Program-made: the position numbers and the translations under genes | In this document: positions 1-64,000 of the stretch, one piece after another | How the letters are laid out: every line of letters starts with the position of its first letter | Position numbering within the stretch: position 1 is the stretch's first letter | Assembly (NCBI RefSeq): GCF_009720385.1 | Contig: NZ_WARX01000035.1 | Span: 1 to 64,000 of the forward strand | Direction of reading: 5' to 3' | Origin: Catellatospora vulcania | Lineage (GTDB): Bacteria > Actinomycetota > Actinomycetes > Mycobacteriales > Micromonosporaceae | Length of the DNA: 64,000 nucleotides | Notes under the pieces: model-generated | What the model was told of the DNA's origin: nothing | The model's input: only the letters and a program-made list of their open reading frames with translations | Database searches by the model: none

Positions 1-223
1 CGATCTCCACGTTCGGGTTGAGCTGCTGGTACTCCTTGTACAGGTCCTTGTACCCGAACTCACCGAACGTCGCGATGGTGAGCTTGACCTTCTCACCCGG
101 CTTCGCCGGGTCATCGCTGCCACCACAAGCGGCGGTGCCCAGCACCAGCGCGGCGGCGAGCAGCGGAGCGGCCACGGCCGCGAGACGGCGCCGTGGGCTG
201 GCGCCGGATAGTGCTGAACGCAT
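1..223 (-). CDS. Sugar ABC transporter substrate-binding lipoprotein, N-terminal fragment
   Basis: The visible N-terminus has a basic start, a hydrophobic stretch and a lipobox ending TAAC followed by GGS, so it is a lipoprotein secreted and anchored outside the membrane. The first mature residues (KLTIATFGEFGY) read like the first strand of family-1 extracellular solute-binding proteins that feed sugar ABC importers. The ATG at 221-223 follows an AGGAG box at a good distance. The gene runs off the window edge, so the substrate cannot be judged directly. It is divergent from the GH16 glucanase and has the same 12-mer operator just after its promoter, so it probably imports the glucan oligosaccharides released by that enzyme. 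Family certainty is good, substrate is inference. Confidence 0.8.
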   Translation of the reverse strand, partial: MRSALSGASPRRRLAAVAAPLLAAALVLGTAACGGSDDPAKPGEKVKLTIATFGEFGYKDLYKEYQQLNPNVEI

Positions 224-294
224 CGGAGCTCCTCCAGGAACAGGTATTCGGGCACGAGCACGAGCAGATTCGCTGGTCACACACTGTTGATCAT

Positions 295-312
295 CCAGAG
301 AGCGCTCCCTGG
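295..312. promoter_or_regulatory. LacI-family operator, copy 1
   Basis: CCAGAGAGCGCTCCCTGG is an imperfect palindrome centred on the CG typical of LacI-family sites. Its core GAGAGCGCTCCC (298-309) is identical to the cores at 656-667 and, in reverse complement, at 6456-6467 upstream of the LacI-type gene. Confidence 0.75.
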
Positions 313-323
313 TATGGCCTCTG

Positions 324-352
324 AATTTCGTCCCATGCAGGGCGGCTGTCAA
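324..352 (-). promoter_or_regulatory. Promoter of the substrate-binding protein gene
   Basis: On the minus strand there is TTGACA (352-347), a 17-nt spacer and GAAATT (329-324). The LacI-type operator at 295-312 starts about 12 nt downstream, around the expected transcription start. Confidence 0.5.
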
Positions 353-621
353 GATGCCGTTGCCGTCTCGTTACAAAGCGCCACCGCGATTCCGATCCCG
401 ACGGGCCGCCCCGCCTGCGGACGGGCTTCGCGGCCGATCCTCGCAATAGTGTCGTGACCAGGCCGGCATGCTGGCGCAACCGTTGGCGGCCACCGGTTGT
501 GCCGATTTCTCATCGGTGGTCGAGACCAGGACAAGGTCCCCTAGCTGCCCGTCCAGACGTCACCACATGATTTCGGGGACGTTAACGGCCAGCGCCGCCG
601 CGAGCCGTCCAGTGACCGCCA

Positions 622-650
622 TTGACATCCGGGCGGTCCTGGACGATTCT
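622..650 (+). promoter_or_regulatory. Promoter of the GH16 gene
   Basis: A consensus TTGACA (622-627), a 17-nt spacer and GATTCT (645-650) lie just before the operator at 655-668. The start codon is about 265 nt further on, so this start would give a long untranslated leader. Apart from the two promoters and operators I see nothing else in the 700-bp gap from 224 to 923. Confidence 0.5.
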
Positions 651-654
651 GCTC

Positions 655-668
655 AGAGAGCGCTCCCC
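655..668. promoter_or_regulatory. LacI-family operator, copy 2
   Basis: AGAGAGCGCTCCCC shares the 12-mer core with copies 1 and 3. It begins 4 nt after the -10 box, the position expected for repression of the GH16 gene. Confidence 0.75.
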
Positions 669-923
669 CACATTGTTTGTCCGACTTGACGCCCATTCGG
701 GCAGCAGGTCGTTGCACGCGGCGACCCGCCGCTCAACACGGCGTCGCCATGTCGCCGGGACCGGGCTCAGCCCCGACACACCGGTCCCGTCGGCGGGCGG
801 CCGTCGCGTGCGTACCGGAAGCGCTGCCGTGGATCAGCTCGATCCGCGATCGGCGGGAGCGCCTCCGGGCCTTCCGCGAGGAGCACGGCCCTCGCGGTCT
901 CGAGCCATCCCACAGGAGATGAC

Positions 924-3131
924 ATGAGATCCGTCCCGAACGCGGCAGCCCCGCCGCGCTCCGTCCCCACCTCACGCAGGCGCTGGTACGCCGTTCTCGC
1001 CACTCTCGGCGCGGTGCTCGCCTCGTCCTACCTGGCCGTGGTCGCCGGCTCGGCCAGCGCGGCCGATCCGCTGATCTCCCAGGCCAAGCCGGTCACCGCC
1101 TCGTCGGTCGAGAACGCTGTGTTCCCGGCCGCCAACGCGGTGGACGGCGACAACGGCACCCGCTGGTCCAGCGCGTCGTCCGACCCGCAGTGGATCCAGG
1201 TCGACCTGGGCGCCACCGCCACCATCAGCCAGGTCGTCCTGCGCTGGGAGGCGGCGTACGCCACCGGGTTCCAGATCCAGGTCTCGGCCACCGGCACGGG
1301 CGGCTGGACCAACATCTACAGCACCACCACCGGCACCGGTGGCGTGCAGACCCTCGCGGTCAGCGGCTCCGGCCGCTACGTGCGCATGAACGGCACCGCC
1401 CGCGCCACCATCCACGGCTACTCGCTCTGGGAGTTCCAGGTGTACGGCGTGATCGGCGGCGGCGGGGGCTGTGGCACGGCCAATGCCGCCCAGGGCCGCC
1501 CGGCCAGCGCCTCCTCGCAGGAGGGCGCGTTCGCCCCGGCCAACGCCTTCGACGGCAGCACCGGCACCCGCTGGTCGAGCGCGTTCAGCGACCCGCAGTG
1601 GATCCAGGTCGACCTGGGCAGCAGCCAGAACATCTGCGGCGTGACCCTGAACTGGGAAGGCGCGTACGCGCGCTCGTTCCAGATCCAGGTCTCGAACTCC
1701 GCGACCGGCCCGTGGACGAACATCTACGCCACCACCACCGGCACCGGCGGCACACAGCCGCTGACCGTCTCCGGCACCGGCCGCTACGTGCGGATGAACG
1801 GCACCGTGCGGGCCACCGCGTGGGGCTACTCGCTCTGGGAGTTCTCCGTGCGCACCGGCGGCACGCCGAGCAACCCGCCGTCGTCGCCGCCCCCGGCATC
1901 GCCGTCTGCGTCGCCGTCGGCCAGCCCGTCCACCTCGCCGTCGCCCAACCCGGGCGGGGAGGTGCTGCTGTCGTACAACAAGCCTGGTTTCGCCTCGACC
2001 TCGCAGGACGACGGCGCGTGCTGGCAGTGCTTCCCGCTGCGGGCCTTCGACCTGGACCCGGCCTCGCGCTGGGCCACCTCGGCCTGGACCGACCCGGGCT
2101 GGATCTACGTCGACCTGGGCGCGACCGCGCAGATCAAGCGGGTCGTGCTGCAGTGGGACCCGGCGTACGCCACCTCCTACCAGCTGCAGACCTCGGCTGA
2201 CGCGGTGAACTGGACACCCATCTACAGCACCACGACCAGCACCGGGTTCAAGCAGAACATCGTCGTCAACGGCACCGGCCGCTACGTGCGCATGTACGGC
2301 ACGGCCCGGTCCAACGGCTACGGCTACTCGCTCTGGGAGTTCCAGGTCTACGGCACCGGCGGCGCCCCGACCACGCCCCCGGCGCAGCCGCCGAACCCGA
2401 CGTTCCCGGCCACCAACCTGGTCTTCTCGGACGAGTTCAACGGCCCGGCCGGCAGCAAGCCGGACGCCGGCAAGTGGACCATCGACACCGGCACCGGCCA
2501 GAACGCCGAGCTGCAGTACTACACGAACAACAACAACGCGAACATGAACGGCACCGGCTCGCTGGTGATGGAGGCCCGCCGCGAGGCAGTCGGCGGGATG
2601 CAGTACACCTCGCACCGGATGAACACCGGCGGCAAGTTCACGTTCCAGTACGGCCGGGTCGAGGCCCGGGTGAAGGTGCCCAAGGGCAACGGCTTCTGGC
2701 CGGCGTTCTGGATGATGGGTGCCGACTTCCTCCCGCCCACCAGCCGCCCGTGGCCCTACAACGGCGAGATCGACATCATGGAGATCCTCGGCCGGGACAC
2801 CACCCGCAGCTACACCACGCTGCACGCACCCGCCTACAACGGCGGCGGCGGCTACGGCTTCGAGAAGGTGTGGGGCATCGACCTGTCGGCCGACTACCAC
2901 GTCTACGCCGCGCAGTGGGACAGCAACGGCATCCGGTTCTTCGTCGACAGCACGGAGGTGTTCTACGCGAGCAAGGCGACCGTGGAGGCGACCCGCGGAC
3001 CGTGGGTCTACGACCACCCGCACTACATGATCCTGAACCTCGCCGTGGGCGGTGACTGGCCCGGCTCGCCCGACGCCAGCACGCCGTTCCCGGCTCAGAT
3101 GCTGGTCGACTACGTCCGCGTCTACAAGTAA
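924..3131 (+). CDS. Secreted GH16 beta-glucanase with three discoidin (F5/8 type C) modules
   Basis: A 735-residue secreted enzyme. A twin-Arg-like basic start (SRRRW) and hydrophobic segment lead to a signal cleavage near ASAADP. Three tandem F5/8 type C carbohydrate-binding modules follow, each with TRWSS or SRWAT, DPQWIQVDLG or DPGWIYVDLG, and GYSLWEF; a Pro/Ser linker separates the second and third. The C-terminal GH16 domain starts near VFSDEFNG and carries the catalytic signature GEIDIMEILG with its two acidic residues intact. GH16 enzymes cut beta-1,3 or mixed-linkage glucans or galactans; laminarinase-type activity is most likely but not proven. ATG at 924 has AGGAG at 914-918. The third module has an extra DGACWQC cysteine pair. 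Divergent from a sugar-binding protein and under the same predicted LacI operator. Confidence 0.93.
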   Translation: MRSVPNAAAPPRSVPTSRRRWYAVLATLGAVLASSYLAVVAGSASAADPLISQAKPVTASSVENAVFPAANAVDGDNGTRWSSASSDPQWIQVDLGATATISQVVLRWEAAYATGFQIQVSATGTGGWTNIYSTTTGTGGVQTLAVSGSGRYVRMNGTARATIHGYSLWEFQVYGVIGGGGGCGTANAAQGRPASASSQEGAFAPANAFDGSTGTRWSSAFSDPQWIQVDLGSSQNICGVTLNWEGAYARSFQIQVSNSATGPWTNIYATTTGTGGTQPLTVSGTGRYVRMNGTVRATAWGYSLWEFSVRTGGTPSNPPSSPPPASPSASPSASPSTSPSPNPGGEVLLSYNKPGFASTSQDDGACWQCFPLRAFDLDPASRWATSAWTDPGWIYVDLGATAQIKRVVLQWDPAYATSYQLQTSADAVNWTPIYSTTTSTGFKQNIVVNGTGRYVRMYGTARSNGYGYSLWEFQVYGTGGAPTTPPAQPPNPTFPATNLVFSDEFNGPAGSKPDAGKWTIDTGTGQNAELQYYTNNNNANMNGTGSLVMEARREAVGGMQYTSHRMNTGGKFTFQYGRVEARVKVPKGNGFWPAFWMMGADFLPPTSRPWPYNGEIDIMEILGRDTTRSYTTLHAPAYNGGGGYGFEKVWGIDLSADYHVYAAQWDSNGIRFFVDSTEVFYASKATVEATRGPWVYDHPHYMILNLAVGGDWPGSPDASTPFPAQMLVDYVRVYK

Positions 3132-3141
3132 GCAGACCGCC

Positions 3142-3177
3142 GGCAGGGGGCCCCGCAGCCCCGCAGGGCCCCCTGCC
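3142..3177 (+). terminator. Hairpin after the GH16 gene
   Basis: A perfect 12-bp stem (GGCAGGGGGCCC and its complement) with a 12-nt loop lies 10 nt after the stop codon. It probably separates the glucanase transcript from the next gene. Confidence 0.7.
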
Positions 3178-3220
3178 CCCAACGGAAACCCGTCCGTCCC
3201 ATTCCCGTAGGGAGCTCACC

Positions 3221-4510
3221 ATGAATCGTCTCGCACCGATTCCTGGCCGCCGGCGGCTACGTGCCGCTGGGCTATTCGCCACCGTCACGGCCGTCCTCGC
3301 AACTTACCTGGTGGCAACCACCGGTGGTGCGGCCGCTGCCGAGATCTCGCTCTCACAGGGCAAGCCGGTCACGGTCTCCTCGACCGAGAACGGCGGCACG
3401 CCCGGCTCGGCAGCGGTCGACGGCAACGCCGGCACCCGCTGGTCCAGCGCATTCTCCGACCCGCAATGGATACGCATCGATCTCGGCAGCAGCCAGGCGG
3501 TCACCCGGATCTTCCTGGACTGGGAGGGCGCGTACGCGCGCAACTTCCAGCTGCAGAGCTCCGCCGACGGCAACAACTGGAGCACGTTCCACACCACCAC
3601 CAACCACAACGGGGCGGACCAGTCCCTCACCGTCAACGTGACCACCCGCTACGTCCGCCTGTACGCGACCGCGCGAGCCACCCAGTACGGGGTCTCGCTG
3701 TGGGAGTTCCAGGTGTTCGGGCAGTCCAGCGGCGGTGGCGGCGGCGGCGGCCCGATCGTCCGGGTGTCGGAGTTCCTCGCCGACTGCCCGTTCACGCACC
3801 GCCTGCCGGACGACCCGATCGTCTTCCCGAACCTGCCCGGCGGGTCGCACATGCACGACTTCATGGGCAACACGTCCACCAACGCGTTCTCGACGTACAC
3901 GAGCCTGGCCAACGCGGGCACGAACTGCAACCCGATCGAGGACCTGTCGTCGTACTGGGTGCCCACCATGTACGTCGACAACGTGGCGGTCGCGCCGACC
4001 GGCACGACCTTCTACTACCTGGGTGAGGGCGTGCGCGACGACATCATCGCGCAGATCCAGTCCCTGCCCGTCGGCCTGCGCATCGTGGCCGGCAACGCCC
4101 AGGCGACCAGCGGCGACCAGAGCATCGCGCGCTGGTCGTGCCTGCACCACAACGAGATCCCACCGGGCAAGGACTTCGTGAACTGCCCGGCCGGCTCGAT
4201 GCTGGAGTCGTACCTCGACTTCCCGCAGTGCTGGGACGGCGTCAACCTCGACTCCGCCAACCATAAGAGCCACATGGCGTACCCGGTGGCGGGCGCCTGC
4301 CCGTCCTCCCACCCCGTCCCGGTGCCGAAGCTGCGCCAGGTGCTCCGCTACCCGGTGACCGGCGATCCCGCCCGGATCCGCCTGTCCTCGGGCCGCGGCT
4401 ACACCATGCACGGCGACTTCTTCAACGCCTGGCCCGCCGCAGAGATGGACCGCCGTGTCCGCGACTGCATCCGCCCCATCATCAAGTGCGGCGCCAACGG
4501 TCGCCCCTGA
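3221..4510 (+). CDS. Secreted DUF1996 protein with N-terminal discoidin module
   Basis: 429 residues. A signal peptide ends near GGAAAAE. One F5/8 type C module follows, with TRWSSAFSDPQWIRIDLGSS and GVSLWEF, then a Gly-rich linker and a DUF1996 domain. The domain's hallmark GSHMHDFMGN and SSYWVPTMY motifs are present, as are conserved cysteines (ADCPF, FPQCWDG, CPAGS). DUF1996 occurs in secreted fungal and actinobacterial proteins and has no settled function; a role in polysaccharide binding or cleavage is inference. The binding module is closely similar to those in the adjacent GH16 protein, so the pair probably acts on the same substrate. ATG at 3221 follows GGGAGCT. No LacI operator is visible in the 89-bp gap upstream. 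Confidence 0.88.
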   Translation: MNRLAPIPGRRRLRAAGLFATVTAVLATYLVATTGGAAAAEISLSQGKPVTVSSTENGGTPGSAAVDGNAGTRWSSAFSDPQWIRIDLGSSQAVTRIFLDWEGAYARNFQLQSSADGNNWSTFHTTTNHNGADQSLTVNVTTRYVRLYATARATQYGVSLWEFQVFGQSSGGGGGGGPIVRVSEFLADCPFTHRLPDDPIVFPNLPGGSHMHDFMGNTSTNAFSTYTSLANAGTNCNPIEDLSSYWVPTMYVDNVAVAPTGTTFYYLGEGVRDDIIAQIQSLPVGLRIVAGNAQATSGDQSIARWSCLHHNEIPPGKDFVNCPAGSMLESYLDFPQCWDGVNLDSANHKSHMAYPVAGACPSSHPVPVPKLRQVLRYPVTGDPARIRLSSGRGYTMHGDFFNAWPAAEMDRRVRDCIRPIIKCGANGRP

Positions 4511-4531
4511 CCTGACCGCACCCGAATGAAC

Positions 4532-4575
4532 GGCGCCGGCCGGGGCGGCCCCCCTCTCCCGCCCCGGCCGGCGCC
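4532..4575 (+). terminator. Strong GC hairpin after the DUF1996 gene
   Basis: A perfect 17-bp stem (left arm 4532-4548, right arm 4559-4575) around a 10-nt C/T-rich loop begins 21 nt after the stop codon. Confidence 0.75.
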
Positions 4576-4683
4576 ACCCCTGCCAGGCGACGATCTTGCG
4601 CGGGCTGCGGGTACGACACACTCCAAACGGTCAGCACACCAACCGTTCGCGCAAGATCGCCACCGGCGGCCAGGAGGTCCACG

Positions 4684-5244
4684 ATGAAATCACGGGTGTA
4701 CGGGTGCCTGCTGGTGCTGGTGCTCGCGGGTTGTGGGGGCACGTCGCCGGCTCCGGTCGCACCGGTCAGCCCACCGGCCGTCGCCGAGGCGGGTGCGATC
4801 AGCACCGACGTCGCCTGGTCGCAGCTGATGATCGCGCTGGATCAGCGCATGCTGGCGGCGCTGGAACTGGCCCCGCAGCGCACCGCGGACAAGGACCTGA
4901 GCGCGTTCGCCACCGACGTGGCCCGGCGGCACGAAGCGGAGGTGGTCCGGCTGCGCGAGCTGCTGCAGGCGACCGGCGCTCCGGAGACCAACCCGCACGA
5001 GGGCCACGACATGCCCGGCATGATCACCAAGGAGAACCTGGCGCTGCTGGCCACGAAGTCCGGCACCGCGTTCGACACGATGCTGGCCGACAGCCTGCGC
5101 ACGCACTTCGAGCAGTGCCGCATGCTGGCCGGCTCCGAGCAGTCCGCCGGGGCCGACCCGGCCGTCAAGGCGCTCGCCGCCTCCGTCGAGACCACCCGCC
5201 AGGCCGACCTGGACCGCCTGGCAACCCTGACCGGCCCCCGGTGA
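4684..5244 (+). CDS. DUF305-family lipoprotein
   Basis: 186 residues. A lipobox (LVLAGC) gives a membrane-anchored lipoprotein. The remainder is helical and resembles the DUF305 ferritin-like fold, including the GHDMPGM motif typical of the family. The usual early paired-His motif is replaced here by LDQRML, so some metal-binding residues may be missing. DUF305 proteins are often found near copper or other metal genes; no such neighbours are seen here. Start: ATG at 4684 after an AGGAGG-like box (CCAGGAGGTCCACG), the strongest ribosome site in this area. Function unknown. Confidence 0.8.
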   Translation: MKSRVYGCLLVLVLAGCGGTSPAPVAPVSPPAVAEAGAISTDVAWSQLMIALDQRMLAALELAPQRTADKDLSAFATDVARRHEAEVVRLRELLQATGAPETNPHEGHDMPGMITKENLALLATKSGTAFDTMLADSLRTHFEQCRMLAGSEQSAGADPAVKALAASVETTRQADLDRLATLTGPR

Positions 5245-5377
5245 ACCCAGCCCCGCGCAGGGATCGCTGTTCTCGGTCATGATCTGCCGACCGACGCCGG
5301 ATGCGGACCGGAGACAGTGGTCTCTCCCCCGATCCGGACCCCGACCCCCGCGAGCGGCGACCGTCGCGGCGGGTCGA

Positions 5378-6430
5378 TCAGGCGGACTCGCGCTTGACCA
5401 GGCGGGGGTGGAAGATCACCGAGCGCGGCTTGGGGTCGGCCTTGCCGATGCGGGACAGCAGCAGCCGGGCCATCTCGGCCGCCATCTCCTCCAGCGGCTG
5501 GTGGATCGTGGTCAACTGCGGCCGGCACTGCAGCGCGGCGATGCTGTTGTCGAAGCCGACCACCGCCACCTCCTCAGGCACCCGCCGGCCCAGGTCGCGC
5601 AGTGCCTGCAGGGCGCCCTCGGCCATCAGGTCGTTGGCCACGAACAGCCCGTCGATCTCCGGGTGTGCCGCGAACAGTTCGCGCGCCGCCTGCTCGCCGC
5701 TGGCGCGGGTGAAGTTGCCGGCCGCCGACGGCACGTACGCATGCCCGTGCACGGCCAGTGCCGCCCGGAACCCGGCCAGGCGGTCCTGGCTAGACGGCAT
5801 GTCCAGCGGGCCGGAGATGGTGGCCAGGTGGTGCCGGCCGATGGCCAGCAGATGCTCGGCCGCGAGCTTCGCCCCGACCTGCTGCTCCACGTCGACGTAG
5901 CTCATCGGCAGCGGCTTGCCCGGCCGGGCCGAGAGCACGGCCGGGATGCCCAGGTCGCACAGCTGCTGCGGCAGCGGGTCCTCGTCGCTGCTGGAGATGA
6001 GCAGCACCCCGTCGACGTGGCCCTGGCGCAGGTAGCGCAGCACGTGGTGGTGGGCGGGCGACTCCGCGGGCATGATCACCAGGTGGATGCCCTCGGGCCG
6101 CAGCACCTCCAGCGCCCCGGCGGTGATCCGGCCCAGGAACGGGTCGGTGAAGATCCGGTTGAGGAAGGGCTCGGTCTGCTGGGTGCGATCGTCCGGTTCG
6201 GACACCACCAGGGCGACCGAGTCGGTGCGCCGGGTGACCAGCGAGCGCGCCGCCAGGTTCGGCACGTAGCCGGTGGCGTCGATGGCGCGCTGAACCAGTT
6301 CACGCAACTCGGGATCGACGGTGGACACGCCATTGATCACCCGCGAGACCGTGGATCGCGAGACCCCCGCCCATTCGGCGACCTCTTCCAGCGTCGGGGA
6401 CCGCTGGCCGTCAGGTCGACTGCTCGTCAT
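5378..6430 (-). CDS. LacI-family transcriptional repressor
   Basis: 350 residues. The N-terminal helix-turn-helix (TLEEVAEWAGVSRSTVSRVING) is the classic LacI type. The periplasmic-binding-protein-like effector domain follows, with VALVVSEP at its start and GFDNS-type motifs near the end. I start it at the ATG at 6430: the longer reading frame would place the operator at 6453-6470 inside the coding region. The start lacks a clear Shine-Dalgarno box. The same 12-mer operator upstream of this gene, the GH16 gene and the substrate-binding protein gene argues for a self-regulating glucan-utilisation repressor whose inducer is a gluco-oligosaccharide (inference). Confidence 0.93.
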   Translation of the reverse strand: MTSSRPDGQRSPTLEEVAEWAGVSRSTVSRVINGVSTVDPELRELVQRAIDATGYVPNLAARSLVTRRTDSVALVVSEPDDRTQQTEPFLNRIFTDPFLGRITAGALEVLRPEGIHLVIMPAESPAHHHVLRYLRQGHVDGVLLISSSDEDPLPQQLCDLGIPAVLSARPGKPLPMSYVDVEQQVGAKLAAEHLLAIGRHHLATISGPLDMPSSQDRLAGFRAALAVHGHAYVPSAAGNFTRASGEQAARELFAAHPEIDGLFVANDLMAEGALQALRDLGRRVPEEVAVVGFDNSIAALQCRPQLTTIHQPLEEMAAEMARLLLSRIGKADPKPRSVIFHPRLVKRESA

Positions 6431-6452
6431 GACGTCATTTATAGCAGGAATT

Positions 6453-6470
6453 CCAGGGAGCGCTCTCTCC
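6453..6470. promoter_or_regulatory. LacI-family operator, copy 3 (autoregulation)
   Basis: CCAGGGAGCGCTCTCTCC lies 23-40 nt upstream of the repressor start. Read on the minus strand its core is the same GAGAGCGCTCCC seen at 298-309 and 656-667. Confidence 0.75.
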
Positions 6471-6649
6471 AAGGTCGTTTGCAAATTCTGCGCAGGTCAG
6501 CGCTGAAATGGATGGCATGCGCATTGGGCTGGACTGAACCGGTTGACCTAGATCACGACAATTCCCTCTGCGGCAGCCCTTTCGCGGTCCGGACGGAAAA
6601 TACGCGGCCGGTCCGAGTGCCGCAGAAGGCATCGGGGCGCGGCACCGCC

Positions 6650-6655
6650 TAGAGT
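6650..6655 (+). promoter_or_regulatory. Leaderless -10 box of the DUF2199 gene
   Basis: TAGAGT ends 6 nt before the ATG at 6662, and no ribosome site is present. Transcription would start at or next to the A of ATG. Confidence 0.6.
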
Positions 6656-6661
6656 CGCCGG

Positions 6662-7177
6662 ATGCGGAACATCACGGGCTACACCTGCGGATCGTGCGGC
6701 GGGCAGCATCAGGAGCTGCCGCTGTCGTACCGCACTGCGGCGCCGGCGCACTGGAGCGACGCCCTGGACGACGACCCGAACAGCGAACTCACCTCAGACC
6801 TGTGCGTCATCGCGGGCGAGCACTTCTTCGTCCAGGGCAACCTCGAGATCCCCGTCCTCGGCCGCGACGAGGTGTTCGCCTGGGGCGTCTGGGTGTCGCT
6901 GAGCCCGGCCAACTTCGCCCGCACCACCGACCTGTGGGACGAGCCGGGTCGCGAGGCCGAGCCGCCGCACTTCGGCTGGCTGTCGACCGAGCTGGCCGGA
7001 TACCCCGTGAGCACGCTGAACCTGAAGACACACGTGCACACGCGGCCCGTCGGCCAGAAGCCCTACATCGAGGTCGAGCCCACCGACCACCCCCTGGCCG
7101 TGGAACAGCGCACCGGCATCACCGCGGCCCGAGTCCGACAACTCGCCGAGCTACTCCTCCACTCCCCCCGCCCCTGA
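6662..7177 (+). CDS. DUF2199 domain protein
   Basis: 171 residues, cytoplasmic. It opens with a zinc-ribbon-like CGSCGGQHQELP motif and continues with the DUF2199 pattern (FFVQGNLEIPV, FAWGVWVSLS, LNLKTHVHTR, EPTDHPLA). No function is established for the family. It appears to be transcribed alone, from a leaderless promoter. Divergent from the LacI gene across a 231-bp gap that also contains an inverted repeat (CTGCGGCA...TGCCGCAG) of unknown role. Confidence 0.85.
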   Translation: MRNITGYTCGSCGGQHQELPLSYRTAAPAHWSDALDDDPNSELTSDLCVIAGEHFFVQGNLEIPVLGRDEVFAWGVWVSLSPANFARTTDLWDEPGREAEPPHFGWLSTELAGYPVSTLNLKTHVHTRPVGQKPYIEVEPTDHPLAVEQRTGITAARVRQLAELLLHSPRP

Positions 7178-7315
7178 CCCGCCCGACTCGCCAAAGGCCG
7201 AAGTCTCCCGCGGCCGCGCGGCCGGGCTGCACTTCCAGGGAAAGTGCGGCCACCACCGGGGTCCTGCCCGCGAATTCCCCGAAACTGCGGGCCGGAGGCG
7301 GTGCCGGCTTTCAGG

Positions 7316-7912
7316 TCAGGCCGGGCGTGCCACGGGGACGGTCATGGTGAGCATCGGGCCGTCGTACGCCCAGACCGGCGCGCCGCCCAGCCCCCCGCCA
7401 CCGACCAGGCGGCGGATCGTACGCAGGGCCGGCTGGTTGCCTGCCAGCACGTGCGCCTGCACGTGGGTGTAGCCCGCGACGGCGGCCAGCACGGCCAGTC
7501 GCCGAGCCAGCACGGCTCCGATCCCCCGGCGCTGCCACGCGTCGGCCACGAGCAGGGCGGCTTCCGCCACGGCCGTGCCGCCGGGTGCCACGTCCGGCCC
7601 GCTGCGGGGGCTGTCCACGCCGCCGTTGCCGTCCCCATGCGTGCCACCGGTCAGCAGGTGGGCGACCGCGACCGCCGCGCCGTCGTCGGTCCCGCCGGAC
7701 ACCACGGCCAGCAGCGTGTGCCCCGCCTCCGGCGTCAGCATGTGCGCGATCCGGGCCCTCGGCGGCGCACCGGCCGCGCTGGCGTACCGCCGGGCCAGGG
7801 TCTCCGGCGAGCAGCGCCTATGGAGCTCGACGAGCCGGGCCAGATCACTCTCCCCCGCCGCGCGGTAGACGATCTCGACCGCCGCGACCTGACGTTCTAT
7901 GTCGAGCATCAT
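7316..7912 (-). CDS. GNAT-family N-acetyltransferase
   Basis: About 198 residues. The acetyl-CoA-binding motif A is recognisable (AALLVADAWQRRGIGAVLARRL), preceded by an N-terminal strand/helix typical of GNATs (VEIVYRAAGESDLARLVELH). The acceptor substrate is unknown. The start is uncertain: tandem ATGs at 7912 and 7909, or ATG 7942, none with a ribosome site. It is divergent from a TetR gene across a gap holding two inverted repeats, so it is probably the TetR target. An N-acetyltransferase under TetR control would fit detoxification of a small molecule, but that is inference. Confidence 0.75.
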   Translation of the reverse strand: MMLDIERQVAAVEIVYRAAGESDLARLVELHRRCSPETLARRYASAAGAPPRARIAHMLTPEAGHTLLAVVSGGTDDGAAVAVAHLLTGGTHGDGNGGVDSPRSGPDVAPGGTAVAEAALLVADAWQRRGIGAVLARRLAVLAAVAGYTHVQAHVLAGNQPALRTIRRLVGGGGLGGAPVWAYDGPMLTMTVPVARPA

Positions 7913-7915
7913 AGA
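7896..7915. promoter_or_regulatory. Inverted repeat, candidate TetR operator 1
   Basis: TCTATG and CATAGA arms separated by 8 nt, at the start of the acetyltransferase gene. Confidence 0.45.
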
Positions 7916-7927
7916 TCGATGCTGCGT

Positions 7928-7943
7928 TATGATGGCTGTCATA
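7928..7943. promoter_or_regulatory. Inverted repeat, candidate TetR operator 2
   Basis: TATGA and TCATA arms separated by 6 nt, 15 nt upstream of the TetR start. Both sites share a TCATAG-like half and lie between the divergent genes, as expected for shared repression. Confidence 0.5.
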
Positions 7944-7957
7944 GTCAAGGGGTGCGC

Positions 7958-8551
7958 ATGACGAACGACAGTCGCGAGAAGATGGTGCGGGCGGCCGCGC
8001 TGCTGCTGGCCGAGCGCGGGTACGCGGCGACGTCCTTTCAGGACGTGATCGCCCGGTCGGGCGCGCCCCGCGGCTCCATCTACCACCACTTCCCGGGCGG
8101 CAAGGAGCAGCTCGCGGCCGAGGCGCTGCGCTGGTACGCCGGACGCACGCGCACCGGCATCGGCGGCGCGCCCGCCCTCGACGCGGTCGCCGGCTACTTC
8201 ACCGCGACGGCGAACTGGCTGCGCAAGAACGAGTTCCAGGCGGGCTGTCCGGTGGCCGGGGTGGCCCTCGACGTCGGCCACGACGACCCCTTGCACGCCG
8301 TCGTCGCCGAGGCGTTCGCGGACTGGCGCGGGGTGCTCGAAAGCGCCTTCCTCGCCGAGGACTGCCCACAGCCCACCGCGCGGGCGCTCGCCGCGCTGGT
8401 CATCGCGTCGGCCGAGGGAGCGCTGCTGCTGGCACGCGCCGAGCGCGACCTGCGGCCGTACCACGACGTCGCCGAGCAGGTCCTGGCGCACCTGCGGGCC
8501 ACCCTGCCGGCGCGCGCGGACGCCGCGGTAGACGCCCGGCCCGCGCCGTGA
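7958..8551 (+). CDS. TetR/AcrR-family regulator (LmrA/YxaF-like)
   Basis: 197 residues. The N-terminal TetR helix-turn-helix is clear (AAALLLAERGYAATSFQDVIARSGAPRGSIYHHF). The C-terminal ligand domain has the GCPVAGVALD motif found in the LmrA/YxaF subgroup, which senses flavonoids or drugs in other bacteria. ATG 7958 follows an AAGGGG box. It probably represses itself and the divergent acetyltransferase through the inverted repeats between them. The ligand is unknown. Confidence 0.9.
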   Translation: MTNDSREKMVRAAALLLAERGYAATSFQDVIARSGAPRGSIYHHFPGGKEQLAAEALRWYAGRTRTGIGGAPALDAVAGYFTATANWLRKNEFQAGCPVAGVALDVGHDDPLHAVVAEAFADWRGVLESAFLAEDCPQPTARALAALVIASAEGALLLARAERDLRPYHDVAEQVLAHLRATLPARADAAVDARPAP

Positions 8552-8701
8552 CGGCGGGGCGGCGGCCACCGTTACGCCGCATGCCGTAGGACGGCGTGGC
8601 CGCGCGATCACGACAAAAGCTCTATTCTGGTACTCGAAGACAATTCAAGTTATGCGGTTACTTATCGGCGGAGCTGGGGCGTTTGACGGATTCCGGGACG
8701 G

Positions 8702-11700
8702 ATGATGGGCATCATCGGCGAGCATCCGGGCGAGCATCCGGCAGGGGGCCCGCCTGCTGCCGACCAGGTCGAGGTGCTGTACGACAGCGACCGCTTGCGG
8801 GCGTACCGGATGCGCCTGCCCGGCAACCGCACCGTCGTCGTCAAGCAGCCGCTCGGTCCTGACGCGCCCAAACGCCTCAAACACGAGGCGTCGATGCTGC
8901 GCCGGCTGCGTGGCACGGAAGGGGTCGTGCAGCTCGCGGACACCCCCGTGGTCGAGGGCGCGCTGACGCTCCAGGACGCGGGCGGCGTGACGCTCGACCG
9001 CCGGCCGATGCCGCTGCCGCTGGGCGAGGTGCTCAGCGTCGCAGCAGGCCTGGCCGACGCCCTGGCCGCCGTGCACCGCCGGCATGTGGTGCACCGCGAC
9101 ATCTGCCCCGGCAAGATCGTGTTGACCGCGGCCGGCGGGGTGCTCCTGATCGACTTCGAGCTGGCCTCCACCTTCGCCGAGATCAGGCCCGAGTTCGCGC
9201 ACCACAACGAGATCGTGGGCACGCTGCCCTACCTCGCGCCCGAGCAGACCGGCCGCACCGGCCGGCCCGTCGACCAGCGAGCAGACCTCTACGCCCTCGG
9301 CGCGACCATGTACGAAATGGTCACCGGCCAGCCGCCGTTCGGCACCGGTGACCCGCTCCGGCTCAGCCACGCCCACCTGGCCCGGGTGCCCGTGCCGCCG
9401 GCCGAGGTCGATCCTGAGGTGCCCGCCGCCCTGTCCGACGTGATCATGCACCTGCTGGAGAAGGAACCCGACAACCGCTACCAGACCGCCGAAGGGCTCG
9501 CCCACGACCTCGGGGTGCTGCGCGCCACCGCGCCGGGCGAGCCGGTGACGCTGCGCATCGGCGCGGGCGACGTGCCGCTGCGGCTGCTGCCCCAGTCCCG
9601 CATCATCGGCCGTGACCCGGAGATCCGGGCGCTGGGGGCCGCGTTCGCCGACGCGATGACCGGGCTCAGCCACGGCCTGCTGGTCAGCGGCCCGGCCGGG
9701 GTCGGCAAGACCTCGCTGGTCGACGAGCTACGGCCGATCGCCTCCGGCAGCAGCGGCTGGTTCGTGTCCGGCAAGTTCGACCAGCACCGGCGCGACCTCG
9801 AGTTCGACGGAGCACGCCAGGCCATCCGCGCGCTGGGGCGGCTGCTGCTGGCCGAGCCCGAGGAGGAGCTGGCCGACCTGCGGCAGCGGCTGCGCCAGGT
9901 GCTGGGCCGCAACGCCGGGCTGCTGGCCGCGGTGCAACCGGAGTTCGGGATGCTGATGGGCGTCGAACCCGACCCCACCATCGGCGACGCGCTCTTCGCC
10001 CAGGCCCGCATGCAGCGCATCGGCGTCGACCTGCTCACCACCGTCGCGTCGCCGAAACGCCCGATCGTCATGCTCGTCGACGACGTGCAGTGGGCCACCC
10101 GCACCACGCTCGGCTTCCTCGACATGCTGATCTCCGAGGGCCCGCCGGACGGGCTGCTGCTGGTCCTGGCGTATCGCGACGACGAGGTCGACGCCACCCA
10201 CCCGCTCGCCGCCATGACCGCCCGCTGGCGGCTGCACGGCGTCGAACCACAGCGGATCGAGCTGGGCAACCTGCCCCCGGCGAGCACCGCCGAACTCGTC
10301 GGCGACCTGCTCCAGCTCGATTCCGCCGACGCGGAGGCGCTGGCCGAGCCCGTCGCGCAACGCACCCGGGGCAACCCGTACGACACGGTCGAGCTGATCA
10401 ACTCGCTGCGCCGCAGCGGCGTGCTGGTGCTCGACGACGAGGGCTGGACCTGGGACGCCGGCAACCTGTCGCGCCACCTGCGGCAGGCCAACGTGGTCGA
10501 CCCGTGGACCACCCGGCTGCGCGGCCTGCCGACCCGTACCCGGCTGCTCGTCGAGATCATGGCCTGCCTCGGCGGGCGCGCGGACATGGACCTGCTGTCC
10601 GTGGCCGACGGGCACCCCGCGACCGACACGGAGGACCTGCTCGCACCCGCCCTGGACGAGGGCCTGCTGGTGCTGGAGCCCGGCGAGCCGGCCGACGCGG
10701 TCCGGTTCCGGCACGACCGCGTACACCAGGCGATCCTCGACGGTCTCAGCCCGTCCGCGAGGTCCGCCCTGCACCTCGGCCTGGCCCGCCGGCTGTCCCC
10801 GCGCCCGGAGTACGCCGAGGCCGCCGCGCACCAGTATTTCGCCGTCGCCGAGCACGTGCACGACCCGGTCGAGCGCCGGCGCGTCAGCGACCTGCTCGCC
10901 CACGCCGCCGAGCAGTCACTGGTGGTGAGCAACCACGCCATGGCGGAGCGCTACCTGGCCGTCGCCGTCGACTTCGCCGACCCGGCCGACGTGCGCAACC
11001 TGATCACGCTGCAGACCCGGCGGCACGCCTCGCTCTACAGCCTGGGCCGCCTCGACGAGGCCGACGCGGTGTACGCGGCCATCGACGGGCTCTGCGACCG
11101 GCACGCCCAGCACGCCGAGGCGACGCTGGTGCAGGTGTCCGGCCTGACCAACCAGGGCCGGGCCGCCGAGGCCGTCGCGCTGGGCCTGGAGATGCTGGGC
11201 CACCTCGGCCTCGCCGCACCGCCGCCCGAACGGGTCGAGATCGAGATCGACGAAGGTCTCGACCTGCTGCACCGCTGGCTCGACGGCGGCGACACCGCCG
11301 ACGACCTGAACCGCCCCGAGGTGACCGACCCGGACCTGCTGGCCACCGCCGCGCTGATGAACCGCATGATGGCGCCGGCCTTCTTCAGCAACCAGGCCAC
11401 CCTGTCCTGGCTCACCCTGCAGGCGCTGCGGATATGGGTGCGGCACGGCCCGATCGCCAACCTGGTCGGGCCACTGGCCCACCTCACGTTCGTCACGGTC
11501 GGCCGGTGCGGCGACTACCGCACCGGGCACCGGGCCCTGCTACGGGCGGTAGCCGTCGGCGAGGCACGCGGGTACGAGCCCGACACCTCCCAGGCCCGTT
11601 TCCTGTACGCGCTGAGCACCGGCCACTGGTACGAGCCGCTGGAGGACAACGTAAGGCTGGCGCAGCTGGCCCGCGAAGGCCTGCTGCACGGCGGCGACCT

Positions 11701-13612
11701 GCAGAAGGCCTGCCACACCTACTACGTCTCCGTGTACGAGCTGCTCGACTACGCCCCGACCCTGGACGACTACCTCACCGAGGTCGACGCCGCGCTGGCC
11801 TTCGCCACCCGCACCGGCAACGACCAGTCCACCGACGTGTACCTGCCCTACCGCCGGCTGGCCGGCATGCTGCGCGGCGAGCCCGCCGACGCGGACAGCA
11901 GCACGGAAGCGCCGCCCGAAGCGCTCGCGGGCAACCCGGTCGCCGTGTCGAACGTGCACGTCACGAAGGCGCTGGCCGCGGCGCTGCTCGACGACATGCC
12001 CGCCCTGCACCACCACATCGAGGCCGCGACCGAGCTGCTGCCGGTGAACCCGTCGACCTACCCCGTGGCCCAGGCCCGCCTGCTGCGCGGCATCGACCTC
12101 GCCGAACGGGCCAGGACCGGGTCGCCACAGGAACGGGCCGCCCGGCTGTCCGAACTCGACGCGACGCTGGCCTGGTTCGCCGCCCGAGCCGCCGACGCCC
12201 CGGTGAACTACGCCCACACCCTGCTGCTGCTGCAGGCCGAACGCGCCTGGGCCGGCGGCGACTTCCAGGCCGCCGCGCAGTCCTACGACGCCGCGCAGCA
12301 CGAGGTCGGCGGCCGGACGCGGCCGTGGCACCGGGCCCTGGCCCTGGAGCGGTCCGCGCGGTTCTACCTGGCCCACGGGATGGTGGTCGCCGGGACCAGC
12401 ATCCTCAACTCGGCCCGGCACGCCTACCACGCCTGGGGCGCCGACGCGAAGGTCGCCCAGCTCGACCGCACCCACCCGACCGCCCCGTGGCTGCCCGGCC
12501 TGCGGCCGCCGACGAGCGGGCACACCACCTCCGACGCCGGCCCGCAGCCCCCGCTGCTGTCGGGCACCATCGACCTGCTCGCCATCCTCGCCGCCTCCCA
12601 GGCGCTGAGCTCGCAGACCACCTTCGACGGCGTACGCGCCCGCGTCGTCGACGTGCTCAGCGAGATGACCGGCGCGACCGCCGTGCACCTGCTGCTCTGG
12701 GACGACGACCGGCAGCGCTGGTCGCTGCCCGCGCCGCCGCCGGACGGCACCCCCGCCGTGCCCGCCTCGGTGATCCGCTACGTCGAGCGCACCCGCGAAC
12801 CGCTCGTCGTCGGCGACGCCACCCGCGACGACCGCTTCTCCCGCGACCCCTACTTCGCCGAACTCGACTGCTGCTCGCTGCTGGTCGTGCCGATCGCCAA
12901 CCGGGGCGTCCGGCAGGCGCTGCTGGTGCTGGAGAACCACCTCATCCGGGAGGCGTTCTCCGCCGAGCGCCTCGACGCGGTCCGGCTGGTCGCCGGGCAG
13001 CTCGCGGTGTCGCTGGACAACGCCTCGGTGTACGCGTCGCTGGAACGCAAGGTCGCCCAGCGCACCGAGGAGCTGACCGCGGCCAACCAGCGCCTCGAAC
13101 TGCTCAGCACCACCGACGCGCTCACCGCGCTGGCCAACCGGCGCCGGCTGGAGGACATCCTGCACGCCGAGTGGGACAGCGCGCTGCACAGCGGCCGGCC
13201 GCTGGCCCTGGCGATGGTCGACATCGACCACTTCAAGCTCTACAACGACCACTACGGCCACCCCGCCGGCGACGAGTGCCTGCAGCGGGTCGCCGCGGAG
13301 CTGACCCGCAACCTGCGCGCCGGGGACCTGGTCGCCCGCTACGGCGGCGAGGAGTTCGCGGTGGTCATGCCCGGCCTGGACACCGAGGCCGCGAGCGGCG
13401 CCGCCGAGCGGCTGCGCACCGCGGTCTCCGACCTGGCCGAGCCGCACCTGCTGGCGCGCTCGGGCATCGTCACGGTCAGCATCGGCGTGGCCGCGATGAC
13501 GCCGCGCCCCGACCGCGACCCCGACGACCTGGTCGGCCTGGCCGACGTCGAGCTCTACCGCGCCAAGCGCAACGGCCGCGACCAGGTCCGCGCCGCCACC
13601 GTGCCTCTTTGA
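8702..13612 (+). CDS. Kinase-like / STAND ATPase / GAF / diguanylate cyclase fusion protein
   Basis: 1636 residues, no membrane segment. Order: a Ser/Thr-kinase-like domain (about 25-270) with VVVK and HRD (131-133), in which the catalytic-loop Lys and Asn are replaced (HRDICPGK) and DFG is DFE; an AAA_16/STAND ATPase with Walker A GPAGVGKT (330-337) and Walker B LVDDVQW near 459; a long helical TPR-like region; a GAF domain near 1290-1450; a C-terminal GGDEF domain with intact GGEEF (1548-1552) and an RxxD inhibitory site five residues before it. The cyclase should make c-di-GMP with product feedback. Related kinase/ATPase/GAF proteins usually end in a histidine kinase, so the GGDEF output is notable. 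It stands alone; the signal is unknown. The tandem ATG start lacks a strong ribosome site. Confidence 0.9.
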   Translation: MMGIIGEHPGEHPAGGPPAADQVEVLYDSDRLRAYRMRLPGNRTVVVKQPLGPDAPKRLKHEASMLRRLRGTEGVVQLADTPVVEGALTLQDAGGVTLDRRPMPLPLGEVLSVAAGLADALAAVHRRHVVHRDICPGKIVLTAAGGVLLIDFELASTFAEIRPEFAHHNEIVGTLPYLAPEQTGRTGRPVDQRADLYALGATMYEMVTGQPPFGTGDPLRLSHAHLARVPVPPAEVDPEVPAALSDVIMHLLEKEPDNRYQTAEGLAHDLGVLRATAPGEPVTLRIGAGDVPLRLLPQSRIIGRDPEIRALGAAFADAMTGLSHGLLVSGPAGVGKTSLVDELRPIASGSSGWFVSGKFDQHRRDLEFDGARQAIRALGRLLLAEPEEELADLRQRLRQVLGRNAGLLAAVQPEFGMLMGVEPDPTIGDALFAQARMQRIGVDLLTTVASPKRPIVMLVDDVQWATRTTLGFLDMLISEGPPDGLLLVLAYRDDEVDATHPLAAMTARWRLHGVEPQRIELGNLPPASTAELVGDLLQLDSADAEALAEPVAQRTRGNPYDTVELINSLRRSGVLVLDDEGWTWDAGNLSRHLRQANVVDPWTTRLRGLPTRTRLLVEIMACLGGRADMDLLSVADGHPATDTEDLLAPALDEGLLVLEPGEPADAVRFRHDRVHQAILDGLSPSARSALHLGLARRLSPRPEYAEAAAHQYFAVAEHVHDPVERRRVSDLLAHAAEQSLVVSNHAMAERYLAVAVDFADPADVRNLITLQTRRHASLYSLGRLDEADAVYAAIDGLCDRHAQHAEATLVQVSGLTNQGRAAEAVALGLEMLGHLGLAAPPPERVEIEIDEGLDLLHRWLDGGDTADDLNRPEVTDPDLLATAALMNRMMAPAFFSNQATLSWLTLQALRIWVRHGPIANLVGPLAHLTFVTVGRCGDYRTGHRALLRAVAVGEARGYEPDTSQARFLYALSTGHWYEPLEDNVRLAQLAREGLLHGGDLQKACHTYYVSVYELLDYAPTLDDYLTEVDAALAFATRTGNDQSTDVYLPYRRLAGMLRGEPADADSSTEAPPEALAGNPVAVSNVHVTKALAAALLDDMPALHHHIEAATELLPVNPSTYPVAQARLLRGIDLAERARTGSPQERAARLSELDATLAWFAARAADAPVNYAHTLLLLQAERAWAGGDFQAAAQSYDAAQHEVGGRTRPWHRALALERSARFYLAHGMVVAGTSILNSARHAYHAWGADAKVAQLDRTHPTAPWLPGLRPPTSGHTTSDAGPQPPLLSGTIDLLAILAASQALSSQTTFDGVRARVVDVLSEMTGATAVHLLLWDDDRQRWSLPAPPPDGTPAVPASVIRYVERTREPLVVGDATRDDRFSRDPYFAELDCCSLLVVPIANRGVRQALLVLENHLIREAFSAERLDAVRLVAGQLAVSLDNASVYASLERKVAQRTEELTAANQRLELLSTTDALTALANRRRLEDILHAEWDSALHSGRPLALAMVDIDHFKLYNDHYGHPAGDECLQRVAAELTRNLRAGDLVARYGGEEFAVVMPGLDTEAASGAAERLRTAVSDLAEPHLLARSGIVTVSIGVAAMTPRPDRDPDDLVGLADVELYRAKRNGRDQVRAATVPL

Positions 13613-13685
13613 TCGCCCGACTCGCCCGGCAGGTGTGCGTATCTTGGCGCGGCATGCACCCGTGTGCCAGGCAAGTCGGGTGATC
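13611..13685. terminator. Convergent hairpin between the GGDEF and FMN-oxidase genes
   Basis: Arms 13611-13626 and 13670-13685 pair over 16 positions with one mismatch and one G-T wobble, enclosing a partly self-complementary loop. It lies between two convergent stop codons and could end transcription in both directions. Confidence 0.55.
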
Positions 13686-13691
13686 TGCCGG

Positions 13692-15017
13692 TCAGGCCGG
13701 GGCGAGCAGGTCCGGGGTGAGGTCGGCGAGGCTCGCGCAGCCGGTCAGGGCCATGGTCAGGTCCAGCTCGGCGCGCAGGTTCTGGATCACCTGGCGTACG
13801 CCGTCCGCGCCCGCCAGGGCCAGGCCGTAGAAGTAGGGGCGGCCGACGCAGACCGCACGGGCGCCCAGGGCCAGGGCCTTGAAGACATCGGCGCCACCGC
13901 GCACGCCGCTGTCGAACAGCACCGGCACCCGGCCGCCGACCGCCTCGACGATGCCCGGCAGCGCGTCCAGCGAACCGGTCGCCCCGTCGACCTGGCGGCC
14001 GCCGTGGTTGGACACGATCACCCCGTCGACGCCCGCGTCCAGCGCCTGCCGCGCGTCGTCGGGGTGCTGCAGTCCCTTGAGCAGGATCGGCAGCCGGGTC
14101 ATGGTGCGCAGCCGGGCCAGGTCGCCCCAGGTCAGGTCCTGCCGCGAGAAGATGTCCAGGAACGTCTCGACCGCGGCGCGCGGCAGCGGCGAGCGCAGGT
14201 TGCGCAGCATCGGCCCGGGATGGGTGCGCGCGATCGAGAACAGCGAACGCACCGCCGCCGGGGTGATCTTCGGCTTGGGTCCGGTCTTCGGCTGTGCCGC
14301 CCGTTCGGCCGCCAGCCGCAGGAACACCGGGTCGCTGGTGTACTGCGCGATGCCCTGGCCCTGGCTGAACGGCAGCGACCCCAGGTCCAGGTCGCGGGCC
14401 CGCCAGCCGAGCACGGTCGTGTCGAGGGTGACCACGAGCGCCTCGCAGCCCGACGCCTCCGCACGGGCCAGGAAGCTCGCCACGAGGTCCTCGGACTTGC
14501 TCCAGTACAGCTGGAACCAGCGCGGGGCGTCGCCCATCGCGGCCGCGCACTGCTCCATCGGCCGGGACGCCTGCGTGGACAGGATGTACGGCACGCCCTC
14601 GGCAGCCGCGGCCCGCGCCACGGCCACGTCGGCGTCGGGGTGGGCCAGTTCGAGCACCCCGATCGGGGCCAGCAGCAGCGGTGAGCTGAGGCGCCGGCCG
14701 AACAGCTCGACGGAGGTGTCGCGCGCCGACACGTCGCGCAGCATCCGGGGCACGATGCGGTGCCGGTCCAGGGCGCGGCGGTTGGCGTCGGCCGTGGCCT
14801 CCAGGCCCGCGCTGCCGGCGACGTAGGCGTACGCCTTGGGCGACAGCACCCGGGCGGCGCGGCGCTCCAGCTCGCCGAACGCGGTCGGCACGGCCGGGCG
14901 GCCGCCGCTGACACCGTCGCGGTAGATCACGCCCTGCCGCAGCCTGCCCCAGCCGCCCGCGGCGCGCACGGCCGGATCGGTGTCGTCGGCGGGCGGCGGC
15001 TGGCCGGTGTCGCTCAT
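13692..15017 (-). CDS. FMN-dependent alpha-hydroxy acid oxidase, lactate 2-monooxygenase-like
   Basis: 441 residues of the FMN alpha-hydroxy-acid oxidase TIM-barrel family. The active-site signature SNHGGRQVDG is intact, with the flavin-phosphate region FDSGVRGG and VGRPYFYG downstream. The long insertion between the barrel's middle strands (QPKTGPKPKITPAAV) and total length fit lactate 2-monooxygenase (L-lactate + O2 to acetate + CO2) better than short lactate or glycolate oxidases; the substrate is inferred. I start it at the ATG at 15017 (MSDTG) after a GAGGA box rather than at the longer frame. It seems to be a single-gene unit. Confidence 0.85.
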   Translation of the reverse strand: MSDTGQPPPADDTDPAVRAAGGWGRLRQGVIYRDGVSGGRPAVPTAFGELERRAARVLSPKAYAYVAGSAGLEATADANRRALDRHRIVPRMLRDVSARDTSVELFGRRLSSPLLLAPIGVLELAHPDADVAVARAAAAEGVPYILSTQASRPMEQCAAAMGDAPRWFQLYWSKSEDLVASFLARAEASGCEALVVTLDTTVLGWRARDLDLGSLPFSQGQGIAQYTSDPVFLRLAAERAAQPKTGPKPKITPAAVRSLFSIARTHPGPMLRNLRSPLPRAAVETFLDIFSRQDLTWGDLARLRTMTRLPILLKGLQHPDDARQALDAGVDGVIVSNHGGRQVDGATGSLDALPGIVEAVGGRVPVLFDSGVRGGADVFKALALGARAVCVGRPYFYGLALAGADGVRQVIQNLRAELDLTMALTGCASLADLTPDLLAPA

Positions 15018-15233
15018 CGGGTCCTCGCAGGGTGCGTCGGCTGTCCGCCGCGCCCGGGGAGCGCGCGACGGTCCGCAGATCATGCCATCCCGCCCGGCCG
15101 TGGCGAAGGTAGGCAGCCGGAACGCGAGCCGGTCGAGCGGCCCGGCGCCGGAGCGCTCCGGCGGCGCGATGCCGGACGGTGCCGGGCGGTCAGGGGCGCG
15201 GTGGCGGGCCGTGGAGCGGCCGGTGCCGGGCGG

Positions 15234-16061
15234 TCAGGGGGCGGCGCGGTGGCGGGCGAGCACGGCGACCGCCCCGCGGGCCGCCTGGACGGTCTCGGGT
15301 CCGGCGTCGCCGGGCAGTTTGGGCAGGCCTGCCGTGACCGTGACCTCGTGCCGGAGCACCGGGTGGAGCAGGGTGGTGGCCACGAACAGGGTGGCCCGGC
15401 CGTCCTGCGCGGTGCCCTCGTCGAGGCGGAACACGTACGCGGGCGCGGTCACCGGGCTGGCGTAGGTCGCGTGGGCGGCCAGGTCGTCGGCGATGCACCA
15501 CCACGGCTGGGGTTCGCGGCCCGTCCAGTGGTGGTCGCCGAACAGCCCGTGCACCGCCAGCCGGTACCGGTGGCAGACCGTGACCGCCTCGCGCAGCCGC
15601 TGCTCCAACTGTCCCAGCGTCTCCTCGGGCGGCGGCGCGGCCAGCAGCTCGTCCAGCCGCGCGGACAGCCACTCGGCCAGCACCTCGTGCAGCACGAAGC
15701 GCCAGGCGTCGGTGGCCGCCCCGGCGGCGAACGCCAGGGCCTCGCGGAGCTGGCGCAGCCGCTCCGCGCAGTCGGGCCAGAGTTCCAGCGGCGGCGGGCC
15801 GGTGCACGGCACCGTCGTGGCGTGGCGGCGGGCCGTGAAGTCGACGACGGCCCGCAGCGGCCCGCCCGCGATCAGGTTCACGTCCTGCCGGTCGTCCGAC
15901 CACTCCCACTTGGACTGGCCGTCGAGCAGGCTCGTGTACAGCGGATCGGTCAGGCCCTCCTCGTACAGCCAGCCGCCCGGGGACCGGGTCGCGGCCCGGG
16001 TCACCTCCGTGACGAACAGCAGGGCGTCGGCGTAGCGGCGGGGCGCGTCGCGCACGTCCAT
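15234..16061 (-). CDS. Conserved-looking hypothetical protein
   Basis: 275 residues; I do not recognise the family. There is no signal peptide or membrane helix. The sequence is helical in the middle (LRQLREALAFAAGAATDAWRFVLHEVLAEW) with an aromatic-rich DHHWTGREPQPWWCIADDL segment and a beta-rich C-terminal half (ATLFVATTLLHPVLRHEVTVTAG). Strong codon bias and a good GGAGGAG ribosome site 7 nt before the ATG support it being real. It is followed by 216 bp without a recognisable gene before the oxidase start. Confidence 0.75.
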   Translation of the reverse strand: MDVRDAPRRYADALLFVTEVTRAATRSPGGWLYEEGLTDPLYTSLLDGQSKWEWSDDRQDVNLIAGGPLRAVVDFTARRHATTVPCTGPPPLELWPDCAERLRQLREALAFAAGAATDAWRFVLHEVLAEWLSARLDELLAAPPPEETLGQLEQRLREAVTVCHRYRLAVHGLFGDHHWTGREPQPWWCIADDLAAHATYASPVTAPAYVFRLDEGTAQDGRATLFVATTLLHPVLRHEVTVTAGLPKLPGDAGPETVQAARGAVAVLARHRAAP

Positions 16062-16164
16062 CCGTGCTCCTCCCTGGCGGCCACCCCTACGGTACGCGCC
16101 GTCCGATCCCGACGCCGTCCCGAGATCCGCGATCGGCGGGCCCCCGCGGCTGGGACGTCTCCCC

Positions 16165-16170
16165 TACCCT
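16165..16170 (+). promoter_or_regulatory. Leaderless -10 box of the small lipoprotein gene
   Basis: TACCCT ends 6 nt before the GTG at 16177. Confidence 0.55.
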
Positions 16171-16176
16171 GACGCG

Positions 16177-16599
16177 GTGACCTTGACTTGGCGATCGTTC
16201 GGGCGATGGCTCGCGGTGCTCCTGCTGCTCGGCGGCTGCGCCTGCTGCTGCGGAAACACGGGTCCGGTGGGGTTCGCGCCCGATCTCGACGACGCCGACG
16301 TCGTCGGTGTCTGGGTCAGCAGCGAGGGCGCGCGGCTCGTGCTGCACGCCGATCACCGGTTCACCACCGAGTCCCTGGGCGACTGCGTGGACGCCGACGG
16401 CGACTACGCGCCCGGCGGGGACGGCAGCGGCACCTGGTCGCTGGGCGAGCCCGAGTTCCTGGACCCCTACCAGCAGCTGACTCTGGCGTACGCCCCCTAC
16501 GGCGAGAGCCTGCAGAACTGGGGCGCGCAGGACGGTGAGATCGTCTACCTGTTCGGCGACACGGACTCCGGTGGCATCTGCTACTTCACCCGCGACTGA
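16177..16599 (+). CDS. Small Cys-rich lipoprotein, unknown function
   Basis: 140 residues starting at GTG with a TACCCT box 6 nt upstream, so probably leaderless. The N-terminus is a lipoprotein signal (LLLLGGC) with a dense Cys cluster (CACCCG) after the lipidation site. The mature part reads VGVWVSSEGARLVLHADHRF, resembling small actinobacterial lipocalin-like proteins that test whether residues give a beta-barrel. Two more Cys (GDCVDADGD, GGICYF) probably form a disulfide. Function unknown. Confidence 0.7.
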   Translation: MTLTWRSFGRWLAVLLLLGGCACCCGNTGPVGFAPDLDDADVVGVWVSSEGARLVLHADHRFTTESLGDCVDADGDYAPGGDGSGTWSLGEPEFLDPYQQLTLAYAPYGESLQNWGAQDGEIVYLFGDTDSGGICYFTRD

Positions 16600-16780
16600 C
16601 GCGCCGGCCGTGAGCGGTTCTTAACCGGTGCGCAACGCGGCCGTCCTGCCGCTGTCACAACCCGATCGTGTGCTTCTTGGACCCGCGGACCGCAGCCCTC
16701 CCACGGCGCGGCGTGGACCGGCGCACGGCCACCCGTCGAGGTGGCAGGCGCGGCCGCCCGACTCCGATCGGAGCCACGCC

Positions 16781-18406
16781 ATGGGACAACCCCTCTGGAT
16801 CACCAGACTCCCCGACGCCGCCGTCGACGCGTACCGGCGGGCCAGCCCCGGCGGCCCGCTGGCCGGCGCGCGGCTGGCCATCAAGGACAACCTCGACCTG
16901 GCCGGGGTGCCGACCACGGCCGCCTGCCCCGCGCTGGACACCCCGGCCGCGTCGTCCGCGGTCGCGGTGACCCGGCTGGTCGACGCGGGCGCGATCCCGG
17001 TCGGCAAGACCAACATGGACCAGTTCGCCACCGGCCTGGTCGGCACGCGCACGCCGTACGGGGCCTGCCACAGCGTCGCCGATCCGGCGCACATCAGCGG
17101 CGGCAGCAGTTCCGGCAGCGCGATCGCCGTCGCGACCGGTGAGGCCGATCTCGCCCTGGGCACCGACACGGCCGGGTCCGGGCGGGTGCCCGCGGCGTTC
17201 AACGGCCTCGTCGGGCTCAAACCGACCCGGGGACTGGTCTCCACCACCGGCCTGCTGCCCGCCTGCCGCTCGCTGGACTGCGTGACCACGTTCACCCGGA
17301 CCGTCGCCGAGGCCAGGACGGCCCTGGACGCGCTGGCCGCCTACGACCTCGACGATCCGTGGTCGCGGCCACGCCCGCCGCTGCCACCGCCGGGGGTCGC
17401 CGCGCGGATGCGCGTCATCGGCGTGCCCGCCGGGGATCTCGACCTCGACCCGCCGCACGCCGCGGCCTGGCAGCGGGCCCTCGACCATGCTCGCGGCGTC
17501 GCGGCGCACCTGGTGCCGGTGGACGTGTCGGCGTTCCTGGCCGCCGCGCGGCTGCTCTACGAGGGCCCGTGGGTCGCCGAGCGCTGGGCGGCGTTCGGTG
17601 ACCTGCTCGACCCCGACGGGCCGCACCTGGACCCGACCGTGCGCGGCATCGTGCTGCCCGGACGCGACCTGCGCGCCGCGGACGCGTTCGCCGCCGCGGA
17701 CCGCCTCGCGGCGCTGCGCCGGGCCACCGAGCACGTCTGGCACGACATTGACGCGCTGTTGCTGCCGGTCACCCCGGGGCATCCGACGTTCGACGAGGTG
17801 GCGGCCGCGCCGGTGGCGGTGAACTCGCGGCTGGGCACGTACACCAACTTCGTGAACCTGCTCGACCTGTGCGCGGTCGCGGTGCCCGCCGGGGACCGCG
17901 ACGACGGCCTGCCGTTCGGGGTGCAGCTGATCGCGCCCGCGTTCGCCGACGAGCCCTTGCTGGACCTGGCGGAACGCTGGACCGGTGGGCAGCCTGCGGA
18001 GCAGGCTCCGGCAGGGGCGCGGGTCGCGGTGGTGGGCGCCCATCTGACCGGGATGCCGCTGCACCCGCAACTGCTCGGCCTGGGTGCGCGGCTGGCCTAC
18101 CGGGCCCGCACGGCCGGCGGCTACCGGCTCTACCACCTGTCCGGCCCCGGCGTGCACCGCCCGGCGCTCGTGCACACCGGTGACGGGCCCGCGGGCGGCA
18201 TCGCGGTCGAGGTGTACGACCTGCCCGAACAGGGCCTGGGTGCGCTGCTGGGCAGCGTGCCCGCGCCGCTGGGGCTGGGCCGGGTCGTGCTCGACGACGG
18301 CAGCGAGGTGACCGGCTTCATCGCCGAGGCCCTGCGGCTGGGCAGCGCGGCCGACATCACCCGTTTCGGCGGGTGGCGGGCGGCCAACAACCCGGTCGCG
18401 CCGTGA
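16781..18406 (+). CDS. atzF: Allophanate hydrolase
   Basis: 541 residues. Splits allophanate into ammonia and CO2 (via carbamate), the last step of biuret, triuret and cyanuric-acid breakdown. The amidase-signature domain shows the Ser-cisSer-Lys triad: K35 in LAIKDN, S109 in ISGGSSSGS, S133 in TDTAGSG. The C-terminal part (from about residue 410, RVAVVGAHLTGMPLHPQL to ITRFGGWRA) is the extra domain that distinguishes allophanate hydrolases from other amidases. Start chosen at ATG 16781 with GGAG upstream; the frame is open further upstream but lacks a ribosome site there. First gene of the biuret/triuret cluster. Confidence 0.92.
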   Translation: MGQPLWITRLPDAAVDAYRRASPGGPLAGARLAIKDNLDLAGVPTTAACPALDTPAASSAVAVTRLVDAGAIPVGKTNMDQFATGLVGTRTPYGACHSVADPAHISGGSSSGSAIAVATGEADLALGTDTAGSGRVPAAFNGLVGLKPTRGLVSTTGLLPACRSLDCVTTFTRTVAEARTALDALAAYDLDDPWSRPRPPLPPPGVAARMRVIGVPAGDLDLDPPHAAAWQRALDHARGVAAHLVPVDVSAFLAAARLLYEGPWVAERWAAFGDLLDPDGPHLDPTVRGIVLPGRDLRAADAFAAADRLAALRRATEHVWHDIDALLLPVTPGHPTFDEVAAAPVAVNSRLGTYTNFVNLLDLCAVAVPAGDRDDGLPFGVQLIAPAFADEPLLDLAERWTGGQPAEQAPAGARVAVVGAHLTGMPLHPQLLGLGARLAYRARTAGGYRLYHLSGPGVHRPALVHTGDGPAGGIAVEVYDLPEQGLGALLGSVPAPLGLGRVVLDDGSEVTGFIAEALRLGSAADITRFGGWRAANNPVAP

Positions 18407-18477
18407 CGGCACTCGGCCACGCACCCGATCCCGGCCGCGTGATCGCCCGGCGGCGGGGTGCTGGCACACTCGGTGCC

Positions 18478-19128
18478 GTGACGGACACGGCCCCGGCGAA
18501 CGGTGAGATCGAGAGCTACAGCCTGGTCGAGCTCGCGGTGACCCGGCTGCGCCGCGAGATCCTCAGCGGGCGCTCCGAGCCGGGCGAGCGCCTGGTCGAG
18601 GAGCAGCTGACCCGCCGCCTCGGCATCAGCCGGGCCCCGCTGCGCGAGGCGTTGCGGCTGCTGGGGCAGCAGGGACTGGTCGAGCACGTGCCGCGGCGCG
18701 GGGCGCGGGTGGCCACCCTGTCCGACCGGGACGTGCAGGAGCTGTACGCGGTGCGCGACATGCTGGAACGCCACGCCGTCGAGCAGGCGCTGCGCACCCC
18801 GGTCAAGCTCGACGGGCTGCGGGCGGCCGTGGACCGGATGCGGGAGGCCGCCGCGACCGGGGACCAGCTGGAGGTCGCCAACGCGCACCGGGCCTTCCAC
18901 GTGAGCCTGGTCGCGCTGTCGGGCAACGGGCAGCTCACCGCGATCTACGAGTCGATCCTGGTGAAGCTCCAGCTGTACATGGCGATCAACCTGCGCCGCG
19001 AGGCGGAGCTGGCGCACGCCGACGACGGGGTGCACCGGCACGAACGCCTGCTGGAGGCGGTCGCGACCGGCGACCCGGCCGCGGTCCTCACCGCACTCGC
19101 GGGCCACGGCGCAAGGTCCTATCTCTAG
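18478..19128 (+). CDS. GntR-family regulator (FCD type)
   Basis: 216 residues. The N-terminal winged helix (LAVTRLRREILSG, LTRRLGISRAPLREALRLL) and an all-helical FCD sensor domain (RDMLERHAVEQAL, ANAHRAFHVSLVALSGN) identify it. I use the GTG at 18478, 7 nt after a weak -10-like CACACT; the longer frame overlaps atzF. It sits between atzF and the biuret-hydrolase gene on the same strand and is the obvious candidate regulator of the cluster. A GTCGACAATCGAC stretch at 19198-19210, just before the next start, resembles FCD-type GT..AC half-sites (inference). Confidence 0.9.
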   Translation: MTDTAPANGEIESYSLVELAVTRLRREILSGRSEPGERLVEEQLTRRLGISRAPLREALRLLGQQGLVEHVPRRGARVATLSDRDVQELYAVRDMLERHAVEQALRTPVKLDGLRAAVDRMREAAATGDQLEVANAHRAFHVSLVALSGNGQLTAIYESILVKLQLYMAINLRREAELAHADDGVHRHERLLEAVATGDPAAVLTALAGHGARSYL

Positions 19129-19212
19129 CCCCGCGCCCCATCGGGGCACCAGGCAATGCACACGTTACCGAGCCGACCAGACCGCGAAACAGTTCGGTCG
19201 ACAATCGACAGT

Positions 19213-19941
19213 ATGCAAACCCTGGTGCCCCAACCTGATCCGCCGACCGGCGTACGCATCGGGCCGGTGCAGGCCGAGCCGTACCGGTGGCCGTACGACG
19301 GGTCGGTGCCCGTCGCGCGGACGGCACTGCTGTGCATCGACTGGCAGACCGACTTCTGCGGGCCGGGCGGCTACGTCGACGCGATGGGCTACGACATCGC
19401 GCTGACCCGGGCCGGGCTGCCCGCCACCGCCAAGCTGCTCGACCACGTGCGCTCGCTGGGCATGCTGGTCGTGCACACCCGCGAGGGCCACGACCCGGAC
19501 CTGTCCGACCTGCCCGCCAACAAGCGCTGGCGCTCGGCGCAGATCGGCGCGGAGATCGGCGGGCCCGGCCCGTGCGGCCGCATCCTGATCAAGGGCGAGC
19601 CCGGCTGGGAGATCGTGCCCGAGGTCGCCCCGGCCCCGGGCGAGGTCATCGTCGACAAGCCCGGCAAGGGCGCGTTCTACGCCACCAACCTGGACCTGGT
19701 GCTGCGTACCCGCGGCATCACGCACCTGATCCTGACCGGCATCACCACCGACGTCTGCGTGCACACCACCATGCGCGAGGCCAACGACCGCGGCTACGAG
19801 TGCCTGATCCTGTCGGACTGCACCGGCGCCACCGACCCCGGCAACCACGCCGCGGCCCTGCACATGGTCACCATGCAGGGCGGCGTCTTCGGCTGCGTCG
19901 CGACGTCCGACGACGTCATCGCGGCCACCACCACCTCCTGA
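19213..19941 (+). CDS. biuH: Biuret amidohydrolase (isochorismatase-like cysteine hydrolase)
   Basis: 242 residues. Converts biuret to allophanate and ammonia, directly feeding AtzF. The catalytic triad of the isochorismatase-like fold is intact: D43 in CIDWQTDF, K149 in DKPGKG, C182 in TDVCVHT. Segments that I recall as characteristic of biuret hydrolases are present: [59 protein letters not shown]. Spacing of triad residues matches the characterised Rhizobium enzyme as I remember it (all three offset by 7). Start is the ATG at 19213; an upstream ATG at 19156 would add a poorly conserved extension. Very likely the function, given the neighbours. Confidence 0.9.
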
Positions 19942-19976
19942 CGCACCGTTCCGCCTCACAGAAGGCGAGCACCCCT

Positions 19977-20675
19977 TTGAGCACCCACGCCACCGTCGAC
20001 GCGATGCCGTCGCCGTACACCTTCGACCCTGCGACCACCGCCCTGCTGGTCATCGACATGCAGCGGGACTTCCTGGAACCCGGCGGGTTCGGGGAGACGC
20101 TGGGCAACGACGTCAACCAGCTGCGTTCGGCGATCGCGCCGACCGAGGCCCTGCTCGGCGCATGCCGCGCGGTCGGCCTGACGATCATCCACACCCGCGA
20201 GGGGCACCTGCCCGACCTGTCGGACTGCCCGCCCGCGAAACTGCACCGCGGCGCGCCGTCGATGCGCATCGGCGACCCGGGACCCAAGGGCCGCATCCTG
20301 ATCCGCGGCGAGTACGGCCACGACATCGTCGACGAGCTCGCCCCGCTGCCCGGCGAACCGGTGATCGACAAGCCGGGCAAGGGCGCGTTCTACGCCACCG
20401 AGCTGGGCCAGCTGCTGGAGAGCGGGGGCGTCCGCAGCCTCATCGTCACCGGGGTCACCACCGAGGTGTGCGTGCACACCACCGTGCGGGAGGCCAACGA
20501 CCGCGGCTACGAGTGCCTGGTGCTGTCGGACTGCGTGGGCTCGTACTTCCCGGAGTTCCAGCGGGTCGGGCTCCAGATGATCGCCGCCCAGGGCGGGATC
20601 TTCGGCTGGGTGGCGAAGTCACCGGCCTTCATCGGGGCGCTGCAGCGCAGCGCCGCACTGCCGCAAGCCGCCTGA
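19977..20675 (+). CDS. Second isochorismatase-like cysteine hydrolase, candidate triuret hydrolase
   Basis: 232 residues from a TTG start (GAAGG box upstream; ATG 20004 is the alternative). Triad residues are D27 (VIDMQRDF), K132 (DKPGKG) and C165 (TEVCVHT). It is paralogous to the biuret hydrolase next door but lacks the PANKRWRS and GPCGRIL signatures, having CPPAKLHRG and GPKGRIL instead, so the substrate pocket differs. In known systems a triuret hydrolase (TrtA) of this fold accompanies BiuH and makes carboxybiuret, which decays to biuret. That role fits here, but a ureidoacrylate-type amidase (RutB-like) is an alternative. Spacing of 35 bp to biuH indicates one transcript. Confidence 0.75.
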
Positions 20676-20721
20676 CCCTCTCCCCCGCCTCGAACTCCCC
20701 CGCCTCGAAAGCAGGACGCCC

Positions 20722-22371
20722 ATGACCACATCCGCCCCCGCGGCACCGGCCGCGAAACTGCCGCACTGGGTCCGCGGCGACACCAACGCCTTCTTCGGCT
20801 TCGGCGTGAACGTGCTCGTCAACGTGCTGACGCTGACCACGCTGTGCCTGTTCGTGATCAACCTGTCCGAGGGCGCGGTGTTCGGCACGATCCTGCCCGC
20901 GCTGGGCATCGCCCTGGTCTTCGGCAACGTGTACTACACGATCCTGGCCCGCCGCCTGGCCGCCAAGGAGGGCCGCACCGACGTCACCGCGCTGCCGTAC
21001 GGGCCCAGCGTGCCGCACATGTTCATCGTCATCTTCGTGATCATGCTGCCGATCTACCTGAAGACCAAGGACCCGCTGCTGGCCTGGCAGGCCGGGGTGG
21101 CCTGGGCGTTCATCATCGGCGTCATCGTGCTGATCGGCGCGTTCGTCGGCCCGTACATCCGCAAGTACACCCCGCGCGCCGCGCTGCTCGGCACCCTGGC
21201 GGGCATCTCCATCACGTTCATCTCGATGAACCCCGCCGGGCGCATGTGGGACCTGGCCTGGGTCGCGCTGCCGGTGTTCGCGCTGCTGCTGATCGGACTG
21301 ATGACCGACGTCAAGCTGCCGTTCAACTTCCCCATCGGCCTGGCCGCGCTGCTGCTGGGCACCGCGATCGGCTGGATCGGCGGGGTCATGTCGGTGCCCG
21401 ACGTCACCGCCGCCGCGAAGACCATCGCGTTCGCCGTGCCCGACCTGAAGTTCGACCTGCTCTTCGCCGGGCTCAAGGAGATGGCCCCGCTGCTGGCCAC
21501 CGCGATCCCGCTGGGCGTCTACAACTTCACCGAGGCGATGACCAACGTGGAGAGCGCCGCCACCGCCGGCGACAACTACAACCTGCGCAGCGTGCTGCTC
21601 GCCGACGGCACCGGGGCGGTCATCGGCTCGATGCTCGGCTCGCCGTTCCCTCCCGCCGTGTACGTCGGGCATCCCGGCTGGAAGGCCGCGGGCGGCCGCA
21701 CCGGCTACTCCATGGCCACCGGCATCGTCATCGCGCTGCTGTGCTTCCTGGGCATGTTCGGGCTGCTCGCGGCGATCTTCCCGACCGCGGCGATCGTGCC
21801 GATCCTGCTCTACATCGGCCTGCTCATCGGCGCGCAGGCGTTCCAGGCCACCCCGCGCGCCCACGCCGCCGCCGTGGTCGCGGCACTCATCCCCAACCTG
21901 GCGTCCTGGGCCACCGGGCAGATCGACAACGCGCTCGCCGCGGCGGGCACCTCGGCCGCCACCGTCGGCGACCAGGCCCTGGCCGGGGCGGGCGTGGTCT
22001 ACCACGGCCTGCTGGTGCTCGGGCAGGGCGCGATCCTGGCGGGCCTGGTGCTCGGCGCGATCGTGGTGTTCATCATCGACAAGAAGTTCCTGCACGCCGG
22101 GATCTTCGCCCTGGTCGGCACGCTGCTCACGTTCGTCGGGCTGATCCACGGCGAGAAGGTCGAGTGGAACGCCAACGGGCCGGTGTCGCTGGGCTACCTG
22201 TTCGTCGCGGTGGTCTGCGCGATCTTCTACTTCGGCAGGCACTCCCCGCGCGAACCCGACCCCGAGGAACTCGCCCTCGACCGGCTGCACGGCGGCGCGG
22301 ACGCACCCGCGCCGGTCTCGCCGGCGCCGGCCGTTGCGGCGGAGCCGGACCGGGCCGCGGCCGCGGCCTGA
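20722..22371 (+). CDS. NCS2-type nucleobase/xanthine-uracil permease
   Basis: 549 residues with about a dozen hydrophobic segments. The early GFGVNVLVNVLTLTTL and the later FNFTEAMTNVESAATAGDNYN-like region (VYNFTEAMTNVESAA) resemble NCS2/AzgA-like purine permeases, where the second motif lines the substrate site. The C-terminal tail is hydrophilic and Ala/Pro-rich. The 46-bp gap after the second hydrolase places it in the biuret/triuret operon, so it may import triuret, biuret or a related ureide rather than a purine; that is inference from context. Confidence 0.85.
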   Translation: MTTSAPAAPAAKLPHWVRGDTNAFFGFGVNVLVNVLTLTTLCLFVINLSEGAVFGTILPALGIALVFGNVYYTILARRLAAKEGRTDVTALPYGPSVPHMFIVIFVIMLPIYLKTKDPLLAWQAGVAWAFIIGVIVLIGAFVGPYIRKYTPRAALLGTLAGISITFISMNPAGRMWDLAWVALPVFALLLIGLMTDVKLPFNFPIGLAALLLGTAIGWIGGVMSVPDVTAAAKTIAFAVPDLKFDLLFAGLKEMAPLLATAIPLGVYNFTEAMTNVESAATAGDNYNLRSVLLADGTGAVIGSMLGSPFPPAVYVGHPGWKAAGGRTGYSMATGIVIALLCFLGMFGLLAAIFPTAAIVPILLYIGLLIGAQAFQATPRAHAAAVVAALIPNLASWATGQIDNALAAAGTSAATVGDQALAGAGVVYHGLLVLGQGAILAGLVLGAIVVFIIDKKFLHAGIFALVGTLLTFVGLIHGEKVEWNANGPVSLGYLFVAVVCAIFYFGRHSPREPDPEELALDRLHGGADAPAPVSPAPAVAAEPDRAAAAA

Positions 22372-22383
22372 TCCGGCTCACCC

Positions 22384-22426
22384 GCCGCCTTCCGGCACGG
22401 GAGCCGCACCCGTGCCGGAAGGCGGC
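22384..22426 (+). terminator. Perfect 18-bp hairpin after the permease gene
   Basis: Arms 22384-22401 and 22409-22426 match exactly around a 7-nt loop (AGCCGCA). It lies between the permease stop and the AtzH-like start, so it may partly terminate or stabilise the operon message. Confidence 0.7.
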
Positions 22427-22446
22427 ACCACCAGTCAGGAGTACCC

Positions 22447-22824
22447 ATGGAGCTGGACCGGCCCGACGTGATCGCCGAGGTGGCCGCCGTGTTCGCCGCC
22501 TACGAGAAGGCGCTGGGCGTCAACGACCCGGACGAGATCATGTCGTTCTTCCACGACAGCCCCGGCACGGTGCGGTTCGGCATCGCCGACCGGCAGACCG
22601 GCTGGGCGCGGCAGCACGCGTGGCGCGCGGCCCAGCCGCCGCTGCCGCCCGGCCGCACCCTGCACGACACCCTGATCAGCACGTTCGGCGACGGCTACGC
22701 GGTGGTCACCACCTGTTTCGGGTACGCCGGCAGCGAGGTCACCGGGCGGCAGTCGCAGACCTGGGCACGGCTGCCCGAGGGCTGGCGCATCGTGCACGCG
22801 CACGTCTCGCACCAGCCCTCCTGA
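22447..22824 (+). CDS. AtzH-like protein (DUF3225, NTF2-like fold)
   Basis: 125 residues. NTF2/SnoaL-like small alpha+beta protein with the AtzH/DUF3225 pattern (FAAYEKALGVND, FFHDSPGTVRFG, RVHAHVSH-like ending IVHAHVSHQ). AtzH in the Pseudomonas cyanuric-acid operon is reported to act as a decarboxylating amidohydrolase on dicarboxyurea, a dead-end side product that it returns to allophanate. Here the same helper role beside allophanate hydrolase and biuret/triuret hydrolases is likely. ATG 22447 follows AGGAG. Confidence 0.8.
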   Translation: MELDRPDVIAEVAAVFAAYEKALGVNDPDEIMSFFHDSPGTVRFGIADRQTGWARQHAWRAAQPPLPPGRTLHDTLISTFGDGYAVVTTCFGYAGSEVTGRQSQTWARLPEGWRIVHAHVSHQPS

Positions 22825-22836
22825 GCGCCGCGGAGG

Positions 22837-25716
22837 TCACTCGGGTTCGGGCAGGCCGTGCTCCTCGCGCACCTTCCGGGCCTGGCGGGAATCGCCCTGG
22901 TCGTCGAGTGCGCGGGCCAGCCAGGCGGCGGCCTCGCGGCGGGCGCCGTGCTCGGCCGGCAGCGCGTCGAGCGCCCGGCGCAGTTCGGCCTCCCCCGCCG
23001 CGGCCCGGCCGGACACGACCAGCACCTGCCCGTGGCGCAGCTCGGCCAGCGCGGCCTCCCCGAACGCGCCGATGGACCGGAACAGCCCGGCCGACGGCGC
23101 GACCCGGGCCACCGCCGCGTCGTGGTCCGGCTCGTCGCTGTCGGACAGCACCTGCGCCGCCTCGTACCCGGCCATGGCCCGCTCCCAGGTGAACCCGGGC
23201 TGCTCGTCGGCAGACACCTCGGTGACCGCCATCAGCTCGGCGAGCTGCCCGGCCAGGGTGGCCGCCTCGTCCTTGCGCCCGGCGTGGAACAGCGCCATCA
23301 CCTGGCGGCGGCGGGCGTGCACGGTGGCCAGGGCGAGATCGGCCTGCCCGTACGCCTGGGCGGCCGCGTCGAACCGGTCGGCGGCCTCGGCGTCGCGGTC
23401 GACCTGCCACAGCAGCTCCCCGGCGCGCTCCAGCACGTCGGCCCGGTACTGCAGCCGGTCCACGCCGCCGACCAGCTCCAGCAGCGCGTCCAGCTGCCCG
23501 ACCGCGACGTGGACCTCGCCGAGCTGCCCGTACGTGCGCGACAGGATGTCACGCAGTTCCACGATCATGTCGGCGTGCTCGGGGTCGCGCTGGGCGAGGA
23601 ACCACGACAACGCCTCCTCGGCGACCTCAGCCGCCTCGGTGAACCGGCCCGTGGTGCCCAGTGCCAGCGCCAGCCGGTGCCGGGTGTACGCGGCGGCGCC
23701 GGGCGCGCCCTGCGCCTCCATCACGCACACGTGCTCGACGATGTCGTCGACGAACTCGCCCGCGCGGTCGGTCGTGACGAGCATGAACCCCGCGTTCGCG
23801 CGGGCGCTGCGGCGCAGCTCCGGGTCCTGCGCCACGGCGGCGGCCTCCTCGAACGCGGCGATCGCGCCGCTGTGGTCGCCGAGGCGGCCGAGCAGGTCGG
23901 CCAGCGCCCGCAGCAGGTTCGCGAGCTGGTCGCGGTGGGCGGTGCCGCGCAGCAGCGTCGCCGCCGCGCGGACCTGCTGGGCGGCCTCCTCGATGCGTTC
24001 CTGGGCCTGCAGCACACCGGCGCGCAGGTGCAGGATGCTGGCGTGGCGGGCCGGCGGCAGCGGGCCGGGCTCGGCCTCGGCCCGGTCCAGCAGGGACGTG
24101 GCCCGGTCGAGTTCACCGGACGCGGCGGCCACCCACGCCGCCCGCACCAGCGCGGCGCGGCGCTGCTTCGGCTCGGTGTTGGCGGCCACGGCCAGCTCCG
24201 CGGCCTCGAACACGGCCGGCACGAGCGAGCCGTCGCCGGTCAGCTGCAGCATCGCGATCTGCCACTGCAGCCGGGCCGCGTACTCGCGGGCCTGGTCGCC
24301 GGCCCGCTCGAACGCCGCCACGGCCTCGGCGAACGCGTCCGCGGTCGCCTGCAGCTCATCGTCGGGCAGCGCCACCGCGCGCAGCCGGGCCAGCCGCCCG
24401 CGCTGCACGTCGGTCAGCGCCCCGCCGTCGTACGCGGTGAGCAGCAGCTCGGTCAGGGCGCGGGCCTTGGCCTGCTCCTCGGCGTGGAACAGGTCGTCGA
24501 CAAGGTCCAGCGCGCCGTCCAGCGACAGGTCCACCGGCAACTCGATCAGGTCGTCGCCGGACGGCGCCGCGGCGGCGGGCTCGGTCTGCGCGGCGGGGGC
24601 CGACGACGCGGCGCGGGCGGCGGTGACCGACAGCGGCAGGTATGCCACCAGCGGCTTCGCGTCGATCAGCGCGGCGATGCGGGTGCTCTGGTACGTGTTG
24701 CCGTTGCGCTCGTCGAACCGCAGCGACAGGGCGGTCGCCCGCTCGCGCAGCTGCCGCCCCAGCGCGGCGGCGGAGATCTCCCCCGCCGCGCGGCGCACCA
24801 CCAGGTCGCCCTGCCCGTCGTCGGTCAGCCGGCGCAGCACCAGCGCCGCGGCGGCCGCGAACTCCATCTCCGTCTTCGGCGTCGGGGCCTGCTCCAGCCA
24901 CGGCAGGTGCCGCTCGATCAGCTCCAGGCCGCGCAGCTCGTTGCCGGTCGCGGCGCAGAACTCGACGTGCCGGGCGACCCGGCCCAGCTCGGCCTTGTTG
25001 TCGTCGAGCGCGCGGTAGGCGCGCCGGTGCGCGTCGCGGGCCTCGTCGAGCCGGCCGGTGCGCAGGTACGGGAACAGCAGCGTGGTCAGGATGCCGTGCG
25101 GCTGCTCGGAGCAGGTCAGCCGGCCGGTGAGCGCGTCCTGCGCGAGCGCGATCGCGTCCTCGTCACGGCCGCGCCACGCCAGGTGGTGCGCCTTGGACGA
25201 CGGGTCGCAGCCCGCGCAGTCCGACAGCGCGTCACGCGGCGCGGTGTCCCACAGCCGGTACCAGTGGTCGGCCTGCTCGGTGTCGCCCAGGTGCGCCGCG
25301 ACGTCGTGGCGGTACGCGTACACCGCCTGCATGCTGTGCCCGCCCGCCTGGTAGCGGCGCTGCATGTCGTCCAGCACCGCCATCGTGCGGTCGAGGGACA
25401 GCTGCGGGAACAGTGTCATCGACGACACGATGTGCTTGAAGTGCCACAGCAGCAGGTGCTCGTCGTGGTGGCTGCGCCGCCCCGGGTCGGCGTCGTAGTC
25501 GGCCACGCAGCGGGCGAACGTCATCATCGCCTTCATCGGCTCGCCGCTCTGGTGGTAGCCGCTGGTCGCCGCCGCGTGCGCCGCGTAGAGCAGGTCCGGG
25601 TCGCCGAGCGCCTCGGCCTTGGCCAGCACCTGCTCCACGACCGCGACCCGGGCCGGGCCGTCCGGGGTGTCCCAGGAGCGGTGGATCAGGTCGTGGACCT
25701 CGTCATACGTCGTCAT
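22837..25716 (-). CDS. Large helical-repeat (TPR-like) protein, HSP90 partner candidate
   Basis: 959 residues, almost entirely helical, cytoplasmic, no enzymatic motif that I can find. Several stretches read as TPR-type helices, for example AAWVAAASGELDRATSLLDRAEA, RALADLLGRLGDHSGAIAAFEEAAAVA and AGRFTEAAEVAEEAL-like TTGRFTEAAEVAEEAL. The middle contains an Ala/Pro-rich linker near residue 390. Its start overlaps the end of the HSP90-family gene by 14 bp, so the two are translated together, suggesting a chaperone with a dedicated repeat-protein cofactor. Function beyond this is unknown. Confidence 0.85.
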   Translation of the reverse strand: MTTYDEVHDLIHRSWDTPDGPARVAVVEQVLAKAEALGDPDLLYAAHAAATSGYHQSGEPMKAMMTFARCVADYDADPGRRSHHDEHLLLWHFKHIVSSMTLFPQLSLDRTMAVLDDMQRRYQAGGHSMQAVYAYRHDVAAHLGDTEQADHWYRLWDTAPRDALSDCAGCDPSSKAHHLAWRGRDEDAIALAQDALTGRLTCSEQPHGILTTLLFPYLRTGRLDEARDAHRRAYRALDDNKAELGRVARHVEFCAATGNELRGLELIERHLPWLEQAPTPKTEMEFAAAAALVLRRLTDDGQGDLVVRRAAGEISAAALGRQLRERATALSLRFDERNGNTYQSTRIAALIDAKPLVAYLPLSVTAARAASSAPAAQTEPAAAAPSGDDLIELPVDLSLDGALDLVDDLFHAEEQAKARALTELLLTAYDGGALTDVQRGRLARLRAVALPDDELQATADAFAEAVAAFERAGDQAREYAARLQWQIAMLQLTGDGSLVPAVFEAAELAVAANTEPKQRRAALVRAAWVAAASGELDRATSLLDRAEAEPGPLPPARHASILHLRAGVLQAQERIEEAAQQVRAAATLLRGTAHRDQLANLLRALADLLGRLGDHSGAIAAFEEAAAVAQDPELRRSARANAGFMLVTTDRAGEFVDDIVEHVCVMEAQGAPGAAAYTRHRLALALGTTGRFTEAAEVAEEALSWFLAQRDPEHADMIVELRDILSRTYGQLGEVHVAVGQLDALLELVGGVDRLQYRADVLERAGELLWQVDRDAEAADRFDAAAQAYGQADLALATVHARRRQVMALFHAGRKDEAATLAGQLAELMAVTEVSADEQPGFTWERAMAGYEAAQVLSDSDEPDHDAAVARVAPSAGLFRSIGAFGEAALAELRHGQVLVVSGRAAAGEAELRRALDALPAEHGARREAAAWLARALDDQGDSRQARKVREEHGLPEPE

Positions 25717-27487
25717 CAGTGCTCCCGGGGGCGGCGTTGGGCAGGGCCAGGTCGATCAGGTCGAGGAACGAGCGGTTCAGCAGCGCCATGTCCGCGGGGC
25801 GCAGCGGGTGGTGGCCGTACAGCAGCGCCTGCCCGTACAGCGAGGACACGGTGACGGCGACCAGTGCCGGGCTCGGCAGCGCGCTCATCCGGCGTACCAG
25901 CGGGTTGCGGTGGTTGAGCACCAGCTGCGGGCGCACCTGCGCCTCGGCCTTCTCGAACGTCGACAGCACACCCGCCCACAGGTCGTCGGAGACCTGGGCG
26001 GTCTCGCGCAGCCGCCGCTGGAACGTGGCGTGGCGGTCGGTCAGGTACAGCGCCGGCATGCTCGGCGGGTCGAACGCGCGGACCACCACCTCGCAGCCCA
26101 GCGGGTCCATGGCCCGCTGGGCGGCGGCCGTGAACGGGCGCAGCGCCAGCTCGGCCGCCGGGTCGAGGGTGTCGAAGCGGGTGGACAGGTCGCTCGGGTC
26201 GAGCCGGTCCACCATGATCGTGTTGTCGAGCAGCGGCAGGCGTTCGATCAGCTCCGCGTCGAAGGTGTAGCCGCCGTTGACCACCGCCAGGCCCTGTGCC
26301 GCGGCGACCGCCGCGAGCTGGCGGAACTCGTCGTTGTTCGCGCTGTAGCGGACGGTGCCGTGGCGGCGGCGGAACTCCTCCAGCGGCATCCGGCCCATGT
26401 TGGTCTCCATCGGCCACCACTGGTCGACGACGCGCAGCATCTCCTCGTCGTGCATGGCCAGGGCCTTGACGCCCAGGTGGTGCACGGCCAGGAAGCGGTG
26501 CATCCGGTCGGCGTCGGAGTTGGCCAGGTTCACCAGCCAGCCGCGCAGCTGCGCGCCGAGCTGTTCGCGCACCGACTCCAGCAGGCCGTCCTCGTAGAGG
26601 GCCTCGCGGCTGGCGGTGGGGCGCAGTTCGGACGCGTCGACGATGCAGCGGGCGAAGAACGCCCACTCGGGCAGCAGGTCCTCGGCGCCCTCGGCCAGCA
26701 GCATGCGTTTGAGGTAGACGCGGTGGCCCGACTTCGCGGCCGGGTTCGCGGGAGTGGGCAGCACCAGCGCGACGCCGGTCAGGCCCGCCTCGGGCACGTT
26801 CAGCGCGATCGTGTCGAACGGGGTGAAGCCGAACGTCTGCTCGGCCGTCCGGAGCAGTTCGGCGCGCCCGGCCTGCCAGGGCAGCGTCTCCGCGGTGACC
26901 AGGTCGCCGTCCACGCGCACCGGGTAGGGCAGCATCTCGCCGAACAGCGCCGCCAGGTCGCGCACCCGGGCCGCGTCGAGCCAGTCGGTGGCGTCGCGGC
27001 GCGGGACCAGGGTGACGGTCGTGCCGACCTCCTGCCGGTCCGGGCCGGGCCTGGTCTCGTAGCGGCCGTCGGCGAAACCGGTCCAGTACACCGTGGGGTG
27101 GCCCTCGTGCCGGGTCTGCACCCGGATCTCGTCGGCGACCAGGAAGCACGACAGCAGGCCGATGCCGAACTGGCCGAGGAACTCGTGCCGGGAGAAGCCC
27201 AGCTCGTCGCGCTTGCCGCTGCGGCCGATGGTGGCCAGCAGCTCGTGCACCTGCTGCTCGGTCAGGCCCAGTCCGGTGTCGTGCACGCGCAGGGTGCCGT
27301 CGCCGGTGGTCTTCGGCGACTCCAGCCAGACCGAGGCGGGCGCGGTCGGGGCCAGCGCCCGGCGGGCGGTGATGGCGTCCACGGCGTTCTGCATCAGCTC
27401 GCGCACGTACACCCGCGGGCTGCTGTAGAGGTGGTGGCTGAGCAGATCGACGATGCCGCGCAGGTCGACCTGGAAGGACTGGTTCAC
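25703..27487 (-). CDS. HSP90-family ATP-dependent chaperone
   Basis: 594 residues. The GHKL ATP site is complete: RELMQNAVDA (N-box), VHDTGLGLTE (G1) and FGIGLLSCFLVAD (G2). The middle domain has the HSP90-like SGHRVYLKRMLL and ELRPTASREAL segments. Compared with HtpG there is no charged linker and the C-terminus ends early without an MEEVD-type tail. Start is the GTG at 27487; a TAGCCT box lies 7 nt upstream, so the mRNA is probably leaderless. It is first in a two-gene operon with the TPR-like protein. HSP90-family proteins of this shorter type are common in actinobacteria and have no defined client. Confidence 0.9.
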   Translation of the reverse strand: MNQSFQVDLRGIVDLLSHHLYSSPRVYVRELMQNAVDAITARRALAPTAPASVWLESPKTTGDGTLRVHDTGLGLTEQQVHELLATIGRSGKRDELGFSRHEFLGQFGIGLLSCFLVADEIRVQTRHEGHPTVYWTGFADGRYETRPGPDRQEVGTTVTLVPRRDATDWLDAARVRDLAALFGEMLPYPVRVDGDLVTAETLPWQAGRAELLRTAEQTFGFTPFDTIALNVPEAGLTGVALVLPTPANPAAKSGHRVYLKRMLLAEGAEDLLPEWAFFARCIVDASELRPTASREALYEDGLLESVREQLGAQLRGWLVNLANSDADRMHRFLAVHHLGVKALAMHDEEMLRVVDQWWPMETNMGRMPLEEFRRRHGTVRYSANNDEFRQLAAVAAAQGLAVVNGGYTFDAELIERLPLLDNTIMVDRLDPSDLSTRFDTLDPAAELALRPFTAAAQRAMDPLGCEVVVRAFDPPSMPALYLTDRHATFQRRLRETAQVSDDLWAGVLSTFEKAEAQVRPQLVLNHRNPLVRRMSALPSPALVAVTVSSLYGQALLYGHHPLRPADMALLNRSFLDLIDLALPNAAPGSTDDDV

Positions 27488-27494
27488 CCGGCAG

Positions 27495-27500
27495 AGGCTA
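27495..27500 (-). promoter_or_regulatory. Leaderless -10 box of the HSP90-family gene
   Basis: TAGCCT on the minus strand, 7 nt before the GTG at 27487. No ribosome site is visible. Confidence 0.55.
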
Positions 27501-27619
27501 CCGGCGCGGGTCCACCTGCGGTAACCGGCCGTCAGGCGACGCCCGCTGCCCGAGGACACGAGCCACCGGTCGCGTATTGGTCCTGTCAGCCGCGCCCGCC
27601 GGCCTGGATCATCATGTTC

Positions 27620-28759
27620 ATGAACGCTTCCCACGGCCCGGCGAGGTTCCCCGCGGCGTCGATGTCGGACCTGGTGGACCGGCCCGTCCGGTACGACCTG
27701 GCGGAGAGCACGTGTCCCCCGCTGCGGCTGCGCGAGCTGCTCGACGGTGACGCCGCCGACCGGCTCGGCGCGCTCGAGATCGGCTACGGCACCAGCCAGG
27801 GCGACACGGAACTGCGCGCGCTCATCGCCGCGGGAGCGGGCGTGTCGCCGGCCGAGGTGCTGGTGACCGCCGGTGGCAGCTCGGGCATGTTCCTGCTGGC
27901 GTTCACGCTCTGTCGGCCCGAGGATCACGCGGTCGTGCTGACGCCGTGCTTCCCGCCCGCGCGGGCCGCCCTCGACGCGCTCGGCTGCCGGGTGACACCG
28001 GTCGCGCTGAGCTTCGACGACGGATACCGGCTCGACGTGGACGCGGTGGCGGCCGCGCTGACGCCCGAGACCCGGCTGGTGTCGCTGGCCTCGCCGCAGA
28101 ACCCGTCCGGCGTGCGCTTCACCGAGCGGGAGCTGCTTGCTCTGCTCGACCGGGTCGAGGCGCGGGCCCCGCAGGCGGTCCTGCTGGTCGACGAGACCTA
28201 CCGGCAGGCCGGCTACGGTGCGGCGGCGGCGCCGCGCTCGACCGCGAGCCTGTCGCCGCGGGTGGTGACCTGCTCCTCGGTGTCCAAGGCGCACGGTGCT
28301 CCCGGCATCCGGGTCGGCTGGCTCACCGTCACCGATCCCGCGCTGTACGAGTCGCTGCGGATCGCGAAGTTCAACACGCTGATCACCGGCTCCGGGGTGG
28401 ACGAGCTGCTGGCCGCCGAGGTGCTGCGGCGGGAGGAGCAGATCCTCGGCGAGCGCCGCGGGGCGCTGGCCGCCGCGCTGGACACCCTCGACCGGTGGGC
28501 GGCCGAGCACCGGGACGCGGTGGAGTTCGTGCGCCCCGACGGCGGCGCGCTGTGCTGCCTGCGGCTGCGCGCCGACCGCTTCGACGACCAGGCGGTCGGC
28601 CGCTTCTACGAAGCCCTCGCCGAGCGGGAGACCCGGGTCGGGCTGGGCGGCTGGTTCGGCGAGCCGGACCGCGTCTTCCGCCTCGGCTTCGGCCACCTGC
28701 CTGCAGCGGACTTCCGGACCGCCCTGGACCGGGTCGCCGAGGCCCTGTCGGCCGCCTGA
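27620..28759 (+). CDS. PLP-dependent aminotransferase, class I/II
   Basis: 379 residues. Fold-type I aminotransferase motifs: IGYGTSQGDTELR near the N-terminus, SLASPQNPSG (substrate/PLP Asn), LVDETYR (Asp to the PLP ring nitrogen) and CSSVSKAHGAPGIRVGWL containing the PLP-binding Lys. The amino-acid substrate is unclear; MocR-free histidinol-phosphate or aspartate-type enzymes share this layout. Start is uncertain: ATG 27620 or 27614 precede the conserved HGPARFPAASMSDL segment, while ATG 27662 would remove it. It is monocistronic and divergent from the HSP90 gene. Confidence 0.85.
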   Translation: MNASHGPARFPAASMSDLVDRPVRYDLAESTCPPLRLRELLDGDAADRLGALEIGYGTSQGDTELRALIAAGAGVSPAEVLVTAGGSSGMFLLAFTLCRPEDHAVVLTPCFPPARAALDALGCRVTPVALSFDDGYRLDVDAVAAALTPETRLVSLASPQNPSGVRFTERELLALLDRVEARAPQAVLLVDETYRQAGYGAAAAPRSTASLSPRVVTCSSVSKAHGAPGIRVGWLTVTDPALYESLRIAKFNTLITGSGVDELLAAEVLRREEQILGERRGALAAALDTLDRWAAEHRDAVEFVRPDGGALCCLRLRADRFDDQAVGRFYEALAERETRVGLGGWFGEPDRVFRLGFGHLPAADFRTALDRVAEALSAA

Positions 28760-28834
28760 CCTCGCCGTCAGGCGTACCGGAGCTATGCCGGGCGTTCAGC
28801 GCCGACCGGCCCCGTGCACCAGGACGGCGGCAGG

Positions 28835-29350
28835 TCAGCGCTTGGCGGTCCGCATCAGGCCGCGGATGTAGGCCGCCTGGCCCGCGTGCGCGACGTCGTC
28901 GTTGGCGACGCTGACCAGCCGCGCGCCCATGCTCACCGGCGGGTCCCAGCGCTCGTCGACGATCCGGTCGAGGTCCTTGGGCTTCAGCCCGCCCAGCAGC
29001 TCCCGGGTGCGGGCGGCGACCGCGTCGAAGTACTCGACCAGCACGTCCGGCCCGTCCGGGCGTACCGCGGCGACCTGTTTGGCGGTGTGCCCGTAGCCGG
29101 TGTCGCCGGGATTGGCCCGCAGCCCGAACCGCTGCGCCCACGGGCCCGTGGCCCACAGCTGATCCTCGCCGAGCAGGTCCGCGACGTGGTCGTCCTGGAT
29201 CCGGGTGAGGTGCCAGACGAGCCAGCCGATGGTGTTCGCGCCCGGCGCCGGAGCCCAGTGCAGCTGGTCGGCGGTCAGGCCGTCGACCGCCTCGTGGACC
29301 ATCTCGGGGATCCGGTCGTACAGCTCGACGAGCAGGCCGTCCACATTCAC
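28835..29350 (-). CDS. DinB-superfamily protein (DUF664)
   Basis: 171 residues. Four-helix DinB/YfiT-like bundle with the metal-site histidines WHLTRIQDDH and DDVAHAGQAAY. Members include mycothiol- and bacillithiol-dependent transferases. Because this organism makes mycothiol (mshC is in the window), a thiol-transferase role is possible but unproven. GTG start at 29350 with AGGAAGG about 10 nt upstream. Confidence 0.82.
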   Translation of the reverse strand: MNVDGLLVELYDRIPEMVHEAVDGLTADQLHWAPAPGANTIGWLVWHLTRIQDDHVADLLGEDQLWATGPWAQRFGLRANPGDTGYGHTAKQVAAVRPDGPDVLVEYFDAVAARTRELLGGLKPKDLDRIVDERWDPPVSMGARLVSVANDDVAHAGQAAYIRGLMRTAKR

Positions 29351-29421
29351 CCGAGTCAGCCCTTCCTGACGCCCGCGGCCGCCGATCGGACAACCGCAGC
29401 GCGGACTGTCCGCGAAGTCCG

Positions 29422-29459
29422 GTCCGCCACCTTCGCACAGTATCGCGAAGGTGGCGGAC
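29422..29459 (-). terminator. Hairpin after pntB
   Basis: A perfect 15-bp stem (arms 29422-29436 and 29445-29459) with an 8-nt loop, 24 nt beyond the pntB stop codon. Confidence 0.75.
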
Positions 29460-29482
29460 GCAGACCGTGAAGCGGGAAGGTC

Positions 29483-30946
29483 CTACCGCCCCGCCGCCAC
29501 CGGCACCCGGCGGGCGTCGCCGCCCTCGCGCTGCGCGGCGACCGCCGGGGCGAGCGCGCCGACGATGTCCTCGACCCGCGCCTTGGCGTCGCCGAACAGC
29601 ATCCGGGTGTTGTCGCGGAAGAACAGCGGGTTCTGCACCCCGGCGTAGCCCGCCGCCATGGACCGCTTGAACACGATCACGTGTTCGGCCTCCCAGACGT
29701 GCAGCACCGGCATGCCCGCGATCGGGCTGCCCGGGTCGGCGGCCGCCGGGTTGACGGTGTCGTTGGCCCCGATCACCAGGACCACGGACGTGCCCGCGAA
29801 GTCGTCGTTGATCTCGTCCATCTCCAGCACGATGTCGTACGGCACGTCCGCCTCGGCCAGCAGCACGTTCATGTGTCCGGGCAGCCGCCCGGCGACCGGG
29901 TGGATGCCGAACCGCACCTGCACTCCGCGCGCCCGCAGCAGCCGGGTCAGTTCCGCCACCGGAGCCTGCGCCTGTGCCACGGCCATGCCGTATCCCGGCG
30001 TGATGATCACCGAGGTGGCGTCGCGCAGCAGCGTGGCGACCTCGGCGGCCGAGGTCTCCCGGTGCTCGCCGAGGTCGACGTCAGCCCCGGCGGCCTGCTC
30101 GGTGCCGAACCCGCCCGCGATCACCGACACGAACGAGCGGTTCATCGCCTGGCACATGATGTACGACAGGTACGCGCCCGACGAGCCGACCAGCGCACCG
30201 GTCACGATGAGCAGGTCGTTGTCGAGCAGGAAGCCCGACGCCGCGGCCGCCCAGCCGGAGTAGCTGTTCAGCATCGACACCACGACCGGCATGTCGCCGC
30301 CGCCGATGGAGGCGACCAGGTGCCAGCCGAGCGCGAGCGCCAGCACGGTGACCGCGATCAGCAGCCCCAGCTGCGGCGCGATGACGAACCACACGGTCAG
30401 TGCCACGAACGCGACCAGCGCGCCGAGGTTCAGCACGTGCCGTCCGGGCAGCATGAGCGGCCGGGACGCGATCCTCGCCGACAGCTTCAGGTACGCCACG
30501 ATCGAGCCGGTGAAGGTGACCGCGCCGATGAAGACGCCGACGAACACCTCGGCGTGGTGGATGTGCAGCAGCGAACCGGTCAGCCCGGCCGGGGCCGCGT
30601 GCGCGACCTCCAGGTAGCCGTTCCAGCCGACGAGCACGGCGGCCAGCCCGACGAGGCTGTGCAGGATCGCGATGAGCTCGGGCATGCCGGTCATCTGCAC
30701 GACCCGGGCCCGCCACAGCCCGATCCCGCCGCCGATCAGCATGGCGGTGACCAGCAGCGCCCCGCCCGCGGCGGTGATGTCGCGGGTGGCCAGCGCGATG
30801 GTGGCGGCGAGCGCGACGGTCATGCCGCAGATGCCGTAGACGACCCCGGACCGGGCCGTCTCGTGCTTGGACAGCCCGGCCAGGCTCAGGACGAACAGCA
30901 GCGCGGCGACGATGTACGCGGCCTGCACGGCGGTGATGGCGGTCAT
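29483..30946 (-). CDS. pntB: NAD(P) transhydrogenase subunit beta
   Basis: 487 residues, integral membrane. The N-terminal half has about nine membrane helices. The C-terminal soluble NADP(H)-binding domain contains [15 protein letters not shown] (dinucleotide-binding loop), [37 protein letters not shown], and [19 protein letters not shown], all standard for PntB. With PntA it couples proton entry to hydride transfer from NADH to NADP+, supplying NADPH. It starts 3 nt after the pntA stop, so the two are one operon. Confidence 0.96.
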
Positions 30947-30949
30947 GGA

Positions 30950-32563
30950 TCAGCCCTTCGAGAACATGCCGAGCATGCGCCGGGTGACGGCGAACCCGCC
31001 GATGATGTTGACGGTGGCCAGCAGGATCGCCGCGGCGGCGAGCACGGTGACGGCGAGGTTGCCGCCCTGCCCGAGCTGCAGCAGCGCGCCGACCACGATG
31101 ATCCCGGAGATCGCGTTGGTGACCGACATCAGCGGCGTGTGCAGCGCGTGGTGCACCTTGCCGACGACGTAGTAGCCGATGACGACGGCCAGCGCGAACA
31201 CGGTGAAGTTGCCGACGAACTCCTTCGGCGCGAACGCGGTCAGCCCGAACAGCGCCGCCGCGCCCAACCCCACGTAGGCGAAGGCGCGTCCCGACGACAG
31301 CGGCTTCTTGACCGGGACCGCGACGGGCGCGGGCGCGGCGGCAGCCGGGGCCGCCGACACCTGCACCGGCGGCGGGGGCCAGGTCACCTCGCCGTCACGG
31401 GCCACCGTCATGGAACGCTGCACGACGTCGTCGAAGTCGAGCGTCAACCGGCCGTCGCGGCCCGGGGTGAGCAGCTTCATCAGGTTGAGCACGTTCGTCG
31501 CGTACAGCTGCGACGCCTGGGCGGGCAGCCGCGCCGGCAGGTCGGTGTACCCGATGATGGACACGCCGTTGTCGGTGACGACCAGCTCGCCGGGTACCGT
31601 GCCCTCGACGTTGCCGCCCTGGGCCGCGCCCATGTCGACGATGACGCTGCCGGAACGCATGCCCGCGACGTGCTCGGCGGTCAGCAGCCGCGGGGCCGGA
31701 CGGCCCGGGATGAGCGCCGTGGTGATGATGATGTCGACCTCGGCGGCCTGCTCGGCGTACAGCTCCGAGGCGCGGCGGTCGTAGTCGGCCGAGGTCTGCT
31801 TGGCGTACCCGTCGCCGCCGCCCTGCTGCTCGACGGCCACGGCCAGGAACTCCCCGCCCATCGAGCGCACCTGCTCGGCGACCTCCGGCCGCGGGTCGGT
31901 GGCCCGCACGATCGCGCCCAGGCTCTTGGCCGCGCCGATCGCCGCCAGCCCGGCGACACCGGCCCCGGCGACCAGCACCTTCGCCGGGGGGACCTTGCCC
32001 GCGGCGGTGACCTGCCCGGCGAAGAAACGGCCGAAGGTGTGCGCCGCCTCGACCACCGCCCGGTAGCCGGCGATGTTCGCCATCGAGCTGAGCACGTCCA
32101 TCGACTGGGCGCGGGAGATGCGCGGCACCGCGTCCATCGCCAGCACGCTCACCTCGCGGCGGGCCAGCGACGCGACCAGCTCCGGGTTGACGGCCGGTCC
32201 GATCAGGCTGATCAGCGTCGTGCCCGGACGCAGCGCGTCGACCTCCGCCGGCGACGGCGGGTTGACCTTCAGCAGGACGTCGGCCTGCCAGCAGTCGTCG
32301 CGGCTGCAGATCTTCGCGCCCGCCTGCTCGTACGCGTCGTCGGAGAAGCTCGAACGCCGGCCCGCGCCGGACTCGACCTCGACCTCGTAGCCGAGTTCGA
32401 CGAGCTGCCGCACCACCGCCGGCGTCACCGCCACCCGGGTCTCCGCCGCGGCCGACTCGGCGGCGACGCCCAGCCGTTGCGCCGTGGCCGGACCTTCTCT
32501 CGTGCCCGTGAGCCCGTTCGGCTCCGGCAGGTCATGCTGTCCCACCACGACTCCTGTCGGCAT
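30950..32563 (-). CDS. pntA: NAD(P) transhydrogenase subunit alpha
   Basis: 537 residues. Soluble NAD(H)-binding domain I ([56 protein letters not shown]) joined by a Pro/Ala linker near residue 390 to a C-terminal membrane part with four helices. This is the single-chain PntA form, not the split PntAA/PntAB form. The annotated ATG precedes about 30 weakly conserved residues; an internal GTG near 32548 with AGGAG just upstream is an alternative start. Operon leader for pntB; divergent from the EamA gene. Confidence 0.95.
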
Positions 32564-32721
32564 TGACTAGATCAATCGAGATGACAGACATCGTGTGGCC
32601 ACGACGCTGCGGCCGTCAATGAACGCGCCGAGTAATCGAAGCCACACTTGACGGGCACCCCGTGCGGCGAGCATCGATGCCCACCCCGAGTTACCAACTC
32701 CACACGCCGGGGACGGTGACC

Positions 32722-32739
32722 GTTCGGCGTACGCCGAAC
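32722..32739. promoter_or_regulatory. 18-bp perfect palindrome, candidate operator
   Basis: GTTCGGCGTACGCCGAAC is exactly self-complementary. It lies 12-29 nt upstream of the -10 box of the EamA gene, overlapping its -35 zone, in the gap divergent from pntA. No matching second copy was noticed. Confidence 0.55.
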
Positions 32740-32750
32740 CGTCGTGGACA

Positions 32751-32756
32751 TACGGT
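32751..32756 (+). promoter_or_regulatory. Leaderless -10 box of the EamA gene
   Basis: TACGGT ends 6 nt before the ATG at 32763. Confidence 0.6.
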
Positions 32757-32762
32757 CTAGCC

Positions 32763-33677
32763 ATGACGATCAAGACTGCCCCGGGTACCGACAACCGGCT
32801 GCTGCCGCTCGCCGCCGCACTGGTGACGGTGCTGCTGTGGGCCTCGGCGTTCGTGGCGATCCGCTACGTCGGACGCGAGCTGTCCGCCGGCGCCCTGTCC
32901 CTGGGCCGGCTGATCGTGGCCGCGGTCGTGCTGGGCCTGATGATGCTGCTCGACGACCGCCGCGCCGCCGCCCCCACCCCGTGGCCGAGCCGTCGGCACT
33001 GGCCGCGGCTGCTGACCGTCGGCGTGATCTGGTTCGGCCTCTACAACATCGCGCTCAACCAGGCCGAGCGACTGGTCGACGCGGGCACCGCGGCGATGCT
33101 GGTCAACGTCGGGCCGCTGCTGATCGCCATCCTGGCCGGGCTGCTGCTCGGCGAGGGCTTCCCGCGGTCGCTGATCACCGGCAGCCTCATCGCGTTCGCC
33201 GGGGTCGTGCTGATCGGCACCGCCACGTCCACCACCGCGGGCGTGGACATGTGGGGCGTAGTGCTGTGCCTGGTCGCCGCGGTGTCGTACGCGGTCGGCG
33301 TGGTCGCGCAGAAGCCGCTGCTCGCCGAGCTGTCCGGGCTGCGGGTCACCTGGCTGGCCTGCGTGATCGGGGCGGTGTGCTGCCTGCCGTACGCGCCGGC
33401 CCTGGTCCGCGAACTGGGCGCGGCGCAGCCGTCGACGGTGGGCTGGCTGGTCTACCTGGGCGTGTTCCCGACCGCGCTGGGCTTCACCACCTGGGCGTAC
33501 GCGCTGGCCCGGACCACCGCGGGCAAGCTGGGCGCGACGACGTACCTGGTGCCCGCGGTCGCGATCGTGATGGCGTGGGTGCTGCTCGGCGAGGTGCCGC
33601 CGGTGCTCGCGCTCGCGGGCGGCGCGCTGTGCCTGGCCGGCGTCGCCCTCTCCCGCCGCACCCCCCGAACCCGCTGA
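32763..33677 (+). CDS. EamA/DMT-family transporter
   Basis: 304 residues with ten predicted membrane helices in two EamA repeats (LWASAFVAIRYVGRELS starting the first; FPTALGFTTWAYALARTTAGK in the second). DMT transporters of this type export amino acids or metabolites; the substrate is unknown. It is monocistronic, apparently leaderless, and ends at a strong bidirectional hairpin. Confidence 0.9.
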   Translation: MTIKTAPGTDNRLLPLAAALVTVLLWASAFVAIRYVGRELSAGALSLGRLIVAAVVLGLMMLLDDRRAAAPTPWPSRRHWPRLLTVGVIWFGLYNIALNQAERLVDAGTAAMLVNVGPLLIAILAGLLLGEGFPRSLITGSLIAFAGVVLIGTATSTTAGVDMWGVVLCLVAAVSYAVGVVAQKPLLAELSGLRVTWLACVIGAVCCLPYAPALVRELGAAQPSTVGWLVYLGVFPTALGFTTWAYALARTTAGKLGATTYLVPAVAIVMAWVLLGEVPPVLALAGGALCLAGVALSRRTPRTR

Positions 33678-33723
33678 CCGCCCGGAGCGCACCGCATCCA
33701 CCGCTCCGCTTTACATGAACGTC

Positions 33724-33770
33724 GGCCTGTCCGATCGAGTTCGATCTACTAAAACTCGATCGGACAGGCC
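33724..33770. terminator. Bidirectional terminator, 18-bp perfect stem
   Basis: Arms 33724-33741 and 33753-33770 are exact complements around an 11-nt A/T-rich loop. It sits between the convergent EamA and LLM genes. Confidence 0.8.
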
Positions 33771-33798
33771 AACGCCTAGGGCGGAGGGGGAGCTCCGC

Positions 33799-34800
33799 TC
33801 AGAGAGCGCTGAGTGCGGGGATGACCTGTTCGCCGTAGGCGCGCAGGGTCTCCTCCTTGGCGTCGTGTTGCAGGTAGACCGCGAACTGGTCGACGCCCAG
33901 CTCCTTGAGGCGGGCGAGTTTCTCGACGTGCGCCTCAACGGGACCGAGCACGCAGAACCGGTCCACGATCTCGTCGGGCACGAAGTCGGCGTGGCTGTTG
34001 CCGGCCCGCCCGTGCTCGGCGTAGTCGTAGCCCTTGCGGCCCTTGATGTAGTCAGTGAGCGCCTGCGGAACCGCCCCGGTGTCGCCGTAGCGGGCCACGA
34101 TGTCGGCGATGTGGTTGCCGACCATGCCGCCGAACCAGCGCGTCTGCGCCCGCTGGTAGGGCAGGTCGTCCCCGACGTACGCCGGGGCGGCCACGCAGAA
34201 CTTCACCGCCATCGGGTCCCGCCCGGCCCGCTCCGCCGCGTCCCGCACCGCCTTGATCATCCAGGCGGCGATGTCGAGGTCGGCCAGTTGCAGGATGAAG
34301 CCGTCGGCGACCTCGCCGGTCAGCTTCAGCGCCTTCGGCCCGTACGCCGCGACCCACACCTCCAGCTGCGAGTCCGTCACCCACGGGAAGCGCAGCGACG
34401 ACCCGCGGTGCTCGATCTCCCGCCCGTTGCCGAGTTCGCGGATCACGTGCACCGATTCGCGCAGCTCGGCCAGGTTCATCGGTGGCAGGCCGAGGGTGCG
34501 CCGGGCGGAGTCGCCGCGGCCGATGCCGCAGACGGTGCGGTTGCCGTACAGCTCGTTGAGGGTGGCGAAGGTGCTGGCGGTGACGGTGACGTCGCGGGTG
34601 CCCGGGTTGGTCACCATCGGCCCGACGATGACCTTCTCGGTCGCGGCCAGGATGGCGCTGTAGATGACGTACGGCTCCTGCCACAGCAGGTGCGAGTCGA
34701 ACGACCACACGTGGCTGAACCCGGCCGCCTCGGCCTGCCGGGCGAGTTCGACGACGCGTCGGGCCGGCGGATCGAGCTGGAACACGACTCCGATGTCCAT
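33799..34800 (-). CDS. LLM-class F420-dependent oxidoreductase (CPS_4043-like)
   Basis: 333 residues of the luciferase-like monooxygenase TIM-barrel family: MDIGVVFQLDPPARRVVELARQAEAAGFSHVW at the start, VTNPGTRDVTVTAS and GRGDSARRTLG in the cofactor region. F420H2 is the likely cofactor in an actinomycete. It is last in the pyrimidine operon, 9 bp after the dihydropyrimidinase gene, and related LLM enzymes recur beside dihydropyrimidinases, so it may act on a pyrimidine-derived intermediate; the reaction is unknown. Starts at ATG 34800 with AGGAGGG upstream. Confidence 0.85.
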   Translation of the reverse strand: MDIGVVFQLDPPARRVVELARQAEAAGFSHVWSFDSHLLWQEPYVIYSAILAATEKVIVGPMVTNPGTRDVTVTASTFATLNELYGNRTVCGIGRGDSARRTLGLPPMNLAELRESVHVIRELGNGREIEHRGSSLRFPWVTDSQLEVWVAAYGPKALKLTGEVADGFILQLADLDIAAWMIKAVRDAAERAGRDPMAVKFCVAAPAYVGDDLPYQRAQTRWFGGMVGNHIADIVARYGDTGAVPQALTDYIKGRKGYDYAEHGRAGNSHADFVPDEIVDRFCVLGPVEAHVEKLARLKELGVDQFAVYLQHDAKEETLRAYGEQVIPALSAL

Positions 34801-34809
34801 GAAACCCTC

Positions 34810-36216
34810 CTAGACGAGGTAGCTCGACAGGCCGCGCGGCAGGTAGCGGCCGTGGCCCTTGCGGCCGTGGTACTGCCCGCCGGACACCAGCACGCTGCCC
34901 CGGGAGATGACGGTGTCGACCTTGCCCGCGATCTCGTAGCCCTCGTAGGCCGAGTGGTCCATGTTCATGTGGTGGGTGTCGACGCTGATCCGGGTACGGC
35001 CGTTGGGGTCGTAGACGACGATGTCGGCATCCGAGCCCGGCGCGATCGCGCCCTTGCGCGGGTAGAGGCCGAACATGCGCGCCGGGGTGGCCGCGATCGT
35101 CTCCACCCAGCGTTCCAGCGACAGTTTGCCGTCGACTACGCCCTGGTAGAGCAGGTCTACACGGTGTTCGACACCGCCGATGCCGTTGGGGATCTTCGAG
35201 AAGTCGCCCAGGCCGAGTTCCTTCTGGTCCTTGAAGCAGAACGGGCAGTGGTCCGTCGACACGATCGCGAGGTCGTTGCTGCGCAGCCCGCGCCACAGAT
35301 CCCGCTGGTGGCTCTCGTGCTTGGAGCGCAGCGGCGTTGAGCAGACCCATTTGGCGCCTTCGAAGCCTGGTGCGCCGAGTTGGTCTTCGAGGGTGAGGTA
35401 GAGGTATTGGGGGCAGGTTTCGGCGAAGACGTTGCGGCCGGTGTCGCGGGCGGCGGCGACGGCTTGCAGGGCTTGTGAGGCGGACAGGTGCACGATGTAG
35501 AGGGGGGTGTCTCCGGCGACCTGGGCCAGGGAGATGGCGCGGCGGGTGGCTTCGGCTTCGAGTTCGGCGGGTCTGGTCAGGCCGTGGTTGATCGGGTCGG
35601 TTTCGCCGCGGGTGAGGGCTTGGCCGATGAGGACGTCGATGGCGATGCCGTTCTCGGCGTGCATCATGATCATGGAGCCGTTGTCGCGGGCTTTCTGCAT
35701 GGCGCGCAGGATCTGGCCGTCGTCGCTGTAGAAGACGCCGGGGTAGGCCATGAACAGTTTGAAGCTGCTGATGCCTTCGGTGTCGACCAGGGAGTCCATG
35801 GCTTTCAGCGACTCGTCGTCGACCCCACCAATGATCATGTGGAAGCCGTAGTCGATATGGCAGTTGCCCTCAGCCTTGGCGTGCCAGGCGGCGAGGCCCT
35901 CGTGCACGTTCTCGCCGGAACGCTGTACCGCGAAGTCGATGATCGTGGTGGTGCCGCCGAACGCCGCGGCCCGGGTGCCGGTCTCGAAGGTGTCCGAGGC
36001 GAACGTGCCGCCGAACGGCAGCTCCATGTGGGTGTGCGCGTCCACGCCACCCGGGATGACGTACTTGCCGGTCGCGTCGATGACCTCCGCGTCCGCCACG
36101 ACGGGCGCGAGGCCCGGCGCGAACAGGGCGGCGATCGTCTCGCCGTCGACGAGCACGTCGGCGGCGTGGCGGCCGGTGGGGGTGACGACGGTGCCGCCGG
36201 TGATGAGGATGGCCAT
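34810..36216 (-). CDS. Dihydropyrimidinase / hydantoinase
   Basis: 468 residues. Opens the ring of dihydrouracil or dihydrothymine to N-carbamoyl-beta-alanine. The cyclic-amidohydrolase binuclear metal site is complete: HTH (61-63) in DAHTHMELPFGG, the carboxylated Lys at 153 (SSFKLFMAYPG), then YIVHLS, and STDHCPF for the catalytic Asp. It is between the beta-ureidopropionase and LLM genes. Codons for residues roughly 130-292 (35340-35830) use GAA, CAA and CTC heavily whereas the flanks use GAG, CAG and CTG, so this gene looks mosaic. ATG 36216 follows GGAGAC. Confidence 0.93.
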   Translation of the reverse strand: MAILITGGTVVTPTGRHAADVLVDGETIAALFAPGLAPVVADAEVIDATGKYVIPGGVDAHTHMELPFGGTFASDTFETGTRAAAFGGTTTIIDFAVQRSGENVHEGLAAWHAKAEGNCHIDYGFHMIIGGVDDESLKAMDSLVDTEGISSFKLFMAYPGVFYSDDGQILRAMQKARDNGSMIMMHAENGIAIDVLIGQALTRGETDPINHGLTRPAELEAEATRRAISLAQVAGDTPLYIVHLSASQALQAVAAARDTGRNVFAETCPQYLYLTLEDQLGAPGFEGAKWVCSTPLRSKHESHQRDLWRGLRSNDLAIVSTDHCPFCFKDQKELGLGDFSKIPNGIGGVEHRVDLLYQGVVDGKLSLERWVETIAATPARMFGLYPRKGAIAPGSDADIVVYDPNGRTRISVDTHHMNMDHSAYEGYEIAGKVDTVISRGSVLVSGGQYHGRKGHGRYLPRGLSSYLV

Positions 36217-36230
36217 AGGGGTCTCCGCTC

Positions 36231-37070
36231 TCAGGCCTGGGTCAGCGGGCCGTAGGCGTCCGGGCGGCGGTCGCGGTAGAACGCCCACCGGTCCCGCACC
36301 TCGGCCAGCAGCGCCATGTCCAGGTCACGCACCACCAGTTCCGGCTGGTGCGCATCGGCTGGCTCACCGACGAACTTGCCCTCGGGATCGACGAAGTAGG
36401 AGGTGCCGTAGAAGTCGTCGTCGCCCAGGTCCTCGATGCCGACCCGGTTGATCGCCCCGATGAAGTACTCGTTGGCCACCGCCGACGCGGGCTGTTCGAG
36501 CTTCCAGAGATACGAGGAGAGTCCGCGGCTGGTCGCCGACGGGTTGAACACCATCTGCGCGCCGTTGAGCCCCAGCGCCCGCCAGCCCTCCGGGAAGTGC
36601 CGGTCATAGCAGATGTACACCCCGACCCGGCCCACCGCCGTGTCGAACACCGGATAACCCAGATTGCCCGGACGGAAGTAGAACTTCTCCCAGAACCCCT
36701 TCACCTGCGGAATATGGGTCTTGCGGTACTTACCCAGGTAACTGCCGTCGGCGTCGACCACCGCCGCGGTGTTGTAGAGCACGCCGGGCTGCTCCTGCTC
36801 GTACATCGGCAGGACCATCACCATCCCGAGTTCCCGCGCCAGGGCCTGGAACCGCTCCGTCGTCGAACCCGGGATCGACTCCGCGTAGGAGTAGTACTGC
36901 GCATCCTGGACCTGGCAGAAATACGGGCCGTAGAAAAGCTCCTGGAAACAGATCACCTTCGCACCCTGCGCGGCGGCCTGACGCGCATACTCCTCATGCG
37001 CCTTGATCATCGATTCCTTGTCACCGGTCCAGGTCGTCTGGACCAGCGCGGCACGGATGATGTCTGACAT
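36231..37070 (-). CDS. Nitrilase-superfamily beta-ureidopropionase
   Basis: 279 residues. Hydrolyses N-carbamoyl-beta-alanine to beta-alanine, CO2 and ammonia. The Glu-Lys-Cys triad is present: E44 in CFQELFYGPYF, K117 in KYRKTHIP, C154 in ICYDRHFPEG. The GPYFCQVQD and SATSRGLSSYLWKLEQPASAVANEYFIG segments fit the N-carbamoyl amidohydrolase branch. First gene of the operon, 14 bp before dihydropyrimidinase. No dihydropyrimidine dehydrogenase is nearby, so the reduction step must be encoded elsewhere. Confidence 0.9.
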   Translation of the reverse strand: MSDIIRAALVQTTWTGDKESMIKAHEEYARQAAAQGAKVICFQELFYGPYFCQVQDAQYYSYAESIPGSTTERFQALARELGMVMVLPMYEQEQPGVLYNTAAVVDADGSYLGKYRKTHIPQVKGFWEKFYFRPGNLGYPVFDTAVGRVGVYICYDRHFPEGWRALGLNGAQMVFNPSATSRGLSSYLWKLEQPASAVANEYFIGAINRVGIEDLGDDDFYGTSYFVDPEGKFVGEPADAHQPELVVRDLDMALLAEVRDRWAFYRDRRPDAYGPLTQA

Positions 37071-37277
37071 GGTGCGGTCTCCGTCCTGCTAGCGGTTCGG
37101 CTCGGCGAGACGCCCGCCCGCGGCCTGATCCGCCGGAGCCGACGGGCTCCTCACCACCAGGCCCGTCGCACGGCGCCGGATGCGGACGACGAGGTCGGCA
37201 TGTCTGGAGTCAACCGGCACGGCGGCAGCGAAGGAATTGGCGCAAGGTCCGACATCAGTCCACCCCGCCCCTAAACC

Positions 37278-37297
37278 GTTTGTACTGTCCTACAAAC
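37278..37297. promoter_or_regulatory. Inverted repeat, candidate operator in the 37.1-37.5 kb gap
   Basis: GTTTGTA, a 6-nt spacer and TACAAAC. It is the most A/T-rich, symmetric site in the 410-bp gap between the divergent pyrimidine operon and the fibronectin-type gene, 208 nt upstream of the former. Nothing else recognisable lies in this gap. Confidence 0.45.
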
Positions 37298-37480
37298 CGT
37301 TCGCCGCTAACTGCCCCGCCGTCCAGCGCTGCAGCGTGGGTCATGAGGTCTCGTTCGCGACACGCGTTTCCTTTCCGGCGAACTGTCGCTTATCTTGGTC
37401 CCGCGGGCCCCTGACCGGCTCTGCGCTGTTTCCGGCCGGGCCTCACCGTGCCGTGGCACCGATCAGGGGAGAGAACACGG

Positions 37481-38794
37481 GTGGCCCAGCCGCATCCCGC
37501 GCAGGCACAGCGCGCTCGAGACCTGGTCGTCCAGTTAGGTCAGTTGCTGGCCGACATCACCGCAGGCCGACCCACGGCCGCGGTCCACCAGCACCTGCTG
37601 GACAAGTTCGACGCCGCCGTCCACGACTACCGCATCGACGCGATGGAAGTCGGCCGGACGGAGTTCGCCGCCACCTGGGACGCGCTGCGGCAAGGCCTGG
37701 CCCTGCCCGCGTCCGCCTGGGAGCAGGTCGTCCTGCCCACCGTCGTCGGATTCAGCAACACCCAGAAGCTCAAAATCCACCTGGAGCTGGCGACCTCCTA
37801 CTGGCTCGCCGCCCGAGCCGCCGTCGACGCCGTGCCCGACTACCCCGCCGCCGTCGCTGCACTGGCCACCGCCGAAACCCCGGCCACCGGCCCCACCGAG
37901 CGGACCGCGCTCGCGTCCCGGCCCGCCGCGCAGGTGCGCCCCCCGACCGCAGACCCCGTCCCGGTCGCCACGCCGCAGGCAGTCGAAGCCGACCGGCCGC
38001 GGACCGGCCCGGACCGGCGGGTGCTGGTCGCGATCGCGGTCGCCGTGCTGGCCACCATCACCGTCATGCTGGTGCTTATCATCCGCCCGGCCGGCAACGA
38101 CCAGCCTGTCTCGATGAACGACGGGCTGCCGTCCCCGATGCTGTCCGCCGGGATGATGGCCGACGAGAGCGGCCAGCCGGTAACGCTGCCGACCGCGCCA
38201 CCGACGGCCAGCCCGCTGCCCTCGCCGATGATCACCAACCTGCCCACGCCCGCCCCCAGCTGGACCCCGCCGGCCCCGGCCACCACCGGACCCGGCGCGC
38301 CGCCGCCACCGCCCAAGCCGGTGGCCCCGTCGGCGCCCACCCACCTGGTCGCGGTCGCCGCCGACGAGCACAACGTCTGGCTCGCCTGGTCTCCCCCGGC
38401 CAACGGCGGCTCGGGTGGCGTCTCGTACTACCGCATCCTGCAGAACGGCCAGTTCATCGGCTGGACCCCCAACACCAGCGCGACCGTCACCGGGCTCGCG
38501 CCGGGGACCTCGTACACGTTCGTGATCATTGCGTCCAATGCGGCCGGGCTGCAGTCCGGCCCGAGCAACCAGATCACCGCGATGACCGCGTCCCCGCCGC
38601 CGCCCCCCTCGCCGTCCCCGGCTCCGCCGTCGCCGACCCAGGGCCCGCCGTCCCCGGTCGACCCGCCGTCGCCGACGCCGGAGGAGACGAGCGCCGAGCC
38701 GAGCCCGTCGCCGAGCGAGCCGGAGACCTCGCCGTCGCCGGAAGCCTCGTCGCCGGACCCGGAACCGCCCGTGGAGCCAGACAACCCGGCCTGA
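37481..38794 (+). CDS. Membrane protein with fibronectin type III domain and proline-rich tail
   Basis: 437 residues. An N-terminal cytoplasmic helical domain (ARDLVVQLGQLLADI) is followed by a single membrane helix (VLVAIAVAVLATITVMLVLII), a Pro/Thr-rich stalk, one FN3 domain (APTHLVAVAADEHNVWLAWSPP to SNQITAMTA) and a tail of SPSP/PPSP repeats. Actinobacterial FN3 domains often sit on surface proteins that bind polysaccharide. GTG 37481 has GGGGAGAG upstream and is preferred to the earlier GTG at 37448. Function unknown. Confidence 0.82.
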   Translation: MAQPHPAQAQRARDLVVQLGQLLADITAGRPTAAVHQHLLDKFDAAVHDYRIDAMEVGRTEFAATWDALRQGLALPASAWEQVVLPTVVGFSNTQKLKIHLELATSYWLAARAAVDAVPDYPAAVAALATAETPATGPTERTALASRPAAQVRPPTADPVPVATPQAVEADRPRTGPDRRVLVAIAVAVLATITVMLVLIIRPAGNDQPVSMNDGLPSPMLSAGMMADESGQPVTLPTAPPTASPLPSPMITNLPTPAPSWTPPAPATTGPGAPPPPPKPVAPSAPTHLVAVAADEHNVWLAWSPPANGGSGGVSYYRILQNGQFIGWTPNTSATVTGLAPGTSYTFVIIASNAAGLQSGPSNQITAMTASPPPPPSPSPAPPSPTQGPPSPVDPPSPTPEETSAEPSPSPSEPETSPSPEASSPDPEPPVEPDNPA

Positions 38795-38958
38795 CCCGGC
38801 CACTGGCACTGCTGTCTAGACGTCACTCGCTCACGAAAAGCTGCGCCGGTGCGGCCAGGCAGCGTTCGTGAGCCGCCATGCCACGACCTGGATCGTAGCC
38901 GTCGGGCCGGCTACGATCCTTGTTCCCCTAGAGGCCACCACCCAACGCGAGGCAATCT

Positions 38959-39963
38959 GTGCCAACGGCAGCCGAGTACTGCGAACCGACTCCACAAGCT
39001 GCCCGGGACCAATGGCGCGCCATCGCCGCCCGTACCGCCCTGGCCCCTGGCGAGCGGCAGGTGGTATTCACATCGGTCGAAACGATCATGTGCTTGGCCG
39101 CGAGCATGCTCGTCGAGCACAGGACGTACCGCGGTAGCCCGCCGCCGCGAGAAGCCAATCCGGTTCCGCTGCTCGCCGCACTCTTCCACCGAGGCGAGCG
39201 CAGCATCGTCGCGAAAATGGGCAACCTAGACGGCAGCCTCGCGCACGGCGGACGGTACGACCTCGACGTCACGCGGCACCTGCTCGGCACGCCCGGTCTG
39301 CTGACCCACGTCTACTGCGTGCTGCTTGGCGCCGCGCGCGAGGTGGGGATCGACCGAGACGCGCTGCCCGACTTCCTAGGGCTGGAGGCCACTGCGGGTG
39401 ATCTTCTCGGCCAGGAGGAACTCGGCGAGACCGAGGTGGAGACTGTTGTCCAGGCCGAGTCGCACCACATGCTGACGCAGCCATCGGAGCTTGAGGCGCT
39501 GTTCACCGAACGGCTGCTGGTCGCTAAGGCGCGGGTGGGCCAGCACGTGTTCGCCGACTCAGTCATACGCAACCACCAACATCGTTGCGTGTTCTGCGGG
39601 CTCTCGGTGACCGCCGAGGGAGTGCGAGCCCGCCGAATGCTCGTGGCAAGCCACATCAAGCCGTGGCGGGACAGCACCTCAAGGGAGAGACTCGACACCG
39701 CGAATGGCTTGACGGCCTGCCCTACGCATGACGTCGCTTTCGACACTGGGCTGATCACCGTCAATGGCGGCATGCATATCCATGTCAAGCCTGAGCAGGA
39801 ACGAGCCGCCAGGAAAGATCCTGCGGCAGCTGCAGTCTTCGGGCGACCGCCCCTGCTTGATCGGCTCCTACTGCCCGCAGGCGCGAAACAGCCTGGCACT
39901 GCCTACCTATCCTGGCATCATCAACACGTTTACCGAACGGCGCCCGCCTCTACGACTGCCTGA
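38959..39963 (+). CDS. HNH endonuclease-like protein
   Basis: 334 residues. The C-terminal part is an HNH nuclease domain: CVFCGLS with a metal-structuring Cys pair, LVASHIKPWRDS containing the catalytic His, and NGLTACPTHDVAFDTGLI. This layout recurs in HNH restriction enzymes. The N-terminal 200 residues are unrecognised. Third-position A/T content rises here relative to upstream genes, marking the island edge. It is convergent with the Z1 gene. GTG start at 38959 with GAGG 9 nt before it. Likely a nuclease of the defence island; its target is unknown. Confidence 0.82.
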   Translation: MPTAAEYCEPTPQAARDQWRAIAARTALAPGERQVVFTSVETIMCLAASMLVEHRTYRGSPPPREANPVPLLAALFHRGERSIVAKMGNLDGSLAHGGRYDLDVTRHLLGTPGLLTHVYCVLLGAAREVGIDRDALPDFLGLEATAGDLLGQEELGETEVETVVQAESHHMLTQPSELEALFTERLLVAKARVGQHVFADSVIRNHQHRCVFCGLSVTAEGVRARRMLVASHIKPWRDSTSRERLDTANGLTACPTHDVAFDTGLITVNGGMHIHVKPEQERAARKDPAAAAVFGRPPLLDRLLLPAGAKQPGTAYLSWHHQHVYRTAPASTTA

Positions 39964-39990
39964 CGCCGTACATCCCACCCCCGACCGCGC

Positions 39991-40020
39991 TCGGTTCGCG
40001 GTATAGCCACCGCGAACCGA
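39991..40020. terminator. Bidirectional hairpin between HNH and Z1 genes
   Basis: A perfect 12-bp stem (TCGGTTCGCGGT and complement) with a 6-nt loop between convergent stops. Confidence 0.7.
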
Positions 40021-40051
40021 CAACTACCACGCCGACGGAACCGTGGATCTG

Positions 40052-43018
40052 TCACACATCGACTCGCGCATCTACAACCACGGCTTTCTCGTCCCGGCCA
40101 TCTCGGACGCTAAATGTGACAGCCCGGCCATCGTTCGGCCGCGCCGACGCAGGCGCAATGACGCTGAAACACATGGTCACCTTGCCGGGGTCGATCGAAT
40201 CGTCGAATGAACCGGGAGGAACGGGGTCAAGAACACTGGGGTACAGCAAAAGTGCTCCTGTCCGTCCCGCACGAAGTTGATTGACCTGCGGGTCGGGACC
40301 CAGCCCGTCGACTCCCGCAATACGCATCGCAGCGTCCACATGCCGACCAGACGCCGATCGAGTGATCAATCTGTCCCCGTTTCTGGTACGGGTGACGACA
40401 ACGAACGGGCCGTGTCCCATAATTCGCCGAGCTCGCTCCATCGCCCCTTGTTTGGGGAACATAATCACCCATTGGGTGACATCGGCCGCGGACAGCGACC
40501 GCAACCAAGCGAAATCCGCCTGAAGCGGATGGCCATCCGGCATACCTGCCTTACTCAGGGCGACCTGTGGAGCTAACGCGGCGATCACCTGTGCGTGAGT
40601 GGCGTGTCCCACAAGCGCATTAAACTTCTTCGTCGGATCCGACGCAAGGAATTGCGCCGATCGAAGGGGAAGGGCCAACAAAGGCTCGAACGCCTGTGTG
40701 TTGGCACGTATCTGGGCTTCCTCCAATGCATATGCCTTTGGCTCACGCAGCAGGCCCGGAGATCTGCGTTCCGCGAGCTGCGCATTGAACATCTTGTTGG
40801 AAGCCGTGGGCTTGAGCTGCGGCAGATGCTGGTAGACGAGCGGTGGAATCTGGCGGGGAGTGACTTGAGGTTTGCCGTCCACATCGAGTTCGGCGTAACG
40901 CTCAAGCTCGAAGCGGAACTGCTCCTCGTCCAAACAAGCCGCTCCGAACTTCTCGTGAAGCTCCGGAGTGGTGTAGAGCCTGACTAAGTCACGGTAGCCC
41001 GGCCTAAACCCGAACCATCGCCCCATCTGGAGCAATGTGTCCGTCTGTGTGGTGTCGCGCCGGTAAAAGGAGATTGTCAGGCCTTCGACCGTAAATCCTC
41101 TGGCGAGCTTGTTGCCGCCGACGAGAATGCGCCAGACACGGCGCTTGTCGAACTGCAGCTCTTCCTGACCTATCACTGCGTCCTTGTCACTGTTGATCAG
41201 GAGGACCGGGTGGGCATCGGGATCTGGTGGATCCATGAGGTCAAGCGCCTCGCCCAGGCATTCAACCAGCTCCTCAAAGGTCGACGGCACCGGAAGGTTG
41301 AGGCCAGAGGCGCGCGAAACGAGCTCGATGTCATCCTCAAACAGACGGCGCAAGCGGGCCAGACTGCCAGGCGAGCGGTAGCCGCCACTCTTCCACAACG
41401 ACTTGATCAGATCGGCTTGGTCCTTCTGAACGGCGGTGCGGCGGTCTTCGTGCACCAGCATCGTGTGGTGCCGATAACGAGGAAGCCCTCGGCGCTCGCG
41501 ATAGATCTTGATCGCCCCGGTGAGGACGTACATGTCGATCGCCTGCCTCAGGTCCTCCTCATTGTCAGCCTCGGGAAGCAGGCGAACATGCTTACGCTCG
41601 TTGGACTCCGCATATGACCGTTCCGTCAGCGGAATGTCGCTGTGTCGGTCAGTGAAGGCGGCAGCGCCCATGTAGTCGGCAGGCGGCGGCAGAGATATCA
41701 GGAAATCTCGGGGAAAGATGTCTTCATCATCGTCAGGGTTCACGAACACGTTGGCGAACGGTGTCGCTGTGTAGCCCACGTATTGAGCCCTTGGAAACAG
41801 GCGCAGCAGGTCACCGATCAGCTTGTTGATGGCCGTCCGATCCTTGCCGTCTTCCGCCAGACGTCGAGGATTGACCGTGTTCACAGACGCTTGGTCAGAT
41901 TCATCATCGATCATCAAAACCGGGACTTCTTCGAGCCCAGTGTGCCGCTTGAGATCCTTCACCAGATCTTTGAGAACGAGAGCATTCTTCTTGACGACCA
42001 ACAGTCGCGTGTCACTGTTGAACAAATTCTGCGGATCATAGAACGGCCGCTGCCGATCTTTTACATCACGCCGATAGTCGAGTGCGGTGAGGTAGTTGCG
42101 CAAGCGCTTGTAGTCCCACCGATAGGTAGTCAACCGGTCGATATCGGGATGACGCACCTGGGCCATGTCGAGCCTCGGCACATCCGACGGACGGCCACCG
42201 TGCTCAATGAACCGATGCGAGATCCAGTCAGGGTCGTCAAAGTAGTCGGCTTCGGTGGGATCGTCGGCAGAGATCTCACGTTCGAGGTTCTCCCTGCCGA
42301 CCAACTCCATATCAAGTCGACGCTGCGTCTGGTTGCGCAGGAGGTTGGTCGTGCCGGCGAGCACGATCACCAGGCGATATCCGGCATCGATGGCCTTCGT
42401 GATAACGCCCGTGAAGTTGGCGGTCTTCCCACTCTGCACATACCCGACCACCAAGCCCTTTGTCGGCGTGGCGCTCGGATCCGTCGGGTCACTAAGGCGT
42501 TCAAGCACCTGCTCTGTCGCGGCGTCAAGAAGGTGCACAGCGCCGTCTGCCCAACCAGGCTTCCGCAGCAAATACTCGCTGTAGTGGTCCCAGTAGAACT
42601 CGTTGCCGACCTGACGCTTCCGGCGGCGCCATGCCTGCTGGCGGCTTGGGTCGTCGATAACAATGATCTCCTTGCCATCGAACATGACGAACATGTCGTC
42701 GAAGACCTTCACCGCGGCATCATCGAGGCTGAGCCTTCGATACACCACCGCTCTGCGCTCGCGGGTGTGAGGTTGAGTACCCTCTGCCCACGAGGCATCT
42801 GGTTGCGCGTCCCACCCGCTCAGGCTAATTTGCAGGTTGCGCTTGAGACGGTCGTCAGACGAAGCCCCATTTAGATGATCGAGCAAGGCCGCGCCGTCGG
42901 ACATGTGCGCCGGATCGTCGCTGAGCGCCGCTGCGGCAACGTGCAGCGGCCGCGGAACGCCCCGCTCTTTCATCCCCTTGAGCGCAGCCAGGTAGTCGGC
43001 TGCGACTGCGTCTGTCAT
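40052..43018 (-). CDS. Z1-domain helicase-like ATPase of a MutL/Z1 restriction-type system
   Basis: 988 residues. Walker A GYVQSGKT (192-199), Walker B-like VLMIDDESDQA and the motif-III-like GYTATPFANVF identify a superfamily-II ATPase, and the Z1 domain lies in the C-terminal half (RILVGGNKLARGFTVEGLTISFYRR, QMGRWFGFRPGY). Z1 proteins are found with MutL-like ATPases in restriction-type loci. The ATG at 43018 overlaps the DUF4420 stop by 4 bp (ATGA), so translation is coupled. Probable DNA-translocating or remodelling motor of the system. Codon use shows more A/T than the core genome. Confidence 0.9.
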   Translation of the reverse strand: MTDAVAADYLAALKGMKERGVPRPLHVAAAALSDDPAHMSDGAALLDHLNGASSDDRLKRNLQISLSGWDAQPDASWAEGTQPHTRERRAVVYRRLSLDDAAVKVFDDMFVMFDGKEIIVIDDPSRQQAWRRRKRQVGNEFYWDHYSEYLLRKPGWADGAVHLLDAATEQVLERLSDPTDPSATPTKGLVVGYVQSGKTANFTGVITKAIDAGYRLVIVLAGTTNLLRNQTQRRLDMELVGRENLEREISADDPTEADYFDDPDWISHRFIEHGGRPSDVPRLDMAQVRHPDIDRLTTYRWDYKRLRNYLTALDYRRDVKDRQRPFYDPQNLFNSDTRLLVVKKNALVLKDLVKDLKRHTGLEEVPVLMIDDESDQASVNTVNPRRLAEDGKDRTAINKLIGDLLRLFPRAQYVGYTATPFANVFVNPDDDEDIFPRDFLISLPPPADYMGAAAFTDRHSDIPLTERSYAESNERKHVRLLPEADNEEDLRQAIDMYVLTGAIKIYRERRGLPRYRHHTMLVHEDRRTAVQKDQADLIKSLWKSGGYRSPGSLARLRRLFEDDIELVSRASGLNLPVPSTFEELVECLGEALDLMDPPDPDAHPVLLINSDKDAVIGQEELQFDKRRVWRILVGGNKLARGFTVEGLTISFYRRDTTQTDTLLQMGRWFGFRPGYRDLVRLYTTPELHEKFGAACLDEEQFRFELERYAELDVDGKPQVTPRQIPPLVYQHLPQLKPTASNKMFNAQLAERRSPGLLREPKAYALEEAQIRANTQAFEPLLALPLRSAQFLASDPTKKFNALVGHATHAQVIAALAPQVALSKAGMPDGHPLQADFAWLRSLSAADVTQWVIMFPKQGAMERARRIMGHGPFVVVTRTRNGDRLITRSASGRHVDAAMRIAGVDGLGPDPQVNQLRAGRTGALLLYPSVLDPVPPGSFDDSIDPGKVTMCFSVIAPASARPNDGRAVTFSVRDGRDEKAVVVDARVDV

Positions 43019-43995
43019 GGCATCTCCAGGGTGATAGCAGCGAGCGCGTCAGCCAGCAGGGTTGGCGGCGTCGACGAGGCCCGCTCGGTTAGATCGATCT
43101 GGTAACGAACCGCCCTGAGGGCCGCAATGTCGAGATGCGCCTGGTGAACGGTGTTCGGGGTGATGCGCGGGAAGTTGTCCGCCACGAGATATGCCGACGG
43201 CACGGTGCGCAGCCGCCACCGACCGGTTGGCCTGGCTCGGCTGTCCCTCCAGCCCGCGGCGGCCAGTCGTCGTCGGTAGCCCTCTCGACCAGAGGCCGGC
43301 AACGCGGCTTCGATCTGGCCAATCAACTCCGGGAGCAGGATGCCGTCGCCACCAGCCTCCGTCAGTTGCAGCGATATTAGCCAAAGGTCACGTGACCCCG
43401 TCGGCATGAGCTGCGTCAATGAGGAAACCCAGTGCGAACGGCGCTCAGCGGTCGACGTCTTGACTTCGACATCAACTCCGGTGACATCGAAGTCGTGCTC
43501 AGCGTATCCAGGACGCCACATCGTCAGAGCAGCGACGGGACCGGCGACCTTCGTCAAACCTTCGAGTATCAACAACTCGCCGATGAGTCCGGCTTCCTGT
43601 TGGGGCGACATTGCGCCGTCCTGCCGGATTAGGTGGCCGAGCACTCTGACGGCGTCGACGATCGCCTCGTCTGTTCGCATCGACTGCAACTGCACCCTGT
43701 CGGCGATGGCGCACAGCAGCGAGTAGCCCAACTGAAACAGGTTCTCAGACGTAATGATCACTTCGACCATCTGTCCCGCCGCACGAGTGACCGATCGAAC
43801 CTTGACTTGATCAAGCCCTAACGCGGTGAACGTCTCGTGAGGACGTGCGGGTATACGCAATCCGATCGATGGCGTAGCTGGGTCGACGAACAGCGTGATA
43901 CGCGGCTCGCCTGGCACGAGGTGCTCGATCGGCACACCGGCTGTGAGGTAATCGGTGAACCCGTCCAGACCCAGATGCCGGCCTGAACCGTTCAC
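43015..43995 (-). CDS. DUF4420 protein, putative PD-(D/E)XK nuclease
   Basis: 326 residues. The nuclease signature is visible: GLIGELLIL with a conserved Glu (residue 140), then EHDFDV followed by VDVEVKTSTA, giving the D-x(n)-ExK core (D168/D170, E177, K179). DUF4420 proteins are described as PD-(D/E)XK family members in MutL/Z1 loci. I start it at the GTG at 43995 because that creates the 4-bp GTGA overlap with the GHKL gene and has GAGG upstream. Probable effector nuclease of the system. Confidence 0.87.
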   Translation of the reverse strand: MNGSGRHLGLDGFTDYLTAGVPIEHLVPGEPRITLFVDPATPSIGLRIPARPHETFTALGLDQVKVRSVTRAAGQMVEVIITSENLFQLGYSLLCAIADRVQLQSMRTDEAIVDAVRVLGHLIRQDGAMSPQQEAGLIGELLILEGLTKVAGPVAALTMWRPGYAEHDFDVTGVDVEVKTSTAERRSHWVSSLTQLMPTGSRDLWLISLQLTEAGGDGILLPELIGQIEAALPASGREGYRRRLAAAGWRDSRARPTGRWRLRTVPSAYLVADNFPRITPNTVHQAHLDIAALRAVRYQIDLTERASSTPPTLLADALAAITLEMP

Positions 43996-45506
43996 GAGCG
44001 TTCCTCGCGGTTGCTCTTCTCCACCTGGGCTGCCGCGGTAAGGATGGCCTGCCACATCTCGAGGTTGTCCTTGTCGCGCGGCCCGAGGTGCGCACCGTGG
44101 AAAATCTGCTCAGCGAGCAGGAACAGTAAAGACTTGATCAGCGGCGCGTCGTTTAGACCACCGCGTCGGCCGCCGTTTACCGCTTTGCGGTATGCCTGGT
44201 TGAGCCAGATAGTGCCCGCATCTCGGTCGATGTCGAAGAAGTCATCGCCGGCGAACTGCATCCAGCGGATCTGGAGCTCATCCTCATGTAGTAGCGGGAG
44301 TTCTTCTTCGATCTCACGGCGAACTTTCGGATCGATGCCACGACCAGGGGGCATGACCTTCGCCCGCGAACGTGTCCGCTGCTGCGAGCGCGTGTAAGCA
44401 TCCTGCGCGGCCTGCAAGTAGTCAGCGATGGCTACGCCGTCGGCAGATCTGGCGGCAGCTACGGCATGGGCGAAGTCGGGACCGACGCCGACCCGCGTCT
44501 TTTCCGCGTTCATGGTGAAAAGACCGGCGACGTCACCGGTGATATCTATGGCGACACGGGCCAGCTGTAACCTGCGATCGGGGGCATGGACACCTTCCCA
44601 TCCTCCGGCGTGTAACAGCCTGCCGTTGCGGTAGAAGTACAGCCCTTGCCACGACTCTGCGCCGCCAGGTAGCCGGAACCGCCGGTCCGTCGAACGGCCG
44701 GGCCAGATGTGACACTGCAAGGTCACCTTGGTGCCATTGATCTCGGCGATCAAGTCTTTAGGCCACTCTGGACGACCCGAGACAGGATAGGCGAAGGGAT
44801 CGATTGGCTGTAGGACGGTACGTGGACCGGCCATGCCGGTGTCCCCGTCCTCAACATCGATCATGACCTTGGCGCGGCCATCGGTCAACAGACGATGAAA
44901 CATCAGTCCTAGGTGGGCTTGCAGCGAGGAGACAGTACGCGAGATGACCTCATCAGCAAGATCGGGATTTGTGGGGAAGGCATGGACGTCATCCCATCTG
45001 ACAACCGTCCCCGTGCCAGCCGACTCTGAAATCCGCCAGTCCCGCCTCAGCTGTCGATCGGCAAACGACTCGTCAACGATGTCGCAGGCGAACGTGTGCC
45101 GGTCGGCAGATTGATGCCACCTACGGCCGACGGCCGACGCGCCTTCAGCCTTGGATAGAACGGTCAGACAACCCGCCTGGCTGAATGACGCCGCTTTCAG
45201 GCCCAGCCCGAAGCGACCGAGGTCTTGATGACCATAATCGCGCCGCCCGCCTAGCGTCATCGCCGTATCGATGATCTCAGGAGACATGCCTTTGCCGTTG
45301 TCGACCACGCAGAGGGCACGTAGAGCCCCCGCAGAGGTGACCAGTCGGACCAGCACTTCAGTCGCGCCTGCGTCGATGGAGTTGTCGACGATATCCGCCA
45401 GCGCCGACTCCAAAGAGTGATTGCGCCCGATTGAATCTAGCGAACGCACGTCTGGCGGAAGTTCAATCACGCCTGCCGTCGGCACCTGATCTGCCCATAC
45501 CGACAT
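43992..45506 (-). CDS. MutL/MORC-like GHKL ATPase
   Basis: 504 residues. The GHKL ATP-binding motifs are complete: ALADIVDNSIDAGA (N-box, N42), VVDNGKGM (G1, D69) and GRFGLGLKAAS (G2). It lacks the MutL dimerisation and endonuclease tail, so it is a MORC/MutL-type ATPase rather than a mismatch-repair protein. In related R-M loci such ATPases act with a Z1 protein and a nuclease. It precedes DUF4420 with a 4-bp overlap. ATG 45506 follows GGGAGTG. Probably senses or clamps DNA; function in this locus is inferred. Confidence 0.9.
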   Translation of the reverse strand: MSVWADQVPTAGVIELPPDVRSLDSIGRNHSLESALADIVDNSIDAGATEVLVRLVTSAGALRALCVVDNGKGMSPEIIDTAMTLGGRRDYGHQDLGRFGLGLKAASFSQAGCLTVLSKAEGASAVGRRWHQSADRHTFACDIVDESFADRQLRRDWRISESAGTGTVVRWDDVHAFPTNPDLADEVISRTVSSLQAHLGLMFHRLLTDGRAKVMIDVEDGDTGMAGPRTVLQPIDPFAYPVSGRPEWPKDLIAEINGTKVTLQCHIWPGRSTDRRFRLPGGAESWQGLYFYRNGRLLHAGGWEGVHAPDRRLQLARVAIDITGDVAGLFTMNAEKTRVGVGPDFAHAVAAARSADGVAIADYLQAAQDAYTRSQQRTRSRAKVMPPGRGIDPKVRREIEEELPLLHEDELQIRWMQFAGDDFFDIDRDAGTIWLNQAYRKAVNGGRRGGLNDAPLIKSLLFLLAEQIFHGAHLGPRDKDNLEMWQAILTAAAQVEKSNREERS

Positions 45507-45530
45507 GCGTCACTCCCTATCCAAGGAATT

Positions 45531-45863
45531 TCAACGCCACCCACCTGGCAACGCCGGGTCATCGTGCCATAACTGCCGGGCCCGCACGCACCCTTGCTGT
45601 TGATCAGACACGAACGGCCGAGGCGAGCCGTCCCATCGGAGGACCACCCGCAGGTTCCCGCACCTTGCGTAAGCCATCTGTTGCCCTGTCAATAGGCATT
45701 CGGTCGCGTTGACACCCCTAACCACTTTCGATTTCCTCGTTGCCGTCACGAACAGCGCATGGTGCTTAGATGGCGACACCGAAGCGGACACGCTGCGCGC
45801 ACGACATCGCTCATCGGACCTCATGCCTTGGCGTAGCCCTGCGTCTCTGGCGATTCCCGCCAT
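45531..45863 (-). CDS. Small unknown ORF between vsr and the GHKL ATPase gene
   Basis: 110 codons on the operon strand, filling an otherwise empty 367-bp gap with short flanking spacers (10 and 24 bp). The C-terminal half looks coherent (QMAYARCGNLRVVLRWDGS, ARQLWHDDPALPGGW) whereas the N-terminal third is compositionally plain. I do not recognise it and cannot find a ribosome site. It could be a short partner protein or a spurious frame. Confidence 0.35.
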   Translation of the reverse strand: MAGIARDAGLRQGMRSDERCRARSVSASVSPSKHHALFVTATRKSKVVRGVNATECLLTGQQMAYARCGNLRVVLRWDGSPRPFVSDQQQGCVRARQLWHDDPALPGGWR

Positions 45864-45873
45864 GTCGAAATCG

Positions 45874-46326
45874 CTAGGCCGCAGGGCGCTTAAAAGCTGA
45901 TCTTTCGCGCACCGTGGACGCGATCCGTGTTGAAGCTTCAGCTGGATCCTCGTGTTCCCACACCCGTATGGTCAGCCATCCGGCATCGGCCAGGAGGGCG
46001 TCTGTGCTCTGATCACGAGTTCGGTTGCGGAGCACTTTCGCTGACCAGTAGTCGCTGTTAGCTGTCGGGGCACGATGGTGGCTCGGGCAGCCGTGCCAGA
46101 AGCAGCCGTCAAGAAACACAGCCACCTTCTGGCGAGGGAAGACCATATCAGCGGTGCGACGGACCGCCGGTATGGGCCGTGCCGCTACTCGATATCGCAG
46201 CCCGAGGGCGTGTGTCGCCCGGCGCAGGGCGAGTTCTGGCTTGGTATCGCGGCTGCGATTGGCACGCATACTGGCGCGAGTCGCCTCACTCGTAGCCCAA
46301 GACGGCTTGCTGCTGGACACACCCAC
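45874..46326 (-). CDS. vsr: Very short patch repair (Vsr) endonuclease
   Basis: 150 residues. Cuts beside T:G mismatches left when 5-methylcytosine deaminates. Hallmarks are present: MRANRSRDTKPELALRRATHALGLRYRV, the catalytic Asp in RTADMVFPRQKVAVFLDG, and CFWHGCPSHH with its zinc/active-site residues. It follows the cytosine methyltransferase by 57 bp, the normal arrangement for a vsr gene. GTG 46326 is the chosen start, though no good ribosome site is seen; the first 12 residues are unconserved. Confidence 0.95.
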   Translation of the reverse strand: MGVSSSKPSWATSEATRASMRANRSRDTKPELALRRATHALGLRYRVAARPIPAVRRTADMVFPRQKVAVFLDGCFWHGCPSHHRAPTANSDYWSAKVLRNRTRDQSTDALLADAGWLTIRVWEHEDPAEASTRIASTVRERSAFKRPAA

Positions 46327-46383
46327 AGCTTACGGAGGCCCGATCGCACACGTACGGCACCCAGTCACGGCACCGACAGACCT

Positions 46384-47574
46384 TCACTTTTCAGTAGCAT
46401 CCTTGATCATTCGCGCTAGGTAGTGTCGAGCGAGCCATTCGACCACAGGAACGCACACCGCGTCACCAAACCCGCCGACCGCCTGGCTGGTAGGGAGATC
46501 GACGCTCATGGTGTAGTCGCCAGCCCCCATCAGCCGGGCGTACTCCAGCGACGTCATCCAGCGGACTTTGAATTCGCCCGCTCCAGCACGCACCATGGCC
46601 TGCTTCGAGGAGCCGCCGCGGGCTGTGCGTAGACAACCGGCGATGTCGTCGGCGCGGATCTCCCAAGCCGGCTTTCCGTTACGAGTCCGCCGATAGGCAG
46701 TGCGATAGGCGACGGAACTGGCCCGTTTGCGCTGCTCTAGCCGTTTTTGATTAAGATCGGACAACTCGGCGAAAAATTTGGCGGTCCGCGCGTCGTCCCA
46801 CCAACGCTCATCGGAATCGGGCAGATCTTCTGCGACTTCTTCAGTCAGGCCCGAGTCGCGGAGGGCAGGCGGCTTGGGAAGCGCCGCCCGATGCATTTCG
46901 AGGTCCGGGTTGTTGAAGAAGCGGTCGAGCTGCGCTGGTCGAAGCTCGACATTGTCTTCCTGCTTCTCGGCTGGTGGCTTTTGCAAGCCGACGATGAACA
47001 GGCGCGGACGAGACTGCGCGACGAAACGCCGCGCGTCGATCGTCAACACGTCGACCGAATAGCCAAGGTCGTTGAGGCTTTGAATTGCGGCTATCAGGTC
47101 GGCACCGCCGTGGCTGGTGATCAGGCCGGTGACGTTCTCCAGCGCAACGACCGACGGCGCCGCGTCGCCCATTTCCTTGAGGATCCGCGTGAAATGCCAG
47201 AACGTGCCAGAGTGCTTCCCCGCTAGGCCGCTACGGCCACCGGCGAGAGACAGGTCGGTGCAAGGAAAGGAGGCCCAAGCGAGCGAGAGGTCTGCTGGCA
47301 TTGCCTCACCGCGCACGTCCGCGACATCGCCCAGCTTAAACGCCTTGTCCTCGGTGTCCTGAAAGTGGGCTGCGTACATCTGCTTCTTGAACGGCTCGAT
47401 GTCGTTTGCCCAGACCACACGTAGGTCAGCCCGCTCGAGGCCCATCCGTACAAGGCCGATGCCGGCGAAGAATTCGGCGACGGTGGGCTTGAGGCCAGTG
47501 CCGCTCGGGGTCGGGTCCTGCGCTGCCGGTACAGGCGCAGAGCGCTCCTCGACACTTTCGGCAACCAGGCTCAT
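46384..47574 (-). CDS. dcm: DNA (cytosine-5) methyltransferase
   Basis: 396 residues. C5-MTase motifs in order: FAGIG (36-40), the catalytic PCTDLS with C105, ENVTG (146-150), QSRPRLF (187-193), then a target-recognition region around 230-320, and GFGDAVCVPVVEWLA near the end. Recognition sequence cannot be read from the sequence. It leads the minus-strand defence operon; the divergent gene is a GIY-YIG nuclease. ATG 47574 is preceded by a TACTAT box on the same strand. It supplies the self-marking for the locus and the reason for Vsr. Confidence 0.95.
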   Translation of the reverse strand: MSLVAESVEERSAPVPAAQDPTPSGTGLKPTVAEFFAGIGLVRMGLERADLRVVWANDIEPFKKQMYAAHFQDTEDKAFKLGDVADVRGEAMPADLSLAWASFPCTDLSLAGGRSGLAGKHSGTFWHFTRILKEMGDAAPSVVALENVTGLITSHGGADLIAAIQSLNDLGYSVDVLTIDARRFVAQSRPRLFIVGLQKPPAEKQEDNVELRPAQLDRFFNNPDLEMHRAALPKPPALRDSGLTEEVAEDLPDSDERWWDDARTAKFFAELSDLNQKRLEQRKRASSVAYRTAYRRTRNGKPAWEIRADDIAGCLRTARGGSSKQAMVRAGAGEFKVRWMTSLEYARLMGAGDYTMSVDLPTSQAVGGFGDAVCVPVVEWLARHYLARMIKDATEK

Positions 47575-47799
47575 CTGACCACTCTCATAGTACAGGCGTT
47601 CGCTTGGATGATGTTAGTCGACCGGGCGGCCGTCGCCGGTGCCTGGTCATCGTGACACGCCCCACGGCAACCCGGAAGTGAATCAACAGCTCATCACCAC
47701 GGGATAGTCACTCACCACCGAGAGTGGCGACCATGGGCACCGCTGAAGTAGGCGCGACGGTAGTCTCCGGTCTTTCATGGCGATTTCTACGGAGGCCTT

Positions 47800-48519
47800 G
47801 TGCGGACTCTGCCCGGCATCGACCTGGCTACCACCCAACTGTCCCGAGAAGTGCAATTAATCCGGGACGCCATCTCCAGCGCCCTTCGGCACCCCGACCC
47901 CCAGCGCCCTGAGCAGACGATCGGCAACGCGAAGGCCGGCGTCTACGCGTTCTATGACTACGACGGCGAGCCCATCTATGTCGGCCAGACCGCCGAGGGC
48001 TTCGGCGTGCGCCTTGGTCGTCACCTGACCGGGCAGCGGTCGGATGCGGTAGCCAAGTACGTCCTGGACCCCTTCGAGGTTTATCAGGTTGCGCTCTGGT
48101 CCCTCCCGCATATCGGGGACATGCCCGCTAACCAGCGCAAAGCCGCCCTCGATCCGTATGAGTACACGGTGTACCAGAGGCTCCTCGCCGACAGCACGTT
48201 CAAAGCCGTGCTGAACGAGGGCGAGATCCTGCCCTGCCAGCCCGTAGACGTTTTCGAACCGCTTGTTGTCGCGATCGTGCCCGACGAAATCTTCAGAGAG
48301 CGCAGCCACCCCGACGTTCGCATCGCGAGACGTGCGCAGACAGTCGCGCTCCTGGCGAAGAACATCAGTGAGCGGAAGGTCTCCAAGGGGCTGCGACGCA
48401 CGCTATTGACACAGACGCGTCGGCTCGAACATCTCGCCCGCCGGCGGTTCGAGTCGCTGGGCGGCACCATCGAGTTCGAGCAGGCGGAGGGCATCGTTCC
48501 CGAGTCCGACGACTTGTAG
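47800..48519 (+). CDS. GIY-YIG nuclease-domain protein
   Basis: 239 residues. GIY-YIG core: GVYAFYDYDGEPIYVGQT, followed by RLGRHLTGQRSDA with the conserved Arg, and a Glu in PYEYTVYQRLL. The remainder is helical and unrecognised. GTG 47800 has GGAGG at 47791-47795. It is divergent from dcm across 225 bp and may be the cutting enzyme paired with the methyltransferase, or an independent nuclease. Type II GIY-YIG restriction enzymes (Eco29kI-like) are known, but I cannot assign this to them. Confidence 0.82.
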   Translation: MRTLPGIDLATTQLSREVQLIRDAISSALRHPDPQRPEQTIGNAKAGVYAFYDYDGEPIYVGQTAEGFGVRLGRHLTGQRSDAVAKYVLDPFEVYQVALWSLPHIGDMPANQRKAALDPYEYTVYQRLLADSTFKAVLNEGEILPCQPVDVFEPLVVAIVPDEIFRERSHPDVRIARRAQTVALLAKNISERKVSKGLRRTLLTQTRRLEHLARRRFESLGGTIEFEQAEGIVPESDDL

Positions 48520-48566
48520 CAGGCCAACACGCAGCCGGCTGACCAGCACGGGCCAGTCGACACCAG

Positions 48567-48601
48567 GGCGCGCCGCGAGTCGCATCGACTTCCGGCGCGC
48601 C
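48567..48601. terminator. Hairpin in the GIY-YIG / HNH gap
   Basis: GGCGCGCC arms (48567-48574, 48594-48601) enclose a second stem AGTCG/CGACT with a CAT loop. It lies between two convergent genes, in a 342-bp stretch (48520-48861) where I see no gene. Confidence 0.55.
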
Positions 48602-48861
48602 GTGCAGGCAGGTCATCCAGCCAAGTCGTGGGTAACGTGCGAACGCCACGATGTCGCGGGCCAGGTGCCCCAAACAGCGCCGCAAAGTCCGAGATGATCA
48701 GGTCACCCCGGTCTGGCGTATGCCGGCAGGTGCTCCCCGATGGCGTCGCCCGGGTGCTAAAACCGCGGCCTGGCGTCAGGCTCAAGTGTCGCCGCGGTTC
48801 TCACAAGGGTGCTCGGACTCGCTCAGGCTCGCCCTGATACTTCGCATGAGTGCCGTCACCG

Positions 48862-50628
48862 TCACGCGTCGTGGCCGCATAGCTGTCGGTGATAGCTGAT
48901 GTGTTCAAGGCTGATCTCGTGGCTTGGGTGGTCGCGGAGCCTGCCGATCTCGGACTGGTCGGCGGCAGCCCGCACCATGCCGTCACGGTCGATGTAGATA
49001 GTGAACGTGTCGAACAGCACGTGGTGGTTGGGGCACAGGCACAGCAGGTTCGACACGTGATCAGGGCCATGGTGCGGAGCTCCCAGGCCGCGGATGTGCG
49101 CCGCCTCGCTGTAGCCGCCGCGACCGGTCTGTAGGCGCAGCCCACAAACCTGGCAGTGATGGTCGTACAGCTTCTTCACGTCCTTGGCAACCTGCGAGTC
49201 ACGAATGAGCTGGTACGTAGTGACAGCCCGCCGGGCTGTCACTCCCGCGGATCCTTCCGCCAACGTCGCCTGGAGATCAAAGGAGGATGCCCCCGCAGCC
49301 GAGTCGTAACCTTCTAGGCCGACATCGACTAAGAGGCGGGCGTGGTTGACGTCAGGCAGGTGACGAGTCAGCAATGTGCGCACCACACGCCCACGGACCG
49401 ATGGGTCTTCGAGCAGCATCGCCGTTTGCACGGTGAGGCCGGCGACCGGATTCACTCGATCGAGCCGGGCTGCCTGGGCAGGATCGGCGACCGGAGCGCC
49501 CATTTCAGCGACTTCCCACAGCGTGCCGCTGCGTAGGTTCCAGAACGGGTGTTGCGGACTGACCTGCGACTCTGGTTTGCCGTGTTCCCGCAGGAGTGGG
49601 GCGACAGCAGCCTGAAAGTCCCGCCACCCGACCATGCGGGGCTGCGCGGCAGCAAGTCGGCCGATCGCCCACAACAAGGTCAGCGGCTGGTAGCTGGTGG
49701 AATTGCCCGCGGTCTCCTGCACGTGCAGCCGCTCGATCGCGTCGAAAAGGCCTGCCGGATTCAGGCGCTCCTGAAGTGTGCGCTCCAGCAGAGAACCCAT
49801 CGAAGGTTCTCGAACACCTATGCCGACCTCTGACGGCGCAACGTGACGCCGCAGCCGCGGAATCGCGCCTCTGCCTTCCCTTACCCAGGTCTTCCAAGCT
49901 GTGGGGGCATGCCGTTCGGTCAGTTCGATCTGAAGTGAGGCGTCACGGCGGTCGTCGATCCACCGCATGTCGAGGGCGTCACCGGTGTCGGCGAGGTCGA
50001 GGACGACGAGGTCAAGCGCAAGGTTGGGGAATTTGACGCCAGTTTTGGCATCTTCCTGCGTGACCTGTTCGAGCCGCTCGATCACCGCGACGCCGCAGAA
50101 CGAGATGTGACCCTTGACGACGGTTTCTCCGCCGCGGTTCACGGTTTCCGAGCAGTACAGAAGCAGCGGTGGGGCTAGTCTGCGCTCTTCAACGGTCGTG
50201 GCCTGGTGCATGACCCACGCCTCAAGCAGCGCACGGTTGCCTACGGTGGCACCAGGCATGCCGCCCGTCGTCGATTTATGGTCGCCGTAGTAGCGGACAT
50301 GGCCACGCTCGAGGTTGAACTCGTCGTGCCATGGATTTGTCTCGTGCCCCGCCTTCCATGGGCTCGACCGGATACCTATGACCGGCCGCCGGGCCTGTCC
50401 GCCGGCCACGACAGTCGCAGCCGCGTTGATGCCCTTCTCGAGCATTAACTTCCGCTGGTCGGCATTGCCGGTGGGGGTGGTTAGGAAGTGGTAGTTAGGG
50501 TACCCGTCCAGCTCAGGATCAGTTTGGCTGGCGCCCTGGGCGTAGCGAAGCACCTGTTGCAGTCGTACCAGTCGGGCACTCACCCCTGAATGGTTTCGAG
50601 GCGAGCCCCACGACGGTATCCACCACAC
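48862..50628 (-). CDS. Probable modification-dependent restriction endonuclease (AspBHI-like N-terminus, C-terminal HNH)
   Basis: About 588 residues. The N-terminal half (GIRSSPWKAGHETNPWHDEF, GHVRYYGDHK, PLLLYCSETVNRGG) resembles the modified-base-binding N-terminus of AspBHI-type enzymes; I am fairly but not fully sure of this family. The C-terminal HNH domain is clear: CQVCGLRLQTGRGGYSEAAHIRGLG, and LLCLCPNHHVLFDTFTIYID, the form found in SRA-HNH enzymes such as ScoMcrA. Together this suggests a type IV enzyme that reads methylated DNA. Start uncertain: the frame extends far upstream, and I use the GTG at 50628 just before WWIPSWGSP. Convergent with the GIY-YIG gene. Confidence 0.75.
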   Translation of the reverse strand: MWWIPSWGSPRNHSGVSARLVRLQQVLRYAQGASQTDPELDGYPNYHFLTTPTGNADQRKLMLEKGINAAATVVAGGQARRPVIGIRSSPWKAGHETNPWHDEFNLERGHVRYYGDHKSTTGGMPGATVGNRALLEAWVMHQATTVEERRLAPPLLLYCSETVNRGGETVVKGHISFCGVAVIERLEQVTQEDAKTGVKFPNLALDLVVLDLADTGDALDMRWIDDRRDASLQIELTERHAPTAWKTWVREGRGAIPRLRRHVAPSEVGIGVREPSMGSLLERTLQERLNPAGLFDAIERLHVQETAGNSTSYQPLTLLWAIGRLAAAQPRMVGWRDFQAAVAPLLREHGKPESQVSPQHPFWNLRSGTLWEVAEMGAPVADPAQAARLDRVNPVAGLTVQTAMLLEDPSVRGRVVRTLLTRHLPDVNHARLLVDVGLEGYDSAAGASSFDLQATLAEGSAGVTARRAVTTYQLIRDSQVAKDVKKLYDHHCQVCGLRLQTGRGGYSEAAHIRGLGAPHHGPDHVSNLLCLCPNHHVLFDTFTIYIDRDGMVRAAADQSEIGRLRDHPSHEISLEHISYHRQLCGHDA

Positions 50629-50678
50629 GAACGAATGATCTCTTGGTCCGGGCTGAGAGTGTGTGATCCGCCGGAGCC

Positions 50679-51063
50679 TCAACTTCCGGCGGGCTGAGAT
50701 GACGCGGCCAGGGCGACGACCTCGCGGACGGCTCGGGTGAGACGTCGGGCCGCTGGCCAGGACGCGCTGGTCGCCGCTGTCCAGGGGCACCGGAACACAT
50801 CGCCGTGCGAGATCTCTCCGCCGTGCCGTCGTACAGGTGCACGTCGGACAATTCCGGCGGCCGTCCTCGGAGGTCCAGGTCCCGACGGGGCAGCCGCCCT
50901 TCTCCGGGCAGCTGACACCCTTGAACACCCCTGACGTGCCGGGCCCCTGATGCGCCCGCCAGGCCGGACCGAGGTCACGCGCGCCCCTCACCGCCAGCAC
51001 CAGCAGCAAGTCGGGCAGGATCAGCCACATCAGCGCCGTCGCGGCGGTCGTGCCGCGGCCCAC
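50679..51063 (-). pseudogene. Frameshifted remnant of a small actinobacterial membrane protein
   Basis: A membrane helix (TALMWLILPDLLLVLAV) followed by LGPAWRAHQGPGTSGVFKG, CPEKGGCPVGTW and TSEDGR looks like a common small actinobacterial transmembrane protein whose later part normally continues with a D-L-Y-D-G type segment. Here that continuation (DVHLYDGTAERS) and the tail (ISHGDVFRC, LTRAVREVVALA) lie in the other two frames, so at least two frameshifts are needed. It marks the edge between the defence island and core genes. The call rests on pattern memory only. Confidence 0.4.
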
Positions 51064-51271
51064 CGGGCCACTTCCCAGTGCCCATACTCGATCACCAGGT
51101 CTTCAGGCATCCAGTGCCTCCCCACTCCGTCGACCGTCGCTAGCGGGGGTCGGCTGCTTCTGGCGTGCATGATGCGTGTCCCCCGCCATAGCTCGCGATC
51201 ACCGCCCTGCGTATCACCTGTTGCGACACGCTTGCGGACCCGACCCGCCTGGACGATCCGGCGCAGCGCCG

Positions 51272-51277
51272 TAGGCT
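51272..51277 (+). promoter_or_regulatory. Leaderless -10 box of the PAC2 gene
   Basis: TAGGCT ends 7 nt before the GTG at 51285. Confidence 0.6.
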
Positions 51278-51284
51278 GACAGGC

Positions 51285-52151
51285 GTGACCGAGTTCGACG
51301 GCCTTCCTGTCCTGCGTTCCCCCGTCGCCATCGCCGCCTTCGAGGGGTGGAACGACGCCGCTGACGCGTCCACTGCCGTGGTCGAGCACCTGGAGCAGGT
51401 GTGGGACGCGCGCGAGGTGGCGTCGGTGGACCCGGAGGAGTTCTACGACTTCCAGGTGAACCGGCCGCTGATCACCCTGGTCGACGACACGCGGCGGATC
51501 GAGTGGCCGAGCACCAAGTTCATGGTCGCCTCGCCGCCCGGGGCGCAGCACGACGTGGTCCTGATCCGCGGCATCGAGCCGAGCCTGCGCTGGCGTACGT
51601 TCTGCAACGAGATCCTGGAGATCTGCCACAGCCTGGGCATCGAGAAGATCGTGCTGCTGGGCGCCCTGCTGGCCGATGTGCCCTACAGCCGGCCGCTGCC
51701 GATCAGCGGCACGGTGACCGGCAAGCACGCGGGTGAGGAGAAGATCCAGCTCACCCCCACCCGGTACGAGGGCCCGACCGGCATCGTCGGGGTGCTCCAG
51801 GACAGCGCGTCCCGCGCCGAGATCGACGCGATGTCGTTCTGGGTGCACGTGCCGCACTATGCGAACAACCCGCCGTGCCCGAAGGCGACGCTGGCCCTGC
51901 TGCACCGGATCGAGGAGGTCCTCGACCTGCCGGTGCCGATGCTGGATCTGGCCGAGGAGTCGGCCGAGTGGGAGGACCGGGTCCGCGCCGCCGCCGCCCA
52001 GGACGCCGAGCTCGCCGAGTATCTCCGCGACCTGGAGGAGCGCGCCGGCGACGTCGCCAAGCCGCTGTCCGGCGACGAGATCGCCGTCGAGTTCGAGAAG
52101 TACCTCCGCCGCCGCGGCGGCTCCCCCGGCCCCACCCACGGCACCTGGTAA
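51285..52151 (+). CDS. PAC2-family protein
   Basis: 288 residues with the PAC2 fold: PVAIAAFEGWNDAADASTAVVEHL near the start, IVLLGALLADVPYSRPLPI and the long helical C-terminus. PAC2 relatives of the proteasome assembly chaperones are common in actinobacteria, where their role is not established. GTG start 7 nt after TAGGCT. It normally lies beside mshC in these genomes, as here. Ends at a strong hairpin. Confidence 0.9.
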   Translation: MTEFDGLPVLRSPVAIAAFEGWNDAADASTAVVEHLEQVWDAREVASVDPEEFYDFQVNRPLITLVDDTRRIEWPSTKFMVASPPGAQHDVVLIRGIEPSLRWRTFCNEILEICHSLGIEKIVLLGALLADVPYSRPLPISGTVTGKHAGEEKIQLTPTRYEGPTGIVGVLQDSASRAEIDAMSFWVHVPHYANNPPCPKATLALLHRIEEVLDLPVPMLDLAEESAEWEDRVRAAAAQDAELAEYLRDLEERAGDVAKPLSGDEIAVEFEKYLRRRGGSPGPTHGTW

Positions 52152-52188
52152 CCGACCCGCCGCGCCACCGCCGACCCCGACCGCCACC

Positions 52189-52215
52189 AGGCGCAACTCT
52201 TCAGGAGTTGCGCCT
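52189..52215 (+). terminator. Terminator of the PAC2 gene
   Basis: A perfect 11-bp stem (AGGCGCAACTC and complement) with a 5-nt TTCAG loop, followed by TTCGG, 38 nt after the stop. Confidence 0.75.
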
Positions 52216-52224
52216 TTCGGTGTG

Positions 52225-52262
52225 CCCGCAGTCCGCAGGTGTCAAGAGTTGCGGACTGCGGG
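52225..52262. terminator. Second hairpin directly after the first
   Basis: A perfect 13-bp stem (CCCGCAGTCCGCA and complement) with a 12-nt loop, only 9 nt beyond the first hairpin. Confidence 0.6.
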
Positions 52263-52355
52263 TGGGACGCGCCCGCGGCGTGGGGCGGGCGACACGCCGC
52301 GTAGAGGCGTCCTAGGTCGCTAGGTATTCGGACATTTGTGCGGCATGATCGCCTC

Positions 52356-53177
52356 ATGACCGAGACGGGCATCGGCGGGATCAATCCGGGCGCGGCGGAG
52401 CATCCGCACCGGCAGATCGCCGCCCAGCTGCGCGCCAAGATCAGAAGAGGCGACTGGGCCGCCGGGGAGCAACTGCCCTCGATTCCGGCGCTGGCGCAGC
52501 TGTTCGGCGTGGCGAAGCAGACCGTGCAGCGCACCATCGACCAGTTGCGGGTCGAGGGGCTGCTGATCACCAAGCCGGGCTCCGGCACGTACGTGCGCGG
52601 CACCCGGCGGCGGCTCAACCGGCTGTCGCGCGGCCGCTACGGCGCGCACCGGGGCTACCACGCCGACCTCGCCGAACGCTATCGCCAACAGCTCACCGAG
52701 GTCACCCGAACGACCCCGCCGGCCGAGGTGGCCGACGCGTTCGGGGTGCCGGACTCGGCCCTGCTGGTGGTGCGGCGGCACCTGGTGCGCACCCAGGACG
52801 CCGTGGTCGAGGTGGGCGCGGCCTGGCTGCGGCCGCAGGACACCGCGGGCACCTCGCTGGAGCGCCTGGAGTCCTTCGGCCGCCCGCTGTACCAGGAGGT
52901 CGAGGAGGTCACCGGCCGCCGCTACGTCACCGCCACCGACACCATCACCGCCCGGCTGCCCACCCGCGAGGAGGCCGAGACGCTGCAGATCCGGCCGGAC
53001 ACGCCGGTGCTGCACCTGCTGCACGTCGCGTACGACGGGGAGCACAAGGTGATCGAGGTCGCGCAGGCGACGTGGCCGGGACCGATGACGACACTGACGG
53101 AGGAGTACCGGGTGCCCACGCCACGCCCGGACGCCGACCTGGACGGAGATCCCGATCCTGGCCTTGTCCTGGGCTAA
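52356..53177 (+). CDS. GntR-family regulator (HutC type, UTRA domain)
   Basis: 273 residues. Winged helix (QIAAQLRAKIRRGDWAAGEQLPSIPALAQLFGVAKQTVQRTIDQLR) then a C-terminal UTRA ligand domain (VRRHLVRTQDAVVEVGAAWL, LQIRPDTPVLHLLHVAYDG). ATG 52356 has a weak -10-like CATGAT box 6 nt upstream and no ribosome site, so it is probably leaderless; the frame's ATG at 52338 is less likely. Its regulated genes are not evident; the next gene starts 69 bp downstream on the same strand. Confidence 0.9.
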   Translation: MTETGIGGINPGAAEHPHRQIAAQLRAKIRRGDWAAGEQLPSIPALAQLFGVAKQTVQRTIDQLRVEGLLITKPGSGTYVRGTRRRLNRLSRGRYGAHRGYHADLAERYRQQLTEVTRTTPPAEVADAFGVPDSALLVVRRHLVRTQDAVVEVGAAWLRPQDTAGTSLERLESFGRPLYQEVEEVTGRRYVTATDTITARLPTREEAETLQIRPDTPVLHLLHVAYDGEHKVIEVAQATWPGPMTTLTEEYRVPTPRPDADLDGDPDPGLVLG

Positions 53178-53246
53178 TCTGCGGAATGTCGGGTGCCCGA
53201 CACCTTTTCGCCTGCGCACCCGCGCGTTCGCCGCAAGGATGGTTCC

Positions 53247-53618
53247 ATGACCCTTCGCCGATCCTCCGACGGAGCACAGCGAGGTGCCGAGAACCGGCCC
53301 AACGGCACGGTTGCCCACTCCCCGCAGGCGCTCGTGGCCCTGCTCGGCGCGCTCGTCGTGCTCGTGATCGGACTCGCCCTGCTCGGCGTGCTGGTCGTCG
53401 GCATCGCCGACGGCGTCCCCAGCACGGGAGTGCTGCTGCTCGGCGCACTGTGCCTGGGCGTGTTCGCCCTGGCCGGACGGCTGGGCCACGTGGCGCTGAC
53501 GCTGCGCCGCCAGGCCGCGGAACCGTCGCGCCCGGCCCGCCCCCGCCAGGCCCCGCCACAGCGCCCGGCCCGCATGGCCGCCGTACGCCCCCGCCCCCAG
53601 CCCCGCCCGCGCGCCTGA
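53247..53618 (+). CDS. Small two-helix membrane protein
   Basis: 123 residues. Two hydrophobic segments (LVALLGALVVLVIGLALLGVLVVGIA, VLLLGALCLGVFALAG) form a hairpin, with a basic, Pro/Arg-rich C-terminal tail that probably faces the cytoplasm. ATG 53247 follows AAGGA. No family is recognised. Located after the GntR gene and convergent with mshC. Confidence 0.7.
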   Translation: MTLRRSSDGAQRGAENRPNGTVAHSPQALVALLGALVVLVIGLALLGVLVVGIADGVPSTGVLLLGALCLGVFALAGRLGHVALTLRRQAAEPSRPARPRQAPPQRPARMAAVRPRPQPRPRA

Positions 53619-53642
53619 CCGTCACCGCACCGCGGCGAGCGG

Positions 53643-54884
53643 TCAGAGCTTGATGCCCAGGAGCGCGTCGAGGGTCTCGGTCAGCAGGGTGGGGGCCTGC
53701 GGGTCGGTGCCCACGCCGGCGAGGGTGTCGTCGGCCCAGGCGTCGATGAGGGCCAGGGCGCCGGGGGTGTCGAGGTCCTCGGCGAGTTTGGCGCGTACGC
53801 CGGCGAGCAGTTCGGCTCCGGACGGGCCGGCGGCGGACCTGGCGGCCCGGCGCCAGCGGCCCAGTCGCTGCGCGGCGGCCTCGAAGACCTCATCGGTCCA
53901 CTGGCGGTCGGCACGGTAGTGGTCGCCGAGCAGGGCCAGGCGCACGGCCATCGGGTCGACCCTGTCCGAGCGCAGGCGGGACACGAAGACCAGGTTGCCG
54001 CGGGACTTGCTCATCTTCTCGCCGTCCAGGCCGATCATGCCGGCGTGCACGTAGTGCGCCGCGAACGGGGCCTTGCCGGTGAGCACCTCGGCGTGTGCGG
54101 CGGAGCATTCGTGGTGCGGGAACAGCAGGTCGTTGCCGCCGCCCTGCACGTCGATGGTCTCGCCGAGCAGTTCCAGGGCGATGACGGCGCACTCGATGTG
54201 CCAGCCGGGGCGGCCCGCGCCGAGCGCGCCGCCGGGCCAGGACGGCTCGCCGTCGCGGCGGCCGCGCCACAGCAGCGGGTCGAGCGCGTCGCGTTTGCCG
54301 GCGCGCGCGGGGTCGCCGCCGCGCTCGGCGAAGAAGGCCAGCATCTGCTCGCGGGACAGGTTCGACTCGTACCCGAACCGGGGCGCCGAGGCGATGTCGA
54401 AGTAGACGTCGCCGGTGCCGTCCTCGAGCCGGTACGCCGCACCGCGGTCGAGCAGGTCGACGACCCGCTCGGCGATCACGGGGATCGATTCGACCGCGCC
54501 GACGTAGTGGCTCGGCGGGATGATCCGCAGTGCCTCCATGTCCTCGCGGAACAGGGCGGTCTCGCGCATGGCCAGGACCTTCCAGTCCTCGCCGTCGCGG
54601 GCGGCCCGCTCCAGCAGCGGGTCGTCGATGTCGGTGACGTTCTGGACGTAGACGACGTCGTGCCCGGCGTCACGCCACATCCGGTTCACCAGGTCAAATG
54701 TGATCATGGTCGCCGCGTGGCCCAGATGTGTCGCGTCGTACGGCGTGATGCCGCAGACGTACATCGTCGCGTGCCCGCCCACCGGGCGGCTCGCGAAGGC
54801 GCCCTGGCGTGCGGAGTCGAACAGAGCCAGCGGCTGGCCGGCGCCAGGCAGGCGCGGGACGTCAAGACCGGACCACGTTTCCAT
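53643..54884 (-). CDS. mshC: Cysteine:GlcN-Ins ligase (mycothiol biosynthesis)
   Basis: 413 residues. Joins cysteine to 1D-myo-inositol 2-amino-2-deoxy-glucopyranoside in the third step of mycothiol synthesis. It is a class-I aminoacyl-tRNA-synthetase relative: HIGH-like THLGH (about 52-56) with the zinc Cys at 44 ([10 protein letters not shown]), [10 protein letters not shown] with the other zinc ligands, and EKMSKSRGN. It lacks the anticodon domain of cysteinyl-tRNA synthetase, and the N-terminal [10 protein letters not shown] matches MshC. ATG lies 6 nt after TAGGCT on the minus strand. Divergent from DUF3090. Confidence 0.95.
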
Positions 54885-54890
54885 GGCGCC

Positions 54891-54896
54891 AGCCTA
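54891..54896 (-). promoter_or_regulatory. Leaderless -10 box of mshC
   Basis: TAGGCT on the minus strand, 6 nt before the ATG at 54884. Confidence 0.6.
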
Positions 54897-54959
54897 ACCA
54901 GCTTTCTGCCGAGAGCGGATCTCCCCTGGCGCGGTTACCCGCTTGCGCGGGCGTGACGC

Positions 54960-54965
54960 TAGGGT
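54960..54965 (+). promoter_or_regulatory. Leaderless -10 box of the DUF3090 gene
   Basis: TAGGGT, 7 nt before the ATG at 54973. With the mshC box this gives two leaderless starts back to back in 88 bp. Confidence 0.6.
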
Positions 54966-54972
54966 CGAGGGC

Positions 54973-55566
54973 ATGACCCATCAGGTGTACGCATTCGAGC
55001 CGCCGGAGCGGTTCGTCGCAGGTACGGTGGGTCCGCCGGGCGAGCGCACTTTCTATCTGCAGGCTCGCGGCGGCGGCCGCCTGGTCAGCGTGGCGCTGGA
55101 GAAGATGCAGGTCGCGCTGCTGGCGGAGAAGCTCGAGGAGCTGCTCGCCGAGGCGCATCAGCGGTTCGGGGCGGAGCTGCCCGCGACGGCCGAGGGGCCG
55201 GCCGACAACGAGCCGCTGGACACCCCCGTGGACGAGGAGTTCCGCGTCGGTACGTTGGGCCTGGCCTTCGACGTCGAAACCAGCACGGTCATCATCGAGG
55301 CGATCGCGGCCGAGGAGGTCGAGTTCGACGCCGAGACCGAGACCGAGACGGCTGAGGACGACGACGAGGACGAGGACGCGACGCCCGAGATCTCCGATGA
55401 TCTCGACCGGCTGCGGGTGCGGCTGACCCCGGCGGAGGTGCGGCAATTCATCGACCGCGCCAAGCGTGTCGTGAACGCGGGCCGGCCGCCGTGCCCGCTG
55501 TGCGGGCAGCCGCTGGACCCGGCCGGGCACCTGTGCCCCCGGCACAACGGCTATCACCGCAGGTGA
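54973..55566 (+). CDS. DUF3090 family protein
   Basis: 197 residues, cytoplasmic. The DUF3090 N-terminus (HQVYAFEPPERFVAGTVGPPGERTFYLQA) and C-terminal zinc-binding CPLCGQPLDPAGHLCPRHNG are clear. The middle contains an acidic run (DDDEDEDA). No function is established. Its gene neighbours mshC and the SCO1664-like gene in most actinomycetes. Confidence 0.93.
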   Translation: MTHQVYAFEPPERFVAGTVGPPGERTFYLQARGGGRLVSVALEKMQVALLAEKLEELLAEAHQRFGAELPATAEGPADNEPLDTPVDEEFRVGTLGLAFDVETSTVIIEAIAAEEVEFDAETETETAEDDDEDEDATPEISDDLDRLRVRLTPAEVRQFIDRAKRVVNAGRPPCPLCGQPLDPAGHLCPRHNGYHRR

Positions 55567-55619
55567 GAACGTCGGTGGCGGAGTAGCGTCACCCGGATAG
55601 CACGCAGCCAGATCCGAAG

Positions 55620-56516
55620 GTGAGGTCCGCCATCCCTCCCACCGGCGACCAGACGCACACCGGCAGCGCCGGTGACCCCCGCCTGCCGGGCGGCGCGGAG
55701 CTGACGCGCCCCGCCTCCGGCGCCCGCGACGGGTCCGGCAGGGTGCCCGAACAGGGCCGCTCCGAGCTGTGGCCGCTGCTGCGCGAGGCCGAGATGGAGA
55801 TCGAGGGCCGGCTGGTCGAGGCTTCCAACACGACGCTGCGGGTGATCCTGTCCGGCGGCGGGCGCTCGGTGCGGGCCGTGTACAAGCCGGTGCGCGGCGA
55901 GCGGCCGCTGTGGGACTTCCCGCACGGCACGCTGGCCGCCCGCGAGGTCGCGGCGTACGCGGTGAGCGAGTCGCTGGGGTGGGACCTGGTGCCGCCGACG
56001 GTCATGCGCGACGGGCCGCTCGGGCCGGGATCGTGCCAGCTGTGGCTGGACGAGACGGTGGAGCCGCCGGTGGACTTCGTGCCCGCCGACGAGCTGCCGC
56101 AGGGGTGGCTGCCGATCGCCGCCGCCGAGGACGAGGACGGGCGGCCGTACCTGCTGGCGCACGCCGACGATCCCCGGCTGGCCCGGCTGGCCGCGTTCGA
56201 CGCTGTGATCAACAACGCGGACCGCAAGGGCGGCCACGTGCTGGCCACCCCGGATCAGCGGCTGTACGGCGTCGACCACGGGATCTGCTTTCACACCGAG
56301 GACAAGCTGCGCACGGTGCTGTGGGGGTTCGCGGGACGCGCGGTGCCGCCGGAGATCGCCGCGGCGCTGCGCGCGTTCGACCCGGGTGTGCTGGACGACC
56401 TGCTGACCACGGCGGAGGTCGACGCGGTGGGCACCCGGATCAAGCAGTTGGTCGCCGAGGGGCGGCTGCCCCGGCCGCCGGAGGACCGCCACGCCATCCC
56501 GTGGCCGCCGATCTGA
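55620..56516 (+). CDS. SCO1664-family protein, PI3/4-kinase-like fold
   Basis: 298 residues. The kinase-like core begins near EIEGRLVEASN, with a phosphate-binding Lys in RAVYKPVRGERPLWDFP, then AAFDAVINNADRKGGHVL and GVDHGICFH, corresponding to the catalytic DRxxxN-like and DFG-like loops of the PI3/PI4-kinase superfamily. Substrate unknown. The GTG start at 55620 is uncertain (AAGG is too close); conserved sequence begins about 45 residues in. It follows DUF3090 by 53 bp. Confidence 0.88.
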   Translation: MRSAIPPTGDQTHTGSAGDPRLPGGAELTRPASGARDGSGRVPEQGRSELWPLLREAEMEIEGRLVEASNTTLRVILSGGGRSVRAVYKPVRGERPLWDFPHGTLAAREVAAYAVSESLGWDLVPPTVMRDGPLGPGSCQLWLDETVEPPVDFVPADELPQGWLPIAAAEDEDGRPYLLAHADDPRLARLAAFDAVINNADRKGGHVLATPDQRLYGVDHGICFHTEDKLRTVLWGFAGRAVPPEIAAALRAFDPGVLDDLLTTAEVDAVGTRIKQLVAEGRLPRPPEDRHAIPWPPI

Positions 56517-56569
56517 CCCTCGCCTGCCGGCTGACCCTCGCCTGCGAGCTGAGCACGGGCCGCGGGTCG

Positions 56570-57781
56570 TCACGCCGGTTCGAACACCAGTGGGACCTCG
56601 ACGACGGCCTCCAGGAACATCGTGCCGACGCAGGCGTGGAGCGCGCCGGAGATCCCGGGCACGACCGTGGGGACGCTCGACGATATCGACCAGCCGAGCA
56701 GGCCCCAGTGCCACACCTGGCCTGAGCTGGTGAGGGCGAGGCTGCCGGTGCCACCCGCGGCGAGGTGGGTCACGCCGGACGGTGCGCCGGCCACCCGCAC
56801 GGGGGCGTACCGCCAGGTGGTGGTGCCGTCGCCGACCTGCCGGCTGCTGTTGAGCCCCCAGGCCCACAGGGTGCCGTCGGCCTTGAGCGCGAGCATGTGG
56901 CCGCGTCCGACGGCGAACCCGGTGACACCGGTGAGCCCGCCGGGCAGGACCGGCACCAGGTAGGTCTGCGTGCTGCCCATGGCCAGCGCGCCGTATCCGT
57001 TGAAGCCCCACAGGTGCATCCGGCCGTCGGCGCGCAGGGCCGCGCTGTTGCGCTCCCCCGCGGCGAGCTGGGTGATGCCGGTGAGGCCGGGCACCGGAGC
57101 CGGGGTGAGCCGGCTGGTGAGGGTGCCGTCGCCGAGCTGCGCGTAGGTGTTGTCGCCCCAGGCCAGCACGGTGCCGTCGGCCAGCAGCACGACGCTGTGG
57201 CCGGTGCCGGCCGCGACGGCGGTCGCGCCGGTGATGCCGGCGATCTGGGCCGGCGTGGACCGTCCGGTGAGGGTGCCGTCGCCGAGCATGCCCTGTGCGT
57301 TGCTGCCCCAGGCCCAGACGGTGCCGTCGGCGCGCAGGGCGAGGGTGTGATAGTCGCCGGTGGCGACCTGGGTGACGTTGCCTAGGCCGTGAATGCGCAC
57401 CGAGGCCAGCCGGTCGGTGGTGGTGCCGTCGCCGAGCCGGCCGTCGACGTTGTGGCCCCAGGCCCACAGGTTGCCGCCGCCGTCCAGGCCGACGACGTGA
57501 AGCGGGCCGGCGGACACCCTGCGGATGGCGGGCAGGCCGAGCGCCCTCATCGGAGTCAGCCACTCGTTGGCGGTGTTGTTGAGGCTGAGCTGGCCGGAGT
57601 CGTTGCGGCCCAGGCCGAGCACCTTGTTCTCCTTGGCCAGCGGCGGCACCGGCGGGAACGGCCCGGCCGGGGCCGCGAGCCCGGCGGCCGGCGCCAGCCC
57701 GGCCGCGACCGCGGCCGCGGTCGCCCCGGTGAGGACGCGGCGGCGCGGGAGCCCGTGGTGCTGCGCTGTGGTGCCGCTCAT
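56570..57781 (-). CDS. Secreted RCC1-repeat protein
   Basis: 403 residues. A twin-Arg signal (PRRRVLTG, then a hydrophobic segment) suggests Tat export. Six or seven RCC1 beta-propeller repeats follow, each with a WGxN.xGxLGDGT-type signature (LWAWGHNVDGRLGDGT, VWAWGSNAQGMLGDGT, VLAWGDNTYAQLGDGT). Secreted bacterial RCC1 proteins have no defined partner. ATG 57781 follows AGGAGG. Confidence 0.88.
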   Translation of the reverse strand: MSGTTAQHHGLPRRRVLTGATAAAVAAGLAPAAGLAAPAGPFPPVPPLAKENKVLGLGRNDSGQLSLNNTANEWLTPMRALGLPAIRRVSAGPLHVVGLDGGGNLWAWGHNVDGRLGDGTTTDRLASVRIHGLGNVTQVATGDYHTLALRADGTVWAWGSNAQGMLGDGTLTGRSTPAQIAGITGATAVAAGTGHSVVLLADGTVLAWGDNTYAQLGDGTLTSRLTPAPVPGLTGITQLAAGERNSAALRADGRMHLWGFNGYGALAMGSTQTYLVPVLPGGLTGVTGFAVGRGHMLALKADGTLWAWGLNSSRQVGDGTTTWRYAPVRVAGAPSGVTHLAAGGTGSLALTSSGQVWHWGLLGWSISSSVPTVVPGISGALHACVGTMFLEAVVEVPLVFEPA

Positions 57782-57895
57782 CGCCGCCTCCTGGCCGGGT
57801 GCCTGTGCGGGGGACGCTAGGCAGCGCCCGGAGGCGGCACAATGCGCCCATCGCCTATCGGACAGCGGCGTGGGTCGATACGAGAACGGACGCGC

Positions 57896-58201
57896 CTATT
57901 TGATCTTCTTGGTGCCCTGGGCGGTGATGTCGGCGTACTCGGGGTGCTTGTCCAGCCAGCCGGCCAGGAACGGGCAGATCGGCACCACGGTGCGGCCCTT
58001 GGCCCGGGAGTCGTCCAGCACCGTGCGGGCCAGTTTGCTGCCGACGCCCTGGCCCTCGTACGCCGGGGCGACCTCGGTGTGGGTGAACACGATGACATTG
58101 CCGGTGAGCTGGTACGTCATGAACCCGGCCACCGTCTGCTCCGCGCTGTCGCGGGCCTCGAACCGTTCGCGCTCGGGCGCGTCCGTCACGTCGATCGACA
58201 T
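57896..58201 (-). CDS. Small GNAT acetyltransferase (YjdJ-type)
   Basis: 101 residues. GNAT core: FTHTEVAPAYEGQGVGSKLARTVLDDSRAKG, then VVPICPFLAGWLDKHPEY, the pattern of the short YjdJ/DUF-type acetyltransferases. ATG 58201 has a TACGAT box 6 nt upstream and no ribosome site. Confidence 0.85.
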   Translation of the reverse strand: MSIDVTDAPERERFEARDSAEQTVAGFMTYQLTGNVIVFTHTEVAPAYEGQGVGSKLARTVLDDSRAKGRTVVPICPFLAGWLDKHPEYADITAQGTKKIK

Positions 58202-58207
58202 CCGGCC

Positions 58208-58213
58208 ATCGTA
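58208..58213 (-). promoter_or_regulatory. Leaderless -10 box of the small GNAT gene
   Basis: TACGAT on the minus strand, 6 nt before the ATG at 58201. Confidence 0.5.
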
Positions 58214-58334
58214 GCCCGCGGCCCGGGTGCGACCGGCGTTGCGGCTGGTGGGGGTGGTGCGCGGGCGGGGTCGCGGCCGCAGGCGTGAGAGGATCGGCGG
58301 CGGTCTGCTCGTCGGAGAACCCGGAGGTCCGCGC

Positions 58335-61300
58335 GTGTTGGTAGCGCACTGCGTGTACACCGCCGACGGCAGCTGGGAGTTCTGGGCCGAGGACGCTGAC
58401 CTGCATGCGGTGCTGCCCGCGCAGCGGGAACGGCGCACGGACCGGCCGCAGCCGCATCCGTTCGCGGTGCCCGCCGACCGCCTGGCCGCGGCGCTGGGCG
58501 CGATCGGCGACCCGGACGGCGGCGACCAGGCGGGCTGGTCGGTCCTGGCCCTGCCCGCCCACGCCGGACGGCCGGCGCCGTCGGCGGACCTCGGCACGGG
58601 CCCCGACCCGGAGCGGCTGGCCCCGTTCGTCGTCCCGACCCTGCGGATGGACGCCACCGCGGCGCTGCGGCTGCTGCCCGGCCTCGCCCCGATCGGCGGC
58701 TCCACCGTGCGCTTCGCGACCGCGCTGGCCCGCGCCGCCGCGCACCTGGTCGGCAGCGGGCTGGTGACTCCGGCGCTGACCTGGGACGAAGACAGCGGGT
58801 TCTGGTTCGCCGACTGGCGTGCGGCGTCGTCGTTGCAGGTCGCTGCGGTACGCATCCCGCTGCTCGCGGCGATGCCACCGGCGCTGCGCTGCTGGCTGTA
58901 CGACGACGAGGTGGCCCTGGCCCCGATCGACGGGGTGTTCGACGCGGCGCTCGACTCGATGGTGGACGCGCTGGCCAATCAGGCGGTGTCGGGTCTGGGC
59001 GCGGCCGTGCTGCCCGACCGGCGGGGCCGGGTGACCCGTCAGACGCACGCCGCCGCGCAGGTGCTCACGGCGCTCACCTCCGCCGACAACGTGATCGAAG
59101 CCGACCAGATCGACCCGCACGAGGCGAGCCGGCTGGCACGCTCCCTGGCCGCGTGGCGGACCGGCGGGTCTCGCAGCGGCGGCCTGGTCCGCACCTGCCT
59201 GCGCCTGGTCGCCCCCGGCGACGACGCCGGACCCGGCAGCGCGGTCCGGCCGGGCGTCGCGGCACAGACCGCCGGCGACGCGGACGAGGCGGGCATCTGG
59301 CGGCTGGAGCTGCTGCTGCAGTCGCACGAGGACCCGTCGCTGGTCGCCGGGGCGGCCGAGGTGTGGCGGCTCGACGGCAACGCGCTCCTGTTCGCCGAGG
59401 CCGGCCTCGACCCGCAGGCCGAACTGCTGGCCGGTCTCGGCCGGGCCGCGCAGCACTACCCGCCGCTGGCGCGGGCGCTGCGGCAGGCGGCCCCGGTCGG
59501 CATGGCGCTGGACGGCGAGGACGCGCTGATCTTCCTGCGCCGGCACGCTTCGGGGCTGGCCGCCGCGGGCCTCGGTGTGCTGCTGCCCGCCTGGTGGAGC
59601 GGCCCGCGGCCGCGGCTCGGGCTGCGCCTGAACGCGCAGACCCCGCCGCAGCCCGGCATCGTCGCCAAGGAGTCCCAGCTCGGCATGGACCAACTCGTCG
59701 AGTACGCCTGGCAGGTGGCCCTCGGCGACGACGTGCTCACCGAGCAGGAGCTGGCCGCGCTGGCCGAGGCGAAGTCACCGCTGGTCCGGATACGCGGGCA
59801 GTGGGTCGAGGTGGACCAGGCCCGGCTCGCGGCCGGGCTCAAGCAACTCGGCAGGTCCCAGCGGCGGCCCATGACCGCGCGCGACGTGCTGCGGGCGGGC
59901 CTGCTCGGCGAGGGCGCCGAGACCGGGCTGCCGATGGTCGGGGTCGCCGCCACCGGCTGGCTCGGCGAGCTGCTGGCCGGCGGACCGGGCGGCGGCTTCC
60001 AGGCGCTGCCGACTCCCGACGGGTTCGGCGCGCAGTTGCGCCCGTACCAGGAGCGCGGTCTGGGCTGGCTGTCGTTCATGGACGCGCTCGGCTCGGGGGC
60101 GGTGCTGGCCGACGACATGGGCCTGGGCAAGACCATCCAGGTCCTGGCGCTGCTGGAACGCGAACGCCGGCAGGCCCCGGGACTCGGCCCGACCCTGCTG
60201 GTCTGCCCGATGTCGCTGGTCGCGAACTGGCAGCGGGAGGCGGCGCGGTTCGCGCCGAAGCTGACGGTGCACGTGCACCACGGCGCGGAGCGGCTGACCG
60301 GCGAGCAGTTCGGTGCCGCGGTCGCGGGCGTGGACCTGGTGCTGACCACCTACAGCCTGGCGCTGCGGGATCAGCGGGAGCTGGCCGAGGTGGGCTGGCG
60401 GCGCATCGTGGTCGACGAGGCGCAGGCGATCAAGAACGCGGCGGCCAAGCAGTCGCGGGCGATCCGGGCGCTGCCCGCCTCGCGGCGCATCGCGCTGACC
60501 GGCACCCCGGTCGAGAACCGGCTGGCCGACCTGCACTCGATCATGGAGTTCGCCAACCCGGGCCTGCTGGGCAGCGCGGAGTCGTTCAAGCGGCGCTTCG
60601 CCGTGCCGATCGAGCGCGACGGCGACGAGCAGGCGGCGGCCCGGCTGCGCCGGGTGACCGGGGCGTTCATGCTGCGCCGGGTCAAGACCGACCCGAGCAT
60701 CATCTCCGACCTGCCCGACAAGATCGAGATGACGGTTGCCTGCAACCTGACCCGCGAGCAGGCGACGCTGTACCAGGCGGTGCTCGACGACATGCTGCGC
60801 CGGATCGAGCAGGCCGACGGCATCGACCGCCGGGGGCTGATCCTGGGCACGCTGACGAAGCTGAAGCAGGTCTGCAACCACCCCGCGCAGCTGCTGAAGG
60901 ACGGCTCGCGGATCGCCGGGCGCTCGGGCAAGGTCGCGCGGGTCGAGGAGATCTGCGAGGAGGTGCTCGCCGCCGGCGAGAAGGCGCTGCTGTTCACCCA
61001 GTTCGCCGAGTTCGGCGGGATGCTGTCCGAGCACCTGTCGGCGGTCTTCGGGCAGCCCGTGCCGTTCCTGCACGGGGCGGTGGACCGCAAGGCCCGTGAC
61101 GGCATGGTCGCCGCGTTCCAGGGCGAGGGCGGGCCAGGCTTGTTCGTGCTGTCGCTCAAGGCCGGCGGCGTCGGGCTGAACCTGACCGCGGCCAACCACG
61201 TCATCCACGTCGACCGGTGGTGGAACCCGGCGGTCGAGAACCAGGCCACCGACCGGGCGTTCCGCATCGGGCAGCGCCGGAACGTGCAGGTGCGCAAGCT

Positions 61301-61463
61301 GATGTGCGCGGGCACCCTCGAGGAGCGCATCGACGCGGTGCTGGAGCAGAAGAAGGCCCTGGCCGAGGCGACCGTCGGCAGCGGTGAGGCGTGGCTGACC
61401 GAGCTGTCCACCGACGCGCTGCGCGATCTCGTCGCGCTGACCCGCGACGCGGTCGCCGAGTAG
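58335..61463 (+). CDS. SNF2-family DNA helicase/translocase
   Basis: 1042 residues. The N-terminal half is the actinobacterial SNF2-associated domain. The SNF2 motor has GLGKT (596-600), DEAQ (694-697), LTGTPVENRL and, in the C-terminal lobe, LFTQFAEFGGML, LSLKAGGVGLNLTAANHVIHVDRWWNPAVENQATDRAFRIGQ. These proteins remodel or translocate DNA. GTG 58335 is chosen because of GGAGG at 58322-58326. The next gene starts 10 bp after the stop, so it forms an operon with the SWIM protein. Confidence 0.93.
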   Translation: MLVAHCVYTADGSWEFWAEDADLHAVLPAQRERRTDRPQPHPFAVPADRLAAALGAIGDPDGGDQAGWSVLALPAHAGRPAPSADLGTGPDPERLAPFVVPTLRMDATAALRLLPGLAPIGGSTVRFATALARAAAHLVGSGLVTPALTWDEDSGFWFADWRAASSLQVAAVRIPLLAAMPPALRCWLYDDEVALAPIDGVFDAALDSMVDALANQAVSGLGAAVLPDRRGRVTRQTHAAAQVLTALTSADNVIEADQIDPHEASRLARSLAAWRTGGSRSGGLVRTCLRLVAPGDDAGPGSAVRPGVAAQTAGDADEAGIWRLELLLQSHEDPSLVAGAAEVWRLDGNALLFAEAGLDPQAELLAGLGRAAQHYPPLARALRQAAPVGMALDGEDALIFLRRHASGLAAAGLGVLLPAWWSGPRPRLGLRLNAQTPPQPGIVAKESQLGMDQLVEYAWQVALGDDVLTEQELAALAEAKSPLVRIRGQWVEVDQARLAAGLKQLGRSQRRPMTARDVLRAGLLGEGAETGLPMVGVAATGWLGELLAGGPGGGFQALPTPDGFGAQLRPYQERGLGWLSFMDALGSGAVLADDMGLGKTIQVLALLERERRQAPGLGPTLLVCPMSLVANWQREAARFAPKLTVHVHHGAERLTGEQFGAAVAGVDLVLTTYSLALRDQRELAEVGWRRIVVDEAQAIKNAAAKQSRAIRALPASRRIALTGTPVENRLADLHSIMEFANPGLLGSAESFKRRFAVPIERDGDEQAAARLRRVTGAFMLRRVKTDPSIISDLPDKIEMTVACNLTREQATLYQAVLDDMLRRIEQADGIDRRGLILGTLTKLKQVCNHPAQLLKDGSRIAGRSGKVARVEEICEEVLAAGEKALLFTQFAEFGGMLSEHLSAVFGQPVPFLHGAVDRKARDGMVAAFQGEGGPGLFVLSLKAGGVGLNLTAANHVIHVDRWWNPAVENQATDRAFRIGQRRNVQVRKLMCAGTLEERIDAVLEQKKALAEATVGSGEAWLTELSTDALRDLVALTRDAVAE

Positions 61464-61473
61464 GAGGGGGCAC

Positions 61474-62760
61474 ATGACGGGACGGCGCAGACGCGCAGCC
61501 GCGACACCGCAGCATGCCGAGGGCTTCGCCGACGGCCCGCACGACGACGGGTTCGACCACGGGGCACCTGACGACGGGTTCGAAGACGGGTTCGACGACG
61601 GGGCACCTGACGACGGGTTCGGCGACAGCGATCACGACCAGGACGACCGGCACGGCGGCGACCAGGATCACCACGGGTCCGGGGAGTCGAGCGGCGACCG
61701 GGGCAGCCGGACGGCGGGTGGCGAAGGCGGCGGATGGCGCGGGTTCCCGGTGGCCAAGCCCCGGCTGCCCGCCGACGGCATCCAGGCCCGCAGCCGGCGC
61801 GGCGACGTCGCCACCACCTGGTGGTCGCGGCGCTTCCTGGCGGCGATCGAGTCGCCGGAGACGGCGAGCCGGCTGGCCCGCGGCAAGTCGTACGCGCGGT
61901 CGGGCCAGGTGCTGTCGCTCACGATCGCGCCCGGGGCCGTGTCCGCGACGGTGCAGGGGTCACGGCTCCAGCCGTACGCGGTGACCGTCGCCGCGCCGCC
62001 TTTCACGCCCGCGCAGTGCGGTCGCGTGGTAGCCGCGCTGGCGCAGCAGGCGGTGTTCAGCGCGGAGCTGCTGGCCGGGCGGATGCCCGAGGACATCGAG
62101 CAGGTGCTGTCCCCGCTGGGCCTGTCGCTGTTCCCGTCCGCGCACCAGCTGGACCTGGAGTGTTCCTGCCCGGACTGGGGCAACCCCTGCAAGCACGCCG
62201 CCGCGGTCTGCTTCCTGCTGGCCGAGCAGTTCGACGCCGACCCGTTCACGATCCTGCACTGGCGCGGCCTGCCCCGGGCCGGGCTGCTGGACGACCTGCG
62301 GACGCACCGGGCCGAGCAGGCAGGCGACACCGGCGCTGCCGAGGTCTACGAACCGGACGAGCTGCGCGGCTTCTGGGCCGGTGGGCCGCTGCCCCCGCCG
62401 CCGCCCGCCGATCCCGACGCGGCGTCCCGGCTGCTGGCCCGGCTGGGGCCGGTGGGCATCGTTATCGGCGGCATGGACTTCGCGAAAGCCCTGGCGCCGG
62501 CGTACGAGGCCATGGTGCGGCACCGACCGGACCCGCCGCTGCCGACCGGCGACCCCACCGGGCCTTCCCCGCAGCGGCCGGACCCGCCCGTCGCGCTGCC
62601 GCCGGACGCGCTGCCGCCGGACGGGACGGACGGCAGCCGTGAGCTGCCCGGCGCGGCCGAGGTGCGCGCCTGGGCCCGGGACAACGGCATCGAGGTCAAC
62701 GCGCGCGGCCGCCTCCGCACCGACGTGGTGCAGGCCTACCGCGACGCGCACGGCGGCTGA
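61474..62760 (+). CDS. SWIM zinc-finger protein with Lsr2-like C-terminal domain
   Basis: 428 residues. An acidic, repeated N-terminus (DDGFDDGAPDDGF) precedes a region with WWSRRFLAAIE, then a SWIM zinc finger (CSCPDWGNPCKHAAAV) near residue 230. After a Pro-rich linker, the last 35 residues (VRAWARDNGIEVNARGRLRTDVVQAY) match the DNA-binding domain of Lsr2 including an RGR-type AT-hook. SWIM proteins next to SNF2 are common in actinobacteria; the Lsr2-like tail would direct the pair to DNA, probably A/T-rich sequence. ATG 61474 follows GGAGGGGG. Confidence 0.9.
   Translation: MTGRRRRAAATPQHAEGFADGPHDDGFDHGAPDDGFEDGFDDGAPDDGFGDSDHDQDDRHGGDQDHHGSGESSGDRGSRTAGGEGGGWRGFPVAKPRLPADGIQARSRRGDVATTWWSRRFLAAIESPETASRLARGKSYARSGQVLSLTIAPGAVSATVQGSRLQPYAVTVAAPPFTPAQCGRVVAALAQQAVFSAELLAGRMPEDIEQVLSPLGLSLFPSAHQLDLECSCPDWGNPCKHAAAVCFLLAEQFDADPFTILHWRGLPRAGLLDDLRTHRAEQAGDTGAAEVYEPDELRGFWAGGPLPPPPPADPDAASRLLARLGPVGIVIGGMDFAKALAPAYEAMVRHRPDPPLPTGDPTGPSPQRPDPPVALPPDALPPDGTDGSRELPGAAEVRAWARDNGIEVNARGRLRTDVVQAYRDAHGG
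61543..61621 (+). repeat. 39-bp tandem repeat, two copies
   Basis: GGGGCACCTGACGACGGGTT recurs exactly 39 bp apart (61561 and 61600), encoding a 13-residue acidic repeat. Copy number may vary between strains. Confidence 0.8.
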
Positions 62761-62819
62761 CCCACGGCTGTCGCGGCGGGCGAGCGGGAGCGGTGTGCGC
62801 CGGCCGGTGGGGAGGATGT

Positions 62820-63956
62820 TCAGCGGCCCAGCGGGCCCGCGCGGTGGATGGGGCCGTCCACGTCGGACAGCACCGCACCGGTGCCGCCCCAGTGCAGCGC
62901 CACGATCTCGGCGGCGATGCTGACCGCGGTCTCCTCCGGGGTGCGCGCGCCCAGGTCCAGGCCGATCGGCGAGCGCAGCCGGCCCAGCTCGGACTCGGTC
63001 AGGCCCTCCTCGCGCAGCCGGGCCAGCCGATCGGAGTGGGTGCGGCGGGAACCCATCGCGCCGACGTACGCCACGGGCAGCCGCAGGGCCAGCTCCAGCA
63101 GTGGCACGTCGAACTTCGGGTCGTGGGTGAGCACGCACAGCACGGTGCGCCCGTCGACGCGCCCCGCGTCGACCTCGCCCTCCAGGTAGCGGTGCGGCCA
63201 TTCGACGACGACGTCGTCGGCGGACGGGAAGCGCTTAGGGGTCGCGAACACGGCGCGGGCGTCGCAGACCGTCACGTGGTAGCCCAGGAACGAGCCGATG
63301 CGGGCCACCGCGGCGGCGAAGTCGATCGCCCCGAACACGATCATCCGGGCGGGCGGGGCGTACGAGTTGACGAACACGGCCAGCTCGTCGCCGCGGCGCT
63401 CGCCGTCGGGGCCGTAGTGCAGCATGCCGGTGCGCCCGGCGGCCAGCAGCCCGCGGGCGTCGTCGGCGACGGCGGCGTCGAGCCGGGCGGAGCCGAACGA
63501 GCCGCTGGCGCCGCCCTCCTCGATGATCAGCCGCTGCCCGTGGCGGGGCGAGTCGGCGGGCGCGATGCAGGTCGCCACGGCCACCGGGCGGCCCGCCCGG
63601 ACCGCCGCCACGACTTCGCCGAGCTGCGGGAACGTCTCGCGTGACACCTGCTCGACGAACACCTCGATGATGCCGCCGCAGGTCAGGCCGATGGCGTACG
63701 CGTCGTCGTCGCTGACGCCGTAGCGCTGCAGCACCGGCCGCGCCCCCGGGTCCGCGGCGACGTCGGTGGCCAGCTCGTACACGGCCCCCTCGACGCAGCC
63801 GCCGGACACGCTGCCGACGGCCTCCCCACCCGGTGCGACGAGCATCGACGCGCCGGGCCGCCGGGGCGCGGACTGCCAGGTCCGCACGACGGTCGCCACG
63901 CCGGACACGCCACCGGCGGCCCAGGCCCGGAACAGGTCGTCGAGCACGTCACGCAC
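62820..63956 (-). CDS. XdhC-family molybdenum-enzyme maturation factor
   Basis: 378 residues. The N-terminal XdhC/CoxI domain (SGVATVVRTWQSAPRRPGASMLV, SVSGGCVEGAVYE, GLTCGGIIEVFVE) and C-terminal Rossmann-like domain (DPKFDVPLLELAL, VGAMGSRRTHSDRL) are intact. XdhC delivers sulfurated molybdenum cofactor to xanthine dehydrogenase-type enzymes. The upstream gene's stop overlaps this start by 8 bp, so it belongs to an operon that continues past the window edge. Confidence 0.92.
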   Translation of the reverse strand: MRDVLDDLFRAWAAGGVSGVATVVRTWQSAPRRPGASMLVAPGGEAVGSVSGGCVEGAVYELATDVAADPGARPVLQRYGVSDDDAYAIGLTCGGIIEVFVEQVSRETFPQLGEVVAAVRAGRPVAVATCIAPADSPRHGQRLIIEEGGASGSFGSARLDAAVADDARGLLAAGRTGMLHYGPDGERRGDELAVFVNSYAPPARMIVFGAIDFAAAVARIGSFLGYHVTVCDARAVFATPKRFPSADDVVVEWPHRYLEGEVDAGRVDGRTVLCVLTHDPKFDVPLLELALRLPVAYVGAMGSRRTHSDRLARLREEGLTESELGRLRSPIGLDLGARTPEETAVSIAAEIVALHWGGTGAVLSDVDGPIHRAGPLGR

Positions 63957-64000
63957 GGGGCACGTCCAGGTCCGCGCCGTCGGAGACGTCGTCGCAGGGC
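63949..64000 (-). CDS. C-terminal end of an upstream gene (partial)
   Basis: The last 16 codons of a minus-strand frame (ending DLDVPRA) overlap the XdhC start by 8 bp. Context suggests a xanthine dehydrogenase subunit, but the fragment is too short to tell. Confidence 0.45.
   Translation of the reverse strand, partial: PCDDVSDGADLDVPRA

Follow-up and report, generated by a model that had tools for sequence, protein, structure and literature searches.

The window, by which we mean the whole 64,000-nucleotide stretch of the Catellatospora vulcania contig, carries on its minus strand a gene of 588 codons (48862..50628), recognised from its open frame, Pfam families and sequence matches to PDB entries. 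Judging by these matches, the product appears to be a modification-dependent nuclease in three parts, namely an SRA domain, a sulfur-binding domain (SBD) and an HNH nuclease domain. The codon-position G+C bias is typical of a coding actinomycete gene; the frame is open as far as 51063, and its start codon is uncertain, with GTG 50628 or GTG 50583 as usable candidates. Two Pfam families score above their gathering cut-offs in the protein, RE_AspBHI_N (PF18062, E = 2.2e-26) and HNH_2 (PF13391, E = 7e-12), while the NCBIfam model PT-DNA_restrict (NF045808) covers residues 296–555 with E = 2.8e-29 and stays below its cut-off (102.2 against 180 bits). An AlphaFold model, built on an alignment of four sequences only, has a mean pLDDT of 33.6.

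The sequence-only reading had proposed a modified-cytosine reader joined to a nuclease, about 1.3 kb from a C5-methyltransferase. The matches to PF18062, PF13391 and, in the neighbour, PF00145 agree with this, and the measured spacing is 1.29 kb.

Domains of the SRA-SBD-HNH protein

The SRA domain (49843..50577, minus strand; residues about 18–262) is a predicted 5mC reader of the MspJI type, assigned by phmmer. In a search against solved structures, residues 18–287 match MspJI (PDB 4f0p) with E = 8.1e-95. AspBHI had been suggested earlier as the structural model for residues 1–300; that assignment gives way to MspJI, which is far closer, and a reader of the AspBHI type is rejected, LpnPI (4rzl) reaching only E = 0.48. 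In MspJI the flipped base is read by W101, D103, S90, Y114, F115, G116 and D117, K173 is a candidate for recognition of the purine at +3, with Q33 and E65 close to the bases (PMC4499157). The 588-aa protein has the same residue at S89 (S90 in MspJI), W100 (W101), D102 (D103), Y113 (Y114), G115 (G116) and D116 (D117), and likewise at E64 (E65), Q31 (Q33) and K172 (K173). The sole change among these listed contact and site residues is F115 of MspJI, replaced by Y114, a tyrosine as in LpnPI and AspBHI. The site of AspBHI is YSmCNS; since the match is of the MspJI type and the contact and site residues are kept, mCNNR is the site expected of this SRA, not YSmCNS. The likeness to MspJI (4f0p, 4r28), of the type IIM MspJI family, thus lies in an SRA with all listed base-contact residues except F115. 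At the C-terminus the two part, MspJI having an Mrr-like PD-(D/E)XK nuclease and the 588-aa protein SBD-HNH.

The SBD (49294..49761, minus strand; residues about 290–445), again assigned by phmmer, is a predicted phosphorothioate reader. It was overlooked in the sequence-only reading, whose modified-cytosine reader stands. Residues 299–438 match the SBD of SprMcrA (7ccd, E = 1.5e-13), and residues 311–439 match ScoMcrA (5zmm, E = 4.9e-11). The sulfur pocket has Y313-Q314-P315 as in SprMcrA, and H360-P361 occupies the place of Y164/P165 in ScoMcrA, P361 matching the sulfur-pocket position P165 (PMC6224610). SprMcrA contacts the bases through an HGD motif (PMC7470945) that has no counterpart in this SBD, so that the DNA context of the latter may differ or its binding may be weak. 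SprMcrA therefore shares the Y-Q-P pocket with the 588-aa protein and differs from it in having the HGD motif.

The HNH nuclease domain (48883..49281, minus strand; residues about 450–582) was identified by a phmmer match of residues 448–582 to the HNH domain of TagI (6ghs, E = 3e-32). H511, N527, H536 and D540 correspond to H229, N245, H254 and D258, the catalytic set of TagI (PMC6212794). With all four residues shared, the HNH active site is intact, and the sulfur pocket of the SBD is present, cleavage of phosphorothioate DNA being a prediction. TagI is an SRA-HNH enzyme whose SRA is of another class and which has no SBD, unlike the 588-aa protein. ScoMcrA likewise combines SBD, SRA and HNH in one chain and reads both 5mC/5hmC and phosphorothioate, but it is arranged as head-SBD-SRA-HNH, against SRA-SBD-HNH here, and has an SRA of a class other than the MspJI type. 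SprMcrA and EcoWI have SBD then HNH, as in the 588-aa protein, and both are without an SRA.

The protein is a rare fusion. Genes with an MspJI-type SRA occur in 18 of 355 genomes of the host's family, and in most of them the SRA heads a PD-(D/E)XK nuclease. An SRA followed by an SBD was seen in these 355 genomes only in the window protein and in one other genome of the same genus (G084), whose homologue is 58% identical over residues 3–447. In that homologue (L035:9769-11304) the HNH domain is missing; the frame runs past the SBD into unrelated sequence and then ends. SBD-HNH proteins without an SRA exist too, one of them in the same genus (57% identity over residues 292–588). With two gene types at hand in the genus, the fusion appears to stem from an exchange of domains between them. 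The SBD-HNH patterns had no match in viral contigs, and plasmids gave an HNH match only.

Neighbouring methyltransferase and its cassette

The C5-cytosine methyltransferase (46384..47574, minus strand; PF00145, E = 3e-43) has intact motifs IV (FPC), VI (ENV) and VIII (QSRPR); a search of the 8.8 Mb genome found no second PF00145 gene. Next to it lies the gene of a Vsr mismatch endonuclease (45874..46326, minus strand; TIGR00632, E = 6.9e-37, over the cut-off). A GIY-YIG nuclease gene (47800..48519, plus strand; PF01541, E = 3e-4, just under the cut-off), on which the earlier reading was silent, lies between the methyltransferase and the SRA-SBD-HNH gene. The methyltransferase family is present in 26 of the 355 genomes, 22 of which also have the GIY-YIG family, and methyltransferase, GIY-YIG and Vsr genes are grouped at seven of eight further loci that were read. 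From this conservation the GIY-YIG protein is probably the type II endonuclease that goes with the methyltransferase, and the methyltransferase in turn resembles a type II enzyme paired with a nuclease and not Dcm. Dcm, named in the earlier reading, can be set aside, the methyltransferase belonging to a separate type II family in a conserved GIY-YIG/Vsr cassette. With such a GIY-YIG partner, the SRA protein would not be needed as the restriction half, as fits a type IV enzyme, which has no cognate methyltransferase. In a survey of palindrome avoidance, read for hints of the methyltransferase site over 400 kb from each of three genomes of the genus, GRCGYC was slightly more avoided in the two carriers, with between-genome noise equally large.

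Beyond Vsr, also on the minus strand, follow a GHKL (paraMORC/MzaB-like) ATPase (43992..45506; PF13589, E = 1.8e-24; MzaB model E = 5.8e-39, below cut-off), a DUF4420 PD-(D/E)XK protein resembling MzaD (43015..44055; PF14390, E = 6.4e-34) and a Z1-domain helicase-like protein resembling MzaC (40052..43018; PF10593, E = 2.7e-54; MzaC model E = 1.4e-81, below cut-off). The products of 40052-45506 are relatives of the Mza system and not members of it, none of the NCBIfam equivalog cut-offs being reached (133.7 of 850 bits for MzaB, 274.7 of 1500 for MzaC and 52.5 of 420 for MzaD). The gene content of the cassette is that of the MORC/paraMORC-helicase-novel RE-Dcm-Vsr operons, as these are presented in the available part of their description (Iyer 2008, PMC2292703); that part makes no mention of an SRA or MspJI-type member.

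Probable restriction of foreign DNA and the possible self-cutting conflict

In our preferred explanation, which we regard as fairly probable, the 588-aa protein restricts foreign DNA carrying 5mC/5hmC or phosphorothioate and is compatible with its neighbour through sequence context or control. The SRA would flip and read 5mC or 5hmC, with mCNNR as the expected context, the SBD would read phosphorothioate DNA, and the HNH domain would cut near either mark in incoming DNA. The resident methyltransferase would most likely write 5mC in contexts without a purine at +3, non-overlap being assumed here; alternatively, the nuclease may be held off by control or low activity, sequence avoidance being the simpler reading. 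In favour of restriction, each of the three domains independently matches a modification-dependent enzyme of solved structure, family models agree, the MspJI pocket and site residues and the HNH catalytic residues are conserved, and a second genome of the genus retains the SRA-SBD part. Neither DndC nor DndD turned up in the host genome; as far as these two genes tell, and leaving the SspABCD phosphorothioation genes aside, phosphorothioate would be a foreign mark. Domain make-up, the conserved reader and catalytic residues, the single C5-methyltransferase and the negative DndC/DndD search are direct observations; the specificity, the cleavage and the way of avoiding self-cutting we infer. On the other side, the only other SRA-SBD fusion found is without HNH, and MspJI-type genes recur near methyltransferase cassettes, as described below, which suggests more than an independent solitary nuclease.

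The proposed self-cutting conflict is a real question; the methyltransferase site may or may not overlap with mCNNR. Mutual exclusion of MspJI-type SRA proteins and C5-methyltransferases across genomes was considered and rejected, as carriers are enriched: at least one C5-methyltransferase is encoded in 17 of the 18 SRA carriers and in 224 of the 337 other genomes of the family (Fisher p = 0.017). The window genome alone has both an MspJI-type SRA and this particular methyltransferase family (18 and 26 of 355 genomes, about 1.3 expected by these numbers), a count that speaks for neither association nor avoidance. For the addiction once proposed for the pair, no evidence was found. Because the sole C5-methyltransferase and one MspJI-type reader lie 1.3 kb apart, the self-cutting conflict is directly testable in this strain, and an m5C map would tell avoidance by sequence from avoidance by control.

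Were the two specificities to overlap, the nuclease could be silent in its host, that is, not expressed, inhibited or inactive, and the pair a defence-island coincidence in decay. The related G084 fusion without HNH is in keeping with this, as is the reported position of the MspJI gene itself, directly beside a cytosine methyltransferase gene that is considered inactive (PMC3874153). Yet the reader and catalytic residues of the 588-aa protein are intact, its frame holds no stop, and the motifs of the methyltransferase are intact as well; we consider a silent nuclease very unlikely.

The same alternative draws on loci elsewhere. An NgoMIV-family endonuclease gene (PF09015; L113:3199-4038 and L146:5821-6786) lies beside a methyltransferase gene in genomes G117 and G509, both with an MspJI-type gene. 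In G509 this MspJI-type gene adjoins the endonuclease and methyltransferase, and GmCCGGC, if written there, would be an mCNNR site. The Vsr substrate GTCGGC/GCCGGC of gonococcal M.NgoAIV (PMC6116569) implies GmCCGGC, whereas the finding of GCCGGC with FspEI in Aeromonas hydrophila (PMC8112702) would imply GCmCGGC, which is not an mCNNR site. A real conflict in G509 would thus depend on GmCCGGC versus GCmCGGC, if GCCGGC is the target there at all.

Linkage of MspJI-type genes to methyltransferase cassettes

More surprising than the protein itself is how often such genes lie near methyltransferase cassettes. The surroundings of 23 other MspJI-type SRA loci were read mostly about 8–9 kb to each side, with somewhat uneven flank lengths, and at ten of these loci a C5-methyltransferase, Vsr, Z1 or DUF4420 gene is found no more than 10 kb away. 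The linked loci come from three families of the order, the host's own (G281, G283, G194, G103, G320, G117 and G323), a second (G417 and G602) and a third (G509). By comparison, none of 24 control loci, taken around SBD-HNH or HNH nuclease genes of the same family with the same seeds, was linked (Fisher p = 2e-4, in a test that ignores relatedness and in which part of the C5 seeds were drawn from these same neighbours). Nearly all methyltransferases read keep motifs IV, VI and VIII. Seen from the other side, an SRA gene lies within 10 kb of five of 21 DUF4420 loci in 151 genomes, window included.

In two linked genomes, G281 and G194, the SRA stands alone: the frames are open over 259 and 277 aa, and nothing nearby matches PD-(D/E)XK (L099:7869-8645 and L101:9251-10081, near C5-methyltransferase, Z1 and DUF4420 genes). 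Both keep the base-pocket residues and K173, and Q33 is arginine in both. The two proteins are 83% identical, with dN 0.088, dS 0.42 and a ratio of about 0.21, which indicates purifying selection, so that they look like maintained genes and not debris. In G194, the SRA gene lies downstream of the ATPase, DUF4420 and Z1 genes on the same strand.

That the linkage recurs, and that an SRA without a nuclease is maintained, suggests a function for the pairing. The SRA might be a working part of the methyltransferase/Vsr/Z1/DUF4420/GHKL cassette that reads the cassette's own methyl mark, and might license, block or position the Z1-DUF4420-ATPase machine, the nuclease tail (PD-(D/E)XK, SBD-HNH or none) being exchangeable. 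The linkage counts at both the SRA and the DUF4420 loci, the stand-alone SRA in two cassettes, directly after ATPase-DUF4420-Z1 in one of them, and the reported position of the MspJI gene beside a cytosine methyltransferase gene (PMC3874153) all point that way. Nevertheless, most DUF4420 loci and 13 of the 23 SRA loci are unlinked, the opposite-strand GIY-YIG gene separates the SRA gene from the ATPase operon in the window, and more than one kind of methyltransferase is found at the linked loci. Defence genes also cluster in general, for other reasons. For the window protein, we hold such a role to be unlikely, if somewhat less so than a silent nuclease.

The broader proposal, that MspJI-type SRA proteins are dedicated readers of these cassettes with an exchangeable nuclease tail, is doubtful, though we put it slightly ahead of that specific role. 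If true, it would describe a bacterial module that combines a methyl writer, mismatch repair and a reader of the methyl mark, and of which the window would hold the SBD-HNH version.

A second cassette type was also observed (L100:3123-6834, likewise in L102, L099, L148 and L149), with three proteins between DUF4420 and Vsr: a 650-aa PDC-M33A-like protein, a 310-aa protein without any family, and a PDC-M33C-like DUF6339 protein.
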